Shown piece by piece: positions 1 through 64,000 of a stretch of DNA of 64,000 nt (positions within the stretch are counted from its first letter, which is position 1; each line of letters begins with the position of its first letter). The notes beneath the pieces are model-generated. The model saw only the letters and a list, made by a program, of their open reading frames with translations. It had not been told where the DNA came from and made no database searches. The position numbers and the translations under genes were made by a program. Source of the stretch: Actinoplanes sandaracinus. Lineage in GTDB: Bacteria; Actinomycetota; Actinomycetes; Mycobacteriales; Micromonosporaceae. The stretch lies in contig NZ_JASCTH010000022.1 of NCBI RefSeq assembly GCF_030009775.1, forward strand, positions 62,001-126,000, given 5' to 3'.

Positions 1-366
1 GTCGTGCTCATCGTCCTGATCTCGGTACTGCCGATCTTCATCGAGATCCTGCGGGAGCGGAAGGCCAAGAAGAGCGGCCTGCACAAGGGCCCGGAGCCGG
101 TGGAGGCCATCGGCATGGTCGCCGCGGCCAGTGTCGCCGGCATCGCCGACGCCGCCCGTGAGGAATACCACGAGCACTTCGACCACCCGCACCACAACCA
201 GCACCACAACGAGCACCAGGAGCCGCAGCAGCCGGCCTACCCGCAGCAGGGCTACCAGCCGACGCCGCAGGGCTACCCGGCCCAGCAGCAGCCGCTGTAC
301 CCGCCGCAGCAGCCCGGCCAGCAGCCCCCGCCGTACAACGACCAGCAGCAGTGGCCCCGCGGCTGA
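1..366 (+). CDS. C-terminal part of a probable DedA/SNARE-associated membrane protein (5' end outside window)
   Basis: The reading frame is open from base 1, so only the last 121 residues are visible. They start with the end of a transmembrane helix (VVLIVLISVLPIFIEILRER) followed by a basic stretch, which resembles the last helix of actinobacterial DedA proteins. After that comes a cytosolic tail with a histidine cluster (HEHFDHPHHNQHHNEH, eight His in sixteen residues) and a Pro/Gln/Tyr-rich low-complexity end. DedA proteins are polytopic inner-membrane proteins, some with lipid-flippase activity. The family call rests on this one helix; the His cluster could bind metal but nothing here proves it. 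Confidence 0.5.
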   Translation, partial: VVLIVLISVLPIFIEILRERKAKKSGLHKGPEPVEAIGMVAAASVAGIADAAREEYHEHFDHPHHNQHHNEHQEPQQPAYPQQGYQPTPQGYPAQQQPLYPPQQPGQQPPPYNDQQQWPRG

Positions 367-397
367 CGTTGCCCCGACCACCCTGGGCTCCGTAAGA

Positions 398-442
398 CAC
401 GGAAAAGGCCGGTACCCGATCTCGGGGCCGGCCTTTTCCGTG
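398..442 (+). terminator. Bidirectional hairpin terminator
   Basis: A perfect 15-bp inverted repeat (CACGGAAAAGGCCGG with its complement) surrounds a 15-base loop. The arms contain an A-run and a T-run, so either strand gives a stem ending in U-rich sequence. It lies between the convergent DedA-like gene and the aldolase gene. Confidence 0.8.
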
Positions 443-467
443 GTCTAGCGGGTCCTGCGTGGTCTTG

Positions 468-1142
468 TCACACCGTGACGGCAGCGGAGCCGGCGAGCCG
501 GTCCAGGAACTCCTCCGGGCACTCCCGCAGGTTCTCCAGCCGCCCGGCCGTCAGGGCTCGATAGGTGAGCATGGCGGCCTCCTCCAGGTTGCGGGCCCGC
601 TTGTGAGCCAGCTCGACGGAGTCGCCCACCACCACGCACCCGTGCTGGCTGAGCACCAGGCAGTCGGTGCCGTCGGCGGCCATCGCGGCGGTCAGGGCGG
701 CCAGCTCGGTGCTGCCCGGCAGCCGGAACGGCACGGTCGAAACCCGCCGCAGGTAGTAAGCGTGATCGGTCGTCACGATCCGGATGTGCTCGCCCAGGGC
801 GTCCAGCAGAAGCGCTGTCTGCGGATGGAGATGCACCACCGCGTTGACGTCCGGCCGGGCCCGGTAGAGAGCGAGGTGCAGAGCCAGCTCGCTGGTCGGC
901 TCGATCCGCGGCGGCGGGAGGGTGCCGACGATGGCCGGGGCCCCGTCGGAGATCCGCACCGGCGCGAAATCCTTCCGGCTGAGCCGCTCCAGCCAGGTTC
1001 CACTCGCGGTGATCCAGATGGCGTCCTCGTCGGGAATGCGAGCGGACAGATTGCCGCCCGATCCACACACGAGGCCCGCCTGCACCACGTCGTAACCCAC
1101 GTGCGCGAGCTGGTCACGCAGGTCACCGGGGACGTAGTTCAC
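468..1142 (-). CDS. Class II aldolase/adducin family protein (FucA/AraD-like)
   Basis: A 224-residue protein of the usual length for zinc-dependent class II aldolases. Visible motifs: GSGGNLSAR at 27-35 (phosphate-binding loop), Glu85 in PTSEL, the zinc ligands His104 and His106 in HLHP, and the third ligand His167 in SQHG. The Glu and His positions are those of L-fuculose-1-phosphate aldolase and methylthioribulose-phosphate dehydratase. The substrate cannot be read from sequence and no sugar kinase or isomerase is adjacent. The start is GTG, with AGGAGG five bases upstream. The ArsR gene upstream is read in the same direction but the two are separated by a hairpin. Confidence 0.8.
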   Translation of the reverse strand: MNYVPGDLRDQLAHVGYDVVQAGLVCGSGGNLSARIPDEDAIWITASGTWLERLSRKDFAPVRISDGAPAIVGTLPPPRIEPTSELALHLALYRARPDVNAVVHLHPQTALLLDALGEHIRIVTTDHAYYLRRVSTVPFRLPGSTELAALTAAMAADGTDCLVLSQHGCVVVGDSVELAHKRARNLEEAAMLTYRALTAGRLENLRECPEEFLDRLAGSAAVTV

Positions 1143-1191
1143 CCGTTCCTCCTCAGGTCCGCCGGCCCGTCCGTGGGCCGGGGTCCTCGGC

Positions 1192-1224
1192 CTGGCGTCA
1201 CGCCCCCATAGTCAGTGACGCCAG
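1192..1224 (-). terminator. Hairpin downstream of the arsR-type gene
   Basis: A 10-bp perfect inverted repeat (CTGGCGTCAC and complement) with a 13-base loop lies between the end of the regulator gene and the aldolase start. It lacks a clear T-run, so it may be a weak terminator. A second 8-bp inverted repeat (1266-1273 with 1284-1291) overlaps the regulator stop codon. Confidence 0.45.
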
Positions 1225-1283
1225 GCATTACCCAGTGGGCCTCGATCAGCGAGCCGTCGCGGCGACCCGCTGATCCGCCGAAG

Positions 1284-1661
1284 TCAGCGGGCCTTCTTGG
1301 TGGCCCGCTTCCGCGGCGGAGTCAACAGGTCCGCAATGGTCGCGATAGCGGACGGCACGAGCCGGTAGTAGGCCCACACACCCCGCTTCTCCCGCTCCAG
1401 CAGACCCGCCTCCGTAAGGATCCGCAGGTGGTGACTCACGGTCGGCTGCGACAGGCCCAGAGGAGCCGTCAGGTCACAGACGCACGCCTCACCGTCCGTC
1501 GCAGACTGAATGAGGCTCAACAGCCGTAGCCGAGCCGGGTCGGCGAGCGCCTTGAGCACTCCCGCCAGGCGCTCAGCGTCAGCGCGTTCAATAGGCTCAC
1601 CGGCAAGCGGCGAGATCTGAGGCATGGTCATTTCCGCCAACGCAGTTCCCACGATCTCCAT
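1284..1661 (-). CDS. ArsR/SmtB family winged-helix metalloregulator
   Basis: A 125-residue protein with the ArsR core: helix with DPARLRLLSL (41-50), metal-site motif CVCDL with Cys60 and Cys62 at the start of the DNA-reading unit, recognition helix SQPTVSHHLRIL (71-82), then the wing EREKRGVWAYYRL. The CVC motif on this helix is the As(III)/Sb(III) site of classical ArsR; related CmtR/CadC proteins use similar cysteines for Cd/Pb. No efflux pump or arsenate reductase lies beside it in the window, so the target is unknown. The start is uncertain: ATG codons at residues 11 and 13 are alternatives and none has an ideal ribosome site. The C-terminus is Lys/Arg-rich. Confidence 0.85.
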   Translation of the reverse strand: MEIVGTALAEMTMPQISPLAGEPIERADAERLAGVLKALADPARLRLLSLIQSATDGEACVCDLTAPLGLSQPTVSHHLRILTEAGLLEREKRGVWAYYRLVPSAIATIADLLTPPRKRATKKAR

Positions 1662-2457
1662 CCTTCCACCAACTGCATCGATTCTCCTGCATGTCAGCAG
1701 GAACGAACCGGCTGATTTTCAGGCCGTAAGGCCGACATCGATCGCCGATACGGCCGACCGGACACCTTCGCCCGGCTCCACCGTTCGTGCAACGACGACT
1801 TCGGTCTCTGCCTCCTGCAACGCTCCAGCCGCCATCTGGTCGCTACCCATCCGTGTCGAGGTCTCGATCCCCGCCCTCGGAGTGAGGCCGGCCACATTGT
1901 CAATTCGTCGTTTGTTTGGCGCACCGGTCCCCCGACGATGCCTCGACACGGAACGCGCCGAGACCAACACGCCACACTGCGCGATCACTAGTTCGCCACA
2001 CACCCCACGACCCGATGAAAGCACGACACCACGCTGCGCGACGGACAATTCAGTGATGAATTTACCCAGGTCGTGCCGTGCTCTCATGACATCGAGCGTA
2101 CTGGCTCTACGAAAACCGGAATCTTTCGCCCCGGCAGGGCGGAACCGAACTATTGACCCGTGACTTTGGTTACTTCTGTAAACAAGGTTTACCGAACGTG
2201 CAACCGGCCTCGACCCTTCCCCGGACCATAGACGCTGCTCAAAGCAGGTAACGCCAGTACGGTACCCGCGCTGCCTTCAGGATCACCTGGTGGCTGCGCT
2301 GTGAAGAGTCTGTGAACCGACCAAATCAGTTTGTCCGTACGGGCGAAAACACCCACCGTCCGGCCGGTCACGATCTATCCGGACAGCCGATCGAGTGACA
2401 GCCACAGAAACGGACCGTACCCGTTCGAGTGACCCACAGTCGTCGATACGGAACCGC
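1662..2457. other. 796-base region with no supported gene
   Basis: No reading frame here shows the strong third-position GC bias of the neighbours. One minus-strand frame (2087 down to 1719, 122 codons) has a -10-like TACGCT seven bases before its ATG, the leaderless pattern used elsewhere in the window, but its codon use is atypical and I recognise no family. The region is less GC-rich than its surroundings and contains a perfect operator-like palindrome at 2178-2192. Confidence 0.4.
2178..2192. promoter_or_regulatory. Operator-like palindrome GTAAAC-AAG-GTTTAC
   Basis: Six-base arms are perfectly inverted around a three-base spacer, in an otherwise gene-free region. A TTGACC (-35-like) element lies at 2153-2158 on the plus strand. 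No plus-strand gene follows, so the regulated transcript, if any, is unidentified. Confidence 0.35.
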
Positions 2458-3201
2458 TCACTCGTTCGGTCGTGACCAGTACTCGTGTTCCGGGCTCGCC
2501 GCCGACTTCGGCGGAGTGGGCTGATCTGAGAACTGATCGGGTTCGGACCCGCCAGTAACAAAAGATTTCGTTTGTGGGGATGCCCACTCCGGCGGCTGTG
2601 CAACCAATTGGCCGGGCGGCACAAAACCCGGCAGGGCGGCGGCCGGCTCGGCCGTTCCACCGAAGAACCCACGCGGGGCCGCCAGCAGCAGCGCCCCCAC
2701 CACCAAATAGGCCACCACCTGGGCGGCGGCCACCGCGACGTTCAGCACGATCCAGCCGCTCGGGTAGGCGGCGTTCAGCGCTGCGCTCAACGTCCCCGGC
2801 TCGGCCTCTCCAGCCCGCTGAGCAGCGAGGATGGCGAGCGTTCCGCAGCCGGTCAGCACTCCGAACACGCACACCCCGAGGGCGATCCCACGAGCCAGCC
2901 GGCTGCCCTTGCGCAGCGCGATGCCGAGAACCGCGAAGAAGGCGACGAACAACACACCCAGCACCAGAGCCAAGGCGGCGACCAGCCACAGCACGGTGAC
3001 GAAGTTGTCCACCGTGTCGGAGCCGGGTGCGGCGTCCCGCAGGCGGCCGACCACGCCGGGAGTGACCGCGGCCATGCCTGCCGCATAGGTCAGGCCGGCC
3101 ACCGCCATGGCCCAGAGCAGGGCGACCGCCGTGCTGACGGCGACGGGCCGGCGGGCGACCGGAGGCACGGCGACAGGTGGCGGCTGAGCGGCGTACGACA
3201 T
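2458..3201 (-). CDS. Hypothetical membrane protein with four predicted helices
   Basis: I do not recognise the family. The protein (247 residues) begins with a Pro/Val-rich cytosolic segment, has four hydrophobic helices (AVALLWAMAVAGLTYAAG; VLWLVAALALVLGVLFVAFF; IALGVCVFGVLTGCGTLAIL; IVLNVAVAAAQVVAYLVVGA), then a polar, proline-containing C-terminus. The start is the ATG of MSYAAQ, because GCAGGAG sits at ribosome-site distance before it; the longer reading would begin nine codons earlier without such a site. The layout is like the next gene upstream (3301-4425), so the two may be relatives, but they do not overlap or share an obvious promoter. Confidence 0.65.
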   Translation of the reverse strand: MSYAAQPPPVAVPPVARRPVAVSTAVALLWAMAVAGLTYAAGMAAVTPGVVGRLRDAAPGSDTVDNFVTVLWLVAALALVLGVLFVAFFAVLGIALRKGSRLARGIALGVCVFGVLTGCGTLAILAAQRAGEAEPGTLSAALNAAYPSGWIVLNVAVAAAQVVAYLVVGALLLAAPRGFFGGTAEPAAALPGFVPPGQLVAQPPEWASPQTKSFVTGGSEPDQFSDQPTPPKSAASPEHEYWSRPNE

Positions 3202-3300
3202 CGATGCTCCTGCGGGTTCGGCTGGCAAGAACCTATCGCGTGCGTAGCCGGGAAGTGGCCGGACCGGCCCACCCCGAGGGGCGGACCGGTCCGAAAGCGA

Positions 3301-4425
3301 TCAGGCCGGGTCGGAGGGGGACCGCTTCGGCGGGTCTCCGCCCTGGTCACTGCCGCGATCATCGTTCTCATCGCCAGCGGCGGATCCGCCAGGCGGCTGG
3401 CTTCCGGTGGACGGCTGGTCACCTGACGAGGGCACTGACGGCTGGTCACCGGCCGAGGGCGCGGACGGCGGCGAAGCCCACGGGTCGTAGCTGGGCTCCG
3501 AGGACGGCGGCGCCGACCACGGGTCCGGTCCCGGCTGGCCGCCCGGCGTGGGCGTACCGGCCTGCCCCGGGTACGGCGGCAGGCCCGGCGCCGGCTCACC
3601 CGGCCTGCCGTACTGCTGAGGGGTTCCGAAGTGGCTGGGCGAACCCGGCGCCGCGGGCGGCGGCGGGTAACCAGGCTGGGCGTAAGGCTGCTGCGGGTAG
3701 CCCGGCTGGGCGTAGGGCTGCTGCGGATAACCCGGCTGGGCGTAGAAGCCCGGCTGGGCCGGGTAGCCGGGTTGTCCCGGGTATCCGGGGTATCCGGGCT
3801 GAGCCGGGTATCCGGGCTGACCCGGGTACGGCTGGAAGGGCAGTCCCGCGTTCCACTGGGCGGGCCCGCGGAAGTACGCGTTCGACGCCGGCAGAGCGAG
3901 CAGGATGATCGCCGCCAGCAACGCGAGCACGGTCAGCACGGTGATCGCCAAGCCGACCCCCTCGTACCACCCGGGCATCGCCGACGCGACCTGCTGCTCG
4001 ACCTGGCGCTGGTTGAACCCGCCCTGCCCGGTCCCGCTCATCGCGGTGCTGGACACCGAACCGCCCAGCCCGATCGCGTTGCAGCAGAGACCGAGGCCGG
4101 CGAAGACCCAGGTGACGATCCTCGACGCGTTCTTGCCCTTGTTGTTGAAGAACGCCAGGACGGAGAGGCCGACCGCGATCACCAGATAGAGGATCGCGGT
4201 GAGGACCAGCATCACCCGGATGAACGCGCCCGTGTCGGGGACCTGCGGGTCCTGCCCGAGGACGTCCTGGTAGGCCGCGGCGACGGTGCCCATCATCGTC
4301 AGCGCCAGGACGGCGCTCAGGGCCTGCAGGGCGACGACGAGATACAGCAGACTCGATGAGACGGTCACCGTCACCGGGCGACTCGGGGCCGCCGGATTCG
4401 GGACCGGATATGTCGGTGTGGTCAC
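3301..4425 (-). CDS. Membrane protein with Pro/Gly/Tyr-rich repeat tail
   Basis: A 374-residue protein starting at GTG with TAGGAGGG seven bases upstream. The first half carries four hydrophobic helices (near residues 25-50, 70-90, 100-125, 155-180). The second half is low-complexity: near-repeats of QPGYPAQPGYPG and YAQPGYPQQP, then a Pro/Ser tail with GDQPS repeats and an acidic end. Such Q/P/G/Y tails on small four-helix proteins are common in Actinobacteria and are thought to be disordered and cytosolic; no enzymatic motif is visible. Function unknown. Confidence 0.65.
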   Translation of the reverse strand: MTTPTYPVPNPAAPSRPVTVTVSSSLLYLVVALQALSAVLALTMMGTVAAAYQDVLGQDPQVPDTGAFIRVMLVLTAILYLVIAVGLSVLAFFNNKGKNASRIVTWVFAGLGLCCNAIGLGGSVSSTAMSGTGQGGFNQRQVEQQVASAMPGWYEGVGLAITVLTVLALLAAIILLALPASNAYFRGPAQWNAGLPFQPYPGQPGYPAQPGYPGYPGQPGYPAQPGFYAQPGYPQQPYAQPGYPQQPYAQPGYPPPPAAPGSPSHFGTPQQYGRPGEPAPGLPPYPGQAGTPTPGGQPGPDPWSAPPSSEPSYDPWASPPSAPSAGDQPSVPSSGDQPSTGSQPPGGSAAGDENDDRGSDQGGDPPKRSPSDPA

Positions 4426-4773
4426 GGTGCCCTCCTATAGATCAATTCACGGTATCCGCCGGGGGCCATATCCCGCGACCACGCTTCACTGTCGGCGACG
4501 ATGTGGCAACATCAGGCAACGATGGCCCCACACGACCGCATCACGTCGCTCGTTCGTGGGGCGACACCCCTGGACAGAGCCCCCTAGACTTCGATGCCGT
4601 GGCGTCCACCTGGAAGCAGCAGGCTCCAGGGGCACGCCGTGCCCGCACGAGTCGCCCGCCCCGCGCACACACCTCCGGGGCTGAGGCAGACCGGCTGACG
4701 GCGCCCTTCCGATCGCGCGGGCCGCGTGACCACACCGCGGCCGCCCCAGACCTGACAAGGACCGGTGAGTCCC
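4426..4773. other. Divergent intergenic region, no gene seen
   Basis: This 348-base stretch separates two divergent genes and should hold both promoters. The frames crossing it are Arg/Pro-rich shadows without ribosome sites. No repeat, RNA gene or clear operator was recognised. Confidence 0.4.
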
Positions 4774-4950
4774 ATGCCCCACGCCGACACCCTGGACGTC
4801 GTTCACCATGACGACACCCGGACGAGATTCACCGACGTCCGGTACCAACTTCATCGCGACGGCATCCGCATCTGGTCCGCGGACGGCGAACACGCCATCA
4901 CGGACGTGTTGATGACACAGGCCTACCGGCAACGGGAGGCGCTCAAGTAA
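4774..4950 (+). CDS. Small hypothetical protein, 58 residues
   Basis: The protein MPHADTLDVVHHDDTRTRFT... is soluble, acidic and His/Asp-rich in its first third, with no helix or cysteine. Its frame has normal coding bias. GGTGAG stands six bases before the ATG chosen here; a GTG nine bases earlier (4765) with AAGGA in front is an alternative. A strong terminator follows eight bases after the stop, which supports a real transcription unit. I do not recognise the family. Confidence 0.55.
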   Translation: MPHADTLDVVHHDDTRTRFTDVRYQLHRDGIRIWSADGEHAITDVLMTQAYRQREALK

Positions 4951-4957
4951 AGCGACA

Positions 4958-4987
4958 GGGCCCCGGATCTCCGGGGCCCTTCGTTTT
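4958..4987 (+). terminator. Rho-independent terminator
   Basis: GGGCCCCGG and its complement form a 9-bp stem with loop ATCT, followed by TTCGTTTT. It ends the small gene at 4774-4950. The hairpin also faces the end of clpB on the other strand. Confidence 0.85.
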
Positions 4988-5003
4988 CTGCCGGAAGCAC
5001 TGC

Positions 5004-7592
5004 TCAGAGAGCGCGGCGGATCGACAGACCGTCCTTGGCGTCGCTCAGGTCGGCCAGCACGGTGTCACCGTCCCTGATCTCACCGCTCAGCAGCGCCTTC
5101 GCCAGGAGGTCACCGATCGAGGACTGGATCAGCCGGCGCAGGGGCCGAGCGCCGTAGATCGGGTCGTACCCGTGCTCGCCCAGCCACTCCACCGCGGCGG
5201 GCGCCACCACGAGATCGAGGCGCCGCTCGGCGAGCCGGCCGCGGAGCCGGGACAGCTGGATGTCGACGATCGCGGTCAGATCGTTCTTGGTGAGGGCGTG
5301 GAACACCACGATGTCGTCGAGCCGGTTGAGGAACTCGGGCTTGAAGTGCGCCCGGACCGCCGCCAGCACCTCGTCGTGGCGCTCCTCGTCGCTCATCGTG
5401 AAGTCGGAGTTCGCCGACCCCAGGTTCGAGGTCAGGACCAGGATGGCGTTGCGGAAGTCGACCGTGCGTCCCTGGCCGTCGGTGAGGCGGCCGTCGTCGA
5501 GCACCTGCAGCAGCAGGTCGAAGACGTCGGGGTGGGCCTTCTCCACCTCGTCCAGCAGCACCACGCTGTACGGCCGGCGCCGCACCGCCTCGGTGAGCTG
5601 GCCACCCTCCTCGTAGCCGACGTAGCCGGGCGGGGCGCCGACGAGCCGGGCCACCGAGTGCTTCTCGCCGTACTCACTCATGTCGATGCGGACCATCGCC
5701 CGCTCGTCGTCGAAGAGGAACCCGGCCAGGGCCTTCGCCAGCTCGGTCTTGCCGACACCGGTGGGGCCGAGGAAGAGGAAGCTGCCGGTCGGACGGTCCG
5801 GGTCGGCGATCCCGGCGCGGGCCCGGCGGACCGCCCCCGCGACCGCGGCCACCGCCTCGTGCTGGCCGATCACCTTGGCCGAGAGCGACTCCTCGATGCG
5901 GAGCAGCTTGGCGGTCTCGCCCTCCATCATCCGGCCGGCCGGGATGCCGGTCCACGCGGAGACGACCTCGGCGATGTCGTCGGCGCCGACGTCCTCCTTG
6001 ACCATCGGCGGCTCGGCGGTCTCCTCCTCGGACTCGGAGGCGGCCCGGATCTCCCGCTCCAGAGTGGGGATCACCTCGTAGAGCAGACGGGAGGCCTCGA
6101 GCAGCTCGCCGTCACGCTGGGCGCGCTCCTGCGCGGCCCGGGCCTCGTCGAGCTCCTTCTTCAACTCACCGACCCGGTTCAGGCCGCCGCGCTCGCGCTC
6201 CCAGCGGGCGGTGAGGGCGGTCAACTCCTCTTCCCGGTCGGCCAGGTCGGCGACCAGCCGCTCCAGGCGGGCCATCGAGGCCGGGTCGGTCTCCTTCTCC
6301 AGAGCGAGCCGCTCCACCCGCATGCGGTCGACCTGGCGCTGGAGCTGGTCGAGCTCGACCGGGCGGGAGTCGATCTCCATGCGCAGCCGGGAGGCCGCTT
6401 CGTCGATCAGGTCGATCGCCTTGTCGGGAAGGAACCGGTCGCTGATGTAGCGGTCGGACAGGCTCGCGGCCGCGACCAGCGCCGCGTCGGTGATCTGCAC
6501 CCGGTGGTGAGCCTCGTAACGGCCCTTGAGACCGCGCAGGATGCCGATGGTGTCCTCGACGGTCGGCTCACCGACGACCACCGGCTGGAACCGGCGCTCG
6601 AGTGCCGGGTCCTTCTCGATGTGTTCGCGGTACTCGTCGAGCGTGGTGGCGCCGACCATGCGCAGCTCGCCGCGGGCCAGCATCGGCTTGAGCATGTTGC
6701 CGGCGTCCATCGAGCCTTCGCCCTTGCCCGCGCCGACGACCGTGTGCAGTTCGTCGAGGAAGGTGACGACCTGGCCGTTCGAGCTGCGAATCTCCTCCAG
6801 GACGCTCTTCAGGCGCTCCTCGAACTGGCCGCGGTATTGCGCGCCGGCGACCATGGCGCCGAGGTCGAGCGAGACGAGCTTCTTGTCACGCAGCGTCTCG
6901 GGCACGTCGCCGGCGACGATGCGCTGGGCCAGGCCCTCGACGATCGCGGTCTTGCCGACACCCGGCTCCCCGATCAGCACCGGGTTGTTCTTGGTGCGCC
7001 GGGAGAGCACCTGCACGACCCGGCGGATCTCGGCGTCCCGCCCGATCACCGGGTCGATCTTGCCGTCGCGGGCCAGCGCGGTCAGGTCGACGCTGTATTT
7101 CTCCAGCGCCTTGTAGGTCTGCTCGGGATCGGCCGTGGTGACCCGCCGCTCGCCCCCGCGAACCTGGGGGAACGCGCTGACCAGCGCCTCCTCGGTGGCG
7201 CCGGCGTCCTTGAGGGCGGCCGACACCGCGCCACCCACCCGGGCCAGGCCGGCGAGCAGGTGCTCGGTGGACACGTATTCGTCGCCGAGCGGTTTGGCGA
7301 TCAGGTCGGCCGAGCCGATCGCGTTCACGAACTCGCGGGACAGGCTGGGCTCGACGGTGCTCGCCCCGCGTGCGGACGGCAGTTGCTCGATGGCGCGCAC
7401 GGCGGCCCGGCGAATGTCGGCCGGATTGGCACCGACCGCGCGCAGCAGCGCGGTGGCGGTGGACCCGCCGATGTCGAGCAACGCCTGAAGCATGTGCCAC
7501 GGCTCGACCGTGGCATGTCCGCGGCGGCCGGCATCGGCGACCGCGGAGGTGATCACTTCGCGGCTCTTGGTGGTCAAGCGTTCGGTGTTCAT
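5004..7592 (-). CDS. clpB: ATP-dependent disaggregase ClpB
   Basis: The 862-residue product has the standard ClpB plan: an N-terminal Clp repeat domain (1-145), first AAA+ module with GEPGVGKT at 208-215, the coiled-coil M domain rich in Glu/Arg, second AAA+ module with GPTGVGKTE near 610, and a C-terminal D2-small domain. ClpB rescues aggregated proteins together with DnaK, DnaJ and GrpE. The start is the ATG of [10 protein letters not shown], with AGGGGAG just upstream. The same frame stays open to 9572, but that part is an antisense shadow of the antiporter genes. A HAIR operator at 7620-7640 lies in the promoter region, so HspR repression is expected. Confidence 0.97.
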
Positions 7593-7619
7593 GAGCTCCC
7601 CTGCAGCCAACCCAACAGA

Positions 7620-7640
7620 CTTGAGCGTAGCGCGCTCAAC
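7620..7640. promoter_or_regulatory. HAIR element (HspR operator) of clpB
   Basis: CTTGAGC-N7-GCTCAAC lies 28 bases before the clpB start. The HspR consensus is CTTGAGT-N7-ACTCAAG, so the spacing is exact and the departures are in the innermost arm base and one outer base. The hspR gene lies nearby at 10186-10629. Confidence 0.85.
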
Positions 7641-7760
7641 TTTAGCGCGCCCAGGCGAGCCGTGCGCACCATCCCGGCCGGGCCCGGGACGACCGAGCGC
7701 ACACCTGTCACCGGCACGGCTGCCTCGTCCGGTTCGTGAGCACCCTCGCGCCCTGGGGTT

Positions 7761-7766
7761 TAACGT
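7761..7766 (+). promoter_or_regulatory. -10 hexamer TAACGT of a leaderless mRNA
   Basis: TAACGT fits the actinobacterial TANNNT -10 pattern and ends seven bases before the GTG at 7774. There is no ribosome-binding site in between, as expected for a transcript starting at its own start codon. Confidence 0.65.
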
Positions 7767-7773
7767 AGAGATC

Positions 7774-8271
7774 GTGCGCGTACGGGTGGAACAGACTCCG
7801 CTGCCGGGAATCGGCGTCCGCCATGACCTGGTGACCTCCTCGGGCCGGACGGTCGGGGTGGTGTCACACCGCAACGGCCGCCGCGACCTGGTGCTGTACG
7901 ACGTGGACGATCCCGACTCGAGCCTGGCCTCGATCCCTCTCACCGACGACGAGGCCGAGGCCCTGGCCGACGTGCTCGGCGCCTCCCTCATGCTGGGCCA
8001 GCTCGCCGGCCTGCGACAGCAGGCGGCCGGACTGCTCACCGAGCAGATCGCGCTGCCCGCCGGTTCCCCGTTCGTGGGCCGGCATCTGGGCGACACCCGG
8101 GCACGCAGTCGCACCAGCGCCTCCATCGTGGCCGTGCTCCGCGACCGCGAGGTGATCGCCTCGCCCGGACCGGAGTTCCGTTTCGAGGCGAACGACGTGG
8201 TGGTGGCGGTCGGGACCCGGCACGGCCTGGACGGGGTCACCGCCATCCTGGCCGGCGACCACGACGGCTGA
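7774..8271 (+). CDS. KhtT-like regulatory subunit of a K+/H+ antiporter (TrkA-C domain)
   Basis: A 165-residue soluble protein. The N-terminal half (MRVRVEQTPLPGIGVRHDLV) matches the KhtT/YhaT type of start. The C-terminal half (about 88-160) is an RCK/TrkA-C ligand-binding domain with the pattern G.HLGDTRARSRTSASIVAVLRD and FEANDVVVAVGT. In Bacillus, KhtT binds c-di-AMP and gates the KhtU antiporter. The next gene, five bases downstream, encodes that antiporter, so the pair should act together in K+ and pH balance. The mRNA appears leaderless (-10 at 7761-7766). Confidence 0.85.
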   Translation: MRVRVEQTPLPGIGVRHDLVTSSGRTVGVVSHRNGRRDLVLYDVDDPDSSLASIPLTDDEAEALADVLGASLMLGQLAGLRQQAAGLLTEQIALPAGSPFVGRHLGDTRARSRTSASIVAVLRDREVIASPGPEFRFEANDVVVAVGTRHGLDGVTAILAGDHDG

Positions 8272-8276
8272 CCGCC

Positions 8277-9488
8277 GTGCAGCACCACACGACGATCCTC
8301 CTCATCGAGGTCGGCGCGCTCCTGTTCTGTCTCGGGATGCTCGGCCGGCTGGGTCGTCGCTTCGGCCTCTCGCCGATCCCGCTCTATCTGCTGGCCGGGC
8401 TCGCCTTCGGCCAGGGCGGTCTGGTGTCGCTCTCGGCCAGCGAGGAGTTCACCGCGATCGGCGCCCAGATCGGCGTGGTCCTGCTGCTGGTGATGCTGGG
8501 CCTGGAGTACTCGGCCGACGAGCTCGTCGGCAACCTGCGCTCGGCGGCTCCGGCCGGCCTGATCGACATGCTGCTCAACGCCCTGCCCGGCGCCGCTTTC
8601 GCGTTCCTGCTCGGCTGGGGGTGGGAAGCCGCCCTGGTGCTGGCCGGCATCACCTGGGTCTCCTCCTCGGGCGTGATCGCCAAGGTACTCGGCGACCTGG
8701 GCCGGGTCGGCAACCGGGAGACCCCGGTGATCCTCTCGGTGCTGGTCATCGAGGACCTGGCGATGGCCTTCTACCTGCCGCTGATCACCGCCGTGTTGGC
8801 CGGCCTCGGCCTGGCCAACGGCCTGAGCACGCTGAGCGTCGCGGTGGTCACGGTGGTCGCGGTCCTCGTCGTGGCCATCCGGTACGGCGGAGAGATCAGC
8901 CGTTTCATGTCGGTGAAGGATCCCGAGGCCCTGTTGCTCAGCGTCTTCGGAATGACGCTGTTCATCGCCGGGGTGGCCGGCGAGCTGAAGGTCTCCGAGG
9001 CGGTGGGCGCGTTCCTGGTCGGCATCGCGCTCTCCGGGCCGGTCGCGCACCACGCCACCCAGATGCTGTCGCCGCTGCGGGACCTCTTCGCCGCGGTCTT
9101 CTTCGTCTTCTTCGGGCTCTCCACCAATCCGGCCGACATGCCGCCGGTGCTGCTTCCGGCGTTCGGCCTCGCCGTGCTGACCATGCTGACCAAGGTGCTG
9201 ACCGGTTACCTGGCGGCCCGCCGGGCCGGCATCGCGCTGCCCGGCCGGATCCGGACCGGGCTGGCCCTGATGCCGCGCGGTGAGTTCTCCGTGGTCATCG
9301 CCGGGCTCGCGGTGGCGTACGGGGTGGACTCCCGGCTCGCTCCCCTGGCCACCGCCTACGTGTTGATCACCGTGGTGACCGGGCCGATGCTGGCGCGCCT
9401 GCCGGACTACCCCTGGTTCAAGGAGCTGATCCGCAAGCGGATGGCGGCTCAGCGGGAGGCTCAGAAACCGCTGCCATCCCCGGAGTGA
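8277..9488 (+). CDS. KhtU-like monovalent cation/proton antiporter, CPA2 family
   Basis: The 403-residue protein is almost entirely transmembrane (about twelve helices) and has CPA2/Kef features: an early glycine-rich helix (LYLLAGLAFGQGG), the acidic transport site in the middle of the protein, and a conserved end segment before the short charged C-terminus. It lacks the Kef C-terminal NAD-binding domain; the separately encoded TrkA-C protein upstream would supply regulation. GTG start, translationally coupled to the upstream gene. Predicted to export K+ or Na+ in exchange for protons in the plasma membrane. Confidence 0.85.
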   Translation: MQHHTTILLIEVGALLFCLGMLGRLGRRFGLSPIPLYLLAGLAFGQGGLVSLSASEEFTAIGAQIGVVLLLVMLGLEYSADELVGNLRSAAPAGLIDMLLNALPGAAFAFLLGWGWEAALVLAGITWVSSSGVIAKVLGDLGRVGNRETPVILSVLVIEDLAMAFYLPLITAVLAGLGLANGLSTLSVAVVTVVAVLVVAIRYGGEISRFMSVKDPEALLLSVFGMTLFIAGVAGELKVSEAVGAFLVGIALSGPVAHHATQMLSPLRDLFAAVFFVFFGLSTNPADMPPVLLPAFGLAVLTMLTKVLTGYLAARRAGIALPGRIRTGLALMPRGEFSVVIAGLAVAYGVDSRLAPLATAYVLITVVTGPMLARLPDYPWFKELIRKRMAAQREAQKPLPSPE

Positions 9489-9672
9489 CCTGCGCCTCCC
9501 TGGGAAGAGCCCAAAGTTACTGTCCAGTATCTGAATGTGAAGCCTTGACACTTCCGCAGGCGGACTCCGCACGCTACCGTTGCGCGGCGACGACTCTGAG
9601 TATTGGGACGTTCGCCACTATGGCCAGCGGGTAACGCTTGCCGTAACGCGAACGGTTGAGTGAGGCGGCGGC

Positions 9673-10119
9673 GTGAGCGTGCGTGAAGCTACATTCCTCG
9701 GTTTCGGGAACCCTGTCGATCCTCGTCCTGACGAGATGCAGGCCTGGGCGTACAGCCCGAATTCGGTTCCCTTGCATTCGATGCCACGCGACTGGGATCT
9801 TCTGATCTCCGGCGACGTGCTCGGCCCTACGCTGTTCGAACTCGCCATGGACCGGCAGTGCCCGGCCAGGCGGTTCGCGCAGCACTGCATGTACATCTAC
9901 GCCGCGGACGGTCTGCGGCAGAACGCGAGCGGGCAGCGCAAGCGCCGGCTCAAGAAGTTCGTCGAGCGCGCGGAAGAGGTCGGCGACGAGCCGATGCAGA
10001 TCTGGGCGCACAACTGCCGGGTCCTGATGACCCGGCCCGAACTCTTCGACCATCACGACTGGATGGAGGGCGGCCTGGTGCGCTATCCGCGCCGGCTGGG
10101 CCTCTTCAACCGCCGCTGA
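9673..10119 (+). CDS. Conserved actinobacterial protein of unknown function
   Basis: A 148-residue soluble protein beginning MSVREATFLGFGNPVDPRPD. It is rich in Trp, His, Arg and Pro, with motifs MPRDWDLLISGDVLGPTLFELAMDR and HHDWMEGGLVRYPRRLG spread over its length. There is no signal peptide or membrane segment and no known catalytic motif. I recall similar sequences in other actinobacteria but no function. GTG start; the long reading on the other strand (9574-10056) is its shadow. It converges with hspR and shares a terminator with it. Confidence 0.75.
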   Translation: MSVREATFLGFGNPVDPRPDEMQAWAYSPNSVPLHSMPRDWDLLISGDVLGPTLFELAMDRQCPARRFAQHCMYIYAADGLRQNASGQRKRRLKKFVERAEEVGDEPMQIWAHNCRVLMTRPELFDHHDWMEGGLVRYPRRLGLFNRR

Positions 10120-10151
10120 GTACGCAGAGTATTCAGGCGGTCACTACATGC

Positions 10152-10187
10152 AGTAGCGGCGGCCCCTTCGCGGGGGCCGCCGCTACT
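10152..10187. terminator. Bidirectional terminator between convergent genes
   Basis: A perfect 15-bp stem (AGTAGCGGCGGCCCC and complement) with a short TTCG-type loop, followed by ATTTGT on the plus strand. The hspR stop codon lies inside the right arm, so the hairpin protects both 3' ends. Confidence 0.8.
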
Positions 10188-10629
10188 ATTTGTCCGGGGA
10201 GCGGCGCGGTCGCCAGACGACCAGCGCCGTCGAATGGCTCTCCTGACGGACCAGATCGCGACCCGTGTACGGGTTGCTCATCGCCTCCATCTGGGCGATC
10301 CGGGCGTACGCCGAGTCCAGTTGCTGTTCCAATTCGGCAACCCGGTGCTGAAGGTCGCCGACCAACTGCTCCAGGCCGATGATGCGCTTGATGCCGGCCA
10401 GGTTGACGCCTTCCTCCTGGCTGAGTTTCTGCACCTCACGCAGCAGCGCCACGTCCCGTTCGCTGTACCGCCGGCCACCACCGCCGGCCCGGCCGGGCTG
10501 AACCAGCCCGAGCCGGTCGTACTGCCGGAGGGTCTGTGGGTGCATCCCGGCCAGCCGGGCCGCCACCGAAATGATCAAAACCTTCGCTTCGGAGGCCTGT
10601 TCCATCGAGATGCTGATCTCTTCATACAT
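10186..10629 (-). CDS. hspR: MerR-family heat-shock repressor HspR
   Basis: 147 residues. The N-terminal MerR-type helix-turn-helix reads VAARLAGMHPQTLRQYDRLG with the wing GGGRRYSERDVALL; a coiled coil follows (LEQLVGDLQHRVAELEQQLD) and the C-terminus is basic. HspR binds HAIR sites and represses dnaK and clpB, using DnaK as co-repressor in Streptomyces. It is the last gene of dnaK-grpE-dnaJ-hspR and starts 20 bases after dnaJ, with GGGAGGTGG before the ATG. Candidate operators occur at 7620-7640, 14431-14451 and 14484-14504. Confidence 0.95.
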   Translation of the reverse strand: MYEEISISMEQASEAKVLIISVAARLAGMHPQTLRQYDRLGLVQPGRAGGGGRRYSERDVALLREVQKLSQEEGVNLAGIKRIIGLEQLVGDLQHRVAELEQQLDSAYARIAQMEAMSNPYTGRDLVRQESHSTALVVWRPRRSPDK

Positions 10630-10649
10630 GTGCCACCTCCCGAGAGGGT

Positions 10650-11849
10650 CTAACCGGCCCGGCGCAGACGGGCATCGATCCGGTCCCGCGCCGGCGGCGG
10701 GGTGAGCTTGGCGAATTTCTCCAGAGCGTCCCGGGCCTCGCCGGTCACCCCGGGCGGAATCTGCACGTCGACCGTGACGATCAGGTCACCGGCCTGACCC
10801 TCCTTGCGGACCACACCCTTGCCGCGCGCCCGCAGTTTCCGGCCCGCCGGAGTGCCCGGCGGCACCCGCAGCGTGACCGGGCCGTCCAGGGTGGGCACCT
10901 TCAGGTCGGTGCCGAGAACCGCCTCGGCGATGGTGATCGGCACGGTCAGCGTCAGATCGTCGCCGCTGCGGCCGAACAGGTCGTCGGGCCGCACCTTGAC
11001 CTGCACGTACAGGTCGCCGGCCGGACCGCCGCGATCGCCCGGCTCGCCCCGGCCGCTGAGCCGGATCCGCTGGCCGTCGGCCACGCCCGCCGGGAACCGG
11101 ACGTTGATCGTGCGGGTCTTGGTGACCCCGCCCGTGCCCCGGCACTCCGGGCACTTCTCGTCCACGACGCTGCCCGAACCCTGACAGTCCCGGCAGGGCT
11201 CGGAAAAGCTGAACGAACCCTGGTTGCTGGAGATCAGACCGGTGCCGTGGCACTTGGCACACGACCGCGGCGTGGTGCCCGGCTTGGCCCCGCTGCCCCG
11301 GCAGGTGTCACAGGCCCCCGGCGTCCGCAAGGTCAGCGGCAGGGTCGTCCCCCGAACCGCCTGAGCGAAGTCGAGGGTCACCTCGGTCTCCACGTCGCGC
11401 CCACGCTGCGGCCCGCGCCGTGCCGCCGGCCCGGGGGCGCCGCCCGCCTGGCCGCCGGAGAAGATCGAACTGAAGATGTCGGAGAAGCCGGTGCCACCGA
11501 ACCGCCGGTCGGCGCCCGCGCCGCCGGCCGCGCCGGAGAAACCGCCGAACAGGTCCGACGGGTCGAATTGCGTACCCCCGCCGGGGCGGGCCCCGCGCCG
11601 GAACGCGCCGGAACCGAACAGCGAGCGCATCTCGTCATACTCTTTGCGCTTCTTGTCGTCGGCGAGCACGTCGTACGCCTCGGAGGCGGCCTTGAACTTC
11701 TCCTCGGCCTCCTTGTTACCGGGGTTCCGGTCGGGGTGCAGATCGCGGGCGAGCTTCCGGTACGCCTTCTTGATCTCGTCGGGGGAGGCGGACCGGTTCA
11801 CGCCGAGCACGGCGTAGAAGTCCTTCTCGAGCCAGTCCTTCGAGCTCAT
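10650..11849 (-). CDS. dnaJ: Chaperone DnaJ (Hsp40, type I)
   Basis: 399 residues with all type I parts in order: J domain with HPD at 38-40, Gly/Phe-rich linker (about 70-150), four CxxCxGxG zinc repeats ([32 protein letters not shown]), and the C-terminal substrate-binding domains. DnaJ delivers clients to DnaK and stimulates its ATPase. The start [17 protein letters not shown] is preceded by GAGGAGGTGG. A stable hairpin separates it from grpE, while hspR follows closely. Confidence 0.97.
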
Positions 11850-11874
11850 GTCAGTCCACCTCCTCGACTTGGCG

Positions 11875-11910
11875 ACGTCCCGCCCGCCGGAGGACCGGCG
11901 GGCGGGACGT
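11875..11910 (-). promoter_or_regulatory. Stable hairpin inside the dnaK operon, between grpE and dnaJ
   Basis: A perfect 16-bp GC-rich inverted repeat (ACGTCCCGCCCGCCGG and complement) with loop AGGA fills most of the 72-base grpE-dnaJ gap. There is no T-run on the transcribed strand, so it is more likely a processing or attenuation point, or a barrier to 3' decay, than a full terminator. Confidence 0.6.
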
Positions 11911-11921
11911 AGTCACTGAAT

Positions 11922-12539
11922 TCACTCCGGATCGGCGACCGCGACCAACGCCGGGCGCAGCAGCCGCTCGCCCAGTGTGTAGCCCCGGCGCATCACCTCG
12001 ACACAGGTCGGCTCGGCGACGTCCGCGGACGTCTGGTGCGCGACCGCCTCGTGACGGTTCGGGTCGAAGGGATCGCCCTTCTCCCCGAAGGCCACCAGGC
12101 CCAGCTTGCCGGTCACCGCGGTGAGCTGCTCGGCCACCGAGGCGAACGGCCCGACCAGGTCACCGTGTTCGCGGGCCCGGTCGATGTCGTCCAGGACCGG
12201 AAGCAGGTCGGTGAGCACCTTGCCGGTGGTCTGCTCGGCCGCCGCGCCCCGGTCACGGTCGACCCGCTTGCGATAGTTCGCGTACTCGGCGGTCACTCGC
12301 TGGAGGTCGTGGGTCCGCTCATCGAGCTCGCTCCGCAGCGCCTCCAACTCGGCGCCGAGGCCGGGCTTGGTGTCCTCGGCCACCGGGATCTCGTCCTCCT
12401 CATCGGGCGCGCGGTGCGCGCCGGCCGGCTTCTGCGCCGACTCCTCTCCGGGGAAGTCCTCAGCCGTCGAGTCGATCTCGCCCTGGATGACTTCCCGCTC
12501 GGCCGCCGGACCGTCGTTCTCGTCGTCCTTGGCACTCAC
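11922..12539 (-). CDS. grpE: Nucleotide exchange factor GrpE
   Basis: 205 residues. A long acidic, low-complexity N-terminus (about 1-65) precedes the GrpE coiled coil ([28 protein letters not shown] split over two heptad runs) and the C-terminal beta domain ending [18 protein letters not shown], the family signature. GrpE releases ADP from DnaK. Its GTG start overlaps the dnaK stop by four bases (GTGA), so translation is coupled. Confidence 0.96.
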
Positions 12540-14389
12540 TTCTTGTCGTCCTCCACGATCTCGGCGTCGACCACGTCGTCACCACCGGCCGCCGGACCGG
12601 TCGCGCCGCCCGGGGCACCGCCCGGAGCACCGCCGGCGGCGGCCTGCGGAGCCTCGCCCTGCGAGTAGAGCAGCGAGCCGGCCTCCTGAGAGACCTGGGA
12701 CAGCCGCTCGTGCGCCGACTTGATCTTCTCGATGTCGTTGCCGCCGAGCGCGCCACGCAGCTCGCCCAGGGCCTCGCTGATCTTGTTCTTGCTGTCGTCG
12801 GGCAGCTTGTCGCCGCTCTCCGCCAGGAACTTCTCGGTCTGCCACTGGAGCTGCTCGGCCAGGTTGCGGGTCTCCGCGTCCTCGCGGCGCTTCTTGTCGT
12901 CGTCCGCGTGGTCCTGGGCGTCGCGCATCATGCGCTCGATGTCGTCCTTCGGCAGCGCCGAGCCGCCGGTGATCGTCATCTTCTGCTCCTTGCCCGTGCC
13001 CAGGTCCTTCGCGGACACGTGCACGATGCCGTTCGCGTCGATGTCGAAGGAGACCTCGATCTGCGGGACGCCACGGGGCGCCGGGGCGATGCCGCTGAGC
13101 TCGAAGGTGCCGAGCTTCTTGTTGCCCGCCGCCATCTCGCGCTCGCCCTGGTAGACCTGGATCAGCACGGACGGCTGGTTGTCGTCGGCCGTGGTGTAGA
13201 CCTCGGAGCGGTGCGCCGGGATGGTGGTGTTGCGCTCCACCAGCTTGTGCATGATGCCGCCCTTGGTCTCGATGCCCAGGGACAGCGGGGTCACGTCGAG
13301 GAGCAGAACGTCCTTGACCTCACCCTTGAGCACACCGGCCTGCAGCGCGGCACCGACGGCCACGACCTCGTCCGGGTTGACGCCCTTGTTCGGCTCGCGG
13401 CCGATCAGGCTGTTGACCAGCTCGGTGACGGCCGGCATCCGGGTCGAGCCGCCGACCAGAATGACGTGGTCGATGTCGGAGAGCTTGACGTCGGCGTCCC
13501 GGATCGCGGACTCGAACGGGCCCTTGCAGCGGTCCAGCAGGTCCTGCGTCATGCGCTGGAACTCGGCGCGGGAGAGCGACGTGTCCAGGTGCAGCGGGCC
13601 GTTGGCGCCGGCGGTGATGTAGGGCAGGTTGATGCTGGTGGTGGTCGCCGCGGACAGCTCGATCTTGGCCTTCTCGGCCGCCTCACGCAGACGCTGCAGG
13701 GCCATCTTGTCCTGGGAGAGGTCGATGCCGTGCTCGCCGCGGAAGGTCTTGACCAGGTGGTCGATGATCCGCTGGTCCCAGTCGTCGCCGCCCAGGTGGT
13801 TGTCACCGGAGGTCGACTTCACCTCGATGACGCCGTCGCCCAGCTCGAGCAGGGAGACGTCGAAGGTGCCGCCACCGAGGTCGAAGACCAGGACGGTCTG
13901 CTCCTTGGTGCCCTTGTCCAGCCCGTACGCCAGGGCCGCGGCGGTGGGCTCGTTCACGATCCGCAGGACGTTGAGGCCCGCGATCTCGCCCGCCTCCTTG
14001 GTGGCGGTGCGCTGCGCGTCGTTGAAGTACGCCGGGACGGTGATGACCGCGTCGGTGATCTGCTCGCCCAGGTACGCCTCGGCGTCGCGCTTGAGTTTCA
14101 TCAGCACCCGCGCGGAGATCTCCTGCGGGGTGTACTGCTTTCCGTCGATGTCCATCGACCAGTTGGTGCCGATCTCCCGCTTCACGGAGCGAATGGTCCG
14201 GTCGGGGTTCGTCACCGCCTGACGCTTGGCGACCTCACCGACGAGCACCTCACCGTTACGGGCGAAGGCGACGATCGACGGAGTCGTCCGGGAGCCCTCC
14301 GCGTTGGCGATGACGGTGGGCTCGCCTCCTTCCAGAACGCTGACGCAGGAGTTCGTGGTGCCGAGGTCGATGCCGACCGCACGTGCCAT
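12536..14389 (-). CDS. dnaK: Chaperone DnaK (Hsp70)
   Basis: 617 residues, full length. The nucleotide-binding domain shows [11 protein letters not shown] at the start, [20 protein letters not shown] and the [10 protein letters not shown] loop; the substrate-binding domain and helical lid follow, ending in an Ala/Gly-rich segment and [11 protein letters not shown] start with GAGGAAC upstream. First gene of dnaK-grpE-dnaJ-hspR; HAIR elements upstream (14431-14451 and a weaker one at 14484-14504) indicate HspR control. Confidence 0.98.
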
Positions 14390-14430
14390 GGGTGTTCCTC
14401 GCTTTTCACAGCTAGGTTTCGCGTACGAAG

Positions 14431-14451
14431 GTTGAGTGGAACCGACTCAAT
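14431..14451. promoter_or_regulatory. HAIR element 1 of the dnaK operon
   Basis: GTTGAGT-N7-ACTCAAT has perfect TTGAGT/ACTCAA arms and the canonical seven-base spacer. It lies about 40 bases before the dnaK start. Confidence 0.9.
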
Positions 14452-14483
14452 GATGCCACGGCTCCGCACATCGTCAAATCGAA

Positions 14484-14504
14484 GTTGAGCCCCGGAGGCG
14501 CAAG
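14484..14504. promoter_or_regulatory. Degenerate second HAIR element of the dnaK operon
   Basis: GTTGAGC-N7-GCGCAAG keeps the seven-base spacer and all but one inner base of the dyad. Streptomyces dnaK promoters also carry several HAIR copies, so cooperative binding with the site at 14431 is plausible. Confidence 0.55.
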
Positions 14505-14582
14505 TCGGCGCCTACGAGGGCCTCCGACACATACCTGTCAGGTCACGGCATACCGGTACCCGTTGTCCTGGATGCATAGATC

Positions 14583-16481
14583 GTGCACGCTTTACCCGTG
14601 ACGACGCACGGAGACGCGGTCGGTCCGTCGGCCCTTTCCGCCGTCCCCGCCCCATCGGATGAGAAGAACCAGGTCAGCGGGGCCGCAGGCGGCCCAACAG
14701 AGCGTACGGGGGCGAGCCAGATCCGTCCGGAAAACCACGGAAACCGTCCGGAACCGGTCGAAGCTCCCCCCGCAGTGCGACGCCTGACGACGGCACTGAC
14801 CCGGCTACGGGCAGCGCTCGGCGCGGTCTCGTACCCCCTGGTCCTACCTTCCGCGGACGAGGCCCGGCGGGTCGGCTCGGCCCTGACGGCGCAGCTCGAC
14901 GACTACCTGCTCCCACGCCTGGCCCGGCTCGACGCGCCCCTGCTGGTGGTCGTCGGCGGCTCCACCGGCGCTGGCAAGTCGACCCTGGTCAACAGCCTGG
15001 TCCAGGCCCCGGTGAGCACCGCCGGCGTGCTCCGGCCGACCACCAGGTCCCCGGTCCTGGTGACCCACCCCGACGACGTGCCGTGGTTCGGCCGGGGTGG
15101 CCTGCTGCCCGGGCTCACCCGCACCGGGGAGTCGAGTGACGCTCCCCACGCCCTGCAGGTGGTGGCCACGCCCAGCATCGGTCCCGGGCTGGCCCTGCTG
15201 GACGCCCCGGACGTCGACTCGGTGGTCGACCAGAACCGCAGACTCGCCTCCCAGCTCCTGGCCGCGGCGGACCTCTGGCTGTTCGTCACCACCGCCGCGC
15301 GGTACGCCGACGCCGTCCCCTGGGAACTGCTCACCACCGCCCGGCTGCGTGGCACCGTGATCGCCCTGGTGCTGGACCGGGTGCCGCTCGACGCCGCCGC
15401 CGAGATCGCCGCCCACCTGGGCGAGATGCTCACCGCCAACGAGCTGGGCTCGGCGCCGCTGTTCGTGCTGCCGGAAACCGACCTGGACCAGCGCGGCCTG
15501 CTTCCCGACTCGGCGATCGGGCCGATGCGGATCTGGTTCGCCCAGCTCGCCGGTGACGCCAACGCCCGCGGCACGGTGGTCCGGCAGACCCTCGACGGCG
15601 CGCTCAGCGCCCTCGCCCCCGCCCTCAACGGGCTGGCCGAGGCCGCCGAGGACCAGCTCCGGACGGCACGCGCCCTGGACGAGCGGGTCGAAGCCGCCTA
15701 CCGCGGCGCGCAGCGCACCACCGAGGAGGGCCTGCGCGACGGCCGGCTGCTCCGCGGGGAGGTGCTGGCCCGCTGGCAGGAATATGTGGGCACCGGCGAC
15801 CTCGTGCGCAATCTCGAGTCCCGGGTCGGTCACCTGCGCGACCGGCTCGTCGCGGCCCTCACCGGGCGGACCACCTCCGGGCAGAGCCTGCGGGTGGCGC
15901 TGGAGTCCCAGTTGGTCACCCTGCTGCGCGGGGTCGCGGCCGACGCGGCCGAGCAGGCCTACGCCGCCTGGCAGGCCCACCCCGCCGGGGCCGCCCTGCT
16001 GGAACCCGGCCTGCAACGCGCCTCCGCCGATCTGCCGGAGCGCGCCGACCGCCTGGTCCGTGACTGGCAGCAGTTCGTCCTCGATCTGGTCCGCACCGAG
16101 GCGTCGGACAAGCGCGCGGTGGCTCGCGGCGCCGCCTACGCGGTGAACGGGGCCGGCCTCGCTGTCATGATCGCGGTATTCACCACGACCGCGTTCATCC
16201 CCACCGGCCTGGAGGTCGCCGCCGGCGCCGGCAGCGCGGTCGCCGCACAGAAGGTGCTCGAAGCCATCTTCGGCGACCAGGCCATCCGCACCCTCGCCGC
16301 CCGCGCCCGCACCGAACTGATGGAACGGGTCGAGAAACTGCTCGCCACCGAGGCCGCCCGGTACACCGAACGCACCTCGGCGGTACGCACCGAGACGACG
16401 CATGGCACGCTGCTGCGCCAGGCCGCCGCCGAGGTGGAGAACGCCAGGAAGGAACTCGCTTTGACCGGGTCCGGGTCATGA
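14583..16481 (+). CDS. Dynamin-like GTPase, first of a pair
   Basis: 632 residues. A Pro/Ser-rich leader (1-65) precedes a GTPase domain: P-loop GGSTGAGKST at 125-134, G2 threonines in RPTTRSP, G3 DAPDVDS, and a G4-like VLDRVP in place of NKxD. A long helical stalk follows, then a hydrophobic hairpin near 520-555 (NGAGLAVMIAVFTTTAFIPTG) and another amphipathic helix. This plan fits bacterial dynamin-like or YfjP-type membrane GTPases, which often occur as adjacent heteromeric pairs such as DynA/DynB in Streptomyces sporulation septa or IniA/IniC. The start is uncertain (another GTG at 14598). The frame overlaps the next gene by four bases. Confidence 0.75.
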   Translation: MHALPVTTHGDAVGPSALSAVPAPSDEKNQVSGAAGGPTERTGASQIRPENHGNRPEPVEAPPAVRRLTTALTRLRAALGAVSYPLVLPSADEARRVGSALTAQLDDYLLPRLARLDAPLLVVVGGSTGAGKSTLVNSLVQAPVSTAGVLRPTTRSPVLVTHPDDVPWFGRGGLLPGLTRTGESSDAPHALQVVATPSIGPGLALLDAPDVDSVVDQNRRLASQLLAAADLWLFVTTAARYADAVPWELLTTARLRGTVIALVLDRVPLDAAAEIAAHLGEMLTANELGSAPLFVLPETDLDQRGLLPDSAIGPMRIWFAQLAGDANARGTVVRQTLDGALSALAPALNGLAEAAEDQLRTARALDERVEAAYRGAQRTTEEGLRDGRLLRGEVLARWQEYVGTGDLVRNLESRVGHLRDRLVAALTGRTTSGQSLRVALESQLVTLLRGVAADAAEQAYAAWQAHPAGAALLEPGLQRASADLPERADRLVRDWQQFVLDLVRTEASDKRAVARGAAYAVNGAGLAVMIAVFTTTAFIPTGLEVAAGAGSAVAAQKVLEAIFGDQAIRTLAARARTELMERVEKLLATEAARYTERTSAVRTETTHGTLLRQAAAEVENARKELALTGSGS

Positions 16482-18142
16482 ACTTGGTGCAGAACGTGCG
16501 GAACGACGAGGTCGACGCGGACGCCCTGACACGCCGGCTGGAGGCGCTGTCCCGGTTCCTGCGGATCGTCGATCCCTACCTGCCGGACGGTGAGCTGGTC
16601 GCCGCCCACACCGTGGTGGAACGAGCCAGCGGCCGTCTGACCCTCTCGCTCGACCACACCGTGGTGGCGCTCGCCGGCAGCACCGGCAGCGGCAAGTCCA
16701 GCCTGTTCAACGCGCTGGCCCGGTTCAAGCTGTCGCCCGTCGGGGTGCGCCGCCCGACCACCGGCACCGCGCACGCCGTGGTCTGGGGGCCGCTGGAGCC
16801 GGCGAACCGGCTGCTCGACTGGGTCGGCGTGCTGCCCCGGCAGCGGTTCGTCCGGGAGAGCGCGCTGGACGGCGACGACGAGGCCGCCCTGCGCGGGCTG
16901 GTCCTGCTCGACCTGCCCGACTTCGACTCGATCGAGCGCGCCCATCAGCTCGAGGTGGACCGGCTGCTCGGCCTGGTCGACCAGATCGTCTGGGTGGTCG
17001 ACCCGCAGAAGTACGGCGACCGGGTCCTGCACCAGGCCTATCTCTCCCAGTTCAGCTCGCACGCGGGCGTCACGATCGTGGTGCTCAACCAGGCCGACCG
17101 GCTCAGCCCCGGCGACACCGAAGTAGTGCTGGCCGACCTGGCCAGGCTCCTGGAGGAGGACGGCCTCACCGGGACACCGGTGATCGCCACCTCGGCCAAG
17201 CAGCCGGGCATGCTGAGCGAACTGCGGTCGGCGCTGGAGAACACGGTGGCGAACCGGCAGGCCGCCCTGCGCCGGCTCGCCGCCGACCTGGACGCGGTCG
17301 GCGAGGAGCTCGGCGCCATGATCGGGCCGCCGGCCGCCGAGGACGAGGTCGACCGGGCGACCGTGCGGCAACTGTGCGACGCGCTCGCGGCCTCGGCCGG
17401 GGTGCCCGGCGTGGCCGACTCCACCGCCGGGGCGTACCGGCACCGGGCCGCGGCGGCGACCGGCTGGCCGCTCGTGCGGGGGCTGCGGAGGCTGCGGCCC
17501 GACCCGCTGCGCCGGCTGCACCTGGCGGAGCCGGTCAAGACCGATTCGGTGTCCACGGACGTCGTGCCCCGTACCTCCGTGCCGGAGGCCGACGCCGCGC
17601 AGAAGTCGGCGGTGGGCCTCTCGGTCCGGGCGGTCGCGGCACGCGCCGCCGCCCCGCTCCCGGAGGTCTGGGCACCGGCGCTGAACAGCGCCGCCCGGTC
17701 TCGGACGGCCGACCTGCCGGACGCGCTCGACCGGGCCGTCGCGCAGACCGACCTGGGCCTGGAGAAGCCGCCGGTCTGGTGGCGGGCGGTCGGTGTCGTG
17801 CAGTGGGTGCTGCTGGCCACCGCGGCCGCCGGGCTCGGCTGGCTGATCGTCGGCTACGCGCTGGCCGCTCTCGGCCTGCCCGAGATCGACGGGCCCGCGG
17901 TGGGCGCCGTTCCGCTGCCGACGCTGCTCCTGCTCATCGGTCTGCTCGGGGGGATCCTGCTGTGGCTGGTGCTGCGGCCGATCATCGAGGCCGGCGCGCG
18001 CCGGGCCGGCCGGCGAGCCGAGCAGCGGCTCCGTACGGCGATCACCGAGGTCGGGCGCGGGCACGTGGTCGCGCCGGTGCGTGAGGTGCTCAATGCGTAC
18101 GCCCAGGCGAGGGAAGCGCTCAGCGTCGTGCGCTCGGAGTAG
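16478..18142 (+). CDS. Dynamin-like GTPase, second of a pair
   Basis: 554 residues, starting at the ATG that overlaps the upstream stop (ATGA). GTPase motifs: GSTGSGKSS at 67-75, RRPTTGTAH as switch I, DLPDFDS as G3 and LNQADRL as G4. The C-terminal part has two transmembrane helices (VVQWVLLATAAAGLGWLIVG and TLLLLIGLLGGILLWLVL) and a basic amphipathic end. With its partner it probably forms a membrane-remodelling complex; the precise process (septation, membrane repair) is inferred only. Confidence 0.78.
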   Translation: MNLVQNVRNDEVDADALTRRLEALSRFLRIVDPYLPDGELVAAHTVVERASGRLTLSLDHTVVALAGSTGSGKSSLFNALARFKLSPVGVRRPTTGTAHAVVWGPLEPANRLLDWVGVLPRQRFVRESALDGDDEAALRGLVLLDLPDFDSIERAHQLEVDRLLGLVDQIVWVVDPQKYGDRVLHQAYLSQFSSHAGVTIVVLNQADRLSPGDTEVVLADLARLLEEDGLTGTPVIATSAKQPGMLSELRSALENTVANRQAALRRLAADLDAVGEELGAMIGPPAAEDEVDRATVRQLCDALAASAGVPGVADSTAGAYRHRAAAATGWPLVRGLRRLRPDPLRRLHLAEPVKTDSVSTDVVPRTSVPEADAAQKSAVGLSVRAVAARAAAPLPEVWAPALNSAARSRTADLPDALDRAVAQTDLGLEKPPVWWRAVGVVQWVLLATAAAGLGWLIVGYALAALGLPEIDGPAVGAVPLPTLLLLIGLLGGILLWLVLRPIIEAGARRAGRRAEQRLRTAITEVGRGHVVAPVREVLNAYAQAREALSVVRSE

Positions 18143-18163
18143 TTCCGGTGGGGGCCGCGGGCG

Positions 18164-18169
18164 TAGGCT
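18164..18169 (+). promoter_or_regulatory. -10 hexamer TAGGCT, leaderless
   Basis: TAGGCT ends six bases before the ATG at 18176, with no ribosome site between. It implies that the unknown gene has its own transcript even though it lies 33 bases after the dynamin pair. Confidence 0.6.
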
Positions 18170-18175
18170 CGCGGC

Positions 18176-19378
18176 ATGCCCGCACCCCGGACCGTGTACG
18201 ACGCCGTGCTGCACGCGGCCCGTGACGTCACGAAACTGGGCTGCGCGCTCGATGCCGAGATGCTCGGCACCGCGCTGCTCGGCAGTGTCTATTCGGTGGC
18301 CACCGACGACCGGGCCGAGGCGGTGCGCGACTTCGTGGGCCGGTTCCTGACCGCGACCACCCGCCCCGCCACCGCGGCCACCGCCACCATCCGCGAGGTC
18401 TTCGCCGCTCTGGTGCCCGACGCCGACGGCGCGGCCCGGGTGGGCCACGACAAGCAGGCGCCGTCCTGGGGCGCCCAGCTCGGCCGGGTCCGGCCGACCG
18501 GCTGTTGGGCGTACGGCGACGTGTACGGCGACCAGACGTCCTACCTGGTCACGTTCGCCTATGAGGACAGCTCCGGCGGCGGTCCGGACCACGCCGTGGT
18601 GGCCCTCGTCGACCACAACATCGGCATCACCAAGGATGTCTTCGTCGCCACCGACGCCGGGACCCTGCTCGCCCAGGTGCGGGAGATCTGCGCCGCCGAC
18701 GAGCTGACCTGGTTCCGCAGCGAGGACCCGGGCCGCCTGCGCGACGAGGTGGCCCGGCACCTGCAGGTCACCGACGAGCTCGGCGAGTTGCCGGCGGACG
18801 GTTCCCTCGCCACCGACCGGGCGCTGGCGTCGGCCCGGCTCGCCCTGCTTCCGTCGGTGACCACGCCGCCGCTCACCGAGCCGATCGGGTCGAACGACAA
18901 CGACCTGATCCGCGACTTCCTGGCCTCTCCCGAGGCGGCCCGCTTCGACCTGCCCACCGGCACGGCCGCCACGCCCGAGGCCGCGTCGATGGACTTCTGT
19001 GTGAGCCTGCTCCTCGACCACGCGGCGAGCCTGCCGGGGAGTGAGCCGCTGCGCTGGAGTCCCGCCGTGGCCGGCCTGTTCCTGCTCGACTGGGTGCATC
19101 GCCGGGCCGTCCTCGATCTGGACGACGCGGCCATGCTGCCACGGGTGGTGCGGGCCTGGTCGGCCTATGCGACCGTGCACCGCGGGCTGCCGGAGGCCGC
19201 CGTCCGGGAGACCGAGACCGCGGTGGAGGAGCTGATTCCGGAGTTCGCCCGGCTCTACACGAGCGGGGAGCGGCGCAGTCCGGCGACGGCGGCGGTGGCG
19301 CAGCTCATCGCCGAGGGCGTCGACCCCAGCGACACGGCGGCGATCGACGCCTGGCTGGAAGCCAACCGTGACGACTGA
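18176..19378 (+). CDS. Conserved actinobacterial protein of unknown function
   Basis: 400 residues, soluble, acidic, with strong coding bias. Recognisable stretches are GCWAYGDVYGDQTSYLVTFAY, VALVDHNIGITKDVF and VAGLFLLDWVHRRAVLDLDD. I know this type of protein as an uncharacterised actinobacterial family; no catalytic motif stands out. It follows the dynamin-like pair on the same strand but has its own leaderless promoter, so a shared function is only suggested by position. Confidence 0.7.
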   Translation: MPAPRTVYDAVLHAARDVTKLGCALDAEMLGTALLGSVYSVATDDRAEAVRDFVGRFLTATTRPATAATATIREVFAALVPDADGAARVGHDKQAPSWGAQLGRVRPTGCWAYGDVYGDQTSYLVTFAYEDSSGGGPDHAVVALVDHNIGITKDVFVATDAGTLLAQVREICAADELTWFRSEDPGRLRDEVARHLQVTDELGELPADGSLATDRALASARLALLPSVTTPPLTEPIGSNDNDLIRDFLASPEAARFDLPTGTAATPEAASMDFCVSLLLDHAASLPGSEPLRWSPAVAGLFLLDWVHRRAVLDLDDAAMLPRVVRAWSAYATVHRGLPEAAVRETETAVEELIPEFARLYTSGERRSPATAAVAQLIAEGVDPSDTAAIDAWLEANRDD

Positions 19379-19389
19379 CCGTCCCAGGG

Positions 19390-20610
19390 TCAGCGGCGGT
19401 TGATGTAACGGTCGTCGGCCCGGTGGCCGGCGTGGTGACGGCCCACCCGGGAACTGCGGTCGCGCGCGGCGCCGCCCTCGTCGGGGTGATTGGTGTGCTC
19501 CGCCCGGTGTGAACCGCGATAGGGGCGGTTCGCGAGCCGGGTCTCGTCGGAGTTGGAGTCGGTGAGCAGGCGCCGGACGGCGTTGAGGTTGCCGCCCGCG
19601 TAACTCTGCTCCAGGATGCGGGACGGGCGGATGTTGTAAGGGCGATCGGTCACCGCTGACCTCCGGCTGGATCGGGACCGGTCCGGGGACCGGCTGTCTG
19701 GGACGCTGGGACGGGCATGGCGCCGGGGCGGGTCACCGGCCGGGCGCGGCGCCGTGGCGGCGCGGTCCGGATGCCGCCGGCCGGGTCGCTCGGGCGGGGC
19801 GGCGGCGTTCTCACAGGTGCGTTTGCGTCGGTGGTCGGGCGGTACGGGATCACCCGGCCTATTCCGCTTATCCGAATTGTCGCGCTTATTGAGATCATCC
19901 GATCGGGAATCGCGCCGATCGGGATCATGAGAATCCGGGCCGCGCCGGCCCGCGTCATCCGGCTCATCGGGTGGAGAGTCGTGGTTTGGCCGATCATTTC
20001 CAGACCGGCTGGGTTCCCCGGGAACCGCCGGCAGGCCGGGAACGGCCGGAAAGTCACTCGGCAGCACCGGGTTCGGGATCCTGCCCTCCTCCGGGACGGC
20101 CGGCAGACCCGGCACGACGGGAAAGCGGCTCGGCTTCGGCCGGGCGGGCTTGACTCGGGGCACGGACTGCGGCTTCGAGCGCGGCGCGGCGGAACGCGAA
20201 GCCCCGGAACGCGGCGGCTCCCCCCGGTCCCGGGGCGGATCGGCCGGGCGGACTCCCCGGGGGAAGCCGGGCCTGGTACGCGTGCGAGACCCGTACCCCT
20301 GATCAGAAGCGGACGGTGAGGGCGGGGAAACCGGTGCCGCCCGGCTCGGTGTCGGCAGCACCGGCCCGGCAGCGGGGGGAGGGAGGAACGGCACTTCCAT
20401 CGCCCCGGACCGGTCGTCTCCGGTGATCTGGCCGGACCCGGTGCTGAGGACGGCGAGGGTCGGCACCGAGGCCAGCCCGACGAGCAGGGCGACGGTCAGC
20501 ACATAGCGCCGAGTCGGGCCGGAGAAGCCCAGGTCCTCGCGGTACACCCCGTTCAGGCGCTTGCGCAGCACCTTGGGCGGTGGCGCGAAGTCGTCGGGCA
20601 GGTGCGGCAC
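19390..20610 (-). CDS. Single-span membrane protein with long Pro/Arg-rich tail
   Basis: 406 residues. A basic cytosolic N-terminus (VPHLPDDFAPPPKVLRKRLN) is followed by one helix (YVLTVALLVGLASVPTLAVL) and then about 330 residues of low-complexity Pro/Arg/Asp/Ser sequence, presumably extracytoplasmic. The GTG start is chosen because GGGGGGA lies seven bases before it; the frame stays open twelve codons further upstream without a ribosome site. Base composition of the tail (19800-20050) is visibly less GC-rich than neighbours. No homologous domain is recognised, and part of the tail could be eroded sequence. Confidence 0.5.
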   Translation of the reverse strand: MPHLPDDFAPPPKVLRKRLNGVYREDLGFSGPTRRYVLTVALLVGLASVPTLAVLSTGSGQITGDDRSGAMEVPFLPPPAAGPVLPTPSRAAPVSPPSPSASDQGYGSRTRTRPGFPRGVRPADPPRDRGEPPRSGASRSAAPRSKPQSVPRVKPARPKPSRFPVVPGLPAVPEEGRIPNPVLPSDFPAVPGLPAVPGEPSRSGNDRPNHDSPPDEPDDAGRRGPDSHDPDRRDSRSDDLNKRDNSDKRNRPGDPVPPDHRRKRTCENAAAPPERPGRRHPDRAATAPRPAGDPPRRHARPSVPDSRSPDRSRSSRRSAVTDRPYNIRPSRILEQSYAGGNLNAVRRLLTDSNSDETRLANRPYRGSHRAEHTNHPDEGGAARDRSSRVGRHHAGHRADDRYINRR

Positions 20611-21008
20611 GCGAGAGTCCCCCCACAAGAAAAGATCAACTTGCATCAGTCCCGGTCATTGGGGATGAACGACGCATGTCGCATTCGGCAGCGGTCACGC
20701 AAGGGCCATACGTACAAAGTGACCGAACAAAAGTTGCTAATAGGACAAATGCCCTCGACGATATGCAGCAAGAAATCTGGATTCGTGATCCACGCGGGCT
20801 GTAATGAGGGTCACTCTCTCTGTCAGGATGGGGGCGATGGCACCGCCGCTGTCGTCTCGCCACCAAGCGGGGCCACGACGGTCCGTCCCGGCAGGCGCCG
20901 GAGCATGCCGCGCGGCAACCCCCACCCGGGCCAGGCGCGGCTCCCAGAGGACAGCCGCGTGGCCGGGAGACACCCGCCGCGGGCGCAACGAGGAAACAGG
21001 AGACACGG
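20611..21008. other. Divergent promoter region between the Pro/Arg-rich gene and the bkd operon
   Basis: About 400 bases without a supported gene. The part at 20630-20810 is AT-richer than average and should carry both promoters. From 20810 on, the sequence is a GC-rich leader of the bkd operon. No riboswitch or terminator was recognised. Confidence 0.4.
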
Positions 21009-22148
21009 ATGGCGAAAGGCGAGAGCGTGCCCGGGTCGGACATCCCGGCCGGCGGCTTCGTCCAACTGCTGACCCCCGACGGAGAACGCATCGACAGCGT
21101 CACCACCGCTGACGGGGCGACGTACTCTGTCGACTTCACCGACGAGGAATACCGCGGTCTCTACCGGGATCTGGTCACCGTCCGCCGTCTCGACACCGAG
21201 GCGACCGCCCTGCAGCGGCAGGGTGAGCTGGGCATCTGGGCGAGCCTGCTCGGGCAGGAAGCGGCTCAGGTCGGCTCCGGCCGGGCGCTGCGGTCACAGG
21301 ACATGGCCTTCCCGACCTACCGGGAGCACGGCGTCCTCTACTGCCGCGGGATCGACCCGATCATGCCGTTCGGCCTGTTCCGCGGCGTCGACCAGGGCGG
21401 CTGGGACCCGAACGAGTTCAAGTTCAACACCTACACGATCGTGATCGGCTCGCAGACGCTGCACGCGACCGGCTACGCCATGGGCGTCACCATGGACGGC
21501 AAGACCGGCTCCCCCGACGGCGAGGCCGTGATCGCCTACTTCGGCGACGGCGCGACCAGCCAGGGCGAGGTCAACGAGTCGTTCGTGTGGTCGGGTGTCT
21601 TCAACGCCCCGATCGTCTTCTTCTGCCAGAACAACCAGTACGCGATCTCCGAGCCCCTGGAGCGGCAGACCCGCGTCCCGCTCTACCAGCGCGCCGGTGG
21701 CTACGGCTTCCCCGGCATCCGGGTGGACGGCAACGACGTGCTGGCGACATACGCGGTGACCCGGGCCGCGCTGGACAACGCGCGCAACGGTCAGGGCCCG
21801 ACGCTGATCGAGGCGTACACGTACCGGATGGGCGCGCACACCAGCTCCGACGACCCCACCCGCTACCGCAACGCCGGTGAGGTCGAGGCGTGGAAGGCCA
21901 AGGACCCGATCAGCCGCCTCAAGGCGTTCCTCACCAAGCAGAAGGTCGCCAAGAAGGACTTCTTCACCGAGGTCGACGAAGACGCCAACAAGCAGGCCCT
22001 CGCCCTGCGTGAACGGGTGCTGGCGATGCCTGATCCACAACCGGTGACACTCTTCGACAACGTCTATCCGAACGGGTCGCCCGAGATCGACGCGCAGCGC
22101 AAGGCGTTCATCGAGTACCAGGCCTCCTTCGAGGGGAGTGGGCACTGA
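21009..22148 (+). CDS. bkdA: Branched-chain 2-oxoacid dehydrogenase E1 alpha subunit
   Basis: 379 residues with the thiamine-diphosphate fold of E1alpha. The cofactor motif runs from FGDGATSQGEVNES to FFCQNNQYAIS (GDG...NN), and the phosphorylation-loop-like region RMGAHTSSDDPTRYR is present. With the E1beta and E2 genes downstream it forms the complex that oxidatively decarboxylates branched-chain 2-oxoacids to acyl-CoAs, the primers of iso and anteiso fatty acids. A pyruvate-specific E1 is possible from sequence alone. An E3 gene is not in the window. The downstream gene overlaps by one base. Confidence 0.88.
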   Translation: MAKGESVPGSDIPAGGFVQLLTPDGERIDSVTTADGATYSVDFTDEEYRGLYRDLVTVRRLDTEATALQRQGELGIWASLLGQEAAQVGSGRALRSQDMAFPTYREHGVLYCRGIDPIMPFGLFRGVDQGGWDPNEFKFNTYTIVIGSQTLHATGYAMGVTMDGKTGSPDGEAVIAYFGDGATSQGEVNESFVWSGVFNAPIVFFCQNNQYAISEPLERQTRVPLYQRAGGYGFPGIRVDGNDVLATYAVTRAALDNARNGQGPTLIEAYTYRMGAHTSSDDPTRYRNAGEVEAWKAKDPISRLKAFLTKQKVAKKDFFTEVDEDANKQALALRERVLAMPDPQPVTLFDNVYPNGSPEIDAQRKAFIEYQASFEGSGH

Positions 22149-23134
22149 TGTCCGAGATCATCACCCTGGGCAAGGCCCTCAACCACGGCCTGCGCCGCGC
22201 CATGGAGAACGACCCCAAGGTCGTCATCATGGGCGAGGACGTCGGCAAGCTCGGCGGCGTCTTCCGGATCACCGACGCACTGCAGAAGGACTTCGGCGAG
22301 AACCGGGTCATCGACACCCCGCTGGCCGAGGCCGGCATCGTCGGCACCGCGGTCGGCCTGGCCATCCGCGGGTTCCGGCCGGTCTGCGAGATCCAGTTCG
22401 ACGGGTTCGTGTTCCCCGCGTACAACCAGATCGTCGCCCAGGTGGCGAAGATGCACTACCGCTCCAAGGGCAAGGTCCGGCTGCCGATCGTCATCCGGAT
22501 CCCCTACGGCGGCGGCATCGGCGCGGTCGAGCACCACTCCGAGTCCCCGGAGGCGTACTTCGCGCACACTCCCGGTCTCAAGGTCGTGACCTGCTCGAAC
22601 CCGGCGGACGCGTTCAGCATGATCCAGCAGGCGATCGCCTCGGACGACCCGGTGGTCTTCTTCGAGCCGAAGCGGCGTTACTGGGAGAAGGGGGAGGTCG
22701 ATCTCAGCGCGCCGCTGAGCGGCGCTTTCCCGCTGCACGCGGCACGGGTGGCCCGGCCGGGGTCGGACGCCACACTGCTGGCCTACGGCCCGATGGTGCG
22801 GGTGGCGCTCGACGCCGCCACGGCCGCCGCCGAGGACGGCCGCGAACTCGAGGTCATCGACCTGCGCACGCTCTCCCCCGTCGACTACCCGGTGATCTTC
22901 GAGTCGGTCCGGCGGACCGGTCGCGCGGTCGTCGTCCACGAGGCCCCGGGCAACCTGGGCATGGGCTCCGAACTGGCCGCCCGGATCACCGAGGAGTGCT
23001 TCTACTCGCTGGAGGCGCCGGTGCTGCGGGTGACCGGCTACGACATCCCGTACCCGGCGGCCCGCGTGGAGGAGGAGTACCTCCCCGATCTCGACCGGGT
23101 GCTGGACACCGTCGACCGTTCGTTCGGCTGGTGA
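22148..23134 (+). CDS. bkdB: Branched-chain 2-oxoacid dehydrogenase E1 beta subunit
   Basis: 328 residues. It has the transketolase pyrimidine-binding domain (MGEDVGKLGGVFRIT, DTPLAEAGIVGTAVGLAIRG) and the C-terminal transketolase domain (LLAYGPMVRVALDAA, VIDLRTLSPVDY). It pairs with the alpha subunit to complete the E1 active site. Its ATG overlaps the bkdA stop (TGATG), and the next gene begins within a few bases of its stop. Confidence 0.9.
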   Translation: MSEIITLGKALNHGLRRAMENDPKVVIMGEDVGKLGGVFRITDALQKDFGENRVIDTPLAEAGIVGTAVGLAIRGFRPVCEIQFDGFVFPAYNQIVAQVAKMHYRSKGKVRLPIVIRIPYGGGIGAVEHHSESPEAYFAHTPGLKVVTCSNPADAFSMIQQAIASDDPVVFFEPKRRYWEKGEVDLSAPLSGAFPLHAARVARPGSDATLLAYGPMVRVALDAATAAAEDGRELEVIDLRTLSPVDYPVIFESVRRTGRAVVVHEAPGNLGMGSELAARITEECFYSLEAPVLRVTGYDIPYPAARVEEEYLPDLDRVLDTVDRSFGW

Positions 23135-23139
23135 CCCCG

Positions 23140-24642
23140 ATGTCCCGGATCAAGGAATTCAACCTGCCCGACCTCGGCGAAGGACTCACCGAGGGCGAGA
23201 TCCTGGCCTGGCTGGTCAAGGTCGGCGACACGATCGAGCTGAACCAGCCGATCGTCGAGGTGGAGACCGCGAAGGCGGCCGTCGAGATCCCCGCGAAGTG
23301 GGGCGGCGTCGTCACCCGGATCTTCCACGAGGCCGGCACGGTGGTCGAGGTCGGCATGCCGATCATCGCGATCGACACCGACCCCTCCGCGGGCCCGGCC
23401 GGCCCTTCCGACACCCCCGGCGACGGCACGTCCGCCGACCCCGAGGCCGGCCTCATCGGCGGCCCGGCCCCCGGCGGGCGCACGGCGATCCTCGTCGGTT
23501 ACGGCCCGAAGACCACCACCGCCAAACGACGGGCACGCATCGGTACGCCGTCCGCGTCCCCGACCGCGGCCACGCCGACCCCGCCTCCGGCGGCTGCCGC
23601 CGGAAGCCCGGCCGCACCCGTGGCAGTGGTCCCGGCGCCCGTGGCCCAGCCCGTCGCGCCGCCGGCCCCGGTCTCCCCGGAGCCGGTCCTCGCCTCTCCG
23701 GAGCCCGCTCTCCTCTCCCCGGCGCCCGCCGGGCGGACGGGCCCGGTCCTGGCCAAGCCCCCGGTTCGGAAACTGGCCCGGGACCTCGGCGTCGACCTCG
23801 CGGCGATCACCGGGACCGGCCCGATGGGGTCGGTGACGCGTGAGGACGTACAACGGGCTGCCGAAGGTCTTGCCGCCGAAGGCACCGCACAGACCGTGAC
23901 CGTTGAGCGGACCCCGGCCACCACGGTCCTCGACGGGTCCCGCGAGCAGCGCATCCCGGTCAAGGGGGTGCGGAAGCTGACAGCCGAGAACATGGTCGCG
24001 TCGGCGTTCACCGCGCCGCACGTCACCGAGTTCCTGACGGTGGACGTGACCCGGTCGATGAAGGTCCTGGAGAAGCTGAAGGCCCGGCCCGAGTTCGCCG
24101 AGACGCGGATCTCGCCGTTGCTGCTGGTGGCGAAGGCGGTGCTGCTCGCGGTCAAGCGGAACCCGATGGTCAACTCCACCTGGTCCGGGTCGACCGGCGA
24201 GATCGTGGTCAAGGACTACGTGAACCTCGGCATCGCCGCCGCCACCCAGCGTGGGCTGATCGTCCCGAACGTCAAGGACGCCGGCCGCCTCACTCTGCGG
24301 GAACTGGCCGAGGCGCTGAACACACTGGTGCTGACGGCAAAGTCCGGGAAGACCCCGCCGTCGGACATGACCGGCGGCACGCTCTCGATCACGAACGTGG
24401 GCGTGTTCGGCATCGACACCGGCACGCCAATCCTGCCTCCCGGCGAGTCGGCGATCCTGGCGTTCGGAGCGATCCGGCCGACGCCGTGGGTGCACAAGGG
24501 CAAGATCAAGGTGCGCCAGGTCACGACTCTGGGGCTCTCCTTCGATCACCGGATCATCGACGGCGAGCTGGGCTCGCGGTTCCTGCGTGATGTGGGCACC
24601 TTCCTTGAGGACCCGGAGGCGGCGATGCTCAGCTGGACCTAA
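23140..24642 (+). CDS. bkdC: Dihydrolipoamide acyltransferase (E2) of the branched-chain complex
   Basis: 500 residues. N-terminal lipoyl domain with the lysine in VETAKAAVEIP; a Pro/Ala-rich linker (about 85-200); peripheral-subunit-binding domain VRKLARDLGVDLAAITGTGP; C-terminal acyltransferase domain ending with the active-site motif SFDHRIIDGELG (HxxxDG). E2 transfers the acyl group to CoA. Start: the ATG at 23140 has GGTGA six bases before it; a GTG at 23131 overlapping the bkdB stop is the alternative. Third gene of the operon. Confidence 0.9.
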   Translation: MSRIKEFNLPDLGEGLTEGEILAWLVKVGDTIELNQPIVEVETAKAAVEIPAKWGGVVTRIFHEAGTVVEVGMPIIAIDTDPSAGPAGPSDTPGDGTSADPEAGLIGGPAPGGRTAILVGYGPKTTTAKRRARIGTPSASPTAATPTPPPAAAAGSPAAPVAVVPAPVAQPVAPPAPVSPEPVLASPEPALLSPAPAGRTGPVLAKPPVRKLARDLGVDLAAITGTGPMGSVTREDVQRAAEGLAAEGTAQTVTVERTPATTVLDGSREQRIPVKGVRKLTAENMVASAFTAPHVTEFLTVDVTRSMKVLEKLKARPEFAETRISPLLLVAKAVLLAVKRNPMVNSTWSGSTGEIVVKDYVNLGIAAATQRGLIVPNVKDAGRLTLRELAEALNTLVLTAKSGKTPPSDMTGGTLSITNVGVFGIDTGTPILPPGESAILAFGAIRPTPWVHKGKIKVRQVTTLGLSFDHRIIDGELGSRFLRDVGTFLEDPEAAMLSWT

Positions 24643-24720
24643 GGTCGTTCGGCCCCGCTCGGTGACGGACTTTCGATCCTTAGGTAGATGACCCAGCTCA
24701 CCCTCTAATTCCTTGGCAGT

Positions 24721-24758
24721 GTCCCGTTGTCGGCGGATACTTGAGCAGACAACGGGAC
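24721..24758 (+). promoter_or_regulatory. Perfect inverted repeat in the leader of a small gene
   Basis: GTCCCGTTGTC and its exact complement are separated by 16 bases, about 85 bases before the ATG of the 46-residue gene. It could be a terminator stem of the bkd operon without T-run, an operator, or a 5' leader hairpin. Confidence 0.45.
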
Positions 24759-24841
24759 GCGCGCCGAGGGAGTCCGCCACAAGCGGTCCGGCGACGCTCG
24801 TCATAGCGATACCGGTCACCGCCGGGGAAGTGAGCACTGCC

Positions 24842-24982
24842 ATGAACTTGATCGACCGCATTCGTCACCAGCGGATGATCAGTCGTCAGAACCGGGCCAT
24901 CGAGCGCGCCATCGCGGCGGCGCCCACCCAGGCCATGCGCGACGAGATCGCCGTCATCACCCAGCGGCGCTGGACCAACTGA
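24842..24982 (+). CDS. Small basic protein, 46 residues
   Basis: MNLIDRIRHQRMISRQNRAI... is a short, highly charged, helix-prone protein with many Arg/Gln and a terminal RRWTN. The frame is consistent with GC-rich coding bias and a strong terminator follows about 40 bases after the stop. GGGGAAG lies upstream, somewhat far from the ATG. I recall similar short proteins in related genomes but no known role. Confidence 0.55.
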   Translation: MNLIDRIRHQRMISRQNRAIERAIAAAPTQAMRDEIAVITQRRWTN

Positions 24983-25020
24983 GGTCCGCGACCCGCATTC
25001 AGGGTCGCCACAACGACGTA

Positions 25021-25051
25021 AAGCCCGCCCGATCATTCGGGCGGGCTTTTT
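25021..25051 (+). terminator. Rho-independent terminator
   Basis: AAGCCCGCCCGA and its complement form a 12-bp stem with loop TCAT, followed by a run of five T. It ends the small gene at 24842-24982. Confidence 0.9.
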
Positions 25052-25235
25052 CGTGCCACAACTTTTTCGTGCCGAGACCCGGACGTCCCGTGTCGCCGCA
25101 CGCCCTCTCCGCGTGTCACGGCGCGCCCGTCCTCGTGTCGCACCCCACCCTCTGCGTGTCGCAAGCCACCTCTTCGTGTCGCCACCCGCGCTGTGCGTGC
25201 TGTAAGCCACCTCTTCGTGTCATGACCCACTCTCG
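25052..25235. repeat. Degenerate tandem array, nine units of about 21 bp
   Basis: The anchor CGTG recurs at 25052, 25068, 25089, 25112, 25134, 25155, 25175, 25196 and 25216, i.e. steps of 16, 21, 23, 22, 21, 20, 21 and 20. The best units read CGTGTCGCAAGCCACCTCTT or close to it. Unit length is not a multiple of three and there are no unique spacers, so it is neither a coding repeat nor a CRISPR array. It fills the space between a terminator and the leader of the large gene at 25482. Confidence 0.7.
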
Positions 25236-25481
25236 AAGATCGGCAGGAAGCCCCCGTGGGACGTACACCGGGATTCCTCCCGCCGCGCCCGCCCGGTACC
25301 GTGGGCACGGTCCCCAACCCGGCACGGCCGGTCGGCGCGGGTGACCGGGGCAGAGACGGCGACAGGCGTCCCGGCCCCAGCACGGCCAGGCCGGAAAGCT
25401 GGCACGGCCCTCAGGCGGAAGAACGCCGACGGGGCCGCGTCCGTGCAAAGCTGGCACGGTCGCATCGATGAGGAGGCGCGT

Positions 25482-28400
25482 ATGACGTCCGAGGGGCAGC
25501 ACGCCGGTCAGCCGGCCGAGGCCACGTCGGGCGGACCCACGTCGGGCGGGTTCCCGCACGACCCCGACGCACAGCGGATCGCGGGCCGGGCATCGGCCCA
25601 GTCCCCCGCAGAGGGCTTCCCCAACTCGTACGGTCCACCCCCGGCCGCCACTCCTGGCGGGGGCTCACCGTTCGTCGTGCCCGCCGTCTCCACTTTCGGC
25701 GCGGGCTCCAACCCCGCCGGCACGCCGTACGGCTCGGCTCGTGCGCCACAGACCGAAGGCGACCTTCCGCAGCGTGGCAACGCCTCGCCGTATGGTTCGG
25801 TCGCACCCGAGACCGCCGGCACGGCATCGCCCTACGGCCCGGTCTCCTCGCCGGAGTATGGCCAGCCCGGCACCCCACCACCGCCCTACGGCTCCGTCCA
25901 GCCCTCCGGCGCCGCGTCCGTGCCGGCACCCGGCCCGTTCGACGCCGCGCCCGCGCAGCCGGCCTGGGCCCCGCCCGGCTTCCCGGCCGAACCAACCGCT
26001 CCGGCCACCTCCGACCCGGCCGCGCCGTCGCCGTTCGGACCGGCCGGATTCCCGCCGCCACCCAGCCGCCAGGCCGCCTCGGCCGCGGCGCCACCGCCGG
26101 CTCCCGCCGCCCCGGACAACCCGGTGAGCGCGAACCTCAGCCCGAGCGGCCTGCCGACCCGTACCCCCGGCGCCACCGCACCCGAGGACGGTGGCCTCGG
26201 CCGCTCGTTCTCCGCCTTCGGCGACCAGCCGGTCCGGGTTCCCGGCGCCAGCCTCTCCGACCTGCCCGACAGCTCTGCCCCGGGCGCGTTCAACGCCGCT
26301 CCGGGCGGGTTCTCCGGCGGCTCCGGCACGTCCTCGGCCGCCCCGGGTGGGTTCTCCGGCCAGGGCACGTCCTCGGCCGCCTTCTCCGCCGGCCCGGCGC
26401 AGAACAGCTGGATGCGGGAGAACGCCCGCACCACCGATTCTCCCGCCGACCAGGGCCCTCCGCCCGCGGCCAGCAACACCTTCCCGTCCCGTCGGGGCGA
26501 GGGCGGCGGCTTCCCGCTGCGCGCCCCGGCCGGCCCGGCCGCCGACAGTTCGTCGGGCGCCCAGCCCGGACCCGGCCTGCCGGTCCGCGGCCAGCAGCCG
26601 TTCGGCGCGGGATCGTTCCCGCCCGCGGCGAAGGCCTCCGACGAGCCGTCCACGCCCTCCGGCTATCCGCAGCGCGTGCCCGGTGCGGCGCTGTCCTCCG
26701 GTGGCGCGCTGCCGCCGTCCACGCCGGCCCCGGGCGACACGCCGGGCCTCGGTGGTCCCGACTCGCGTGACTCGTTCGGCGGTCTCGACTCGCCCGGCAC
26801 GCACGGTGCTCCCGACGCGCGTGACCCGCTTGGCGGTTTCGGCTCCCGCGATCCGCTCGGCGGGCTTGAGCCGCGTGGCCCGCTCGGCGGACCCGAATCA
26901 CAGGGATCGGTGCCGTCAGTGGAACAACAGGAAGCTCCGTCCTCGGTTCCCCAGCCGCGTGACCCGGTCGCGAAACCCGCGGTCGGTTCGGCACGGCCGG
27001 TGACAGCCAGCGCGTCGGTGCCCGGCGTTCGCGTCACCCCGCCCGAAGCCGCCGACCTGCCGCAGGCCTCTGCGCCGCCGCAGGCCCGGGTCTACGGCCG
27101 TCCGGCGGCCACGCCGGCCCACGAGGAGCCGGAAGAGGGTTCGGCACGCTCCGACGAGGCAGCCTCCGGCGGCTTCGGCACGTCGTTCTCCGCCGGCCAG
27201 CCCAGCGGTCTGCCCCAGCGGGGCGAGGGCGGTCCGGCATCGCCGTCCGGCGGCTTCTCACCTCCGGCGCCGCCCTCACCGCCCAGCGGATTCGCGCCGG
27301 CGCCGACGTCACCGTTCGGCGGACTGCCGCAGCAGGGCGACCACGGCTCGGCAGCGCCGTTCGGCAGCCAGCCGGAGCAGAACGACTACGCCTCGCCGTC
27401 CTCATTCGGCAACCGGCCCGAACAGGGCGACCACGGCTCGGCAGCGCCGTTCGGCAGCCAGCCGGAGCAGAACGACTACGCCTCGCCGTCCCCGTTCGGC
27501 AACCGGCCCGAACAGGGCGACCACGGCTCGGCGGCGCCGTTCAGTCCCGGGCAACCCGACGGATTCCCGCAGGGTGACAGAGCTTCGGGCTCGCCGTACG
27601 GCACCAGCCAGTCCGGCGGATTCCCGCAGAGCGACGGAGCTTCGGGCTCGCCGTACGGCACCAGCCAGCCTGGCGGATTCCCGCAGAGCGACGGAGCTTC
27701 GGACTCTCCCTACGGCACCAGCCAGCCTGGCGGATTCCCGCAGAGCGACGGAGCTTCGGACTCTCCCTACGGCACCAGCCAGCCTGGCGGATTCCCGCGG
27801 GATGACAATGCCTCGTCGCCGTACGGCACCGCCCCGTCGAGCGGGTTCCCGCATCAGGGTGACAGCCCGTCCGGCGGTTTCGCACCGGCTCCGACCTCGC
27901 CGTTCGGCGGCCAGTTCGGCGGACAGCCGCAGCAGGACGAGAGTCCGTCCGGCGGTTTCGGCCTGCCGAGGCGAGGCGAGGCCGGCTCCGGATTCCCCCC
28001 ATCGGGGGAAAACCCGTCCGGTGGATTCGGTCTTCCGCAGCGTGGCGCCGACGATCGTGGCGGTCCCGGCGGCATGACGTCGTTCCCCGGAGGCCCGCAG
28101 TCCGACGACGAGTCGCCGTCGGGTGGTTTCACGCCCGATCGCGGCGAGGGTATGGCCTCCGCTTTCGGCTCCACCCCGTTCTCGGGCGCATCGCGTGACG
28201 ATGATCGTTTCCAGCCTCCGGCCGGCGAGGTTCCCGGCACTCCCGGGGTCGCTCCGCAATCGCCGGCGCGGGCGACCGCCCGGGCGACGGCCAGTGCACG
28301 AGTGACTCCGCCGGAGACGCCGCCGGGTGGCGGATCGCCGTTCGCGATGCCGGGTTCCCCGCAGTTCCCGGACAACGGCACTCCGAGCGGCCCGCCGTTC

Positions 28401-29159
28401 CCCGGTAACGGCGCTCCGAGCGGCCCGCCGTTCCCAGGTTCGGCCTCGATGCCGGGTTCGCCGCAGTTACCAGGCGCCGGCGGTCCGGCCGCGCCGGGTT
28501 CGCCGCAGTTCCCGCCGCCGTTCGGTGCTCCCGGCGACCCGTCCGGTCCGCCCTACGGCGAGTTCACCATGGACGTCGCCGGTCGCGGTGGCGGTCCCGG
28601 AACGCTGCCGGACCAGTACAACGAGCACACCACGGACGTCTCCGGTCGCGGCAACTCGCCGTACGTGCCGCCGCCCGCGTTGCCGCCGATGCCCGGCGAG
28701 CAGCCCGGCGGTGGGATGTACCCGAACAGCCCGGCGGCCCGTGCCACGGTGACCCCGCCCGGCCCCGAGGACACCACGAGCTGGCCTGGTCCGGGTGACG
28801 ATCAGGGCAAGTTCGAGCAGTTCAAGTCGGAGCCGCCCGCACCGCCCCCGTCGGCGAAGATCCACATCCGCACGGTTCCGGTGGCTCTGGCCGTCGTGCT
28901 CGGTGCGGCGCTGCTGCTCAGCCTGGTGTTCGGCCTGGTCTACCTGATCTCGGGGGACGACGAGTTCAAGGTCTCGCAGGGTCAGTGCGTCAAGCGCGAG
29001 GGCAGCAAACCCGTGGTCACGGCCTGCGGGGAACCGAACACCTTCGAGGTGACCTCGATCGTGAAGGCCAAGGACCAGTGCGGCGACGCGACCCAGCCGT
29101 ACATCGTCGTCCCGAAGGACAGCGGTAACGAGGTCCTCTGTCTGAAGAAGAACGGCTGA
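25482..29159 (+). CDS. Giant low-complexity membrane protein with LppU-like C-terminal domain
   Basis: 1225 residues. About 1130 N-terminal residues are disordered Gly/Pro/Ser/Phe-rich sequence including a 30-residue repeat (27331-27540) and five copies of a 19-residue repeat (27561-27800). Then one transmembrane helix (VPVALAVVLGAALLLSLVFG, near 1133-1156) and a 69-residue extracytoplasmic end with four cysteines (GQCVKREG, VTACGE, DQCGDA, EVLCLKK), similar to the LppU/SCO3897 type. Orientation would leave the huge tail in the cytosol. ATG start with AGGAGG seven bases upstream. Function unknown; scaffold or phase-separating adaptor is speculation. Confidence 0.75.
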   Translation: MTSEGQHAGQPAEATSGGPTSGGFPHDPDAQRIAGRASAQSPAEGFPNSYGPPPAATPGGGSPFVVPAVSTFGAGSNPAGTPYGSARAPQTEGDLPQRGNASPYGSVAPETAGTASPYGPVSSPEYGQPGTPPPPYGSVQPSGAASVPAPGPFDAAPAQPAWAPPGFPAEPTAPATSDPAAPSPFGPAGFPPPPSRQAASAAAPPPAPAAPDNPVSANLSPSGLPTRTPGATAPEDGGLGRSFSAFGDQPVRVPGASLSDLPDSSAPGAFNAAPGGFSGGSGTSSAAPGGFSGQGTSSAAFSAGPAQNSWMRENARTTDSPADQGPPPAASNTFPSRRGEGGGFPLRAPAGPAADSSSGAQPGPGLPVRGQQPFGAGSFPPAAKASDEPSTPSGYPQRVPGAALSSGGALPPSTPAPGDTPGLGGPDSRDSFGGLDSPGTHGAPDARDPLGGFGSRDPLGGLEPRGPLGGPESQGSVPSVEQQEAPSSVPQPRDPVAKPAVGSARPVTASASVPGVRVTPPEAADLPQASAPPQARVYGRPAATPAHEEPEEGSARSDEAASGGFGTSFSAGQPSGLPQRGEGGPASPSGGFSPPAPPSPPSGFAPAPTSPFGGLPQQGDHGSAAPFGSQPEQNDYASPSSFGNRPEQGDHGSAAPFGSQPEQNDYASPSPFGNRPEQGDHGSAAPFSPGQPDGFPQGDRASGSPYGTSQSGGFPQSDGASGSPYGTSQPGGFPQSDGASDSPYGTSQPGGFPQSDGASDSPYGTSQPGGFPRDDNASSPYGTAPSSGFPHQGDSPSGGFAPAPTSPFGGQFGGQPQQDESPSGGFGLPRRGEAGSGFPPSGENPSGGFGLPQRGADDRGGPGGMTSFPGGPQSDDESPSGGFTPDRGEGMASAFGSTPFSGASRDDDRFQPPAGEVPGTPGVAPQSPARATARATASARVTPPETPPGGGSPFAMPGSPQFPDNGTPSGPPFPGNGAPSGPPFPGSASMPGSPQLPGAGGPAAPGSPQFPPPFGAPGDPSGPPYGEFTMDVAGRGGGPGTLPDQYNEHTTDVSGRGNSPYVPPPALPPMPGEQPGGGMYPNSPAARATVTPPGPEDTTSWPGPGDDQGKFEQFKSEPPAPPPSAKIHIRTVPVALAVVLGAALLLSLVFGLVYLISGDDEFKVSQGQCVKREGSKPVVTACGEPNTFEVTSIVKAKDQCGDATQPYIVVPKDSGNEVLCLKKNG
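27331..27540 (+). repeat. In-frame 90-bp tandem repeat
   Basis: Copies begin at 27331, 27421 and 27511 and are nearly identical at DNA level, encoding a 30-residue unit with SQPEQNDYASPS and FGNRPEQGDHGS. The near-identity points to recent duplication. Confidence 0.85.
27561..27800 (+). repeat. In-frame 57-bp tandem repeat, five copies
   Basis: The string GGATTCCCGC recurs at 27561, 27618, 27675, 27732 and 27789, an exact 57-bp period. The 19-residue unit is SPYGTSQPGGFPQSDGASD with small changes. Confidence 0.85.
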
Positions 29160-29174
29160 CCCCAGCGCTCTGCC

Positions 29175-29205
29175 GAACGGCCCCGCTCTTTGAGCGGGGC
29201 CGTTC
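29175..29205 (+). terminator. Hairpin terminator without T-run
   Basis: GAACGGCCCCGCTC and complement form a perfect 14-bp stem with loop TTT, 15 bases after the stop of the giant gene. The 230 bases between it and the next gene hold a palindrome-rich segment (29284-29377). Confidence 0.7.
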
Positions 29206-29433
29206 GTCGTGCGGGACCGCGAGGGATCAACCGCCCCGGTCAGGGACGGCCACGTGGCTCGTTCATGGTCACGGAGCTACCGCACCCCGTTCGGGAACGA
29301 GGCGAGTGACTTCTCGCCGCCCGCAGGGTTGCCGACCGGCGGGAAATCGCCCGCCTCGTCCCCCGGTGACGAGGCGTTTTGCCGTGGAACGACGCGGAGC
29401 CGGCAGGAAAGCCACGCAACTCGGTACGGCACC

Positions 29434-31236
29434 ATGGGTGGCATGGAATTTCGCGTTCGTGCGCCCGAACTCAAGGGTCGCGGTTGGCTCAATACCGGCG
29501 GTAAGGCCCTCACTCTGGCCGATCTGCGCGGAAAAATCCTAATATTGGATTTCTGGACCTTCTGCTGCATTAATTGCCTGCATGTCCTGGATGAGCTCCG
29601 GCCGCTGGAGGAGCGTTACGGCGACGCCCTCGTCGTGATCGGCGTGCACTCGCCGAAGTTCGAGCACGAGCGGGACCCGGTGGCGCTGGCCGCGGCCGTG
29701 GAGCGGTACGGCGTGCACCACCCGGTCGTCGACGACGGCGACATGCACCTGTGGCAGCAGTACGCCGCAAAGGCGTGGCCGACTCTGGCCGTGGTCGATC
29801 CGGAGGGCTACCTGGTGGCCTCGATGGCCGGCGAGGGCCATGCCGAGGGCCTGTCCCGGCTGATCGACGAGTTGATCGTGAAGCATGAGGCGAGCGGCAC
29901 CCTGCACCGCGGTGACGGGCCGTATGTGCCCCCGCCCGCCCCTGAGGGCCTGCTCCACTTCCCGGGAAAGGTGATCGAGCTGCCCGGTGGCAACCTGCTG
30001 GTCTCGGATTCGGCCCGGCACTCGGTGGTGGAGTTGACCGCAGACGGGGAGACCTTGGTCCGCCGGTTCGGCAGCGGAACTCGCGGTGAGCCGTTCAGTG
30101 AGCCGCAGGGCCTGGTCAAGTTGCCGCCCGCGGTGGCCGCGATCGCCGGTTACGACGTGGTCGTCGCGGACACGGTCAACCACCAGTTGCGGGGGCTGAA
30201 CACGGAGACGGGCGAGGTCACTCTGATCGCCGGTTCGGGACGCCCGTGGCGTTCGACGGTCGACGACCGGGCTCATGACGCGCTCGCCGCTGATCTGTCG
30301 TCGCCGTGGGATCTGGCGTGGTTCGACGACCGGGTCATCATCGCCATGGCCGGGATCCACCAGTTGTGGTGGTTCGACCCGATCAAGCGCACGGTCGGCG
30401 TCTACGCGGGCACGACGGTCGAGGCGCTGCGTGACGGCCCAATTCCGGATGTGTGGATGGCCCAGCCGTCGGGCCTCTCCGCGGCGGGCGGCCGGCTCTG
30501 GATCGCGGACAGCGAGACGTCGGCGCTGCGGTACGTCGAGGACGGCGTCATGCACACCGCGGTCGGCCAGGGCCTGTTCGATTTCGGTCACGTGGATGGC
30601 CCGGCTGCAGAGGCGCTGTTCCAGCACCCGCTCGGGGTGGCGACTCTGGACGACGGGTCTGTGCTGGTCGCGGACACCTACAACGGCGCGGTGCGACGGT
30701 TCGACCCGGCGTCGGGTGCGGTGTCCACCGTGGATTCCGGGCTGGCCGAGCCGAGCGACGTCCTCGTGACCGCTGACGGGACCGTGATCGTGGTGGAGTC
30801 GGCCGCACACCGGCTGACCCGGCTCGCTCCCGGAGTGGTCAAGACCGTCAGCGGGGAGCGGCACAAGACCGAGCGCCCGCCGTCGCACCTGGCTCCGGGC
30901 GAGGTCACCCTCGACGTGATCTTCACGCCCGCACCGGGGCAGAAACTGGACTCGCAGTTCGGCTCGCCGGTGCGGCTCACCGTGTCGGCGTCCCCGGCCG
31001 AGTTGTTGCTGGAGGGCGAAGGCGCCACCACCGATCTGTCCCGGCGCCTGGTGCTGAACCCTGCCGTACCCAAGGGTGTGCTTCAGGTGGTGGCGCAGGC
31101 GGCGACGTGCGACGCCGACGCCGAGTTCGGCGCCTGCCATCTGACCAGGCAGGACTGGGGTGTACCGGTCGTGATCGATCCGGCCGGCCCGAACCGGCTG
31201 CCGCTGATCCTGCGCGGTATGGACCAGCCGGGCTAG
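29434..31236 (+). CDS. Thioredoxin-like plus NHL-repeat protein (NHLRC2-like)
   Basis: About 600 residues. N-terminal thioredoxin-like/TlpA domain with FWTFCCINCLHVLDEL, giving the CxxC pair Cys45/Cys48. After it come several NHL beta-propeller blades (GNLLVSDSARHSVVEL, YDVVVADTVNHQLRGL, GSVLVADTYNGAVRRF) and a C-terminal beta domain. No signal peptide, so probably cytosolic. This domain order matches the NHLRC2 family; substrate unknown, a redox or carbohydrate-linked role is guessed. Two ATG codons (29434, 29443) are possible starts; the frame is open upstream but that part is non-coding in character. Confidence 0.8.
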   Translation: MGGMEFRVRAPELKGRGWLNTGGKALTLADLRGKILILDFWTFCCINCLHVLDELRPLEERYGDALVVIGVHSPKFEHERDPVALAAAVERYGVHHPVVDDGDMHLWQQYAAKAWPTLAVVDPEGYLVASMAGEGHAEGLSRLIDELIVKHEASGTLHRGDGPYVPPPAPEGLLHFPGKVIELPGGNLLVSDSARHSVVELTADGETLVRRFGSGTRGEPFSEPQGLVKLPPAVAAIAGYDVVVADTVNHQLRGLNTETGEVTLIAGSGRPWRSTVDDRAHDALAADLSSPWDLAWFDDRVIIAMAGIHQLWWFDPIKRTVGVYAGTTVEALRDGPIPDVWMAQPSGLSAAGGRLWIADSETSALRYVEDGVMHTAVGQGLFDFGHVDGPAAEALFQHPLGVATLDDGSVLVADTYNGAVRRFDPASGAVSTVDSGLAEPSDVLVTADGTVIVVESAAHRLTRLAPGVVKTVSGERHKTERPPSHLAPGEVTLDVIFTPAPGQKLDSQFGSPVRLTVSASPAELLLEGEGATTDLSRRLVLNPAVPKGVLQVVAQAATCDADAEFGACHLTRQDWGVPVVIDPAGPNRLPLILRGMDQPG

Positions 31237-31237
31237 A

Positions 31238-31990
31238 TCAGAAGGACTGGATGTCCACCTCGGACTCCAGCCCGGCGCGCACCGCACGAGCCAGTTCCAC
31301 GGCGCCGGGCGTGTCGCCGTGCAGGCAGATCGACCGGACCGGGCAGGCGATGACCGAGCCGTCGACGGCGACCACCGCGCCGTCGACGGCCATCCGCCGG
31401 ACCCGGGTGACCACCTCGTCCGGGTCGTGCACCAGCGCGTCCGGCCGCGAGCGCGGCACCAGGCGACCGTCCGGAAGGTAGCCGCGGTCGGCGAAGCCCT
31501 CTCCGACGACGGTCAGGCCCTTCTGCGCGGCGTGCCGGGCCAGCACCGATCCCGGCTGGCAGAGCACCGGCAGTGCCGGGTCATAAGCCAGGACGGCCGC
31601 CACCACCGCAGAGGCCTGGCCTTCGTCGACCGCGGCGGTGTTGTATAGGGCGCCGTGGGGCTTCACATAGCGGACACGGTCACCGGCGACCTTGCAGAAC
31701 GCCTCCAACGCCCCGATCTGATAGAGAATGTCGTCTCGCAGCTCGTCGTGGTCGTAGTCGATGCGGCGGCGGCCGAATCCGGCGAGGTCCCGATAGCCGA
31801 CCTGAGCGCCGACGGCCACGCCCTTGTCGACGGCCAGCCGGCACACGCGGTACATCGTCGAAGGGTCGCCGGCATGGAAGCCGCAGGCCACGTTGGCCGA
31901 GGTCACCACGTTGAGCAAGGCGTCGTCGTCACCCAGGCGCCAGGCTCCGAAGCCCTCACCGAGGTCGGCGTTCAGGTCGATCGCACTCAC
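31238..31990 (-). CDS. pxpA: 5-oxoprolinase subunit A (LamB/YcsF family)
   Basis: 250 residues with family signatures: IDLNADLGEGFG at the N-terminus, SANVACGFHAGDP, GAQVGYRDLAGFGRR, VKPHGALYN and ICLHGDTPGAVELA. PxpA, with PxpB and PxpC, hydrolyses 5-oxoproline (pyroglutamate) to glutamate using ATP. PxpB/PxpC are not adjacent in this window. The GTG start is chosen because the motif begins directly there; TACCGT stands eight bases before it, compatible with a leaderless transcript. It converges with the NHL gene, one base apart. Confidence 0.9.
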   Translation of the reverse strand: MSAIDLNADLGEGFGAWRLGDDDALLNVVTSANVACGFHAGDPSTMYRVCRLAVDKGVAVGAQVGYRDLAGFGRRRIDYDHDELRDDILYQIGALEAFCKVAGDRVRYVKPHGALYNTAAVDEGQASAVVAAVLAYDPALPVLCQPGSVLARHAAQKGLTVVGEGFADRGYLPDGRLVPRSRPDALVHDPDEVVTRVRRMAVDGAVVAVDGSVIACPVRSICLHGDTPGAVELARAVRAGLESEVDIQSF

Positions 31991-32010
31991 GGAAGCCAAC
32001 GGTAGTCCCC

Positions 32011-32096
32011 GAGCGCACCCACTTGAGCGGCGTAAAAGCACCCATCCGAGCGGCGTAGCCACCACCCGAGCAGCGTGAAGACACCCGGGCGAGTGC
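32011..32096. repeat. Short degenerate direct repeats upstream of pxpA, 20-23 bp period
   Basis: GAGCGGCGTA-like units begin at 32025, 32048 and 32068 (GAGCAGCGTG in the last), each followed by CACCC; a partial unit lies at 32011. Period and style resemble the array at 25052-25235 but the unit differs. Confidence 0.45.
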
Positions 32097-32225
32097 CATA
32101 AATTCCCCCGTACGATACGGGCAAAACGGACGATCAACCGTTTGCCCGTCGTATCTTCATGCGGAAATCACTCGCGAGCGGCAACCGTATCCGGCATCAC
32201 TACCTACCAGTAACCTACGGTGCCG

Positions 32226-32231
32226 TAACCT
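32226..32231 (+). promoter_or_regulatory. -10 hexamer TAACCT, leaderless
   Basis: TAACCT ends seven bases before the GTG at 32239 and no ribosome site is present. Confidence 0.6.
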
Positions 32232-32238
32232 GGAGATC

Positions 32239-32916
32239 GTGACGACCTCAGCCCCGTTTCGGATGAAGCCGACCGACCTCGGCAAGCCGCGACTCCGCGG
32301 CCGGTTGCATCAGTACGCGTTCTTCGTCGCGCTGGTCTGCGGCATCGTGCTCAGCTCGATCGCGTTGAGCCGGCCCGGCATCGCGCCGTTCCTGAGCTGC
32401 TTGCTCTACAGCATCACCGTCTGTGGGCTCTTCGGCACCAGCGCCCTCTACCACCGGCGCGTCTGGAGCGAGCGCGGCTATCAGATCATGCGCCGGGCCG
32501 ACCATTCGATGATCTTCATCTTCATCGCCGGCACCTACACGCCGTTCTGCATCCTGCTGCTGGACGACGCGATGCAGGCCATCATGCTCAGCCTGGTGTG
32601 GGGCGGCGCGCTCGGCGGTGTCGCGCTCAAGGTGATCTGGCCGCACCTGCCGCGATGGGTGGGCGCCCCGCTCTACGTCGCGCTCGGGTGGGTCGCCGTC
32701 GCGATCGTCCCGGACGTCCTGAAAGTCGGCGGAGTCACCTGCCTGGTCCTGCTCGCCGTCGGCGGCGTCATCTACACCGTCGGCGCGGTCTTCTACGCGC
32801 TGCGCCGGCCCAACCCGTGGCCCACCGTCTTCGGGCACCACGAGTTCTTCCACGCGTGCACGCTGGTGGCGGCGATCTGCCACCACATCGCTGTCTACTT
32901 CGCTCTGTACGCCTAG
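32239..32916 (+). CDS. Hemolysin III / PAQR-type membrane protein
   Basis: 225 residues, seven predicted helices. The PAQR/HlyIII metal-site motifs are visible: SALYHRRVW with FGTS before it, ADHSMIFIFIAGTYTPF, and the C-terminal HHEFFHACTLVAAICHHIAV. The conserved Ser, Asp and three His positions suggest a zinc-dependent hydrolase-like site in the membrane, as in adiponectin-receptor relatives. The bacterial function is unsettled despite the haemolysin name. GTG start with a leaderless promoter; bidirectional terminator after the gene. Confidence 0.9.
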   Translation: MTTSAPFRMKPTDLGKPRLRGRLHQYAFFVALVCGIVLSSIALSRPGIAPFLSCLLYSITVCGLFGTSALYHRRVWSERGYQIMRRADHSMIFIFIAGTYTPFCILLLDDAMQAIMLSLVWGGALGGVALKVIWPHLPRWVGAPLYVALGWVAVAIVPDVLKVGGVTCLVLLAVGGVIYTVGAVFYALRRPNPWPTVFGHHEFFHACTLVAAICHHIAVYFALYA

Positions 32917-32932
32917 GCGGCACCGTGACGAC

Positions 32933-32965
32933 AACGGCTCGGGCTTCGTCGAAGCCCGAGCCGTT
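32933..32965. terminator. Bidirectional hairpin between convergent genes
   Basis: AACGGCTCGGGCTTC and complement, 15 bp, loop GTC. It separates the hemolysin III gene from the DUF6458 gene. Confidence 0.75.
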
Positions 32966-32971
32966 CGTGCG

Positions 32972-33244
32972 TCAGGAGTAGGACGGCGGGGGCGGCGGGA
33001 CGTCGTCGCGACGAACCTCGCGGTACTCCGTGTAACCCGCCCCGGTGGCCGGCTGCTGCGTCCGGGTCACCACGGTGCGGCGACGGTTACTCCAGAACGC
33101 CAACGTGATGACCAGGCCGGCGAGTCCGGCCAGCATGAGGATCCAGCCGATCACGCCGATGTCGAGCCCACTGATGTCCGCCTCCACGGCGAACGCCAGG
33201 ATCGCGCCCAGAGCGAGCAGGAAAATGCTTGCGCCGATGCCCAT
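32972..33244 (-). CDS. Small two-helix membrane protein, DUF6458-like
   Basis: 90 residues: MGIGASIFLLALGAILAFAV as first helix, a short ADISGLD loop, IGVIGWILMLAGLAGLVITL as second helix, then a basic RRRTVVTRTQQ tail ending in a Pro/Ser segment. This is the pattern of a very common actinobacterial small membrane protein (DUF6458). The ATG has GGAGG six bases upstream; the longer open frame on this strand is the shadow of the sixA gene. Function unknown. Confidence 0.85.
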   Translation of the reverse strand: MGIGASIFLLALGAILAFAVEADISGLDIGVIGWILMLAGLAGLVITLAFWSNRRRTVVTRTQQPATGAGYTEYREVRRDDVPPPPPSYS

Positions 33245-33358
33245 CGGAGCCTCCTCGGGGGATGTCCGCCCGGCCGGGCGATCCCGCTCGACCGTGATGA
33301 ATGCGTCGATCGAGCGTTTACCCGCACGCCTCAAGTTCCAATCAGGCAAGCTGTACCG

Positions 33359-33877
33359 ATGACCACGCGGACGCTGATCCTGCTGCGCCACGCCAAGGCC
33401 GAGACGCCCGGCGACTTCGACGACTTCGACCGCGCCCTCACCGAGCGGGGCGGCTCCGACGCCGACGCGGCCGGCGCCTGGCTCGCCGACGAGCGCCTGC
33501 ACCCCGACCTGGTCCTCTGCTCCCCCGCGAAGCGCACCCGGCAGACGTGGCAGAACGCGGCGATCGCCCTCTTCCAGGGCCGGTCGGCTCGCCCGGCGCC
33601 CGAGGTCCACTATGAGGAGTCGCTCTACCTGGGCCGCGGTGGCGAGGTGTTCGCGCTGCTCCAGGCCCTGCCGGACAATATTCGCACGGTCCTGGTCGTC
33701 GGCCACAACCCGACGATGTCCGAAGTGTCTGCTCTGCTGCTGCCCGACGACCAGTACTCCGGCACGGTGGTGGAGATGCGGACCTCCGGCATCGCCGTCC
33801 ACACCGGGGAGAAGCCGTGGGCCGAGGCCCAGCCCGGGGCGATGCGCCTGACCCGCTCGCACACCGCCCGCGGCTGA
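33359..33877 (+). CDS. SixA-type phosphohistidine phosphatase, histidine phosphatase superfamily
   Basis: 172 residues. The catalytic RHG-type motif is LLRHAKAE with His11; CSPAKRTRQTW and the second histidine in VVGHNPTMSE complete the site. SixA removes phosphate from histidine phosphotransfer domains; actinobacterial relatives are poorly studied. No histidine kinase is adjacent. ATG start; CAAGCT six bases upstream is a weak leaderless -10. Confidence 0.87.
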   Translation: MTTRTLILLRHAKAETPGDFDDFDRALTERGGSDADAAGAWLADERLHPDLVLCSPAKRTRQTWQNAAIALFQGRSARPAPEVHYEESLYLGRGGEVFALLQALPDNIRTVLVVGHNPTMSEVSALLLPDDQYSGTVVEMRTSGIAVHTGEKPWAEAQPGAMRLTRSHTARG

Positions 33878-33883
33878 GAGACC

Positions 33884-36370
33884 TTACTTGCGGTACCAGG
33901 TCCGGGTGGTCGTGGACTTCACGTTACCGAGCTTGTCGTACGCCCGGACCAGCACCTTCATCGTCCGCTTCTGCTTCGACGCGTTGAAACTCAGCAGGTA
34001 ACCGGCCTTCACGTCCCGAGCCACCACCTTTCCGTTCACGACCAACTCGACCCGGGCGACACCACCGGCGTCGGAGGCCTTCACGTACACCTTGGTCGTG
34101 CCCTTGAGCCGGGCCTTGTTCCTCGGGCCCTTGCTGATCGACACCGCCGGCCCCGCGTTGTCCGCTGTCACCCGGCGGGTGTAGGTCCGGGTGTTGCCGA
34201 AGCCGTCCGTCAGTGTCCAGGCAAGATCGACGTTGCCGTTGTACGTGCCGGTCCGCACCGCTAGCGCGTACGGCGCCGTGGTGTCCGTGCCGACGTAGAG
34301 GCCGTTGACCGAAAGCTCGGCCTTGCTTACACCGGAGACGTCACTGACGCCGCTCAGGGTGCTGGTGAAGGTGCCGCGGACCCGTGCCGCGTCCGCCGGG
34401 CTCATCGCGGTCGCCACCGGGCCGGCGAGGTCGACGACGACCTGGTGGGTCAGCTCGGTCCGGTTGCCGACCAGGTCCTCGGCGATCACCCGGATGTCGC
34501 CGGTCGCGGGCGGCACGATGGTGGCCTCCCACGAGCGAGTCGACCCGATCCGGGTCATCGCCGTCCCGTTGGCCGTCACCGAGCGCATCTGCTCCGTGGT
34601 AGCCACGGTGTAGACGACTCGCACCGGCCCGTGGATCCGCTCACCGGCGTAGGGCGTCTCGATCACGCCGCCGGGTGCGACATCGTCCACCACGACGGTA
34701 CGGCTGAGGTCGGTCATGTTGCCCGCTGCGTCGAACACGTTGAGGTGGATCTGGCCGAGCCCGTTCGGGGTGATACGCCCGATCCAGCGCCGCGGGCCGT
34801 CCTGCGTCAGCGCGACGTCGTTGGCCCGCACCAAGGTCAGATTCTCGGCCGTCGCGGAGGTGAAGACGACGTCGACCGGCCCGGCAGGCACGGCCATGCC
34901 CTGGGCCGGGGCGTCGATCGTTCCGGTCGGCGGCGTCGAGTCGACCTGCACGGTGGCGGTGCGCTCGGCCATCTGCCCGGCGTAGTCCCAGACCCGCACG
35001 GTGTAGGTGAGCGGCCCGTTCCGGTCCGCCGGCGGCGTCACCACCAGCGAGTTCTCCCAGATGTGGTTCCGCCGGACGATCCGGCCTTCGGACTCCACCT
35101 CGTAGCGCTGGATCGCATGATCCTCGACGATCTTGGGAGTCACCGCGAACTGCCGCCCCGGCAACAGCTGGTCGGCCGGGGAAACGGAGGTGATCTGCGG
35201 CGCGACGTCGTCGGCGGCGCCCAGGTCGTGCAGCAGACCGGCCGCGTCGAGGACCGGCGCGTCCTCGGCCTCCATCCGGCCGCCCCGGCCCGCCGAGGCG
35301 AGAATCGCGGCACGCAGGGCGGCGCCGTCCAGATTCGGCTTCACCGAGAGGCCGAGCGCCGCGACACCGGACACCAGGGCCGCCGACACCGAGGTGCCGA
35401 GCATCACCTGGGACTGCGACCGGGCGTTCAGTGCCTCGTAGTGCCGGTCGGCCGCGATGTCGACCCACGGGGTGGACTCGTGGCCGTTGCGGTTGGAGGC
35501 GTTCGCCGGGCGCCCGCCGGCTCCGGCCGAGCCCACGGCCAGCACCGATTCGATCGCCGCCGGATAGTACGGCGCGAGGCTGGAGTCGTCACCGGCCGAG
35601 GCGACGACGAGGGAGCCGGCGGCAGTCGCTGTCTCCACGGCCTCCTCGAGGAGGCGGCTGCGGGTGGGCGTGCTCAGTGACAGGTTGATGACCCGCGCAT
35701 CCTGCTGGGCGGCCCACACGATGCCGGCCGCGACGGTCGAGGTGTATCCCTTCGCGATCCCGGACTGCCGGCTCAGCACCCGGACCGGGAGGATCGAGCA
35801 CCTGCCGCAGACGCCGGTCCCGCCGGCCCCGTTGCCGTGCTGGGCCGCGATGGTGTTGGCCACCATGGTGCCGTGGTTGTCGTCGTCGGCCGGGTCGGCG
35901 TCGCCGTCCACGAGGTCGCGGCCGGGAAGCAGCCGGGGACCTTTCAGGTCGTCGGTCGGGGAGACGCCGCTGTCGACGACCGCCACCGTCACCGACGGGC
36001 TGCCGGTGCTCCAGGTCCAGGAGAACGGGATCTGGTTGTTCCATCCGGATCGCCGGTTCGACGCCTCGTCCGGGTCGGCGTCGGCGACGACGGTGCCGTC
36101 CGCCTCCGCGTACCGCACCGAGGCGTCGGCGGCCAGGGTGGAGAGCGCGGCCGCCCGCTCGGCCGTCGGCACGGTGACGGTGATCGCTTTCAATCCGGGC
36201 ACAGCCTGCGGCTCGGATGCTCGCCCGCCGAGCGCGGCCACCACGACGGCCGGGTCGGCGCTGTCGGTGAGCCCGACGACGAGGCGGGTGGTGGTGTCAG
36301 CGGCCGACACCGGAACGGCGGTGAGCCCGGTCAGGAGAAGAGCGGCAAGAGATGTGGAGACGATGCGCAC
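33884..36370 (-). CDS. Secreted S8 subtilisin-like serine protease with Ig-like domains
   Basis: 828 residues. Signal peptide (LAALLLTGLTAVPVSAA), an inhibitor-like propeptide (25-95), then a subtilase domain with Asp133 (VAVVDSGV), His166 (DNHGTMVA) and Ser327 (GTSVSAALVSG). The oxyanion position, normally Asn in an AGN motif, reads ASAGDD, i.e. Asp. After about residue 370 come four to five Ig/cadherin-like repeats with VDSTPPTGTID and VVDDVAPGGVIETP linkers. GTG start. Upstream a perfect 14-bp palindrome sits by a TATGCT -10-like element. Probably secreted and surface-acting. Confidence 0.9.
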   Translation of the reverse strand: MRIVSTSLAALLLTGLTAVPVSAADTTTRLVVGLTDSADPAVVVAALGGRASEPQAVPGLKAITVTVPTAERAAALSTLAADASVRYAEADGTVVADADPDEASNRRSGWNNQIPFSWTWSTGSPSVTVAVVDSGVSPTDDLKGPRLLPGRDLVDGDADPADDDNHGTMVANTIAAQHGNGAGGTGVCGRCSILPVRVLSRQSGIAKGYTSTVAAGIVWAAQQDARVINLSLSTPTRSRLLEEAVETATAAGSLVVASAGDDSSLAPYYPAAIESVLAVGSAGAGGRPANASNRNGHESTPWVDIAADRHYEALNARSQSQVMLGTSVSAALVSGVAALGLSVKPNLDGAALRAAILASAGRGGRMEAEDAPVLDAAGLLHDLGAADDVAPQITSVSPADQLLPGRQFAVTPKIVEDHAIQRYEVESEGRIVRRNHIWENSLVVTPPADRNGPLTYTVRVWDYAGQMAERTATVQVDSTPPTGTIDAPAQGMAVPAGPVDVVFTSATAENLTLVRANDVALTQDGPRRWIGRITPNGLGQIHLNVFDAAGNMTDLSRTVVVDDVAPGGVIETPYAGERIHGPVRVVYTVATTEQMRSVTANGTAMTRIGSTRSWEATIVPPATGDIRVIAEDLVGNRTELTHQVVVDLAGPVATAMSPADAARVRGTFTSTLSGVSDVSGVSKAELSVNGLYVGTDTTAPYALAVRTGTYNGNVDLAWTLTDGFGNTRTYTRRVTADNAGPAVSISKGPRNKARLKGTTKVYVKASDAGGVARVELVVNGKVVARDVKAGYLLSFNASKQKRTMKVLVRAYDKLGNVKSTTTRTWYRK

Positions 36371-36402
36371 CGATGGCCCCCGCGCCAGTGATCAGCATAA
36401 AA

Positions 36403-36416
36403 ATGATGATCATCAT
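36403..36416. promoter_or_regulatory. Perfect 14-bp palindrome ATGATGATCATCAT in the protease promoter
   Basis: It lies 33 bases before the protease start codon, just upstream of TATGCT (rc of 36395-36400), so it would overlap the RNA-polymerase site. AT-rich dyads of this style are typical of Fur/Zur-type or MarR-type operators; the factor is not identified. Confidence 0.5.
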
Positions 36417-36460
36417 AACGCACGACGGTACGGTTGCGTAGCGTCGAAAATGGCCGAAAA

Positions 36461-36505
36461 GACGTAGGCCGGCGGACTTCGTTGTCCGCCGGCCTACGTC
36501 TTTTT
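36461..36505. terminator. Strong bidirectional terminator
   Basis: GACGTAGGCCGGCGGAC and complement form a 17-bp stem with a six-base loop, T5 on the plus side and T4 on the minus side. It ends the acyl-CoA dehydrogenase transcript before the protease promoter. Confidence 0.9.
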
Positions 36506-36532
36506 CAGGAGAGTGGGAAAAGCTTCAGAAGA

Positions 36533-38389
36533 TCAGAACGCGTCCTCGTCCAGGTCCATCAGGTCGAGGGTGGTGTTCTCGATGATCCGGCGGTCGGCAC
36601 CGATCCGCGGCAGGATCTCGCGGACGAAGAACCGGGCCGCGGCCACCTTGCCGGTGTAGAACTTCTTGTCCGGCTCGGAGACCTCGCCGTTCAGCGCGTT
36701 GAGCGCCACCTCGGCCTGGCGCAGCAGCAGCCAGGCGAGGACCACGTCGCCGAGGGCGAGCAGGATCCGGCGAGAGCTCAGGCCGATCTTGTACAGCTCA
36801 CGGGACTCACCGCCCTGGACGGCCTGGAGCCAGCCCAGCGTGGTGCCGAGGATGCTCTGCATCTCGCCGAGCGCCTTGCCGAGGGCGAGCCGCTCGTCCT
36901 TGAGCTGGCCGTTGCCGGCCTCACTCTCGATGAAGCCCTGAATCTCGCCGGCGATGGTGCCGAGCGCCCGGCCGTTGTCCTTGACGATCTTGCGGAAGAT
37001 CAGGTCGAGGCTCTGGATCGCGGTCGTGCCCTCGTACAGGGTGTCGATCTTCGCGTCCCGGACGTACTGCTCCAGCGGGTAGTCCTGGAGGAAGCCGGAA
37101 CCACCGAAGGTCTGCAGCGACTCGGCGCCCAGCAGCTCGTACGCCCGCTCGGAACCGACGCCCTTGACCAGCGGAAGCAGGAAGTCGTTGATCTTGCTGG
37201 CGATCTTGGCGGCCTTCTCGTCGCCGGCGGCCTCCGCGATCGCGATCTTGTCCTGCCAGGTCGCGGTGTAGATCACCAGGGCACGCAGCGCCTCGGCGTA
37301 CGACTTCTGGGTCATCAGCGACCGGCGCACGTCGGGGTGATGGGTGATGGTGACCCGCGGGGCCGCCTTGTCGCCGTTCTGCACCAGGTCGGCGCCCTGT
37401 ACGCGGTTCTTCGCGTACTCCAGCGCGTTCAGGTAGCCGGTCGACAGGGTGGCGATCGCCTTGGTGCCGACCATCATCCGGGCGTTCTCAATGATCATGA
37501 ACATCTGCCGGATGCCTTCGTGCTGCTCACCCAGCAGCCAGCCCTTGGCCGGGGTGCCGTGCTCGCCGAAGGTCATCTCGCACGTGTTCGAGACCTTGAG
37601 GCCCATCTTGTGCTCGACGTTGGTGGCGTAGACGCCGTTGCGCTCACCGAGCTCGCCGGTCGCCGGGTCGAAGTGGTACTTCGGCACGATGAAGAGCGAG
37701 AGGCCCTTGGTGCCCGGACCGCCGACGCCCTCGACGCCCACCGGGCGAGCCAGCACGTAGTGGATGATGTTGTCGGTCAGGTCGTGCTCACCCGAGGTGA
37801 TGAAGCGCTTCACGCCCTCGATGTGCCACGAGCCGTCCGGCTGCGGGATGGCGCGGGCGCGGCCGGCGCCGACGTCCGAGCCGGCGTCCGGCTCGGTGAG
37901 GACCATGGTCGAGCCCCACTGCTTCTCAACGAAGAGCTTGGCCCACTCCTTCTGCTCCTCGGTGCCCTCGTGCCAGATGACGTTGGCGAAGGCAGGACCC
38001 GACGCGTACATCCAGATGGGGGCGTTGGCACCCAGGATCTGCTCGGCGATGGCCCAGTAGAAGCTCCGCGGAGCGGAGGTGCCACCGATGCCGGCCGGCA
38101 GGTCGAGCCGCCAGAACTCGGAAGCCATGAACGTCTCGTAGGACTTCTTGAACGACTCCGGCAGCGGCGCGGTGTGCGTCGCGGGGTCGAAGACCGGAGG
38201 GTTGCGGTCACTGTCGACGTAGCTGGCCCCGAGATCCTCCCGAGCCAGCCGGTTGACCTCCGCGAGGATGTCGCGGGCAGTCTCCACGTCGATCTCGTCG
38301 AACGGCGCCTGGCCGAACGCCTTCTCTGCTCCGAACACCTCAAACAGGTTGAACTGGAGGTCACGAAGGTTGCTCTTGTAGTGCGTCAT
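36533..38389 (-). CDS. Acyl-CoA dehydrogenase, large (FadE-type)
   Basis: 618 residues, the long class of acyl-CoA dehydrogenases with an extra N-terminal region and a C-terminal helical extension. Motifs: [12 protein letters not shown] (FAD-binding), [11 protein letters not shown], and the catalytic-region glutamate in [14 protein letters not shown]. It would catalyse the first, FAD-dependent step of fatty-acyl-CoA beta-oxidation and pass electrons to ETF; an EtfD-like acceptor is at 53008-55155. ATG start. Two TTAC-N6-GTAA-like palindromes in the promoter suggest repression lifted by acyl-CoA. Confidence 0.92.
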
Positions 38390-38418
38390 GGTGCTTGGCC
38401 CCGCTCTCCGGACGCGAG

Positions 38419-38432
38419 TTACCCGTCAGTAA
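38419..38432. promoter_or_regulatory. Operator candidate TTACCCGTCAGTAA
   Basis: A dyad of TTAC and GTAA with six-base core, 30 bases before the fadE-type start codon. Nearly the same palindrome (TTACCCACGAGTAA) stands before the EtfD-like gene at 55192-55205. Confidence 0.65.
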
Positions 38433-38442
38433 CCCCACTGTA

Positions 38443-38456
38443 TTACTCATCGGTAG
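38443..38456. promoter_or_regulatory. Second, weaker operator candidate TTACTCATCGGTAG
   Basis: It has the same TTAC-N6-GTA pattern with one mismatch in the last base, 24 bp from the first site, a spacing that would allow two dimers on the same helix face region. Confidence 0.45.
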
Positions 38457-38656
38457 CCAACGACAACCCGGGCAGGGTTTCCGGTCGAACTCACCGGTAG
38501 GGGTGGCTTGTCCGTCGGTTCGTGGGCCAAACGTCGCCGATCAGGTGGCAGCGGATACAGCCGTTCGGCCATTTGCCTACTTCGACACGCGTCCCACGTA
38601 TCGCCCGCGGAGACGGCTCGTTTCACCGGATAGACAGCTACGAACAGGGGGACGCC

Positions 38657-38812
38657 ATGTTCGCAACGCTCAAGGGCCTGATTCCGGAGCCGCGTCAGGC
38701 CAGCCAGCCACGAAACTACGTCGGGCGGCATCGGCAGCCCGATCCGCTTCCGCCGGGACCGGCGCCGACCTCACCGGCCGCGCCGGCCGAACCCGAGGAC
38801 CACGCGGCCTGA
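38657..38812 (+). CDS. Small proline-rich hypothetical protein, 51 residues
   Basis: MFATLKGLIPEPRQASQPRN... is basic at the start and Pro/Ala-rich at the end. GGGGG lies five bases before the ATG. The stop is one base from the stop of the convergent phosphatase gene. No family recognised. Confidence 0.5.
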   Translation: MFATLKGLIPEPRQASQPRNYVGRHRQPDPLPPGPAPTSPAAPAEPEDHAA

Positions 38813-38813
38813 G

Positions 38814-39944
38814 TCAGCTGCCCGCAGCTCCGACTTCCCAGCTCGGCACCGGAACGGCAGTGCCGCCGTCCGGGCCGGCGTACTCCAGCAGTACCAGCGC
38901 GATGTCGTCCTCGAGCCGCCCGTAGACCCAGTCGGTCAGAGCGGTCTCCAACGACGCCAGACCGTCCCCGACCGTGCCATGGCCCAGCAGGCGCCACGCC
39001 CGGTCGGCCGTCGGGAAGAACTCACCCTCCCGGCGGGCCTCGCCGAGGCCGTCGGTGAACAACAGCAGCCGGTCGCCCGGCTCCAGCCGCTCCACCCGCG
39101 CCTTCACCTCCGGCATGAACCCGAGCGGCGGGGCCGGCGCCGGTGGCTCCAGCGGAATGACCTGCCCACGGCGCAGCAACAACGGCGCCGGATGTCCACA
39201 GTTGACGATGGTGAGCGTGCCGCCACGCTCCTCGACCAGGGCCGCGGTCACGAAGTCCTCATCGCCGACGCTGCGGGCCACCGCCCGGTCCAGGTCCTGC
39301 ACGATCGACTTCAGATCGGCTCGCTCGTACGCGACATGCCGGTACGACCCGAGCACGATGCTCGCGAGCCGGACCGCGTCCAGGCCCTTCCCGCGTACGT
39401 CCCCGATGATGATCCGCACCCCGTACGGCGTGTTGAGAGCCTCGTACAGGTCGCCGCCGATGTCCGCCGCCGCCGTCGCCGAGATGTACCGCCCGGCCAC
39501 CGCGAGGGCCCCCACCTGCGGACCGATCGGCCGCAGCACCGCCTGCTGCGCTACCGCCGCCAGGCGCAACAGCTCGGCGATCTTCTCGGACTGCCGCTCC
39601 CGGACGGTGGCCCCGGCGGCCGCCACACCGGTCGCCAGCACGATCCCCATCAGGTTGACCAGGCCGGCCATGCCCTGCTGAGGGTCGGACACGCCGACGA
39701 AGACCGCCCCGACCACGGTCGTGAACACGCCCGCCCCGAGCACCAGCTGCCAGACCGCGAAGACCGCGGCGAGGAAGGGAACCGCCGCGAGCAGGCCGAC
39801 GAAGTGCGCCGAGGGGCCGTCGGCCAGTTCCACGGCGGACACGACGGCGAGCAGCACGAGGGCCGCGCCGAGGCCGGCGCGGTTCCCTGGGCTCAGCGGG
39901 CGTCGTCCCGCCATGAAAGTACGCATGGTTCCGCGGAACAGCAT
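38814..39944 (-). CDS. Membrane-anchored PP2C/SpoIIE-type serine phosphatase (RsbU-like)
   Basis: 376 residues. Four to five hydrophobic helices occupy residues 20-110, a short coiled linker follows (ERQSEKIAELLRLAAVAQQ), and then the SpoIIE domain: GRYISATAAADIGGDLYEAL, IIIGDVRGKGLDAVRLAS, VTAALVEERGGTLTIVNCGHPAPLLLR (split here as separate motifs) and LLLFTDGLGEARR. The metal-binding aspartates of PP2C are present. Such phosphatases dephosphorylate anti-anti-sigma factors; no sigma or anti-sigma gene is adjacent. The start codon lies in an 8-bp inverted repeat (39943-39950 with 39962-39969), so ATG codons at residues 7 or 11 are alternatives. Confidence 0.87.
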   Translation of the reverse strand: MLFRGTMRTFMAGRRPLSPGNRAGLGAALVLLAVVSAVELADGPSAHFVGLLAAVPFLAAVFAVWQLVLGAGVFTTVVGAVFVGVSDPQQGMAGLVNLMGIVLATGVAAAGATVRERQSEKIAELLRLAAVAQQAVLRPIGPQVGALAVAGRYISATAAADIGGDLYEALNTPYGVRIIIGDVRGKGLDAVRLASIVLGSYRHVAYERADLKSIVQDLDRAVARSVGDEDFVTAALVEERGGTLTIVNCGHPAPLLLRRGQVIPLEPPAPAPPLGFMPEVKARVERLEPGDRLLLFTDGLGEARREGEFFPTADRAWRLLGHGTVGDGLASLETALTDWVYGRLEDDIALVLLEYAGPDGGTAVPVPSWEVGAAGS

Positions 39945-40068
39945 GCCCGATCGACCTGACGTCGGGCATCAACTTGACCCCTAGGCTGAGCAGGTTCTGA
40001 CCCACCGTCGCTTTGGTTGTCATTCGGTCGGTCCAAAGAAGGGCGACAGCCGGTGACAGGATGTCCCC

Positions 40069-40611
40069 GTGACCGACGATCTCCGTGACCTTCTCCGCTC
40101 GGCTTTCCGCTGGACCGACCTCGGCCCCAGCCATGACTACATGGTGAGCGATCGCTCCGGCTGGTGGCGTGACCCGAAGATCCTGGACGGGCTCGGCCCG
40201 GCTCTGGCCGCCCTCTTCCAGGCGGAACGGCCGACCGTGGTGGTCGCGCCCGAGGTCACCGGGTTCATGGTCGGACCGCTGGTGGCGCGGGCCCTCGGGG
40301 TGGGGTTCGTCGAGGCGTACCGGGCCGGAGCCCGCCGGGCCATCGCCGAACCGATGATCTGGGCCGACGTTCCCGCCGATCACCGCGGCGACGTGCAGCG
40401 ACTCGGGATCCGGCGCGACCTCGTCGGGCCGGACGACCGCGTTCTCGTCGTCGACGACTGGGCCGCCACCGGCGCCCAGGCCCGCGGCCTGCGCGAACTC
40501 CTCGGAACGCGGTACCTGGGCGTGGCGGTGATCGTCGACGAGTGCCCGCCCGCGATCTCCGCCGAGCTGGCCATCAGGAGTCTGCTGACCGGAATGGACC
40601 TCGACCCGTAA
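40069..40611 (+). CDS. Phosphoribosyltransferase, Apt-like
   Basis: 180 residues of type I PRTase fold. The PRPP loop is VLVVDDWAATGAQ (Asp129/Asp130, ATG at 133-135), preceded by a hood-like N-terminus (SDRSGWWRDPKILDGLGPAL) and VVVAPEVTGFMVGPLVA. It resembles adenine or xanthine phosphoribosyltransferases; the base is not determinable. GTG start; CAGGAT six bases before it fits a leaderless promoter. Confidence 0.82.
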   Translation: MTDDLRDLLRSAFRWTDLGPSHDYMVSDRSGWWRDPKILDGLGPALAALFQAERPTVVVAPEVTGFMVGPLVARALGVGFVEAYRAGARRAIAEPMIWADVPADHRGDVQRLGIRRDLVGPDDRVLVVDDWAATGAQARGLRELLGTRYLGVAVIVDECPPAISAELAIRSLLTGMDLDP

Positions 40612-40719
40612 GGCACTCCCGGCGCTCACCAACGTGGACCACGCCGTCCACCGGACCTTCGGCGGCCGGCCCCTGACCGGCACGGAGGCCCGCGTTTCCC
40701 GGGCGCGCCGGGCGGCTTC

Positions 40720-41010
40720 TCAGTCGCGGGTCCGCTGATATCCGGCGAGAGCGCCCCGGGTCGGGTGCCAGCCCGTCGCGGTGTAGGTGGCCAGGCCCTG
40801 CCGCACGTACGGGTCCGCGGCGATCAGCTCCTGCGCCTCCGCCTCGGTGTCGACGTCCAGCAGGATGATGCCCCCGGTCGGTGGGTCGATCCGGCCGGCC
40901 GTGACCGCGTAACCGCCCTTCTCCAGGTCGGCGATGAAGGCCAGGTGGTCCGCACGCGCCGCGTCCACCTCGGTGAGCGGCTTCAGGTAGGTCGAAATCA
41001 TGAGATACAC
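40720..41010 (-). CDS. YCII-family protein
   Basis: 96 residues. Ferredoxin-like YCII fold with RADHLAFIADLEKGG, GGIILLDVDTEAEAQELIAADPYV and a C-terminal WHPTRG; the His and Asp pair typical of YciI is kept. YciI-like proteins are small dimeric enzymes or chlorinase-like proteins with mostly unknown substrates. The GTG start has TACGAT six bases upstream on the minus strand, a leaderless promoter. It diverges from the YcxB-like gene; the two promoters nearly touch. Confidence 0.8.
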   Translation of the reverse strand: MYLMISTYLKPLTEVDAARADHLAFIADLEKGGYAVTAGRIDPPTGGIILLDVDTEAEAQELIAADPYVRQGLATYTATGWHPTRGALAGYQRTRD

Positions 41011-41088
41011 GCCGCCATCGTAGATCCGCCGACTGTGCCACCCCGGCCCTCGGCCGTCCGGCTGGTACTGATTCGCCCTGGTGACAGC

Positions 41089-41094
41089 TACCTT
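41089..41094 (+). promoter_or_regulatory. -10 hexamer TACCTT, leaderless
   Basis: TACCTT ends six bases before the GTG at 41101. The divergent YCII gene has TACGAT (rc of 41017-41022) six bases before its own GTG. Confidence 0.6.
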
Positions 41095-41100
41095 TCCGGG

Positions 41101-41583
41101 GTGCAGATTCAGATCACCGCGGTTTCCGATCCGGCGCTGATCGCGGCCGCCGCCCGGCACGGCCTGCGACGGCCGGTGCTGACGGCCCGGCTTGCCGGAT
41201 GGGCGTTCCTGCTGCTCGCGGTGCTTCTGCTGGTCACCACCGGCGACCTCGACCCGGCGCTGACGGCCACCGGAGCGGCCCTCGCCGTGCTGGTTCCCGT
41301 GGTCCTGCTCAACCGGACCGCGCAGAGCCTGCGGGCCGCACGCCTGACCACCTACGAGATCAGCGAGGGCGGCGTCGCCAGCTCCGACGCGGTGAGCCGG
41401 CACGCGTACGCCTGGCGCGCCTTCCGGTCCGTCGAGCAGTTGTCCGGGCAGTTGCTCTTCAGCATGCGAGGCGCCCGCTTCCTGCCCGTGCCGACAGCCG
41501 GGCTCAGCGCGGCCGAGATCGAACAGGTCCTCGGCGCGGCCTCGGCCGGCGGGCTCCGGGTCCGCCGGCTATTGGCTCACTGA
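41101..41583 (+). CDS. YcxB-like membrane protein
   Basis: 160 residues. Two adjacent transmembrane helices (GWAFLLLAVLLLVTTGD and GAALAVLVPVVLLN) are followed by a soluble beta domain with YEISEGGVASSD, YAWRAFRSVEQL, LFSMRGARFLPVPTAGLSA, which is the YcxB-like pattern (a PH-like fold). Function unknown. GTG start with leaderless promoter. It converges with dcd. Confidence 0.75.
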   Translation: MQIQITAVSDPALIAAAARHGLRRPVLTARLAGWAFLLLAVLLLVTTGDLDPALTATGAALAVLVPVVLLNRTAQSLRAARLTTYEISEGGVASSDAVSRHAYAWRAFRSVEQLSGQLLFSMRGARFLPVPTAGLSAAEIEQVLGAASAGGLRVRRLLAH

Positions 41584-41636
41584 AAGACCCGGTCGGGGTA
41601 CGCCCGAACACTCGATCGGGGTACGGCCGACGTCGG

Positions 41637-42215
41637 TCAGTGGGTGGACCAGGTGCGGAAGTTCTGTGCCGAGCGGCTCGCCGTGGGACCGCGCTGCCCC
41701 TGGTAACGCGACCCGTAGACCGCGGAACCGTAGGGGTGCTCGGCCGGGCTGGACAGCCGGAAGATGCACAGCTGACCGATTTTCATCCCTGGCCAGAGCT
41801 TGATGGGCAGGTTGGCCACGTTGGAGAGCTCCAGCGTGACGTGCCCGGAGAAGCCCGGGTCGATGAAGCCGGCGGTCGAGTGGGTGAGCAGGCCGAGACG
41901 GCCCAGGCTGCTCTTCCCCTCCAGCCGCGCGGCCAGATCCTGTCCGAGAGTGATCACCTCTAGCGTGGACGCCAGGACGAACTCGCCCGGATGCAACACG
42001 AACGGCTGACCGTCCTCCACCTCGACCGGCGCGGTCAGGTCGTCCTGCTGCTCCGCCGGGTCGATGTGGGTGTAGAGGTGGTTGTTGAACACCCGGAAGA
42101 AGCGGTCCAACCGCACGTCGATGCTGGACGGCTGCATGAGCGACGGCTCGAAGGGCTCCAGCGAGAAGCCTCCGGACTTGATTTCGGAGACCAGGTCACG
42201 GTCGGAGAGCAGCAT
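41637..42215 (-). CDS. dcd: dCTP deaminase
   Basis: 192 residues. Family motifs: [12 protein letters not shown] at the start, [22 protein letters not shown], and the signature [14 protein letters not shown] with [14 protein letters not shown]. Dcd makes dUTP from dCTP for dTMP synthesis; mycobacterial Dcd also hydrolyses dUTP to dUMP and the length fits either form. ATG start with TATGGT six bases upstream (leaderless). A LexA box lies between this gene and the divergent flavoprotein-like gene. Confidence 0.95.
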
Positions 42216-42221
42216 CGCAAC

Positions 42222-42227
42222 ACCATA
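42222..42227 (-). promoter_or_regulatory. -10 hexamer TATGGT of dcd, leaderless
   Basis: Read on the minus strand, TATGGT ends six bases before the dcd ATG. Confidence 0.6.
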
Positions 42228-42262
42228 CCGACCTGCCCGGATCGGCGTGTTTGGTGGCCGGG

Positions 42263-42278
42263 TCGAACGTATGTTCGA
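42263..42278. promoter_or_regulatory. Perfect SOS (LexA) box TCGAACGTATGTTCGA
   Basis: It matches the actinobacterial/Gram-positive LexA consensus TCGAAC-N4-GTTCGA at all twelve positions. It abuts the -10 TAGAAT (42279-42284) of the plus-strand gene, so bound LexA would block that promoter. The dcd promoter is 36 bases further away. Confidence 0.88.
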
Positions 42279-42284
42279 TAGAAT
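42279..42284 (+). promoter_or_regulatory. -10 hexamer TAGAAT, leaderless
   Basis: TAGAAT ends six bases before the ATG at 42291 and directly follows the LexA box. Confidence 0.7.
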
Positions 42285-42290
42285 GGCCGC

Positions 42291-42794
42291 ATGGCTTCCT
42301 GGTCCGATTTCGCCGTCGCCGAGCCGGCGCTCGCCGACGGCATCCGAGCGCTCCTCCAGCAGTACGGGCCCGGCATGGGCTATCTGGCGACCATCCGTCC
42401 CGACGGCGGCCCGCGGGTCCACCCCATCTCGCCGGTCTTCACCGACGGCGGCCTCTATTGCTTCGTCGTCGACTCGCCGAAACGCCGCGACCTGGAGCGC
42501 GACGGGCGATACGCCCTCCACGCCTACCCGCCCGAGGACAACGACGACGAGGCCTGCCTCACCGGCCATGCCCTGCCCGTCCGCGACCCACGGGTCGTCA
42601 CCCACCTGGCCGGCACCCTGCACGCCTCACCCGACGTCGACTGGCGGCTCTTCGAGCTCACGGTCGAGACCGCCATGCTCCGCCGGCACGGTCCGGCGGG
42701 CGCCCTGCCGCTGGCCGCCACGCCGTTTCTTCCGGCCTACGCCCAGACCTGGCACGCCCCGCGTCCCTTACGCCCGCTCGCCGTCGCCAGCTGA
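42291..42794 (+). CDS. Pyridoxamine 5'-phosphate oxidase-family protein under SOS-type control
   Basis: 167 residues. The split-barrel flavin-binding fold is indicated by [43 protein letters not shown] and the C-terminal hydrophobic strand pairs. Actinobacterial members bind FMN, F420 or haem; which one cannot be read here. Promoter elements are a LexA box and an adjoining -10, so induction by DNA damage is predicted. A tRNA-Gly gene follows. Function in DNA damage is not established for this family; a redox-defence role is inference. Confidence 0.82.
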
Positions 42795-42872
42795 CCCGCG
42801 AAGCCACCCACCGTCCGCGAAACGGCCTCGCCACCTCTGCCACTCAACCACCACAGATCCCGGGGCCGCGCC

Positions 42873-42900
42873 TTCACCACAACGGAGAATCAGGTACAGT
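42873..42900 (+). promoter_or_regulatory. Promoter of tRNA-Gly
   Basis: TTCACC (-35-like) and TACAGT (-10) are 16 bases apart, and the -10 ends ten bases before the tRNA. Confidence 0.6.
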
Positions 42901-42910
42901 GGAGCAGCTT

Positions 42911-42984
42911 GCGGGTGTAGTTCAATGGCAGAACATCAGCTTCCCAAGCTGACAGCGCGGGTTCGATTCCCGTCACCCGCTCCA
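42911..42984 (+). tRNA. tRNA-Gly (anticodon CCC)
   Basis: 74 bases including encoded CCA. Acceptor GCGGGTG pairs with CACCCGC; D stem GTTC/GAAC; anticodon stem TCAGC/GCTGA with loop TTCCCAA, hence anticodon CCC reading GGG; T stem-loop contains TTCGATT. It is intact although the 3' half is duplicated 1665 bases downstream as an attachment-site repeat. Confidence 0.95.
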
Positions 42985-43045
42985 CATACGGAAGCCCTGG
43001 TCAGGACATATGTCCCGCCAGGGCTTCCGTCGTTCTAGGCCATGC
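42941..43045 (+). repeat. Left 105-bp direct repeat (attL-like), from tRNA anticodon loop through its terminator
   Basis: Identical to 44606-44710 at 103 of 105 positions by direct reading. It starts in the anticodon loop and includes the tRNA terminator. This is the arrangement left when an integrase uses the 3' half of a tRNA gene as attachment site and restores the gene at the insertion. Confidence 0.88.
42988..43030 (+). terminator. Terminator of tRNA-Gly
   Basis: ACGGAAGCCCTGG and complement form a 13-bp stem with a 17-base loop, ending in CGTTCT. The same structure is copied in the right repeat at 44653-44695. Confidence 0.8.
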
Positions 43046-43063
43046 TGAACCGGGGATGGGCCA

Positions 43064-43234
43064 TTAACGGGCCTTAGCCCGCCTCGGCGGGCCGTTCGCC
43101 GCCATCGACAACCCACTTCGCCTTTGCGCTTGCTCGGCTTGCGCCGGGGCCGCCATTACCGCCCGGTCCATCGCGTCGGCGATCCCGTGATCGGCCTCCC
43201 GGCTGGCGTGCCCCTCATTCAAGATCCAAGCCAC
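43064..43234 (-). CDS. Small island ORF, 56 residues (possibly relic)
   Basis: The protein starts MAWILNEGHASREADHG and ends in a basic PPRRAKAR. A start-proximal relative, MARILDEGQAVGVARRE, can be read at the other end of the island from 44520 downward. Because the shared part is conserved in frame, the first codons were once coding in both. GTG start; no good ribosome site. Function unknown; may be the head of a degraded gene. Confidence 0.4.
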   Translation of the reverse strand: MAWILNEGHASREADHGIADAMDRAVMAAPAQAEQAQRRSGLSMAANGPPRRAKAR

Positions 43235-43333
43235 TAGCGGGCTAATGCAGCAGGCTACTTGAGGTCGCTCCAGGCCACTCGATCTCCCGCTGAACTGTGA
43301 TCCAGGGTGATCACCAGGGGGTCTCGTACGGTT
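43207..43333. repeat. Inner direct repeat, left copy
   Basis: Matches 44492-44607 with small gaps. On the minus strand both copies encode the same C-terminus, ...PLVITLDHSSAGDRVAW followed by SDLK or NALK and TAG. In the right copy this sequence runs directly into the tRNA-derived repeat; in the left copy it does not. Confidence 0.75.
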
Positions 43334-43335
43334 TG
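43255..43335 (-). pseudogene. C-terminal relic of an island gene
   Basis: Only the end of a gene remains: VRDPLVITLDHSSAGDRVAW then SDLK stop. The equivalent relic at the other island end (44533-44605) has a synonymous AGT/AGC difference and two replaced residues, which is the signature of former protein-level selection. The parent family is not recognised. Confidence 0.45.
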
Positions 43336-43352
43336 ACAATCGCCGCAAAATA

Positions 43353-43388
43353 AAGTTGCGGTACGAGCAATAGCCCGTACCGCAACTT
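43353..43388 (-). terminator. Terminator of the secreted-protein gene
   Basis: AAGTTGCGGTACG and complement make a 13-bp stem; on the minus strand it is followed by TTATTTTG. It lies 27 bases after the stop. Confidence 0.85.
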
Positions 43389-43414
43389 CACCTATAGCTG
43401 GCGATCTTTCCTGA

Positions 43415-43723
43415 TCAGCAGAGGACCGTCTTGTCGTAGTCCGCGAGGACACTCAGCGAGTACCAGGTCTTCGTGGCCCCTGCCGCAAGGGTGATGCACG
43501 GTGAATCGGTGCCCCAGTCCAGAATGATTCGCACCTTCTTAGTGGAGCCGCAGTTATTCTTGAGGGTGACTCCCACGGGGTTGGTGTCCGAGTCAGCATT
43601 GTGAATAGTGCGCCCGATACAGCTGGGGGCTGTGGTGGCCGCGAATGCAGGAGTTGCACCGACACCGACGGCAATCGTCCCTAGAATCGAGACGATAGCC
43701 GTACGAGTGATAGCCTGCTTCAT
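43415..43723 (-). CDS. Secreted four-cysteine protein, tendamistat-like pattern
   Basis: 102 residues. A clear signal peptide (MKQAITRTAIVSILGTIAVG then AFAA) precedes a 75-residue mature part with four cysteines: PSC, NNC, SPC and a final C. The spacing between the second and third cysteine is 18, as in the alpha-amylase inhibitor tendamistat, and the motif SPCITLAAGATKTW is close to its CYAVAPG region, but the inhibitory Trp-Arg-Tyr is missing. Similar small secreted proteins occur in Streptomyces. ATG start with GGGAGG before it. It has its own promoter and terminator and is the only intact cargo of the island; low GC points to transfer. Confidence 0.72.
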   Translation of the reverse strand: MKQAITRTAIVSILGTIAVGVGATPAFAATTAPSCIGRTIHNADSDTNPVGVTLKNNCGSTKKVRIILDWGTDSPCITLAAGATKTWYSLSVLADYDKTVLC

Positions 43724-43743
43724 TCGTTTCCTCCCGTGTGTTT

Positions 43744-43764
43744 GATTGATCAGCGCGATCAATC
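43744..43764. promoter_or_regulatory. Inverted repeat in the leader of the secreted-protein gene
   Basis: GATTGATC-N5-GATCAATC, perfect 8-bp arms, lies 20 bases before the start codon on the transcribed strand: an operator or a leader hairpin near the ribosome site. Confidence 0.5.
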
Positions 43765-43831
43765 GAGCAAGATCGACGTTAACAGTTCGTGATGCCGATG
43801 TACACACATTGAGCAACTCCACTATGTGATC

Positions 43832-43859
43832 AATCTCACTCCCAATATTGGTGTGTCAA
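43832..43859 (-). promoter_or_regulatory. Promoter candidate of the secreted-protein gene
   Basis: On the minus strand TTGACA (rc of 43854-43859) and GAGATT (rc of 43832-43837) are 16 bases apart in very AT-rich DNA, about 100 bases before the ATG. Confidence 0.5.
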
Positions 43860-44491
43860 TATATAGGTTGCACGCAGAGAGATCCAGTAGATATCATGGA
43901 TCTAATAGTTGCGTCAGGTGAATTTTCCGCCCTAGCCTCGGCTTTTCATTAAGGGCTATCCTAAAAAGGGGCCGGAAATGCAGAATGCCTTCTGATCAGG
44001 AGAAATAGGCTTGTTAAGAGCCCCGGTAACCCGTCGCGGAAGGCACTTGCTGGTCGGTCACGCCGCCGGCACCCGGCTACTCGCCCGATGCGACCGGTTT
44101 GACCAGCGCGTTCAGCCAAGTATTGGCCGGACTGCGGCAGCAGCAGGGCGGGTGCGACAGGCACCTCGACATCCGATTCAGTATCGCCGCGACCACCGAA
44201 CCGGTCCGAGAAGCGATGCGGACCGCGACCAGCTCGGTCCGCGATCAATCAAGCCTGGCTCCCACTCGCCATGACCGGCATCGACCTGTTCGCCCGGACC
44301 CAGATCCGATTCCTGGACAGCGATCTCGCCATCAACCAAACGAATCGCCGTCATCGAATAATGACTATGGAATGACGCCCGAGCGAAATACCGAAGTTGG
44401 CCCTGTCCCCCCCCGTGCCCCCGATGTGACCTGAGCTGCGTAAACGGTGGGGCAGTCGGGAGAAAGTGCCTCCCGCCTGGCCACGCCGACC
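43860..44491. other. Island interior without an intact gene
   Basis: About 630 bases of mixed composition. Reading frames are short or atypical. The only recognisable protein trace is the transposase-like scrap at 44256-44375. Confidence 0.45.
44256..44375 (+). pseudogene. Possible C-terminal fragment of an IS1380-family transposase
   Basis: The frame reads WLPLAMTGIDLFARTQIRFL then DSDLAINQTNRRH and stops. IS1380 transposases end with a similar pattern (a DL.A.T helix followed by LDGDLA and an Arg-rich stretch). The fragment has no start and no inverted repeats were found. Confidence 0.35.
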
Positions 44492-44605
44492 GCCTGCCCC
44501 TCATCCAAGATACGGGCCATTACGGCGGGCTACTTGAGGGCATTCCAGGCCACTCGATCTCCCGCTGAGCTGTGATCCAGGGTGATCACCAGGGGCCTTG
44601 TACGG

Positions 44606-44710
44606 TTCCCAATCTGACAGCGCGTGTTCGATTCCCGTCACCCGCTCCACATACGGAAGCCCTGGTCAGGACATATGTCCCGCCAGGGCTTCCGTCGTTC
44701 TAGGCCATGC
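44606..44710 (+). repeat. Right 105-bp direct repeat (attR-like)
   Basis: Copy of the tRNA-Gly 3' half and terminator. Two changes relative to the functional gene (aagct to aatct; gcgggt to gcgtgt) would break the anticodon and T stems, so it is not a tRNA. Confidence 0.88.
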
Positions 44711-44820
44711 CGAAAAAGGGCTCGACCATCGGCCCGGCCATCGGCTCACCGCGACGGCCGGTCCCTCGCCCTCGGCAACCCGCTGTCATCACCTTGCCGG
44801 GCTGTCGTGGAGGTGCGGAC

Positions 44821-44861
44821 ACCGGACAGCGGGTCACGCTCGGCGTGGCCCACTGTCCGGT
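44821..44861 (-). terminator. Hairpin downstream of the protease pseudogene
   Basis: ACCGGACAG pairs with CTGTCCGGT, with further pairing GGGTCAC/GTGGCC inside. It lies 15 bases after the stop of the M4-protease frame. Confidence 0.6.
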
Positions 44862-44875
44862 CGCGTCAGCAGCCG

Positions 44876-47207
44876 TCAGGCCCGCGGAGCCTCGGATCGC
44901 CGTCGTCGCACGGTCACCAGCAGCACACCCACCACGACGAAGAGTGCGCCGATGCCGGCGAGCCCGGCCACATTCGCACCGGTCAACGCCAGCGGGCCGT
45001 CCGCCGCGGCTGTCGGCTCGGTGGCGGGCGAGCTTGCCGGCGAGGTGGACGGACCTCCGGCAGCCGGCCCCGATGACGAACGGGAAGCCGACGGAGCAGC
45101 GGGTTTCGGACTCGACCCGGAACCGGGCGGAGCGGACGGGCTGGAGGAGGCGCTCGGCCCGCTCGAGGGGCGCGGCGGCCGCGGAATGTCCGAGACCTTG
45201 GCGTACACCCGCCATTCGAAGGTCACCGAGGCACGCTGCCCCGCCGGATCGGTGGCGGTGACGACCACCGTCGAGGTACCGGCGGTGGTGGGAGACCCGG
45301 AGATGAAGGATTCCCCGGGTCGGAGCGTCAATCCGGGTGGCAGTCCCGTGGCGGTGTACTTGACCTCGTCGTGGCTGCTTTTCAGCTTCACGAACTCCGT
45401 CGATCCGACGATTCCGATCCGTTGCCCCGGGCTGTTCACCGTCAGAGGCGGCAAGATGTAGATCGATGGCTTTGTCATGGCGGAGTTCCCGGCCGGGTCC
45501 TTGGCCGTGACCTCTGGAACGGCCGTCGTCGGCTCGGCCACCACGCCTGTGACGCGGCCGGTCGCGGGATCCAGCGTCAGCCCGGCAGGCAGTCCGGTGG
45601 CGCTGTAGGTCACCGGGTCGTCCTGCGGGTCGTACGCCTTGACGGTGAACGTGACCGGCTTGCCTGCCACGCCGTACACCGGGGGAAGCTGTTCGATCGC
45701 GGGACGCTGCGGCGGCGTCCCGGGCTTGGGATCCGTCGGCTGGGGGCCCGTCGCGACCGGATCGGATCCGTCGACGGCGACAGCCTTCCATGCCGCGTCC
45801 ACGGCCTTGCGCTCGCTGCTGTCGGCGCCGTACAGATCGGCGGCGGCCTTCAGCGTGGCCTCGCGGGCGGCGGAGTAGTTGGTGTAGGACACCATGTACG
45901 TGGTCAGAGCCCGGTACCAGATCTTGCCGGCTTTGTCGTTGCCGATGCCGGTGACCGCCGGGGCTCCGCCGCACGTCGGGCTGTCGCCCCACTTCGACTT
46001 ACCGCTGCCCACGGCGAGGGTGTAGAAGAACTTGTTCCCTACGCCGGAGCCGTGGTGAACGTCCAGGCTCTTGAGCGCCGGCGTCCAGCACGACAGCGAC
46101 TCGCCGTCCTTGGCCGGGTCATCCATGAAGCGCAGCGGTTTGTCGGCGCCGTTCCGCTGCTCACTCTGCAGGTAGTCCGGCGGGTCGGCGGGGTTGTCGG
46201 CGTGGAACTCGACAAGCGCGCCGAAGATGTCGCTGGCCGCCTCGTTGAGGCTGCCGGACTCACCGGCGTAGATCAGGTCCGCGGTGGCGGAGGTGATTCC
46301 GTGCGCCATCTCATGCGCCACCGTGTCGATCGAGGTCCATGCCGCGGGCATCGCGGACCTCGCTGCCGCCCCGGTCGGGGTCGATCAGCTCGAACGTGCC
46401 GTCGGCACGGCGGGTGGTGCTCCGCGACACCTTCCCGGAGTGCTGGCCGTGCCCGCTCCCGGCTTCCGTGCGCTCGTTGTCGTAGGCGCGGCGAACGGCG
46501 CCGGTCGTCGCGTCGACCACGACGGTCATCGCGCTCGCGTCGAGCCCTTCGACGAGCACCCGCCAGGCCAGCCGCGGCGCGCCGTCACCGGCGTCGACGA
46601 CCAGTGTCGGGGTGGTCCGAGGCTCCTTGCCGGTGAACTTCGCCTCGGCCACCTTGGCCGCTCTCGCCGCGGTCACGTCGGGTGTGGTCGACACCGAGAT
46701 CGTCGCGCTCTGAGTCAGCGTCGTGTCCCGGAGCCGGCCGTCGGGGCCGGAGTGCACGATGAAGTCACCGCCGAGCACCTCCAACCCCCGGTAGGTGCGA
46801 TCGAAGCGGACGTGCCGGCTGCCGTCCTTCTCCACCAGCGCGGAACTCGACTGGTAATCCTCCGCCGCGACACCGCGCACGAGCGCGCGGTCACCGACGA
46901 CGATCTCCTTCGCCTGCGTGGCCGCCTTCTTCGGGCTCGGTCTGCCCTGCGCCGGGCTCGGCTGGTCCGGCTGGTCCGGCTGGGAGCGTCCGCTGCCGGT
47001 TGTCGCACCTGTACCGGGAACCTCCGCGGATGACGACGCCGCGGGCCGGGCGGACGACGACGTTCCCGCCTTCCAAGCGGCGGAGTCCTGCGCGGATGTC
47101 CCGGGCCCGTGCGTCCCGGCAATGACCAACGCGACACCCGCGCCGGTCACGACGGTGGCGACGCCGGTGACGGCCAGCCGCAACCGCGTCGAATTTCTTC
47201 GACTCAT
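44876..47207 (-). pseudogene. Disrupted M4 (thermolysin-like) metalloprotease with sortase signal
   Basis: Two overlapping frames hold one gene. The first (47207 to 46311) has a signal segment, low-complexity linker, FTP and PepSY propeptide domains and the first few residues of the catalytic domain (ELIDPDRGGSEV), then goes out of frame. The second (46351 to 44876) begins inside the catalytic domain and keeps HEMAHG, GESGSLNEAASDIFG, the C-terminal helices, two PKD/Ig-like repeats and the wall signal LALTG plus a helix and RRRR. Roughly 70-80 catalytic residues expected between the frames are absent near 46340, so a deletion with frameshift inactivated the gene. LALTG fits class E sortases. 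Confidence 0.8.
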
Positions 47208-47357
47208 TCCTATATTGCCCCGTGTTGATACCGCCAAGTGCACGACGCACCATTCCAGACCGAGCCAAACGGGGCAAAATCGTTGTGCCGGACACCCGAT
47301 CACCACCGGGTCGCACGCGGTGGTACAGAGATGAACCACTCGGCCGGAAGGCGGCGT

Positions 47358-47363
47358 TAACGT
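47358..47363 (+). promoter_or_regulatory. -10 hexamer TAACGT, leaderless
   Basis: TAACGT ends seven bases before the ATG at 47371. Confidence 0.65.
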
Positions 47364-47370
47364 CGGCGGC

Positions 47371-48576
47371 ATGACCCTACGACGGAGCGCCGACCCCGCG
47401 GTCGGCGATCAGATCCGTGCGCGCCGCCTGCTTCGCGGGTGGAGCGTCCGGTACGCCGCCAGCAGGGCCGGTGTCTCACATGCCACCTGGAGTCGTATCG
47501 AACGGGGGCTGCAGACAGCCGACAACCGATTCATGCTGGCGGGCATCGCCGGGGCGCTGGAATGCGCGCCGGCCGATCTGGCCGGCGCCGGGGTTCCGGC
47601 CCCCGACCGGGCGACCGCGGCGGCCCGAGCCGGGGTGCTCGGCCTGCGCCGGGCACTGGTCGACATCGACCTGACCGAGCCACCTGCCGGGCCCGCACCG
47701 TCGATGTCCGAACTGCGGCGGAGCGCCGCCCTGGCCGACGCCCTGCATCAGGCGTGCGACTACGCCGGCGCCGCCCGCCTGCTCCCGGACCTGCTGCGCG
47801 ACCTGCACACCGAGACGGCCGGACCGGATCATCTCGAGGCGCTGCGGCTGCTCTGCGACGCGACCCACATCGCCTCCACGGTGCTGCGCAGCCTCGGGCA
47901 TCCCGCGGACGCCTGGCTGGGCGCGGAGCGATGCCGCGACGCGGCGGACGCGACCGGCGACCCGGTGCTTCGAGGGCATGCGGCGTACGCGCTGGCCAGG
48001 GCCGCCGTCGCCTGCGGTTCCTACCAGCGGGGGCAGACGCTCGCCGAGCGGGCGGTGGACGACCTGAGCGGGCACCTGAGCCGGCCCGGCGGACCGGAGG
48101 TGCTCGGCTCACTGCATCTGGTGGCCGCGCTGGCCAGCCGGTGCCGGCAGCGACTCGACGACAGCATGGACTGGCTGACCGAGGCGGCCCGGATGGCCCG
48201 CCGCACCGGCGAGACCAACGTGATGGGCATGTTCTTCGGACCCACCAACGTGGACATCTGGCGGATGAGCATCGAAGCCGACGACGGCGACCCGCTCCGG
48301 GTCGTGGAGATCGCCCGGCGTACCGATCCGGCGGCTATCCCGGCCGGCGTGCGGCAGGTCTTCTACTACGCCGACACCGCCCGGGCTCTGACCCGCATCG
48401 GCGGACGGGATCGTGAGGCGATCCGTTTCCTGCTGACCGCGGAGCGGATCGCCCCTCAGCACGTGCGTACGTCGGCCGAGCTGGCGGAGACCATCCGAAC
48501 GCTGCTGGACCGGTCCCGCCGGCAGGCCGGCGGCGCGGAGGTGCGAGCCCTCTACGAACGCATGCAGGCCAACTGA
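47371..48576 (+). CDS. XRE-family regulator with TPR-like C-terminal domain
   Basis: 401 residues. N-terminal helix-turn-helix (VGDQIRARRLLRGWSVRYAA then SRAGVSHATWSRIERG) and a long helical repeat region (about 110-395) like the TPR/NB-type ligand domains of actinobacterial XRE regulators that respond to peptides or small molecules. Leaderless promoter. It diverges from the protease pseudogene with 163 bases between, so it may once have controlled it. Target not identified. Confidence 0.8.
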   Translation: MTLRRSADPAVGDQIRARRLLRGWSVRYAASRAGVSHATWSRIERGLQTADNRFMLAGIAGALECAPADLAGAGVPAPDRATAAARAGVLGLRRALVDIDLTEPPAGPAPSMSELRRSAALADALHQACDYAGAARLLPDLLRDLHTETAGPDHLEALRLLCDATHIASTVLRSLGHPADAWLGAERCRDAADATGDPVLRGHAAYALARAAVACGSYQRGQTLAERAVDDLSGHLSRPGGPEVLGSLHLVAALASRCRQRLDDSMDWLTEAARMARRTGETNVMGMFFGPTNVDIWRMSIEADDGDPLRVVEIARRTDPAAIPAGVRQVFYYADTARALTRIGGRDREAIRFLLTAERIAPQHVRTSAELAETIRTLLDRSRRQAGGAEVRALYERMQAN

Positions 48577-48600
48577 AGCGGTCCGCAAGCATTGCTCATC

Positions 48601-48631
48601 GCCGTCGGCGACTTCGTCAGTCGCCGACGGC
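48601..48631. terminator. Hairpin between convergent genes
   Basis: GCCGTCGGCGACT and complement, 13 bp, loop TCGTC, between the XRE regulator and the secreted protein gene. Confidence 0.7.
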
Positions 48632-48638
48632 GGCTCGG

Positions 48639-49661
48639 TCAGTCGCCGATGGCGATGAAGACGTCGTCGATGGCGCCGGCGAACTGGTCGTTGCCGGGGG
48701 CGGGCCCCTTGCCGCCGACCCGAAGTGGTTCCGCGTTGGCGATCGTCAGCTGGGGCGGCACCGGAACCCAGGCGCGCGGGGTGCCGTCGACCAGCATGAT
48801 CAGGCGGGTGGGGGTGCGGCGGCATTCCAGGTCGTGCCAGGTCCCGTCGGCCACGTCGACCCAGGGCTCGGCACGGTAGATGTGCGCACGCTGGCTGGCG
48901 ATCACGCAGCTCGGATGGCCCTGACGGTGGTCGACCTGGAGCTTGTACTGGCTGACACCACCGACCGAGTAACCCTTCTGCAGCACGTTGGCGCCGTCGG
49001 CCAGGTCGGCGTGGGTCATCCGGATGGAGGCGCCGTAGCGCAGCGGGCGGCGGCCGGGGTTGAGGCTGTCGTCGCGCAGGCCTTCGAGAATCGCCCGGGG
49101 GCAGGCCCACTCCCGCGGCAGGGTGCAGCGGTCCGGATAGGCGACGGCAAGACCGGACCCTTGGGGTACGAGCCGGAGCGCTCCCCCGTTCTGTCCGAGC
49201 GGCCGCAACTCGTGTCCGCCCCGGGAATCGGAGATCGGCCGGCCTACCCCGCCGTTGAAGTCGTAGTGCACCGCGAACGGCCCGTCCGCGACCCGGATCC
49301 GCCCAGGCGGGAGGGGTGCCGAGAAGGTGCTGACATTGCTGAGGAAGCCGGGCCGGGCCGGTGGCACCGCCTGCACGGTTCCGGGCCTGCCCGCGCCCGG
49401 GGCGACGGGTGGAAGGGTGCCCCGAACGGTCGCGGGCGAAGCGGAGCCTGGGAGGGACAGGGGCGGGAGCGGGGTACGGGCGGGGCCCGGCGAGAAAGCG
49501 GTCCGGCCGGAGGAGGCTGCCGGGGTCTGACTGCGGACGGATGACGTGGCGGGTGGTCCGGCGACGGACGGGGTGTGGGTGACGAGGAGGGAGGCCCCGG
49601 CCAGGACGAGTGCCGCTGACAGGGCGCCGATCGGTACGGCACGCCGTCGAGTGTGAAGCAT
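48639..49661 (-). CDS. Secreted LamG/concanavalin-like domain protein
   Basis: 340 residues. Signal peptide (MLHTRRRAVPIGALSAALVL then AGASLLVTHT), a Pro/Ser-rich linker (about 30-105), then a jellyroll domain: FAVHYDFNGGVGRPISDSRG, ASIRMTHADLADGANVLQKG, GTWHDLECRRTPTRLIMLVD, AGAIDDVFIAIGD. Four cysteines could form two disulfides. LamG-like folds bind glycans or proteins; ligand unknown. The ATG of MLHTRRR is chosen; GACAAT six bases before it resembles a leaderless -10. Confidence 0.75.
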   Translation of the reverse strand: MLHTRRRAVPIGALSAALVLAGASLLVTHTPSVAGPPATSSVRSQTPAASSGRTAFSPGPARTPLPPLSLPGSASPATVRGTLPPVAPGAGRPGTVQAVPPARPGFLSNVSTFSAPLPPGRIRVADGPFAVHYDFNGGVGRPISDSRGGHELRPLGQNGGALRLVPQGSGLAVAYPDRCTLPREWACPRAILEGLRDDSLNPGRRPLRYGASIRMTHADLADGANVLQKGYSVGGVSQYKLQVDHRQGHPSCVIASQRAHIYRAEPWVDVADGTWHDLECRRTPTRLIMLVDGTPRAWVPVPPQLTIANAEPLRVGGKGPAPGNDQFAGAIDDVFIAIGD

Positions 49662-49772
49662 GAGGCTATTGTCCCGATTACCACCTGCGTGATGGTCCGG
49701 CGCACCGGCTCGCGGCAAAAGCACTCGAAAGGGTTCGCCCGAACCACCGAAGCCGATCCGGGGTAACGCAGA

Positions 49773-50813
49773 TCACCGTATCCGTGACACCGGATGTGCC
49801 GCCCCGGCCGGTTCTCCGATCACCGCGTGCAGCACGTCGTCCAGCGTGATCACGCCGAGGGGCCGCCGCCCGTCGCTGACCAGCACGATGTGCAGCCGGT
49901 CCCGCCGCATGGTGAGCAGCAGGTCGGCGAGGCTCCGATCGGGCGGCACCACGGCCAGGGGCCGGATCACCTCAGCCGGGATCGGCAGGCGGCGCTGTGC
50001 TCCGCCGTACCCGAGGATGTCTTTGACGTGCACGAATCCCAGCACCCGCCGGGTGTCGCGCTGGACCACCGGGAACCGTGAGCGGCCGCTGCGGGTCGCC
50101 ACCGCCTCCAGCGTCGCCGGGGACACGTCGGCGGCCACCGTGGTGACCCGCGACCACGGCAGCAGCGTGTCCGCGGCGGTCAGGCTGCTGAGGCCGAGGG
50201 CGGCGTGGATGCGGGCGTACTGCTCGGAGCCGAGCAGGCCCTCGCTGCGGGCCTGGGTGACCATGCCGGCGAGTTCCTCGGCGGTGAAGACGGTCTTGAC
50301 CGCGTCCGTCGTCTCGATCTTCCAGATCTTCAGGATCATCTTGGACGCCCAGCGCATCGCGTTGAGCAGCGGCTTGGTGGCGTTGCAGAAGGCCAGCATG
50401 AACGGGCCGAGGATGAGCGCGGACTTCTCCGGGCCGGCCAGGGTGATGTTCTTCGGCACCATCTCGCCCACCACCGTGTGCAGGAAGGTCACGATCATCA
50501 GCGCGAGCACGAAGGCGATCGGGTGTACGGCGTTCTCCGGCAGGCCGACCGCACGGAACGGGTCCTCCAGCAGATGCGCGACGGTGGGTTCGGCGATCGC
50601 GCCGAGCACCAGCGTGCAGATCGTGATGCCGAGCTGCGCTCCGGCGATCATCAGGGGGATCTGGCTCATCGCGGAGAGCGCCCAGCGCGCCGCCTGCGAG
50701 GTCTCGGCGAGCGGTTCCAGGGCGGTGCGCCGGGACGCGATCAGGGCGAACTCGCCGCCCACGAAGAGGCCGTTGCCGACCAGCAGGATCGCCACGAACA
50801 ACAGCTCACTCAT
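49773..50813 (-). CDS. CNNM/CorC-type membrane protein with CBS domains (second of a pair)
   Basis: 346 residues. DUF21/CNNM transmembrane domain (MSELLFVAILLVGNGLFVGG, AGAQLGITICTLVLGAIAEP, VGEMVPKNITLA) followed by two CBS motifs (PWSRVTTVAADVSPATLEAV; PLAVVPPDRSLADLLLTMRR). It lacks the C-terminal CorC/HlyC domain seen in the paired upstream gene. CNNM/CorC proteins export Mg2+ or Co2+ with Na+. It begins nine bases after the upstream stop, so the two are one operon. Confidence 0.85.
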   Translation of the reverse strand: MSELLFVAILLVGNGLFVGGEFALIASRRTALEPLAETSQAARWALSAMSQIPLMIAGAQLGITICTLVLGAIAEPTVAHLLEDPFRAVGLPENAVHPIAFVLALMIVTFLHTVVGEMVPKNITLAGPEKSALILGPFMLAFCNATKPLLNAMRWASKMILKIWKIETTDAVKTVFTAEELAGMVTQARSEGLLGSEQYARIHAALGLSSLTAADTLLPWSRVTTVAADVSPATLEAVATRSGRSRFPVVQRDTRRVLGFVHVKDILGYGGAQRRLPIPAEVIRPLAVVPPDRSLADLLLTMRRDRLHIVLVSDGRRPLGVITLDDVLHAVIGEPAGAAHPVSRIR

Positions 50814-50822
50814 GCCGCGAAC

Positions 50823-52157
50823 TCACTCATCGACGGGCTCCGGCGGCACGACCACGCGGACCTGCTCGATCCGGTGCCGGTCGACTTCCAGCACGGTGAA
50901 CTCCCAGCCGTTCTCCTCCAGCGATTCGCCGGCGATCGGGATGTGGCCGAGGCGGGCCAGGAGGAAACCGGCGAGCGTCTCGTACGGCCCCTCGGGCAAC
51001 CGGAAGCCGGTCTGCTCGTGCACCTCGTCCTCCCGGAGCAGGCCGTCGACCACGAACGTCTTCTCCCCGCCGGGGGCGGTCAGCTCACTCGTGCCGGTCT
51101 CGCCGAGGTCGGTGTCGTGCTCGTCGGCGATCTCCCCGACCAGTTCCTCGATCAGGTCCTCGACGGTGACCACGCCGTCGGTGCCGCCGTACTCGTCGAC
51201 CACGATGGCCAGGTCGGCGCCGGCCGCGCGCAAGGCGGTCAGCACCTTGTCGAGGCTCAGGCTCTCCGGCACGTAGACCGGTTCCCGCGCGAGGGCGGAG
51301 ACACGGATCACGGCCCGGCGCTCGGGTGGCACTCCGAGGGCGTCGTTCACGCCGACCACCCCGGTGACCGCGTCGAGCGTGTTCTCGTACACCGGAAAGC
51401 GGGTGTGCCCGGTCTCGCGCGCGACCGTGATGAGGTCGGCGACGCTCGCGGTGGTTTTGAGCCCGACCACGTCGACGCGCGGCGTCATCGCCTTCGCCGC
51501 GCGTTTCTCGCCGAACCGGATGGTCCGGCGCAGCAGGACGGCCGTCTCGGTGGGGAGCGCGCCGGCCGAGGCGCTGATCGCGGCGAGCAGACCGAGTTCC
51601 TCCGGTGAGCGGGCGCTGGCCAGCTCCTCCTGGGGTTCGATGCCGAGACGGCGGACCAGCCAGTTCGCGGTGCCGTTGAGGGCGGCGATCAGCCATTTGA
51701 AGACGATCGAGAAGCCACGCAGCGGTGCGGCGGTGCGCAGCGCGATGCCCATCGGGCGGGCCAGGGCGGCGTTCTTGGGCACCAACTCGCCGAAGAGCAT
51801 CGAGATCAGGGTCGCCGCGATCAGGGAGACCACGCGCGTGACGGTGTCGGTGGACGAGCCGGCCAGCGGCTCCACCAGCGGGGCGAAGATCTTGGAGAGG
51901 GCCGGTGCGGCGAGGTATCCGGTGAGCAGCGCGGTGAGCGTGATGCCCAGCTGCGCCCCGGAGAGCTGGAAGGAGAGCTCATGCAGGGCGGTGCGCACCC
52001 GGGCGGCCTGGCGGTCACCCGCTGTGGCGCGCACGTCGATCTCGACCCGATCGACGGTGACCAACCCGAACTCGGCTGCCACAAAGAACGCGTTGCCAAC
52101 CGTGAGCAGCGCAAACGCCGCCAACGGGAGCACCGCGGTCAGGAACAGGCCGTCCAT
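50823..52157 (-). CDS. CNNM/CorC-type membrane protein with CBS and CorC domains (first of a pair)
   Basis: 444 residues. Transmembrane CNNM domain (AFFVAAEFGLVTVDRVEID, SGAQLGITLTALLTGYLAAP, FGELVPKNAALARP), two CBS motifs (AMTPRVDVVGLKTTASVADL; YVPESLSLDKVLTALRAAGA with VVDEYGGTDGVVTVEDLIEE) and a C-terminal transporter-associated CorC domain. The ATG of MDGLF is chosen, with GAGGTGA upstream. With the neighbour it probably forms a heteromeric divalent-cation exporter; the substrate is inferred from the family only. Confidence 0.87.
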   Translation of the reverse strand: MDGLFLTAVLPLAAFALLTVGNAFFVAAEFGLVTVDRVEIDVRATAGDRQAARVRTALHELSFQLSGAQLGITLTALLTGYLAAPALSKIFAPLVEPLAGSSTDTVTRVVSLIAATLISMLFGELVPKNAALARPMGIALRTAAPLRGFSIVFKWLIAALNGTANWLVRRLGIEPQEELASARSPEELGLLAAISASAGALPTETAVLLRRTIRFGEKRAAKAMTPRVDVVGLKTTASVADLITVARETGHTRFPVYENTLDAVTGVVGVNDALGVPPERRAVIRVSALAREPVYVPESLSLDKVLTALRAAGADLAIVVDEYGGTDGVVTVEDLIEELVGEIADEHDTDLGETGTSELTAPGGEKTFVVDGLLREDEVHEQTGFRLPEGPYETLAGFLLARLGHIPIAGESLEENGWEFTVLEVDRHRIEQVRVVVPPEPVDE

Positions 52158-52231
52158 GATCGCTTCACCTCGGACCTCATTGTGCCGGACCGGGACCATC
52201 CACCACTAACCGCGCCGGTGACAGCCTGTCT

Positions 52232-52237
52232 TACCGT
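52232..52237 (+). promoter_or_regulatory. -10 hexamer TACCGT, leaderless
   Basis: TACCGT ends six bases before the ATG at 52244. Confidence 0.6.
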
Positions 52238-52243
52238 CGGGAC

Positions 52244-52954
52244 ATGAACCTCCTGGAAGAGTTCACACTTCTCGCGCACGACGACGAAGGCCGCCGGATC
52301 ATCGACGGCACCCGGCTGGACTATGCGCTGGGTGGGGCACTGCTGGTGGAGCTGGCGCTGGCCGAGCGCATCGGGATGTCGAACAGGAAGGTCGTGGTGC
52401 TGGACGCCACACCCGTCGGCGAGACACTCGCCGACGAGACGCTGACCCACATCGCCGGCGAGAGCCGGGAGCGCAAGCCGAGCCACTGGGTGCGCAGGCC
52501 CCCCAAGGGCGTCCGGCAGCGTGTGCTCGATCGCCTGGTCACCTCCGAGGTCTTGCGCGCCGAGCACAGCAGGGTCCTCGGCGTGTTCCCGCGCACCCGG
52601 TACCCGTCGGCGCACGGGACCGAACCGGTGGCGGAGACCGCGGTGCGCGGCCGGCTGCGTGCCGCGGTGGAGCGGGTGGGGACGGTCGAACCTCGTACCG
52701 GCGCGCTCTGTGCCCTGATCGCCGCGACGGAGATGGACCGGAAGGTCTTCCCGGATATGGACCGCAAGCAGGTCCGGGCGCGGCTGGCGGAGATCGGCGA
52801 GGGCGACTGGGCGGCCGAGGCGGTACGCAAGGTCATCCGTGACGTGCAGGTGGCCGTGGCGGCCGCGGTGGTGACCGGCGGCGGGGGTGACGGCGGTAGT
52901 GGTGACGGCGGTGGCGGTGGCGGCGATGGGGGCGGCGGTGGCGGCGGGTCCTGA
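52244..52954 (+). CDS. GPP34 (GOLPH3/Vps74)-family protein with glycine tail
   Basis: 236 residues. GOLPH3-like fold signs: LLEEFTLLAHDDEGRR, LDYALGGALLVELALAERIG, PKGVRQRVLDRLVTSEVLR, and a beta hairpin VLGVFPRTRYP. The eukaryotic relatives bind phosphatidylinositol-4-phosphate; actinobacterial members are uncharacterised. The last 25 residues are almost pure Gly/Asp/Ser, encoded by G-rich DNA (52874-52950). Leaderless promoter. Confidence 0.88.
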   Translation: MNLLEEFTLLAHDDEGRRIIDGTRLDYALGGALLVELALAERIGMSNRKVVVLDATPVGETLADETLTHIAGESRERKPSHWVRRPPKGVRQRVLDRLVTSEVLRAEHSRVLGVFPRTRYPSAHGTEPVAETAVRGRLRAAVERVGTVEPRTGALCALIAATEMDRKVFPDMDRKQVRARLAEIGEGDWAAEAVRKVIRDVQVAVAAAVVTGGGGDGGSGDGGGGGGDGGGGGGGS

Positions 52955-52960
52955 AACGGC

Positions 52961-52992
52961 CGATGGCCGGGCGCCATCGCGACCGGCCATCG
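52961..52992. terminator. Hairpin between convergent genes
   Basis: CGATGGCCGG and complement, 10 bp, with a 12-base loop that can extend the pairing, between the GPP34 gene and the EtfD-like gene. Confidence 0.65.
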
Positions 52993-53007
52993 TCAGAAGC
53001 TCCAGGA

Positions 53008-55155
53008 TCAGACGTCCTGCTTGAGCGAGCGGAGCAGGACCGTGGCCACGTCGACCACCTCGACCTCTTCCTGCTTGCCCTTGCCGGTCACCCCGTCGCC
53101 GATCATCGTGTAGCAGAACGGGCAGCCCACGGCGATGGTCTTGGCGCCGGTCGCCAGTGCCTCCTCGGTGCGCTCCACGTTGATCCGCTTGCCGATCTTC
53201 TCCTCCATCCACATCCGGGCGCCGCCGGCGCCGCAGCAGAAGGAGCGCTCCTGGTTGCGGGGCATCTCGACCACGTTGGCGGCCTCACCCAGAACCTCGC
53301 GGGGAGCATCGAAGACCCGGTTGTGGCGGCCCAGGTAGCAGGGGTCGTGGTAGGTCACGTCGCCCTCGATCGGCTGGACCGGCGTGAGCTTGCCCTCCTT
53401 GACCAGGTGGGCCAGCAGCTGGGTGTGGTGGACCACCTCGACCTTGAGGCCGAGCTGCTCGTACTCGTTGCCGAGGGTGTTGAAGCAGTGCGGGCAGGTC
53501 GCGACGATCCGCTTGACCTTCTGGTCGCCGAAGGCCTCGTTCAGCGTCTCGACGTTCTGCTGACCCAGCATCTGGAAGATGAACTCGTTGCCGATGCGGC
53601 GGGCCGGGTCGCCGGTGCAGGTCTCGCCCTCACCGAGGATGGCGTAGTTGACGCCCGCCTCGTGCAGGAGCGTGGCGACCGCGCGGGTGGTCTTCTTGGC
53701 CCGGTCCTCGAACGCGCCGGCGCAGCCGACCCAGAAGAGGTAGTCGAACTCCTCGACCTCGCCGACCCGCGGCACCTCGAAGTCGAGGCCCTTGGTCCAG
53801 TCTTCGCGGGTGTTCTGCGGGGCGCCCCACGGGTTGCCCTTGTTCTCCAGGTTGCGGAGCATGACGCCGGCTTCGGAGGGGAAGCTCGACTCGATCAGCA
53901 CCTGGTAACGGCGCATGTCGACGATGTGGTCGATGTGCTCGATGTCGACCGGGCACTGCTCGACACAGGCGCCGCAGGTGGTGCAGGACCACAGGACGTC
54001 CGGGTCGATGATGCCCTGCTCCTCGGCGGTGCCGACCAGCGGACGGTTGCCCTCGGCGAGCGCCAGGACGTCCATGTGCGCGAGCTGGGCCTCGGTGGCC
54101 TTCTCCTCGCCCATCAGGTCCTTGCCGCCGCCGGCCAGCAGGTACGGCGCCTTGGCGTAGGCGTGGTCACGCAGCGACAGGACCAGCAGTTTCGGCGACA
54201 GCGGCTTGGCCGTGTTCCAGGCCGGGCACTGCGACTGGCAGCGGCCACACTCGGTGCAGGTGGAGAAGTCGAGCAGACCCTTCCAGGTGAACTGCTCGAC
54301 CTGGTTGACGCCGAAGAGGTCCTTCTCCGGGTCGGCCTCCTCGAAGTCGAGCGGCTTGCCCTCGCTCATCATCGGCTTCAGCGCGCCGAGGCCGGAACCG
54401 GCCGGCTTCTCCGGGCTGCGCTTGAAGTAGATGTTGAAGAACGCCAGGAAGCGGTGCCAGGCGACACCCATCGTCGGGTTCAGCGAGATGGTGATCAGCC
54501 AGGTCATCGAGATCATGATCTTGATGAGCGCCATCCAGGTGGCGCCGTCCTCCCAGTCCGGGAGCACGGAGCCGATGGCGTGGCTGAGCGGGGCGGCCCA
54601 CAGCGGGTACTCGAAGTGGTCGGTGGCGACCTTGAAGCCCCGGATCAGGAACCCGAAGATCAGGACGCCGATGATGATCGCCTCGACGAAGTACGCCTGC
54701 CACATGGTCGAACCGAGGAACCGGCTCCGCTTCACCGCGCCCGGCTTCTGCCGCTGGCGGACGAAGACCAGGTAGAGAATCCCGATCATGCCGAGGATGC
54801 CGATCCACTCGGTGACCAGGCCGAAAACCACCCAATGACCGATGACGGGCAGGCCCAGCTTCGGGTTGACCACCTCGAAGTACGCCTCGAGCACGAGCAA
54901 CGACAGGATGACGAACGAGACCATGACGAGCCAGTGGGCGGCGCCGATCGCGCTCCACTTGAGCATCCTGGTGTGACCGACGGTCTCCACCAGCATGGTC
55001 TTCGTCCGGGTCTTCGGATCCTCGAACCGGGCCGGGTCCGGCTGGCCCTGGCGGATCACCGCGGTGATGGTCATCACCGCTCGGACCGCCAAGTAGACGG
55101 CCACCGCCGTGATTACCCCCGCTAAGACGGTGGCGATGATCTGCGCGATGCCCAT
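53008..55155 (-). CDS. EtfD-like membrane Fe-S oxidoreductase
   Basis: 715 residues. Six predicted N-terminal helices of the NarI/HdrE type (IAQIIATVLAGVITAVAVYL and following), two ferredoxin-like [4Fe-4S] motifs (CTECGRCQSQCP and CTTCGACVEQCP), and two C-terminal cysteine-rich CCG domains (CPHCFNTL, CCGAGGARMW, CPFCYTMI). This is the architecture of mycobacterial EtfD (Rv0338c), which takes electrons from ETF during beta-oxidation and passes them to menaquinone. ATG start with GAGGAGG upstream. A TTAC-N6-GTAA operator candidate shared with the fadE-type gene lies in the promoter. Confidence 0.88.
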   Translation of the reverse strand: MGIAQIIATVLAGVITAVAVYLAVRAVMTITAVIRQGQPDPARFEDPKTRTKTMLVETVGHTRMLKWSAIGAAHWLVMVSFVILSLLVLEAYFEVVNPKLGLPVIGHWVVFGLVTEWIGILGMIGILYLVFVRQRQKPGAVKRSRFLGSTMWQAYFVEAIIIGVLIFGFLIRGFKVATDHFEYPLWAAPLSHAIGSVLPDWEDGATWMALIKIMISMTWLITISLNPTMGVAWHRFLAFFNIYFKRSPEKPAGSGLGALKPMMSEGKPLDFEEADPEKDLFGVNQVEQFTWKGLLDFSTCTECGRCQSQCPAWNTAKPLSPKLLVLSLRDHAYAKAPYLLAGGGKDLMGEEKATEAQLAHMDVLALAEGNRPLVGTAEEQGIIDPDVLWSCTTCGACVEQCPVDIEHIDHIVDMRRYQVLIESSFPSEAGVMLRNLENKGNPWGAPQNTREDWTKGLDFEVPRVGEVEEFDYLFWVGCAGAFEDRAKKTTRAVATLLHEAGVNYAILGEGETCTGDPARRIGNEFIFQMLGQQNVETLNEAFGDQKVKRIVATCPHCFNTLGNEYEQLGLKVEVVHHTQLLAHLVKEGKLTPVQPIEGDVTYHDPCYLGRHNRVFDAPREVLGEAANVVEMPRNQERSFCCGAGGARMWMEEKIGKRINVERTEEALATGAKTIAVGCPFCYTMIGDGVTGKGKQEEVEVVDVATVLLRSLKQDV

Positions 55156-55191
55156 CTGGTGCCTCCTCGGTCGGCGGTGCGCCAACCCATG

Positions 55192-55205
55192 TTACCCACG
55201 AGTAA
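55192..55205. promoter_or_regulatory. Operator candidate TTACCCACGAGTAA upstream of the EtfD-like gene
   Basis: A near-perfect dyad 37 bases before the start codon; compare TTACCCGTCAGTAA at 38419-38432 before the acyl-CoA dehydrogenase. Confidence 0.65.
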
Positions 55206-55252
55206 TAGACGGGCGCGCGCCGCAGGTCAATCCAGTGCGCCCCCCAGTCGAA

Positions 55253-55282
55253 AGCGCACCCCACGCCGGGCGGGGGTGCGCT
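55253..55282 (-). terminator. Hairpin terminator of crgA
   Basis: AGCGCACCCC and complement make a 10-bp stem; on the minus strand it is followed by TTTCGACT. It separates crgA from the EtfD-like gene. Confidence 0.7.
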
Positions 55283-55330
55283 CACTTTCGAGGATTTTCA
55301 CGTATCCGCAGTAACGGATAACAGGCGTGG

Positions 55331-55597
55331 TCAGCGCCAGCGCGACAGGAGGCCCAACGAGCTCACCATGCAGCCGAACCCAACGGCGAGGTTCCAGTAG
55401 CCCCATGATCCCACCGGGTACTGCTGAGCATCCGAGAGGTAGTACACGACGAGCCAGCCGATGCCCACGACGATCAGGGTCACCGCGGTGACCGGCAGCC
55501 ACGTGGGACTCGGCTTGTTGGACGCACCTTTCACCGCCGGGCTGACGTCCGACGGCGGGGTGTAGACCTTCTTCTTGCGAACCTGTGACTTCGGCAC
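55331..55597 (-). CDS. crgA: Cell division protein CrgA
   Basis: 88 residues, the typical CrgA length. Basic cytosolic start MPKSQVRKKKVYTPPSD, then two helices (WLPVTAVTLIVVGIGWLVVY and YWNLAVGFGCMVSSLGLL). CrgA helps recruit FtsI/PBPs to the septum and coordinates growth and division. The GTG start has AGGAGAG six bases upstream. In M. tuberculosis crgA (Rv0011c) is also next to the DUF881 gene and trpG-pknB-pknA. Confidence 0.93.
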   Translation of the reverse strand: MPKSQVRKKKVYTPPSDVSPAVKGASNKPSPTWLPVTAVTLIVVGIGWLVVYYLSDAQQYPVGSWGYWNLAVGFGCMVSSLGLLSRWR

Positions 55598-55795
55598 GGT
55601 GCTCTCCTGAGGGCAACAAGTGGTGAACAACCCACCGCTGAGCGGCTCCGGAACTCCCGAATGCTGCCCGTGGCGAATACTGTTCGACCGCTAGCGTAGT
55701 CAAGGCGGTACGCAGACAGGCACCCGCCGGGGCGAGAAAATACCCCGAGCGTCTGTTCTTGAGGGGGCGGGGTGGCTTTTCGAGAGGGAGGCGAC

Positions 55796-56593
55796 GTGAA
55801 AAACAGCGCCGCTGGAGCCTCCTGGCGCCTCGTGGTGCGGCGTGTCGCCCGCGGCCTCCGGCCCCGGCGCGGTCACCGCCGGTCCGTCTGGTCCGCCGGG
55901 GTCCCGCTGATCGCGCTGGCGGCGGGCCTGCTCTTCACCACGTCAGCGACCATCGCCGACGGTACGGCACTGCGCGACGACCGGCGCCCGCAGCTGAATC
56001 AGTTGATCGCCGAGAAGCGCGAGCGGCTGGAGGCGAACGAGCGGGACGCCGCCGACCTGCTCGCCGAGGTCGACCGGGAGACGGGCCGCCTGGCGGAGCT
56101 CGACCAGCCGGCCCGGGACCAGGCCGACGCCCTGCGCCAGTCGGCCGGGTTCTCCGCACTGCACGGCCCGGGGATGACGGTCACCCTCAACGACTCGCCC
56201 CGCCGCGGGTCCGACTTCGGCGACAACGCTCCCAACAACGACGATCTGGTCGTGCACCAGGGCGATGTGCAGGCCGTCGTTAACGCACTCTGGGCAGGTG
56301 GGGCCGAGGCTATGACGATCATGGATGTCCGGGTGATCTCCACCAGCGCGGTACGCTGTGTCGGCAACACGCTGCTCCTCCACGGCCAGGTCTTCTCACC
56401 ACCCTTCAAGATCACAGCGATCGGCGAACCCACAGCGCTGAGTCGTGCGTTGGAGTCGGCAGAGGGAGTCAGGGAGTTCCGGGAAGCCGTGACCGACTTC
56501 GGGCTCGGTTACACGGAAAAGGTGGAGAAGGACGTGAGAGTGCAGGCGTACGACGGATCGACCGATCTCCGATCGGCGCAGGCTGCCCGGTGA
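55796..56593 (+). CDS. DUF881 family membrane protein
   Basis: 265 residues. One N-terminal helix ([20 protein letters not shown]), a coiled segment ([20 protein letters not shown]), and the DUF881 domain with [53 protein letters not shown] and a C-terminal AYDGS. Its ortholog position is Rv0012. The GTG is chosen because GGGAGGCGAC stands directly before it. Function unknown, presumably envelope or division related. The sortase gene overlaps its stop. Confidence 0.88.
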
Positions 56594-58395
56594 TGGCGCC
56601 CCCGGAGTACCCCGCGAACCCGCCGGGCTCGGGCCGTCACCGCGCGCCGGACGCCGACGCGCAGACCGCTTACATCCCGCGCATCACCGACGCGTCGCCG
56701 GACGGCGTCCCCGGCGGGCCGCTCGCGCCGCCGGTCGGCCTCGGCGGCAACGTCGACCCGCGGCCGCCGCGGTCCGCGACACCCCGGGCGTCCGCGGCCC
56801 CGGGACTCGACGAGATCAACGCCGCAGCGGCCGACCCGCGGCGGCGCTCACTCCAGCCTCCGGCGCCGCCGGTGACCCTCGGAGACCAACGGGGCGGTTC
56901 CACCGTCCCGTTGGTCTCCGAGACCACACCGCAGTGGGTTGCGCCGCTCAGCGAGCCGCTCAGCGGCCCGCAAGGCGCCCCGGCGGCGGCCGCCTTCGAC
57001 GTCCGCCGGCCGGCGCCACGGCCCGAGCCCGCCCCACCGCCCGGAAACACGGCGTGGGACCCGTCCGCGACCGCGCGGATCGACCTTCCGGCCGGGTCGC
57101 CGGCGAGCTCCTACGACGGCACGACGACCGCCTGGGCGCCCGCCACCGGACAGCCGGGCCTCGCACCACAGGGCCCGCCCTCGCAGGCCCACCTCCAGCC
57201 GGCTCAGCAGAGTCCGCCCTCGCCGGCCCCGCCGGTTCCCTCCCGCGCCGAAGCCGCCTGGCCGCCGCCGGAGCGGCCCGGGGCCGCCGACGGCGCCGCC
57301 GACTGGCTGCCCGCGAAGGACCCGGTGGCGGGCGGCGAGACGGCGTGGACGGCCGGGACGACCCGTGATCCGAGCGCGACGACGGTCCTCCGCACCATCG
57401 ACGCCCCGACCGGCCTGCTCCCCGCCGTTCCGCCCGGTGGCTCCCCGCCGGGCCGGCCCACCCCCGCGCCCCGTCCGGCGGTCAGCGCGGCACAGGCCGC
57501 CCGCGAGGCCGCCGGCCCGGAGGTCGCTCTCGGCGCCGCACCGGTGCCCGCCGTGACGGGAGCGCGCTCCGAGAGCGGCGTGGCCGACGCGGAGTCCGGC
57601 CCGGCGGAACCCGCCAAGCCGAAGCGTGGTGAGCGGGTGGTCCAGCTGCGGCCCGAGCAGACCGAGGCCGGCTACAAGAGCGTCTACTCCGAGCTGACCC
57701 GCCCGACGATCGGGTCACGGATCCGCACCGGCATCCGCACCTCCGGCGAGCTGATGATCACTTTCGGTCTGGTGGTCCTGCTCTTCGCCGGCTATCAGGT
57801 CTTCGGCAACTCGGCCGCGGTCGACTCCGAGCAGGACAGCCTGACCGAGGAACTGGACCAGGCCTGGGCCGACCCGACGGTCGCCCCGACCGCGAATACG
57901 CCGGCCAAGCAGGGCCCGGCCGCACCCGGCGCCAACCTGGTCGGCCGCCTCTACATCCCGAAGCTCGACAAGAAGTGGGTGGTCGTCGACGGCGTCCAGC
58001 CCGACGACATCCGATACGCGCCGGGCCACTACCCGGAGACCGCGAAGCCCGGCCAGGTCGGCAACTTCTCGGTAGCCGGCCACCGGGTCCGGAAGATCTT
58101 CTGGCGGCTGGACGAACTCCTGGACGGCGACGTGATCGGCGTCGAGACCCGGGAGAGCTGGTATGTCTACCGCGTCTACCAGCAGCAGGTCGTGAAGCCG
58201 AACCAGGTCGAGGTGGTCGCCCCGGTGCCGGGCAAGCCCAAGAGCAAGGCGACCAAGGCGCTGCTCACCCTGACCACGTGCAACCCGAAATTCAACAACT
58301 ACGAGCGCCTGATCATCCACGCCGAACTGGTCAAGACGGTCCCCCGGGATCAGGCCCTGACGGACGCCGGCATGCCGGCCGAGATGAAGGCGTGA
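56590..58395 (+). CDS. Class E sortase with very long disordered cytosolic N-terminus
   Basis: 601 residues. About 370 N-terminal residues are Pro/Ala/Arg low-complexity sequence, then a transmembrane helix (388-405, [17 protein letters not shown]) and a sortase domain with catalytic His498 (VAGHRV), Cys564 (LTTCNPKF) and Arg573 (YERLII), in the right order and spacing. Class E sortases of Actinobacteria cut LAxTG signals; one such signal survives in the protease pseudogene at 44876. The start overlaps the DUF881 stop (GTGATG), so translation is coupled. Most sortases lack so long a cytosolic part. Confidence 0.9.
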
Positions 58396-58399
58396 GGCC

Positions 58400-58663
58400 G
58401 TGTACGCGTGGATCTGGCACCGGTTCCCCGGTGGCACCTGGAGCAAGCTGACCTTCTCGCTCGTGCTGGTCGCGGCGGTCGGCAGCCTGCTCTGGTATGT
58501 GATCTTCCCGTGGGCCACCCCGCTGCTGCCCTTCGACGACGTCCAGGTCGAAGCCGGAACGGGCGAGCCCGGCTCGGACACGGTCGTTCCCGGTGACGAG
58601 GGTCCCGACGAACTGCCCTACAGCACCACCTCCAATCAGCCTTCGCCCAGTCCCCGTAGGTGA
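58400..58663 (+). CDS. Small single-helix membrane protein next to sortase E
   Basis: 87 residues: a short start (MYAWIWHRFPGGTWSKLTFS), one helix (LVLVAAVGSLLWYVIFPWAT) and an acidic Pro/Ser-rich tail. GTG start four bases after the sortase stop; its own stop precedes the trpG start by four bases. Its position in the DUF881-sortase-trpG operon is fixed, so a role with the sortase is possible; no family recognised. Confidence 0.65.
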   Translation: MYAWIWHRFPGGTWSKLTFSLVLVAAVGSLLWYVIFPWATPLLPFDDVQVEAGTGEPGSDTVVPGDEGPDELPYSTTSNQPSPSPRR

Positions 58664-58667
58664 TGAC

Positions 58668-59318
58668 GTGCGCATTCTGGTGATCGACAACTACGACTCC
58701 TTCGTCTTCAACCTGGTGCAATACCTCGGTCAACTCGGTGCGGAGTGCGAGGTGCGCCGCAACGACGAGATCTCGGTCGCCGACGTAAACAAGTTCGGCG
58801 CGGCCGGCATCCTGCTCTCACCGGGCCCGGGGGAGCCGACCCGCGCCGGGATCATGATGGATGTGATCAAGGAGTACGCCGGGAAGATCCCGATGTTCGG
58901 CGTGTGCCTCGGCCACCAGGCGATCGGTGCGGCCTTCGGGGCCACCGTGACCCGCGCGCCCGAGTTGCTGCACGGCAAGACCTCCGAGGTGCGCCACCAG
59001 GGCGTCGGCGTGCTCACCGGGCTGCCCGACCCGTTCACCGCGACCCGGTACCACTCGCTCGCCGTCCTGCCGGAGACCCTGCCGGACGAGATCGAGGTGA
59101 CCGGGACGACCGAGTCCGGCGTGGTCATGGCGATGCGGCACCGGGAGTTGCCGATCGAGGGTGTGCAGTTCCACCCCGAGTCGGTGCTGACCGAAGGCGG
59201 TCACACCATGCTGGCGAACTGGCTCGCCTTCTGTGGCCTGCCGTCGGCTCTGGAGAAGGCGCCCCCGCTCGCCGCCGAGGTGGAGAGCCGACGCCGCTCC
59301 GCCTTCGCCGCCGCCTGA
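58668..59318 (+). CDS. trpG: Glutamine amidotransferase of anthranilate/aminodeoxychorismate synthase
   Basis: 216 residues, class I glutaminase. Catalytic Cys80 in GVCLGHQ, the His/Glu pair in GVQFHPESVL near 171, and an oxyanion loop LLSPGPGEP at 50-58. It supplies ammonia to TrpE or PabB; the partner subunit is not in the window, so TrpG and PabA roles cannot be told apart. GTG start with AGGTGA upstream. Same position as Rv0013 next to pknB. Confidence 0.92.
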   Translation: MRILVIDNYDSFVFNLVQYLGQLGAECEVRRNDEISVADVNKFGAAGILLSPGPGEPTRAGIMMDVIKEYAGKIPMFGVCLGHQAIGAAFGATVTRAPELLHGKTSEVRHQGVGVLTGLPDPFTATRYHSLAVLPETLPDEIEVTGTTESGVVMAMRHRELPIEGVQFHPESVLTEGGHTMLANWLAFCGLPSALEKAPPLAAEVESRRRSAFAAA

Positions 59319-59337
59319 TCAACCCCGGAACACGAGA

Positions 59338-59372
59338 AAGGCCGGTGACCCCCGACAGGGATCACCGGCCTT
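59338..59372. terminator. Terminator between convergent trpG and pknB
   Basis: AAGGCCGGTGA and complement, 11 bp, loop 13, followed by CGCCC. It is flanked on the pknB side by a 17-bp tandem duplication. Confidence 0.75.
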
Positions 59373-59375
59373 CGC

Positions 59376-59409
59376 CCGTCGTCGGTGACTAGCCGTCGTC
59401 GGTGACTAG
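59376..59409. repeat. 17-bp tandem duplication over the pknB stop codon
   Basis: CCGTCGTCGGTGACTAG occurs twice in a row. The second copy contains the pknB stop (TAG on the minus strand), and the first copy repeats the same stop downstream. Confidence 0.85.
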
Positions 59410-61163
59410 TTGTCGTTCTCGCCGGTCCCGGCGCCGCCCGACGCGCTGGCGCTCGGGTCCGGGGCGCCCGTGGCGGCGATCACCTGGAGCTGGACCTTTG
59501 AGTTCCGCTTGACTTCTCTGTCGGCCTCGGTGAGCTGCTTGATCACAGTGCCGGGGACACCGTCGGCCTGCACCTCGATCGGTTCGGCGATCAGATCGTT
59601 GATCTCCAGTAGGGCCTGGGCGGCATCGAACGATTTGTTCTCGACATCGGGCACTTTCACCAGGGCGTTGTTGGAGACCTTGACCGTGATCGTGGTGCCT
59701 TGGTCGACACTCTCGCCGGCCTTCTCGACGTCGAGCACCCGGTCCTTCTCGTCGGTGCTGTTCACCCGCTGGATCTTGGGAACGAGCCCGAGCCCGGCGA
59801 GCCGCCTCTCGGCGGTGCTGGCGCTGACGCCCTTCAGATCACTCGGCACCGTCACGGCGGCCAGCGGGTTGCAGACCTTGTAGGTGATCACATCGGCGGC
59901 CGTCACGTTCGCGCCGGGCTTCGGGTTCTGCAGCGACACCGTGCCGGTGCAGTCCTTCTTCGTCTCGGCCGACACCTTGGTGTTGGTCAACCCGAGCCGG
60001 TTGAGTTCGGCCTCCGCGTCTTCCGGCGTCAGTCCTTCCAGCCGGGGCATGGCCACCGTGGTGGGACCGGTGGGTTTGTCCTTCTCGTTGCCCTTGGACA
60101 TCGCCAGAGCGACGCCGAGGACCACGACGACCAGCACCGCCAGGCCCGCCACCACGGCCATCACCCAGGAGGAGCGGCTCTCCGGCTTGTCGGGGCCCGC
60201 CATCGCGGGCTGAACCGGCCGCTGCACCGTGGTGGCGCCCTGCGGCTGCCACTGGCCGGCCCCGCCGGTCATCGCCATGGTCTCGGCCTGGCTCATCACC
60301 GGGGTCGCCATCACCGGGCGGCCGGAGACGGCACGCAGCGCGTCGGCGCGCATCTCCTGCGCGCTCTGGTAACGGTTGAGCGGGTTCTTGGCGAGCGCCT
60401 TCAGGACGATCGCGTCGATGTCCGGCGGGACATCGCGGTTGACCGAACTGGGGACACGCGGTTCCTCACGCACGTGCTGGTACGCCACGCTGACCGGGCT
60501 GTCGCCCACAAACGGCGGGTGCCCGATGACCAGCTCGAAGAGGACGCAGCCGGCCGCGTACACATCGGAACGGGCGTCGACCGACTCGCCGCGCGCCTGC
60601 TCGGGTGAGAGGTATTGGGCGGTACCGATGACCGCGCTGGTCTGCGTCATCGTGGTGGCGCCGCTGGCCAGGGCCCGGGCGATACCGAAGTCCATCACCT
60701 TGACCTGGCCGTTCTGCGTGATCATCACGTTGCCGGGCTTGATGTCCCGGTGGATGATCCCGTGCCGGTGGCTGAACTCCAGCGCCGCGCAGATATCGGC
60801 GATGATCTCCAGAGCGCGGCGTGGCTGCAACCGCTGCTCCTGGGCGAGGACCTCCTTGAGGGTCCGGCCGTTGACGAACTCCATGACGATGAACGGGTGT
60901 TTCTCACCGGCGTCCGAGATCTCCTCGCCGGTGTCGTAGACAGCGACGATCGCCGGGTGGTTCAGAGCCGCCGAGTTCTGTGCCTCACGACGGAACCGCT
61001 CCTGGAACGTGGCGTCACGGGCTAGGTCGGTGCGCAGCATCTTGATCGCGACATCCCGGCCAAGGCGCAGGTCACGACCCTTGTGCACCTCGGCCATGCC
61101 GCCGTAGCCGAGCAGCTCGCCGACCTGGTACCTGCCACCGAGCAGGCGGGCCTGCGCCGTCAT
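59406..61163 (-). CDS. pknB: Serine/threonine protein kinase PknB
   Basis: 585 residues. Kinase domain 11-275 with GYGGMAEV, Lys41, HRDIKPGN at 138-145 and DFG at 158-160; juxtamembrane linker; one helix (VMAVVAGLAVLVVVVLGVAL); then three extracytoplasmic PASTA repeats, where M. tuberculosis PknB has four. It senses muropeptides or lipid II and phosphorylates division and wall proteins. Its ATG overlaps the pknA stop by four bases. Confidence 0.96.
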   Translation of the reverse strand: MTAQARLLGGRYQVGELLGYGGMAEVHKGRDLRLGRDVAIKMLRTDLARDATFQERFRREAQNSAALNHPAIVAVYDTGEEISDAGEKHPFIVMEFVNGRTLKEVLAQEQRLQPRRALEIIADICAALEFSHRHGIIHRDIKPGNVMITQNGQVKVMDFGIARALASGATTMTQTSAVIGTAQYLSPEQARGESVDARSDVYAAGCVLFELVIGHPPFVGDSPVSVAYQHVREEPRVPSSVNRDVPPDIDAIVLKALAKNPLNRYQSAQEMRADALRAVSGRPVMATPVMSQAETMAMTGGAGQWQPQGATTVQRPVQPAMAGPDKPESRSSWVMAVVAGLAVLVVVVLGVALAMSKGNEKDKPTGPTTVAMPRLEGLTPEDAEAELNRLGLTNTKVSAETKKDCTGTVSLQNPKPGANVTAADVITYKVCNPLAAVTVPSDLKGVSASTAERRLAGLGLVPKIQRVNSTDEKDRVLDVEKAGESVDQGTTITVKVSNNALVKVPDVENKSFDAAQALLEINDLIAEPIEVQADGVPGTVIKQLTEADREVKRNSKVQLQVIAATGAPDPSASASGGAGTGENDN

Positions 61164-62521
61164 AACGTCTGTCGTCCTTCGTTCGGTCGGAACCAGCCGA
61201 GCTGGGCATCGGCCTGCATAAGACGGTACGACGCCACCGACAGAGGGTCAGCGGCCACGCCCGAGCGGAGGATAGCCCCAGAGCTGCTGTGATGACCCAG
61301 CACGCTGCCTGAGACGGGATTGCCGTTGCCGCTTCGTAACAGGAAAGAGATGACCCCGGCGCAGAGCAGCACCAGCAACGCCAAAACCACGGCCAGAACC
61401 ACGAGCACCTGTCGCCCGAGCGAACCCTCCGGCTTCGCGGAGGCCGGATGAGCAGGCGCCGAATGATAAGCGTTGTTGACCGGCGGACCCGACTGCGGGC
61501 GGTACGGCGGGGGCGCCGGCGACATGGGCCGGGCCATCGGCGGTGGGGACGGCACGGAGGCCGCGCCCCGGGCGCCCGACACCGGGCGCGGCACCGACGC
61601 CCGGGCGGCGCCCGACGTGGGCACCCCGGACTGCGGACGGTTCGGCGGTGAGCTGGTCGGCCGCGAGTTCTGCATCGGCTGCCCGGCCGGCTGCTGCGCG
61701 GTCGTCAGTGAGGAGGCCGCCTGCCGGGCCACCGCGGCCATCGCCGAGGCGCTCGGCCAGCGGGCAGCCGGGTCCTTGGCCATGGCGCGTTCCACGATGG
61801 CACGGACCGCGGGCGGGATGTCCGCGGGAAGCGGCCGCGGGGTCTCCCGGACGTGCTTCATCGCGATCTCGATCGGGGTGGCCCCGTCGAACGGGCGATG
61901 ACCGGAGAGGCACTGGTAGGCGACAACACCGAGGGCGTACACATCGGAGGCGGCCGTGGCGACGTCACCGGCGGCCTGCTCCGGCGAGATGTACGACGCC
62001 GTGCCAAGCACCGCCCCGGCCACGGTGAGCTGCCCGACCAGTGCTGAGCGGGCGATACCGAAGTCGGTCAGGACCAGCGTGCCGTTCGGGCGTACCAGAA
62101 GGTTGCCGGGTTTGACGTCGCGGTGCACGATGCCGTTGCCGTGTGCCGCCTGCAGCGCGTCGGCGGCCTGCGCCACCAGCGCCATGGTCCGCGCCGGCGT
62201 CAGCCGGCCGACCCGGCTCAGCGTGCGGGACAGGGCGTCACCCTCGACGTACTCCATGACCAGGAAAGCGATCTGCTGGTCACTGCCGTAGTCGTAGACG
62301 TCGACGACGCCCGGGTGGTTGATGGTCGCCATGGTCCGCGCCTCGCCACGGAACCGTTCGGCGAAGCCCGGCTCGTCGAGCAGAGCGGGCAGCAGGATCT
62401 TGACGGCGACCGTCCGGCCCAGCACGTCGTCCGTGCCACGCCAGACATCACCCATGCCGCCGCCGGCGATCCGCTCCTCCAAGCGGTATCGCCCACCGAG
62501 CATGACCCCCGGGCGGATCAT
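61160..62521 (-). CDS. pknA: Serine/threonine protein kinase PknA
   Basis: 453 residues. Kinase domain with AGGGMGDV, Lys41, HRDVKPGN from 133 and DFGIA; a long Pro/Ser-rich linker; one helix (VLVVLAVVLALLVLLCAGVI) and a short extracytoplasmic tail without PASTA repeats. PknA works with PknB in control of cell shape and division. It starts one base after the pbpA stop. Confidence 0.95.
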   Translation of the reverse strand: MIRPGVMLGGRYRLEERIAGGGMGDVWRGTDDVLGRTVAVKILLPALLDEPGFAERFRGEARTMATINHPGVVDVYDYGSDQQIAFLVMEYVEGDALSRTLSRVGRLTPARTMALVAQAADALQAAHGNGIVHRDVKPGNLLVRPNGTLVLTDFGIARSALVGQLTVAGAVLGTASYISPEQAAGDVATAASDVYALGVVAYQCLSGHRPFDGATPIEIAMKHVRETPRPLPADIPPAVRAIVERAMAKDPAARWPSASAMAAVARQAASSLTTAQQPAGQPMQNSRPTSSPPNRPQSGVPTSGAARASVPRPVSGARGAASVPSPPPMARPMSPAPPPYRPQSGPPVNNAYHSAPAHPASAKPEGSLGRQVLVVLAVVLALLVLLCAGVISFLLRSGNGNPVSGSVLGHHSSSGAILRSGVAADPLSVASYRLMQADAQLGWFRPNEGRQTL

Positions 62522-62522
62522 G

Positions 62523-64000
62523 TCAGTTCCCTCCCCGATTCGCGGCGGCCTTCATGATGAGCCCGGCGATCCGGGCAGCCTCGGCGCTGGCGTGTCCGCC
62601 GGGCACGTTCTCCAGCATGACGCACACCGCAGAAACCGCTTTGCCGTTCTCGTCGTACGCGAAGCCGATGAACCACCCGTGCGGGTCGGCGCCTTCGGCG
62701 TTCTGCGCGGTACCGGTCTTGCCGCCGACCTTGAAGCCGCTGATCTTCGCGTTCTTGCCGGTGCCACTCTGGACGACGCTGACCATCATGTCGCGCAGGT
62801 TGCCCGCGACGGCCGCGTCGATCGGCTCGCGCAGAACCTTCGGCTTGGCCGTGTAGATCGTCCGCCGATCCGAGTCGAGCTGCTGTTGCACCAGGTAGGG
62901 CCGCATCTGCTTGCCGTCGTTCGCCACCGAGGCGGCGATCATCGCACCCAGCAACGGCGTCATCCGGACGTCGCGCTGGCCGAGCGACGACTGCGCGAGC
63001 GCCGACTTGTCGACGCTGCCGTCCTCGTTGGCGATGGCGCCGGTGCGGCTGGCCGCGACCGCCAGGCCCCGGTCGGTCGCCTCCAGGTCACCGACCCGGA
63101 GCGACTCGTCCTCGAAGCCGAACGCCTTCGCTGTGTTCATCACCACATCACGGCCGAGCTTCACGCCGAGCTTGGAGAAGCCGGTGTTACAGCTCGTGGT
63201 CAGCGCGTCCTTGAGAGTGATCTGATTGCCGGGGCAGACCTCGTCCTCGGAGTTGCGGATCGTCGCGCCGCCCTCTTGATAGACGCTGCCCGCAGGGATG
63301 GAGGTGTCGAGGTTGTACCCCGCCTGGAGCGCGGCCGCCGAGATGATCACCTTCATCACCGAGCCGGGCGGCAGGGTGTTGGCGACGCCCCGGTTCAGCA
63401 GCGGCTGATCCTTGTCGGCGATGAGCTTCTTGTACGCGTCCGTGGCCACTTTCCCGTCGTGGCTGGCCAGCGGGTTCGGGTCGTAACTGGGCATCGACAC
63501 CAGCGCCTGGACGGCCCCGGTGGTCGGGTCGATCGCGACCGCCGCGCCCTTGGTCACGCCGCGCTCGTTCTTGGTCATCTGCTTCCAGGCGACCTCCTGC
63601 GCGGCGGGGTTCAGCGACATGATGATGTTTCCGCCACCGGTGTTGTTGCCGGTGAACATGTCGCTGAGCCGGTCCGCGAACAGCTTGTCGCTGGAGCCGG
63701 AGAGGATGTCGTTCTCGGCCGCCTCGATGCCGACCTCGGCGCCCACGACCGGCTTGTAGCCGAGCACCGGCGCGTAGATCTCCTTCTTCGGATAGATCCG
63801 CTGGTACTTCAACTCCCCGTCGGTCTCGGTGTTCGAGGCCAGCGTCTCGGTGCCCGCTTCGATCTTGCCGCGGGGACGTTCGTACTCGGCGACCTGGACC
63901 CGGTTGTTACGCGGGTCGGTGCGGTACTCGTCGGCCTTGTAGGCCTGAATCCAGTTGAGATTGGCGAAGAGCATGCCGAACAGGACGAGGATGACGACGC
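62523..64000 (-). CDS. pbpA: Penicillin-binding transpeptidase PbpA (start outside window)
   Basis: About 492 C-terminal residues are visible. The part before residue 1 of the visible MLFANLNW segment continues the N-terminal membrane anchor and runs off the window. Transpeptidase motifs: SxxK in PPGSVMKVI, SxN in TSCNTGF and KTGTA in GGKTGTAQN. It cross-links peptidoglycan in the PknA/PknB operon, as Rv0016c does. ftsW/rodA and the PP2C phosphatase would be expected next, beyond the window. Confidence 0.94.
   Translation of the reverse strand, partial: VVILVLFGMLFANLNWIQAYKADEYRTDPRNNRVQVAEYERPRGKIEAGTETLASNTETDGELKYQRIYPKKEIYAPVLGYKPVVGAEVGIEAAENDILSGSSDKLFADRLSDMFTGNNTGGGNIIMSLNPAAQEVAWKQMTKNERGVTKGAAVAIDPTTGAVQALVSMPSYDPNPLASHDGKVATDAYKKLIADKDQPLLNRGVANTLPPGSVMKVIISAAALQAGYNLDTSIPAGSVYQEGGATIRNSEDEVCPGNQITLKDALTTSCNTGFSKLGVKLGRDVVMNTAKAFGFEDESLRVGDLEATDRGLAVAASRTGAIANEDGSVDKSALAQSSLGQRDVRMTPLLGAMIAASVANDGKQMRPYLVQQQLDSDRRTIYTAKPKVLREPIDAAVAGNLRDMMVSVVQSGTGKNAKISGFKVGGKTGTAQNAEGADPHGWFIGFAYDENGKAVSAVCVMLENVPGGHASAEAARIAGLIMKAAANRGGN

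Follow-up and report, generated by a model that had tools for sequence, protein, structure and literature searches.

The window, i.e., the whole 64-kb stretch of DNA analysed here, carries a tRNA-Gly(CCC) gene whose 3′ half recurs at the far end of a 1.7-kb stretch (Table 1). A 105-bp duplication with 103 identical positions (42941-43045 and 44606-44710) had been reported in an earlier note on this DNA, and both alignment and pattern search confirmed it: the two mismatches lie at 42948/44613 and 42960/44625, the next at 43046, after which identity drops, and the repeat is traceable over 109 bp with three differences. A degenerate 43-nt core pattern matched the window exactly twice and had no match in 100 shuffles. 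Since the anticodon starts at tRNA position 33 (42943), the repeat opens, as claimed, in the anticodon loop, and it includes a hairpin (42988-43030 in the left copy). The repeats enclose an islet of 1.67 kb, and its description as AT-rich also stands, with 59.0% GC in the interior and 52.5% at 43350-43930, compared to 69.9% for the window.

Table 1 Features of the tRNA-Gly locus in the window
Feature	Position	Strand	Basis
tRNA-Gly (CCC), insertion target	42911-42984	+	ARAGORN
Left attachment repeat (attL side), tRNA 3′ half and hairpin	42941-43049	+	103/105 identical to 44606-44710; 106/109 to 44714
C-terminal stub of tyrosine integrase, frameshifted (READHGIADAMDRAV ... RRKPSKRK)	43123-43211	-	tblastn with integrases of G002, G048, G100
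Inner copy of right arm, no recognisable core after it	43238-43333	+	87.5% over 96 columns to 44513-44607
Terminator-like hairpin after secreted-protein gene	43353-43388	-	-41.9 kcal/mol, z -8.6
Intact gene, 102-aa secreted protein, tendamistat-like	43415-43723	-	Open ORF; PF01356 E 0.0043, below cut-off
Relic of IS1380-like transposase element (PF13701 family), internal deletions	43926-44363	+	DNA pieces 43926-44341; protein pieces to 44363
Right arm of element, ending GTACGG before core	44513-44605	+	72-77% with core in six relatives
Right attachment repeat (attR side)	44606-44714	+	Repeat comparison and core pattern search
Start of conserved host backbone downstream of hotspot	48636-49361	.	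51/67 loci, window included

Two further genes lie beyond the right repeat. An M4-type peptidase (44876-47372, minus strand) is split into two overlapping frames, propeptide (46311-47372) and catalytic (44876-46351), and is possibly frameshifted; it was found at the tRNA-Gly site in none of the other fetched loci. The helix-turn-helix gene that follows (47371-48576) is found immediately upstream of the backbone in G104 and G034, and may thus be older than the islet. A second copy of the islet, on contig C57, proved to be no real duplication, as contigs C16 and C57 overlap by ~98.7 kb up to the end of C16 (97,625 mismatch-free columns at 99.992%, followed by 1,119 at 100%). Positions 31323-64000 of the window are thus present twice in the assembly, which inflates genome copy counts.

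We compared this locus across 67 genomes of the genus (66 relatives and the window's own genome), all of which match the tRNA and its tail, and took up to ~18 kb downstream of the tRNA from each relative. Upstream of the tRNA, 64 of the 66 carry the same gene, and the loci of G001 and G038 are too short to reach there. With ≤7 mismatches allowed, the 43-nt tRNA tail occurs more than once in 17/67 loci; no locus reached this number when base-shuffled (one version each) or searched with the reversed query. Counts are lower bounds, as the contig ends <1 kb downstream in G055, G004, G057, and G009, and as the whole tRNA was not found in G038, where a tail copy served as anchor. By BLAST, 18/67 loci (G041 being the additional one) carry an extra tail copy starting from exactly the same anticodon-loop base, and five genomes carry tail pieces with other start bases. 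The distance from tail to backbone, available for the 51/67 loci with a same-strand anchor, ranges from 54 bp (G019) to 18.3 kb (G008), and is 5652 bp in the window, i.e., a variable region of 5.6 kb. G019 and G021 are effectively empty sites, of the kind that the earlier note had proposed to look for among relatives. These comparisons mark the 3′ end of tRNA-Gly as an insertion hotspot throughout the genus. None of the papers listed in literature searches has this hotspot as the subject of its title, and PMC3218068 does not mention tRNA-Gly.

The claim that no integrase is left was wrong in detail, as a tyrosine integrase has left a C-terminal stub, now frameshifted, on the inner side of the left repeat, reading READHGIADAMDRAV, with RRKPSKRK in another frame. 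At the protein level, the stub gives a short match of 54 aligned columns (best E 3e-6, in a search of one small target), and the first half of this alignment is regarded as a chance extension. At the DNA level, 43046-43211 matches tRNA-adjacent DNA in G002, G015, G017, and G035 at 79-84% over all or most of its length (84% over 167 columns in G002, E 6e-45), and 43065-43211 also matches DNA adjoining the tRNA in G052. Shorter matches lie farther from the tRNA in G100 and G033, and a few other genomes have weaker ones. In G002 and G100, a tyrosine integrase gene runs towards the tRNA, and the matching DNA forms its 3′ end. Matches to this integrase family were detected in 14 of the 66 other loci (E ≤ 1e-4). 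The gene is intact at this site in G012 (PF00589, 62.8 bits) and G100 (384-aa ORF, 45.3 bits). It is degraded elsewhere, with a shortened N-terminus in G002, a broken gene in G048, and shorter pieces in the other ten. G100 matches the islet over 86 nt at the end of the integrase gene (85%) and over 44 nt at the right core. The intact G012 integrase gives a match to the stub of no better than E 0.085. Both elements carry replication- or transfer-type genes beside the integrase (FtsK_SpoIIIE and GntR in G012; AAA_25, Prim-Pol, and GntR in G100, as far as proteins were scanned), and G100 also has an HTH_17 protein; Pfam gave no match for the 709-aa candidate transfer protein of G100. In G012, a second, truncated integrase (L069, 17277-17852 with the tRNA oriented forward) directly follows the right core, which points to a tandem insertion there.

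The right end of the islet is likewise common to other elements at this site. Its right arm, or most of it, continues into the core in G002, G006, G045, G033, G038, and G012 at 72-77% identity (72% in G012). When one extra tail copy was taken per genome, GTACGGT preceded the core in 9/17 genomes, the same motif with one mismatch in four, and a different sequence in four (G106, G012, G054, and G008). Together with the hotspot and its near-empty sites, these shared end sequences bear out the reading of the repeats as attachment sites. The inner copy of the arm adjoins the integrase stub. Elsewhere, the arm occurs near right cores and at one place in G005 (6017-6065), and none of the other loci has a copy at its left end. 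This inner copy was probably left behind when a tandem pair collapsed. The second repeat pair (43238-43333 and 44513-44607) does indicate that some duplication or accretion has happened here, and one could accordingly suppose that the tRNA 3′ end was merely duplicated locally and that unrelated insertions later fell between the copies, without any site-specific insertion, in line with the few tail pieces that start at other bases. We consider this highly improbable, however, given that extra copies share one exact start base in 18 loci, that the GTACGGT motif recurs before the core, and that some of the repeat pairs enclose integrase genes.

Between the gene and the right arm, 43926-44341 matches, in gapped pieces, a multicopy element of other genomes whose protein belongs to PF13701 (205 bits), which we take to be IS1380. 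Transposase residues 232-277 and 382-423, and perhaps some near residue 33, are recognisable, up to position 44363. Overall, the islet interior has matches in 34/67 genomes, its own included, the longest in a relative being ~150 bp. All but one of these matches lie in the left end, the transposase relic, or one of the two arm copies; the exception is in the gene (34 nt in G105, E 5e-4) and is the sole match to this gene stretch among the 66 relatives. The islet as a whole was found in none of the 66, and integrase-bearing elements with the tail repeat do exist at this site, which leaves the recent mobility proposed by the earlier note standing on both counts. Pfam gave no match for two further interior ORFs, and PHROGs nothing better than E 0.39 for five islet ORFs. 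In plasmid and phage collections, no record covered 80% of the islet query, and coverage was ≤14% among the best 20 of 182 plasmid and the best 20 of 85 phage records.

The gene itself had been described as intact cargo with its own promoter, ribosome site, and terminator. Its frame is indeed open and its ATG is preceded by the ribosome site GGGAGGAAACGA. The promoter was not recovered, as the scan gave a single promoter-like site, on the other strand and as expected by chance. For the terminator, a strong hairpin is predicted after the gene, but this hairpin was not among the two terminator-like sites of a consensus scan, and we call it terminator-like on the basis of its computed fold. By eye, the start of the 102-aa protein resembles a signal peptide, and the protein appears weakly similar to tendamistat-type amylase inhibitors: like members of PF01356 it is small and secreted and has four cysteines, with a weak profile match over its middle region, but it differs in scoring 17.5 bits, below the Pfam gathering cut-off of 25. 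At E ≤ 0.1, PF01356 matched five of the nine members of A1 and all four of A2. Profiles built from homologues placed the solved tendamistat first in the PDB (E 0.0035 and 0.018), and tendamistat was not among the matches of a single-sequence PDB search. The WRY contact motif, which we assume to be typical of the tendamistat family, is absent from the islet protein, and the available part of PMC13240717 holds nothing bearing on the motif of this protein.

The protein has homologues in three Streptomyces records (44-47% identity) and in 3 of the 99 other genomes searched, and paralogues in its own genome, along with one distant match in the plasmid collection (a Nonomuraea record); the DNA of the gene was found in none of the other fetched loci. 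Such scattered distant relatives, the open frame, the good ribosome site, and the terminator-like hairpin are consistent with a gene kept by selection as domesticated cargo, possibly a secreted inhibitor, in an islet that has become a fixed host locus. This possibility, which is compatible with decay of the surrounding element, is one that we consider rather unlikely: the nearest relatives found are 40-47% identical, too distant for a selection test, and the third-position GC of the gene (71%, vs 90% in the neighbouring upstream gene) suggests that it may instead be a foreign gene that has not yet decayed.

Taken together, the observed boundaries, integrase stub, shared ends, and transposase relic point to a decayed integrative element, a CIME-like remnant of an actinomycete integrative element, to which we assign a probability of roughly 85%. 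An actinomycete element with a tyrosine integrase would have inserted at the 3′ end of tRNA-Gly(CCC) and, as established knowledge of such integrases suggests, restored the tRNA gene by means of a tail copy carried on the element. Deletion would then have removed nearly everything, sparing only the last ~30 codons of the tRNA-adjacent integrase gene, and, judging from the second arm copy, a tandem pair may have collapsed into one islet. The secreted-protein gene, with its ribosome site and terminator-like hairpin, is the only intact gene recognised. Functionally, such an islet would be CIME-like, i.e., it could move again only if an element of the same integrase specificity supplied the recombinase. 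Some observations fit decay less readily. First, the two attachment copies have kept 97% identity over 109 bp while the interior is degraded, which needs an already reduced element that inserted recently, gene conversion from one copy to the other, or fast deletion. Second, the protein match of the stub is short, although its DNA match to G002 is strong, and the G012 integrase matches it poorly. Third, the sequence just before the right core of G012 does not have the GTACGGT end, and the candidate transfer protein of G100 has no Pfam match.

The earlier note had left a choice between a minimal element mobilised in trans and an eroded element whose cargo is kept. The integrase stub, the transposase relic, and the inner arm copy favour the eroded element, as they look like rubble and not like a streamlined unit. 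A minimal, integrase-less element that is still moved as a unit, by an integrase of the same tRNA-Gly specificity acting in trans, would be in line with the presence of both attachment copies and of the right arm, and with the ten islets of <2 kb between tail copies in 9/67 genomes. Mobilisation in trans nevertheless found no support for this islet, and we consider it quite unlikely: whole, it is absent from all 66 relatives, its gene stretch has but the one short match in G105, and no close relative of the G012 integrase is encoded in its own assembly. With that integrase as query, no helper was visible among the 99 contigs, the best-scoring match being 32% identical and none exceeding 34%. 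Overall, no sign of present movement of the islet was found.

The ten small islets lie in G000, G049, G037 (two), G006, G017, G043, G027, G005, and G008. Toxin-antitoxin-type genes of three types occur inside them in five of these nine genomes (G043, G027, G005, G006, and G008; L070, L078, L097, L054, and L102), a raw count without a baseline from equally short loci. The G043 islet encodes a Gp49-like protein and an HTH protein, a pair also present in G027 (95% DNA identity) and G005 (84-87%), the G006 islet a SocA_Panacea antitoxin-type protein, and the G008 islet a DUF433 protein with DUF5615/PIN, presumably a toxin-antitoxin pair. Pfam gave no match for the ORFs scanned from the small islets of G037, G017, and G049. 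It is as if toxin-antitoxin genes kept short remnants from being lost. One of these islets, 1.7 kb long and bounded by attachment sites (L078 in G027, 1529-3266; L070 in G043, 1532-3275, tRNA oriented forward), has no match to the integrase of this site. It is 95.2% identical between the two genomes, which represent different species (1572/1651), against 82% in the upstream flank (1006/1226, with 100-bp windows there reaching 93%) and 57% directly past the second core, where the alignment collapses (208/364), the backbone farther down being at 76-82%. A decayed second copy immediately follows the first in G043. Diverged versions occur at the same site in G005 and G102, and relatives elsewhere in G050 and, in part, G059, G041, and G042. 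By comparison, ~1 kb common to G008 and G018 (85%, vs 83% in the flank) looks vertically inherited.

On sequence evidence, the G027/G043 islet may thus have moved as a unit, which counts in favour of the minimal-element reading but does not show that the islet of the window moves. It is also the best evidence for a broader scenario, in which the tRNA-Gly site would host a population of integrase-less islets of <2 kb that spread between species as units, using integrases borrowed from larger elements that have the same arms. Toxin-antitoxin genes would hold many of these islets in place, with the islet of the window as one that carries a secreted protein instead. We consider this scenario unlikely. 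Beyond any single islet, the elements at this one tRNA gene in one genus range step by step from those with an intact integrase down to rubble bounded by attachment sites, so that one can test if even the smallest islets are still moved by a borrowed integrase.

The decayed-element reading can be compared with two known systems. A CIME (cis-mobilizable element) is an element without integration and transfer genes in which attL and attR are kept, as described in the available part of PMC5704250. The islet retains both attL and attR, has lost integration and transfer genes down to an integrase stub, and has ends in common with elements at the same tRNA (the integrase 3′ end and the right arm), although the full length of both ends is not matched by any one intact element. 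It is further like the CIMEs of PMC5704250, in the part available, in its inferred tandem accretion with related elements, and differs in being very small, in its actinomycete host, and in that its mobilisation is putative. For actinomycetes, the portion of PMC3218068 at hand describes ICEs that insert at the 3′ end of tRNA genes through a tyrosine integrase adjoining one att site, as well as AICE remnants and tandem arrays at tRNA genes. Here again the islet is alike in its insertion at a tRNA 3′ end with a tyrosine integrase beside an att site, but it differs from these ICEs, as far as that portion describes them, in having no recognisable replication or transfer gene, and it is no AICE proper, being without an intact integrase, replication genes, or FtsK-type transfer genes. 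Overall, this kind of element is already known, from CIMEs and AICE remnants, and the islet is an ordinary genomic fossil.
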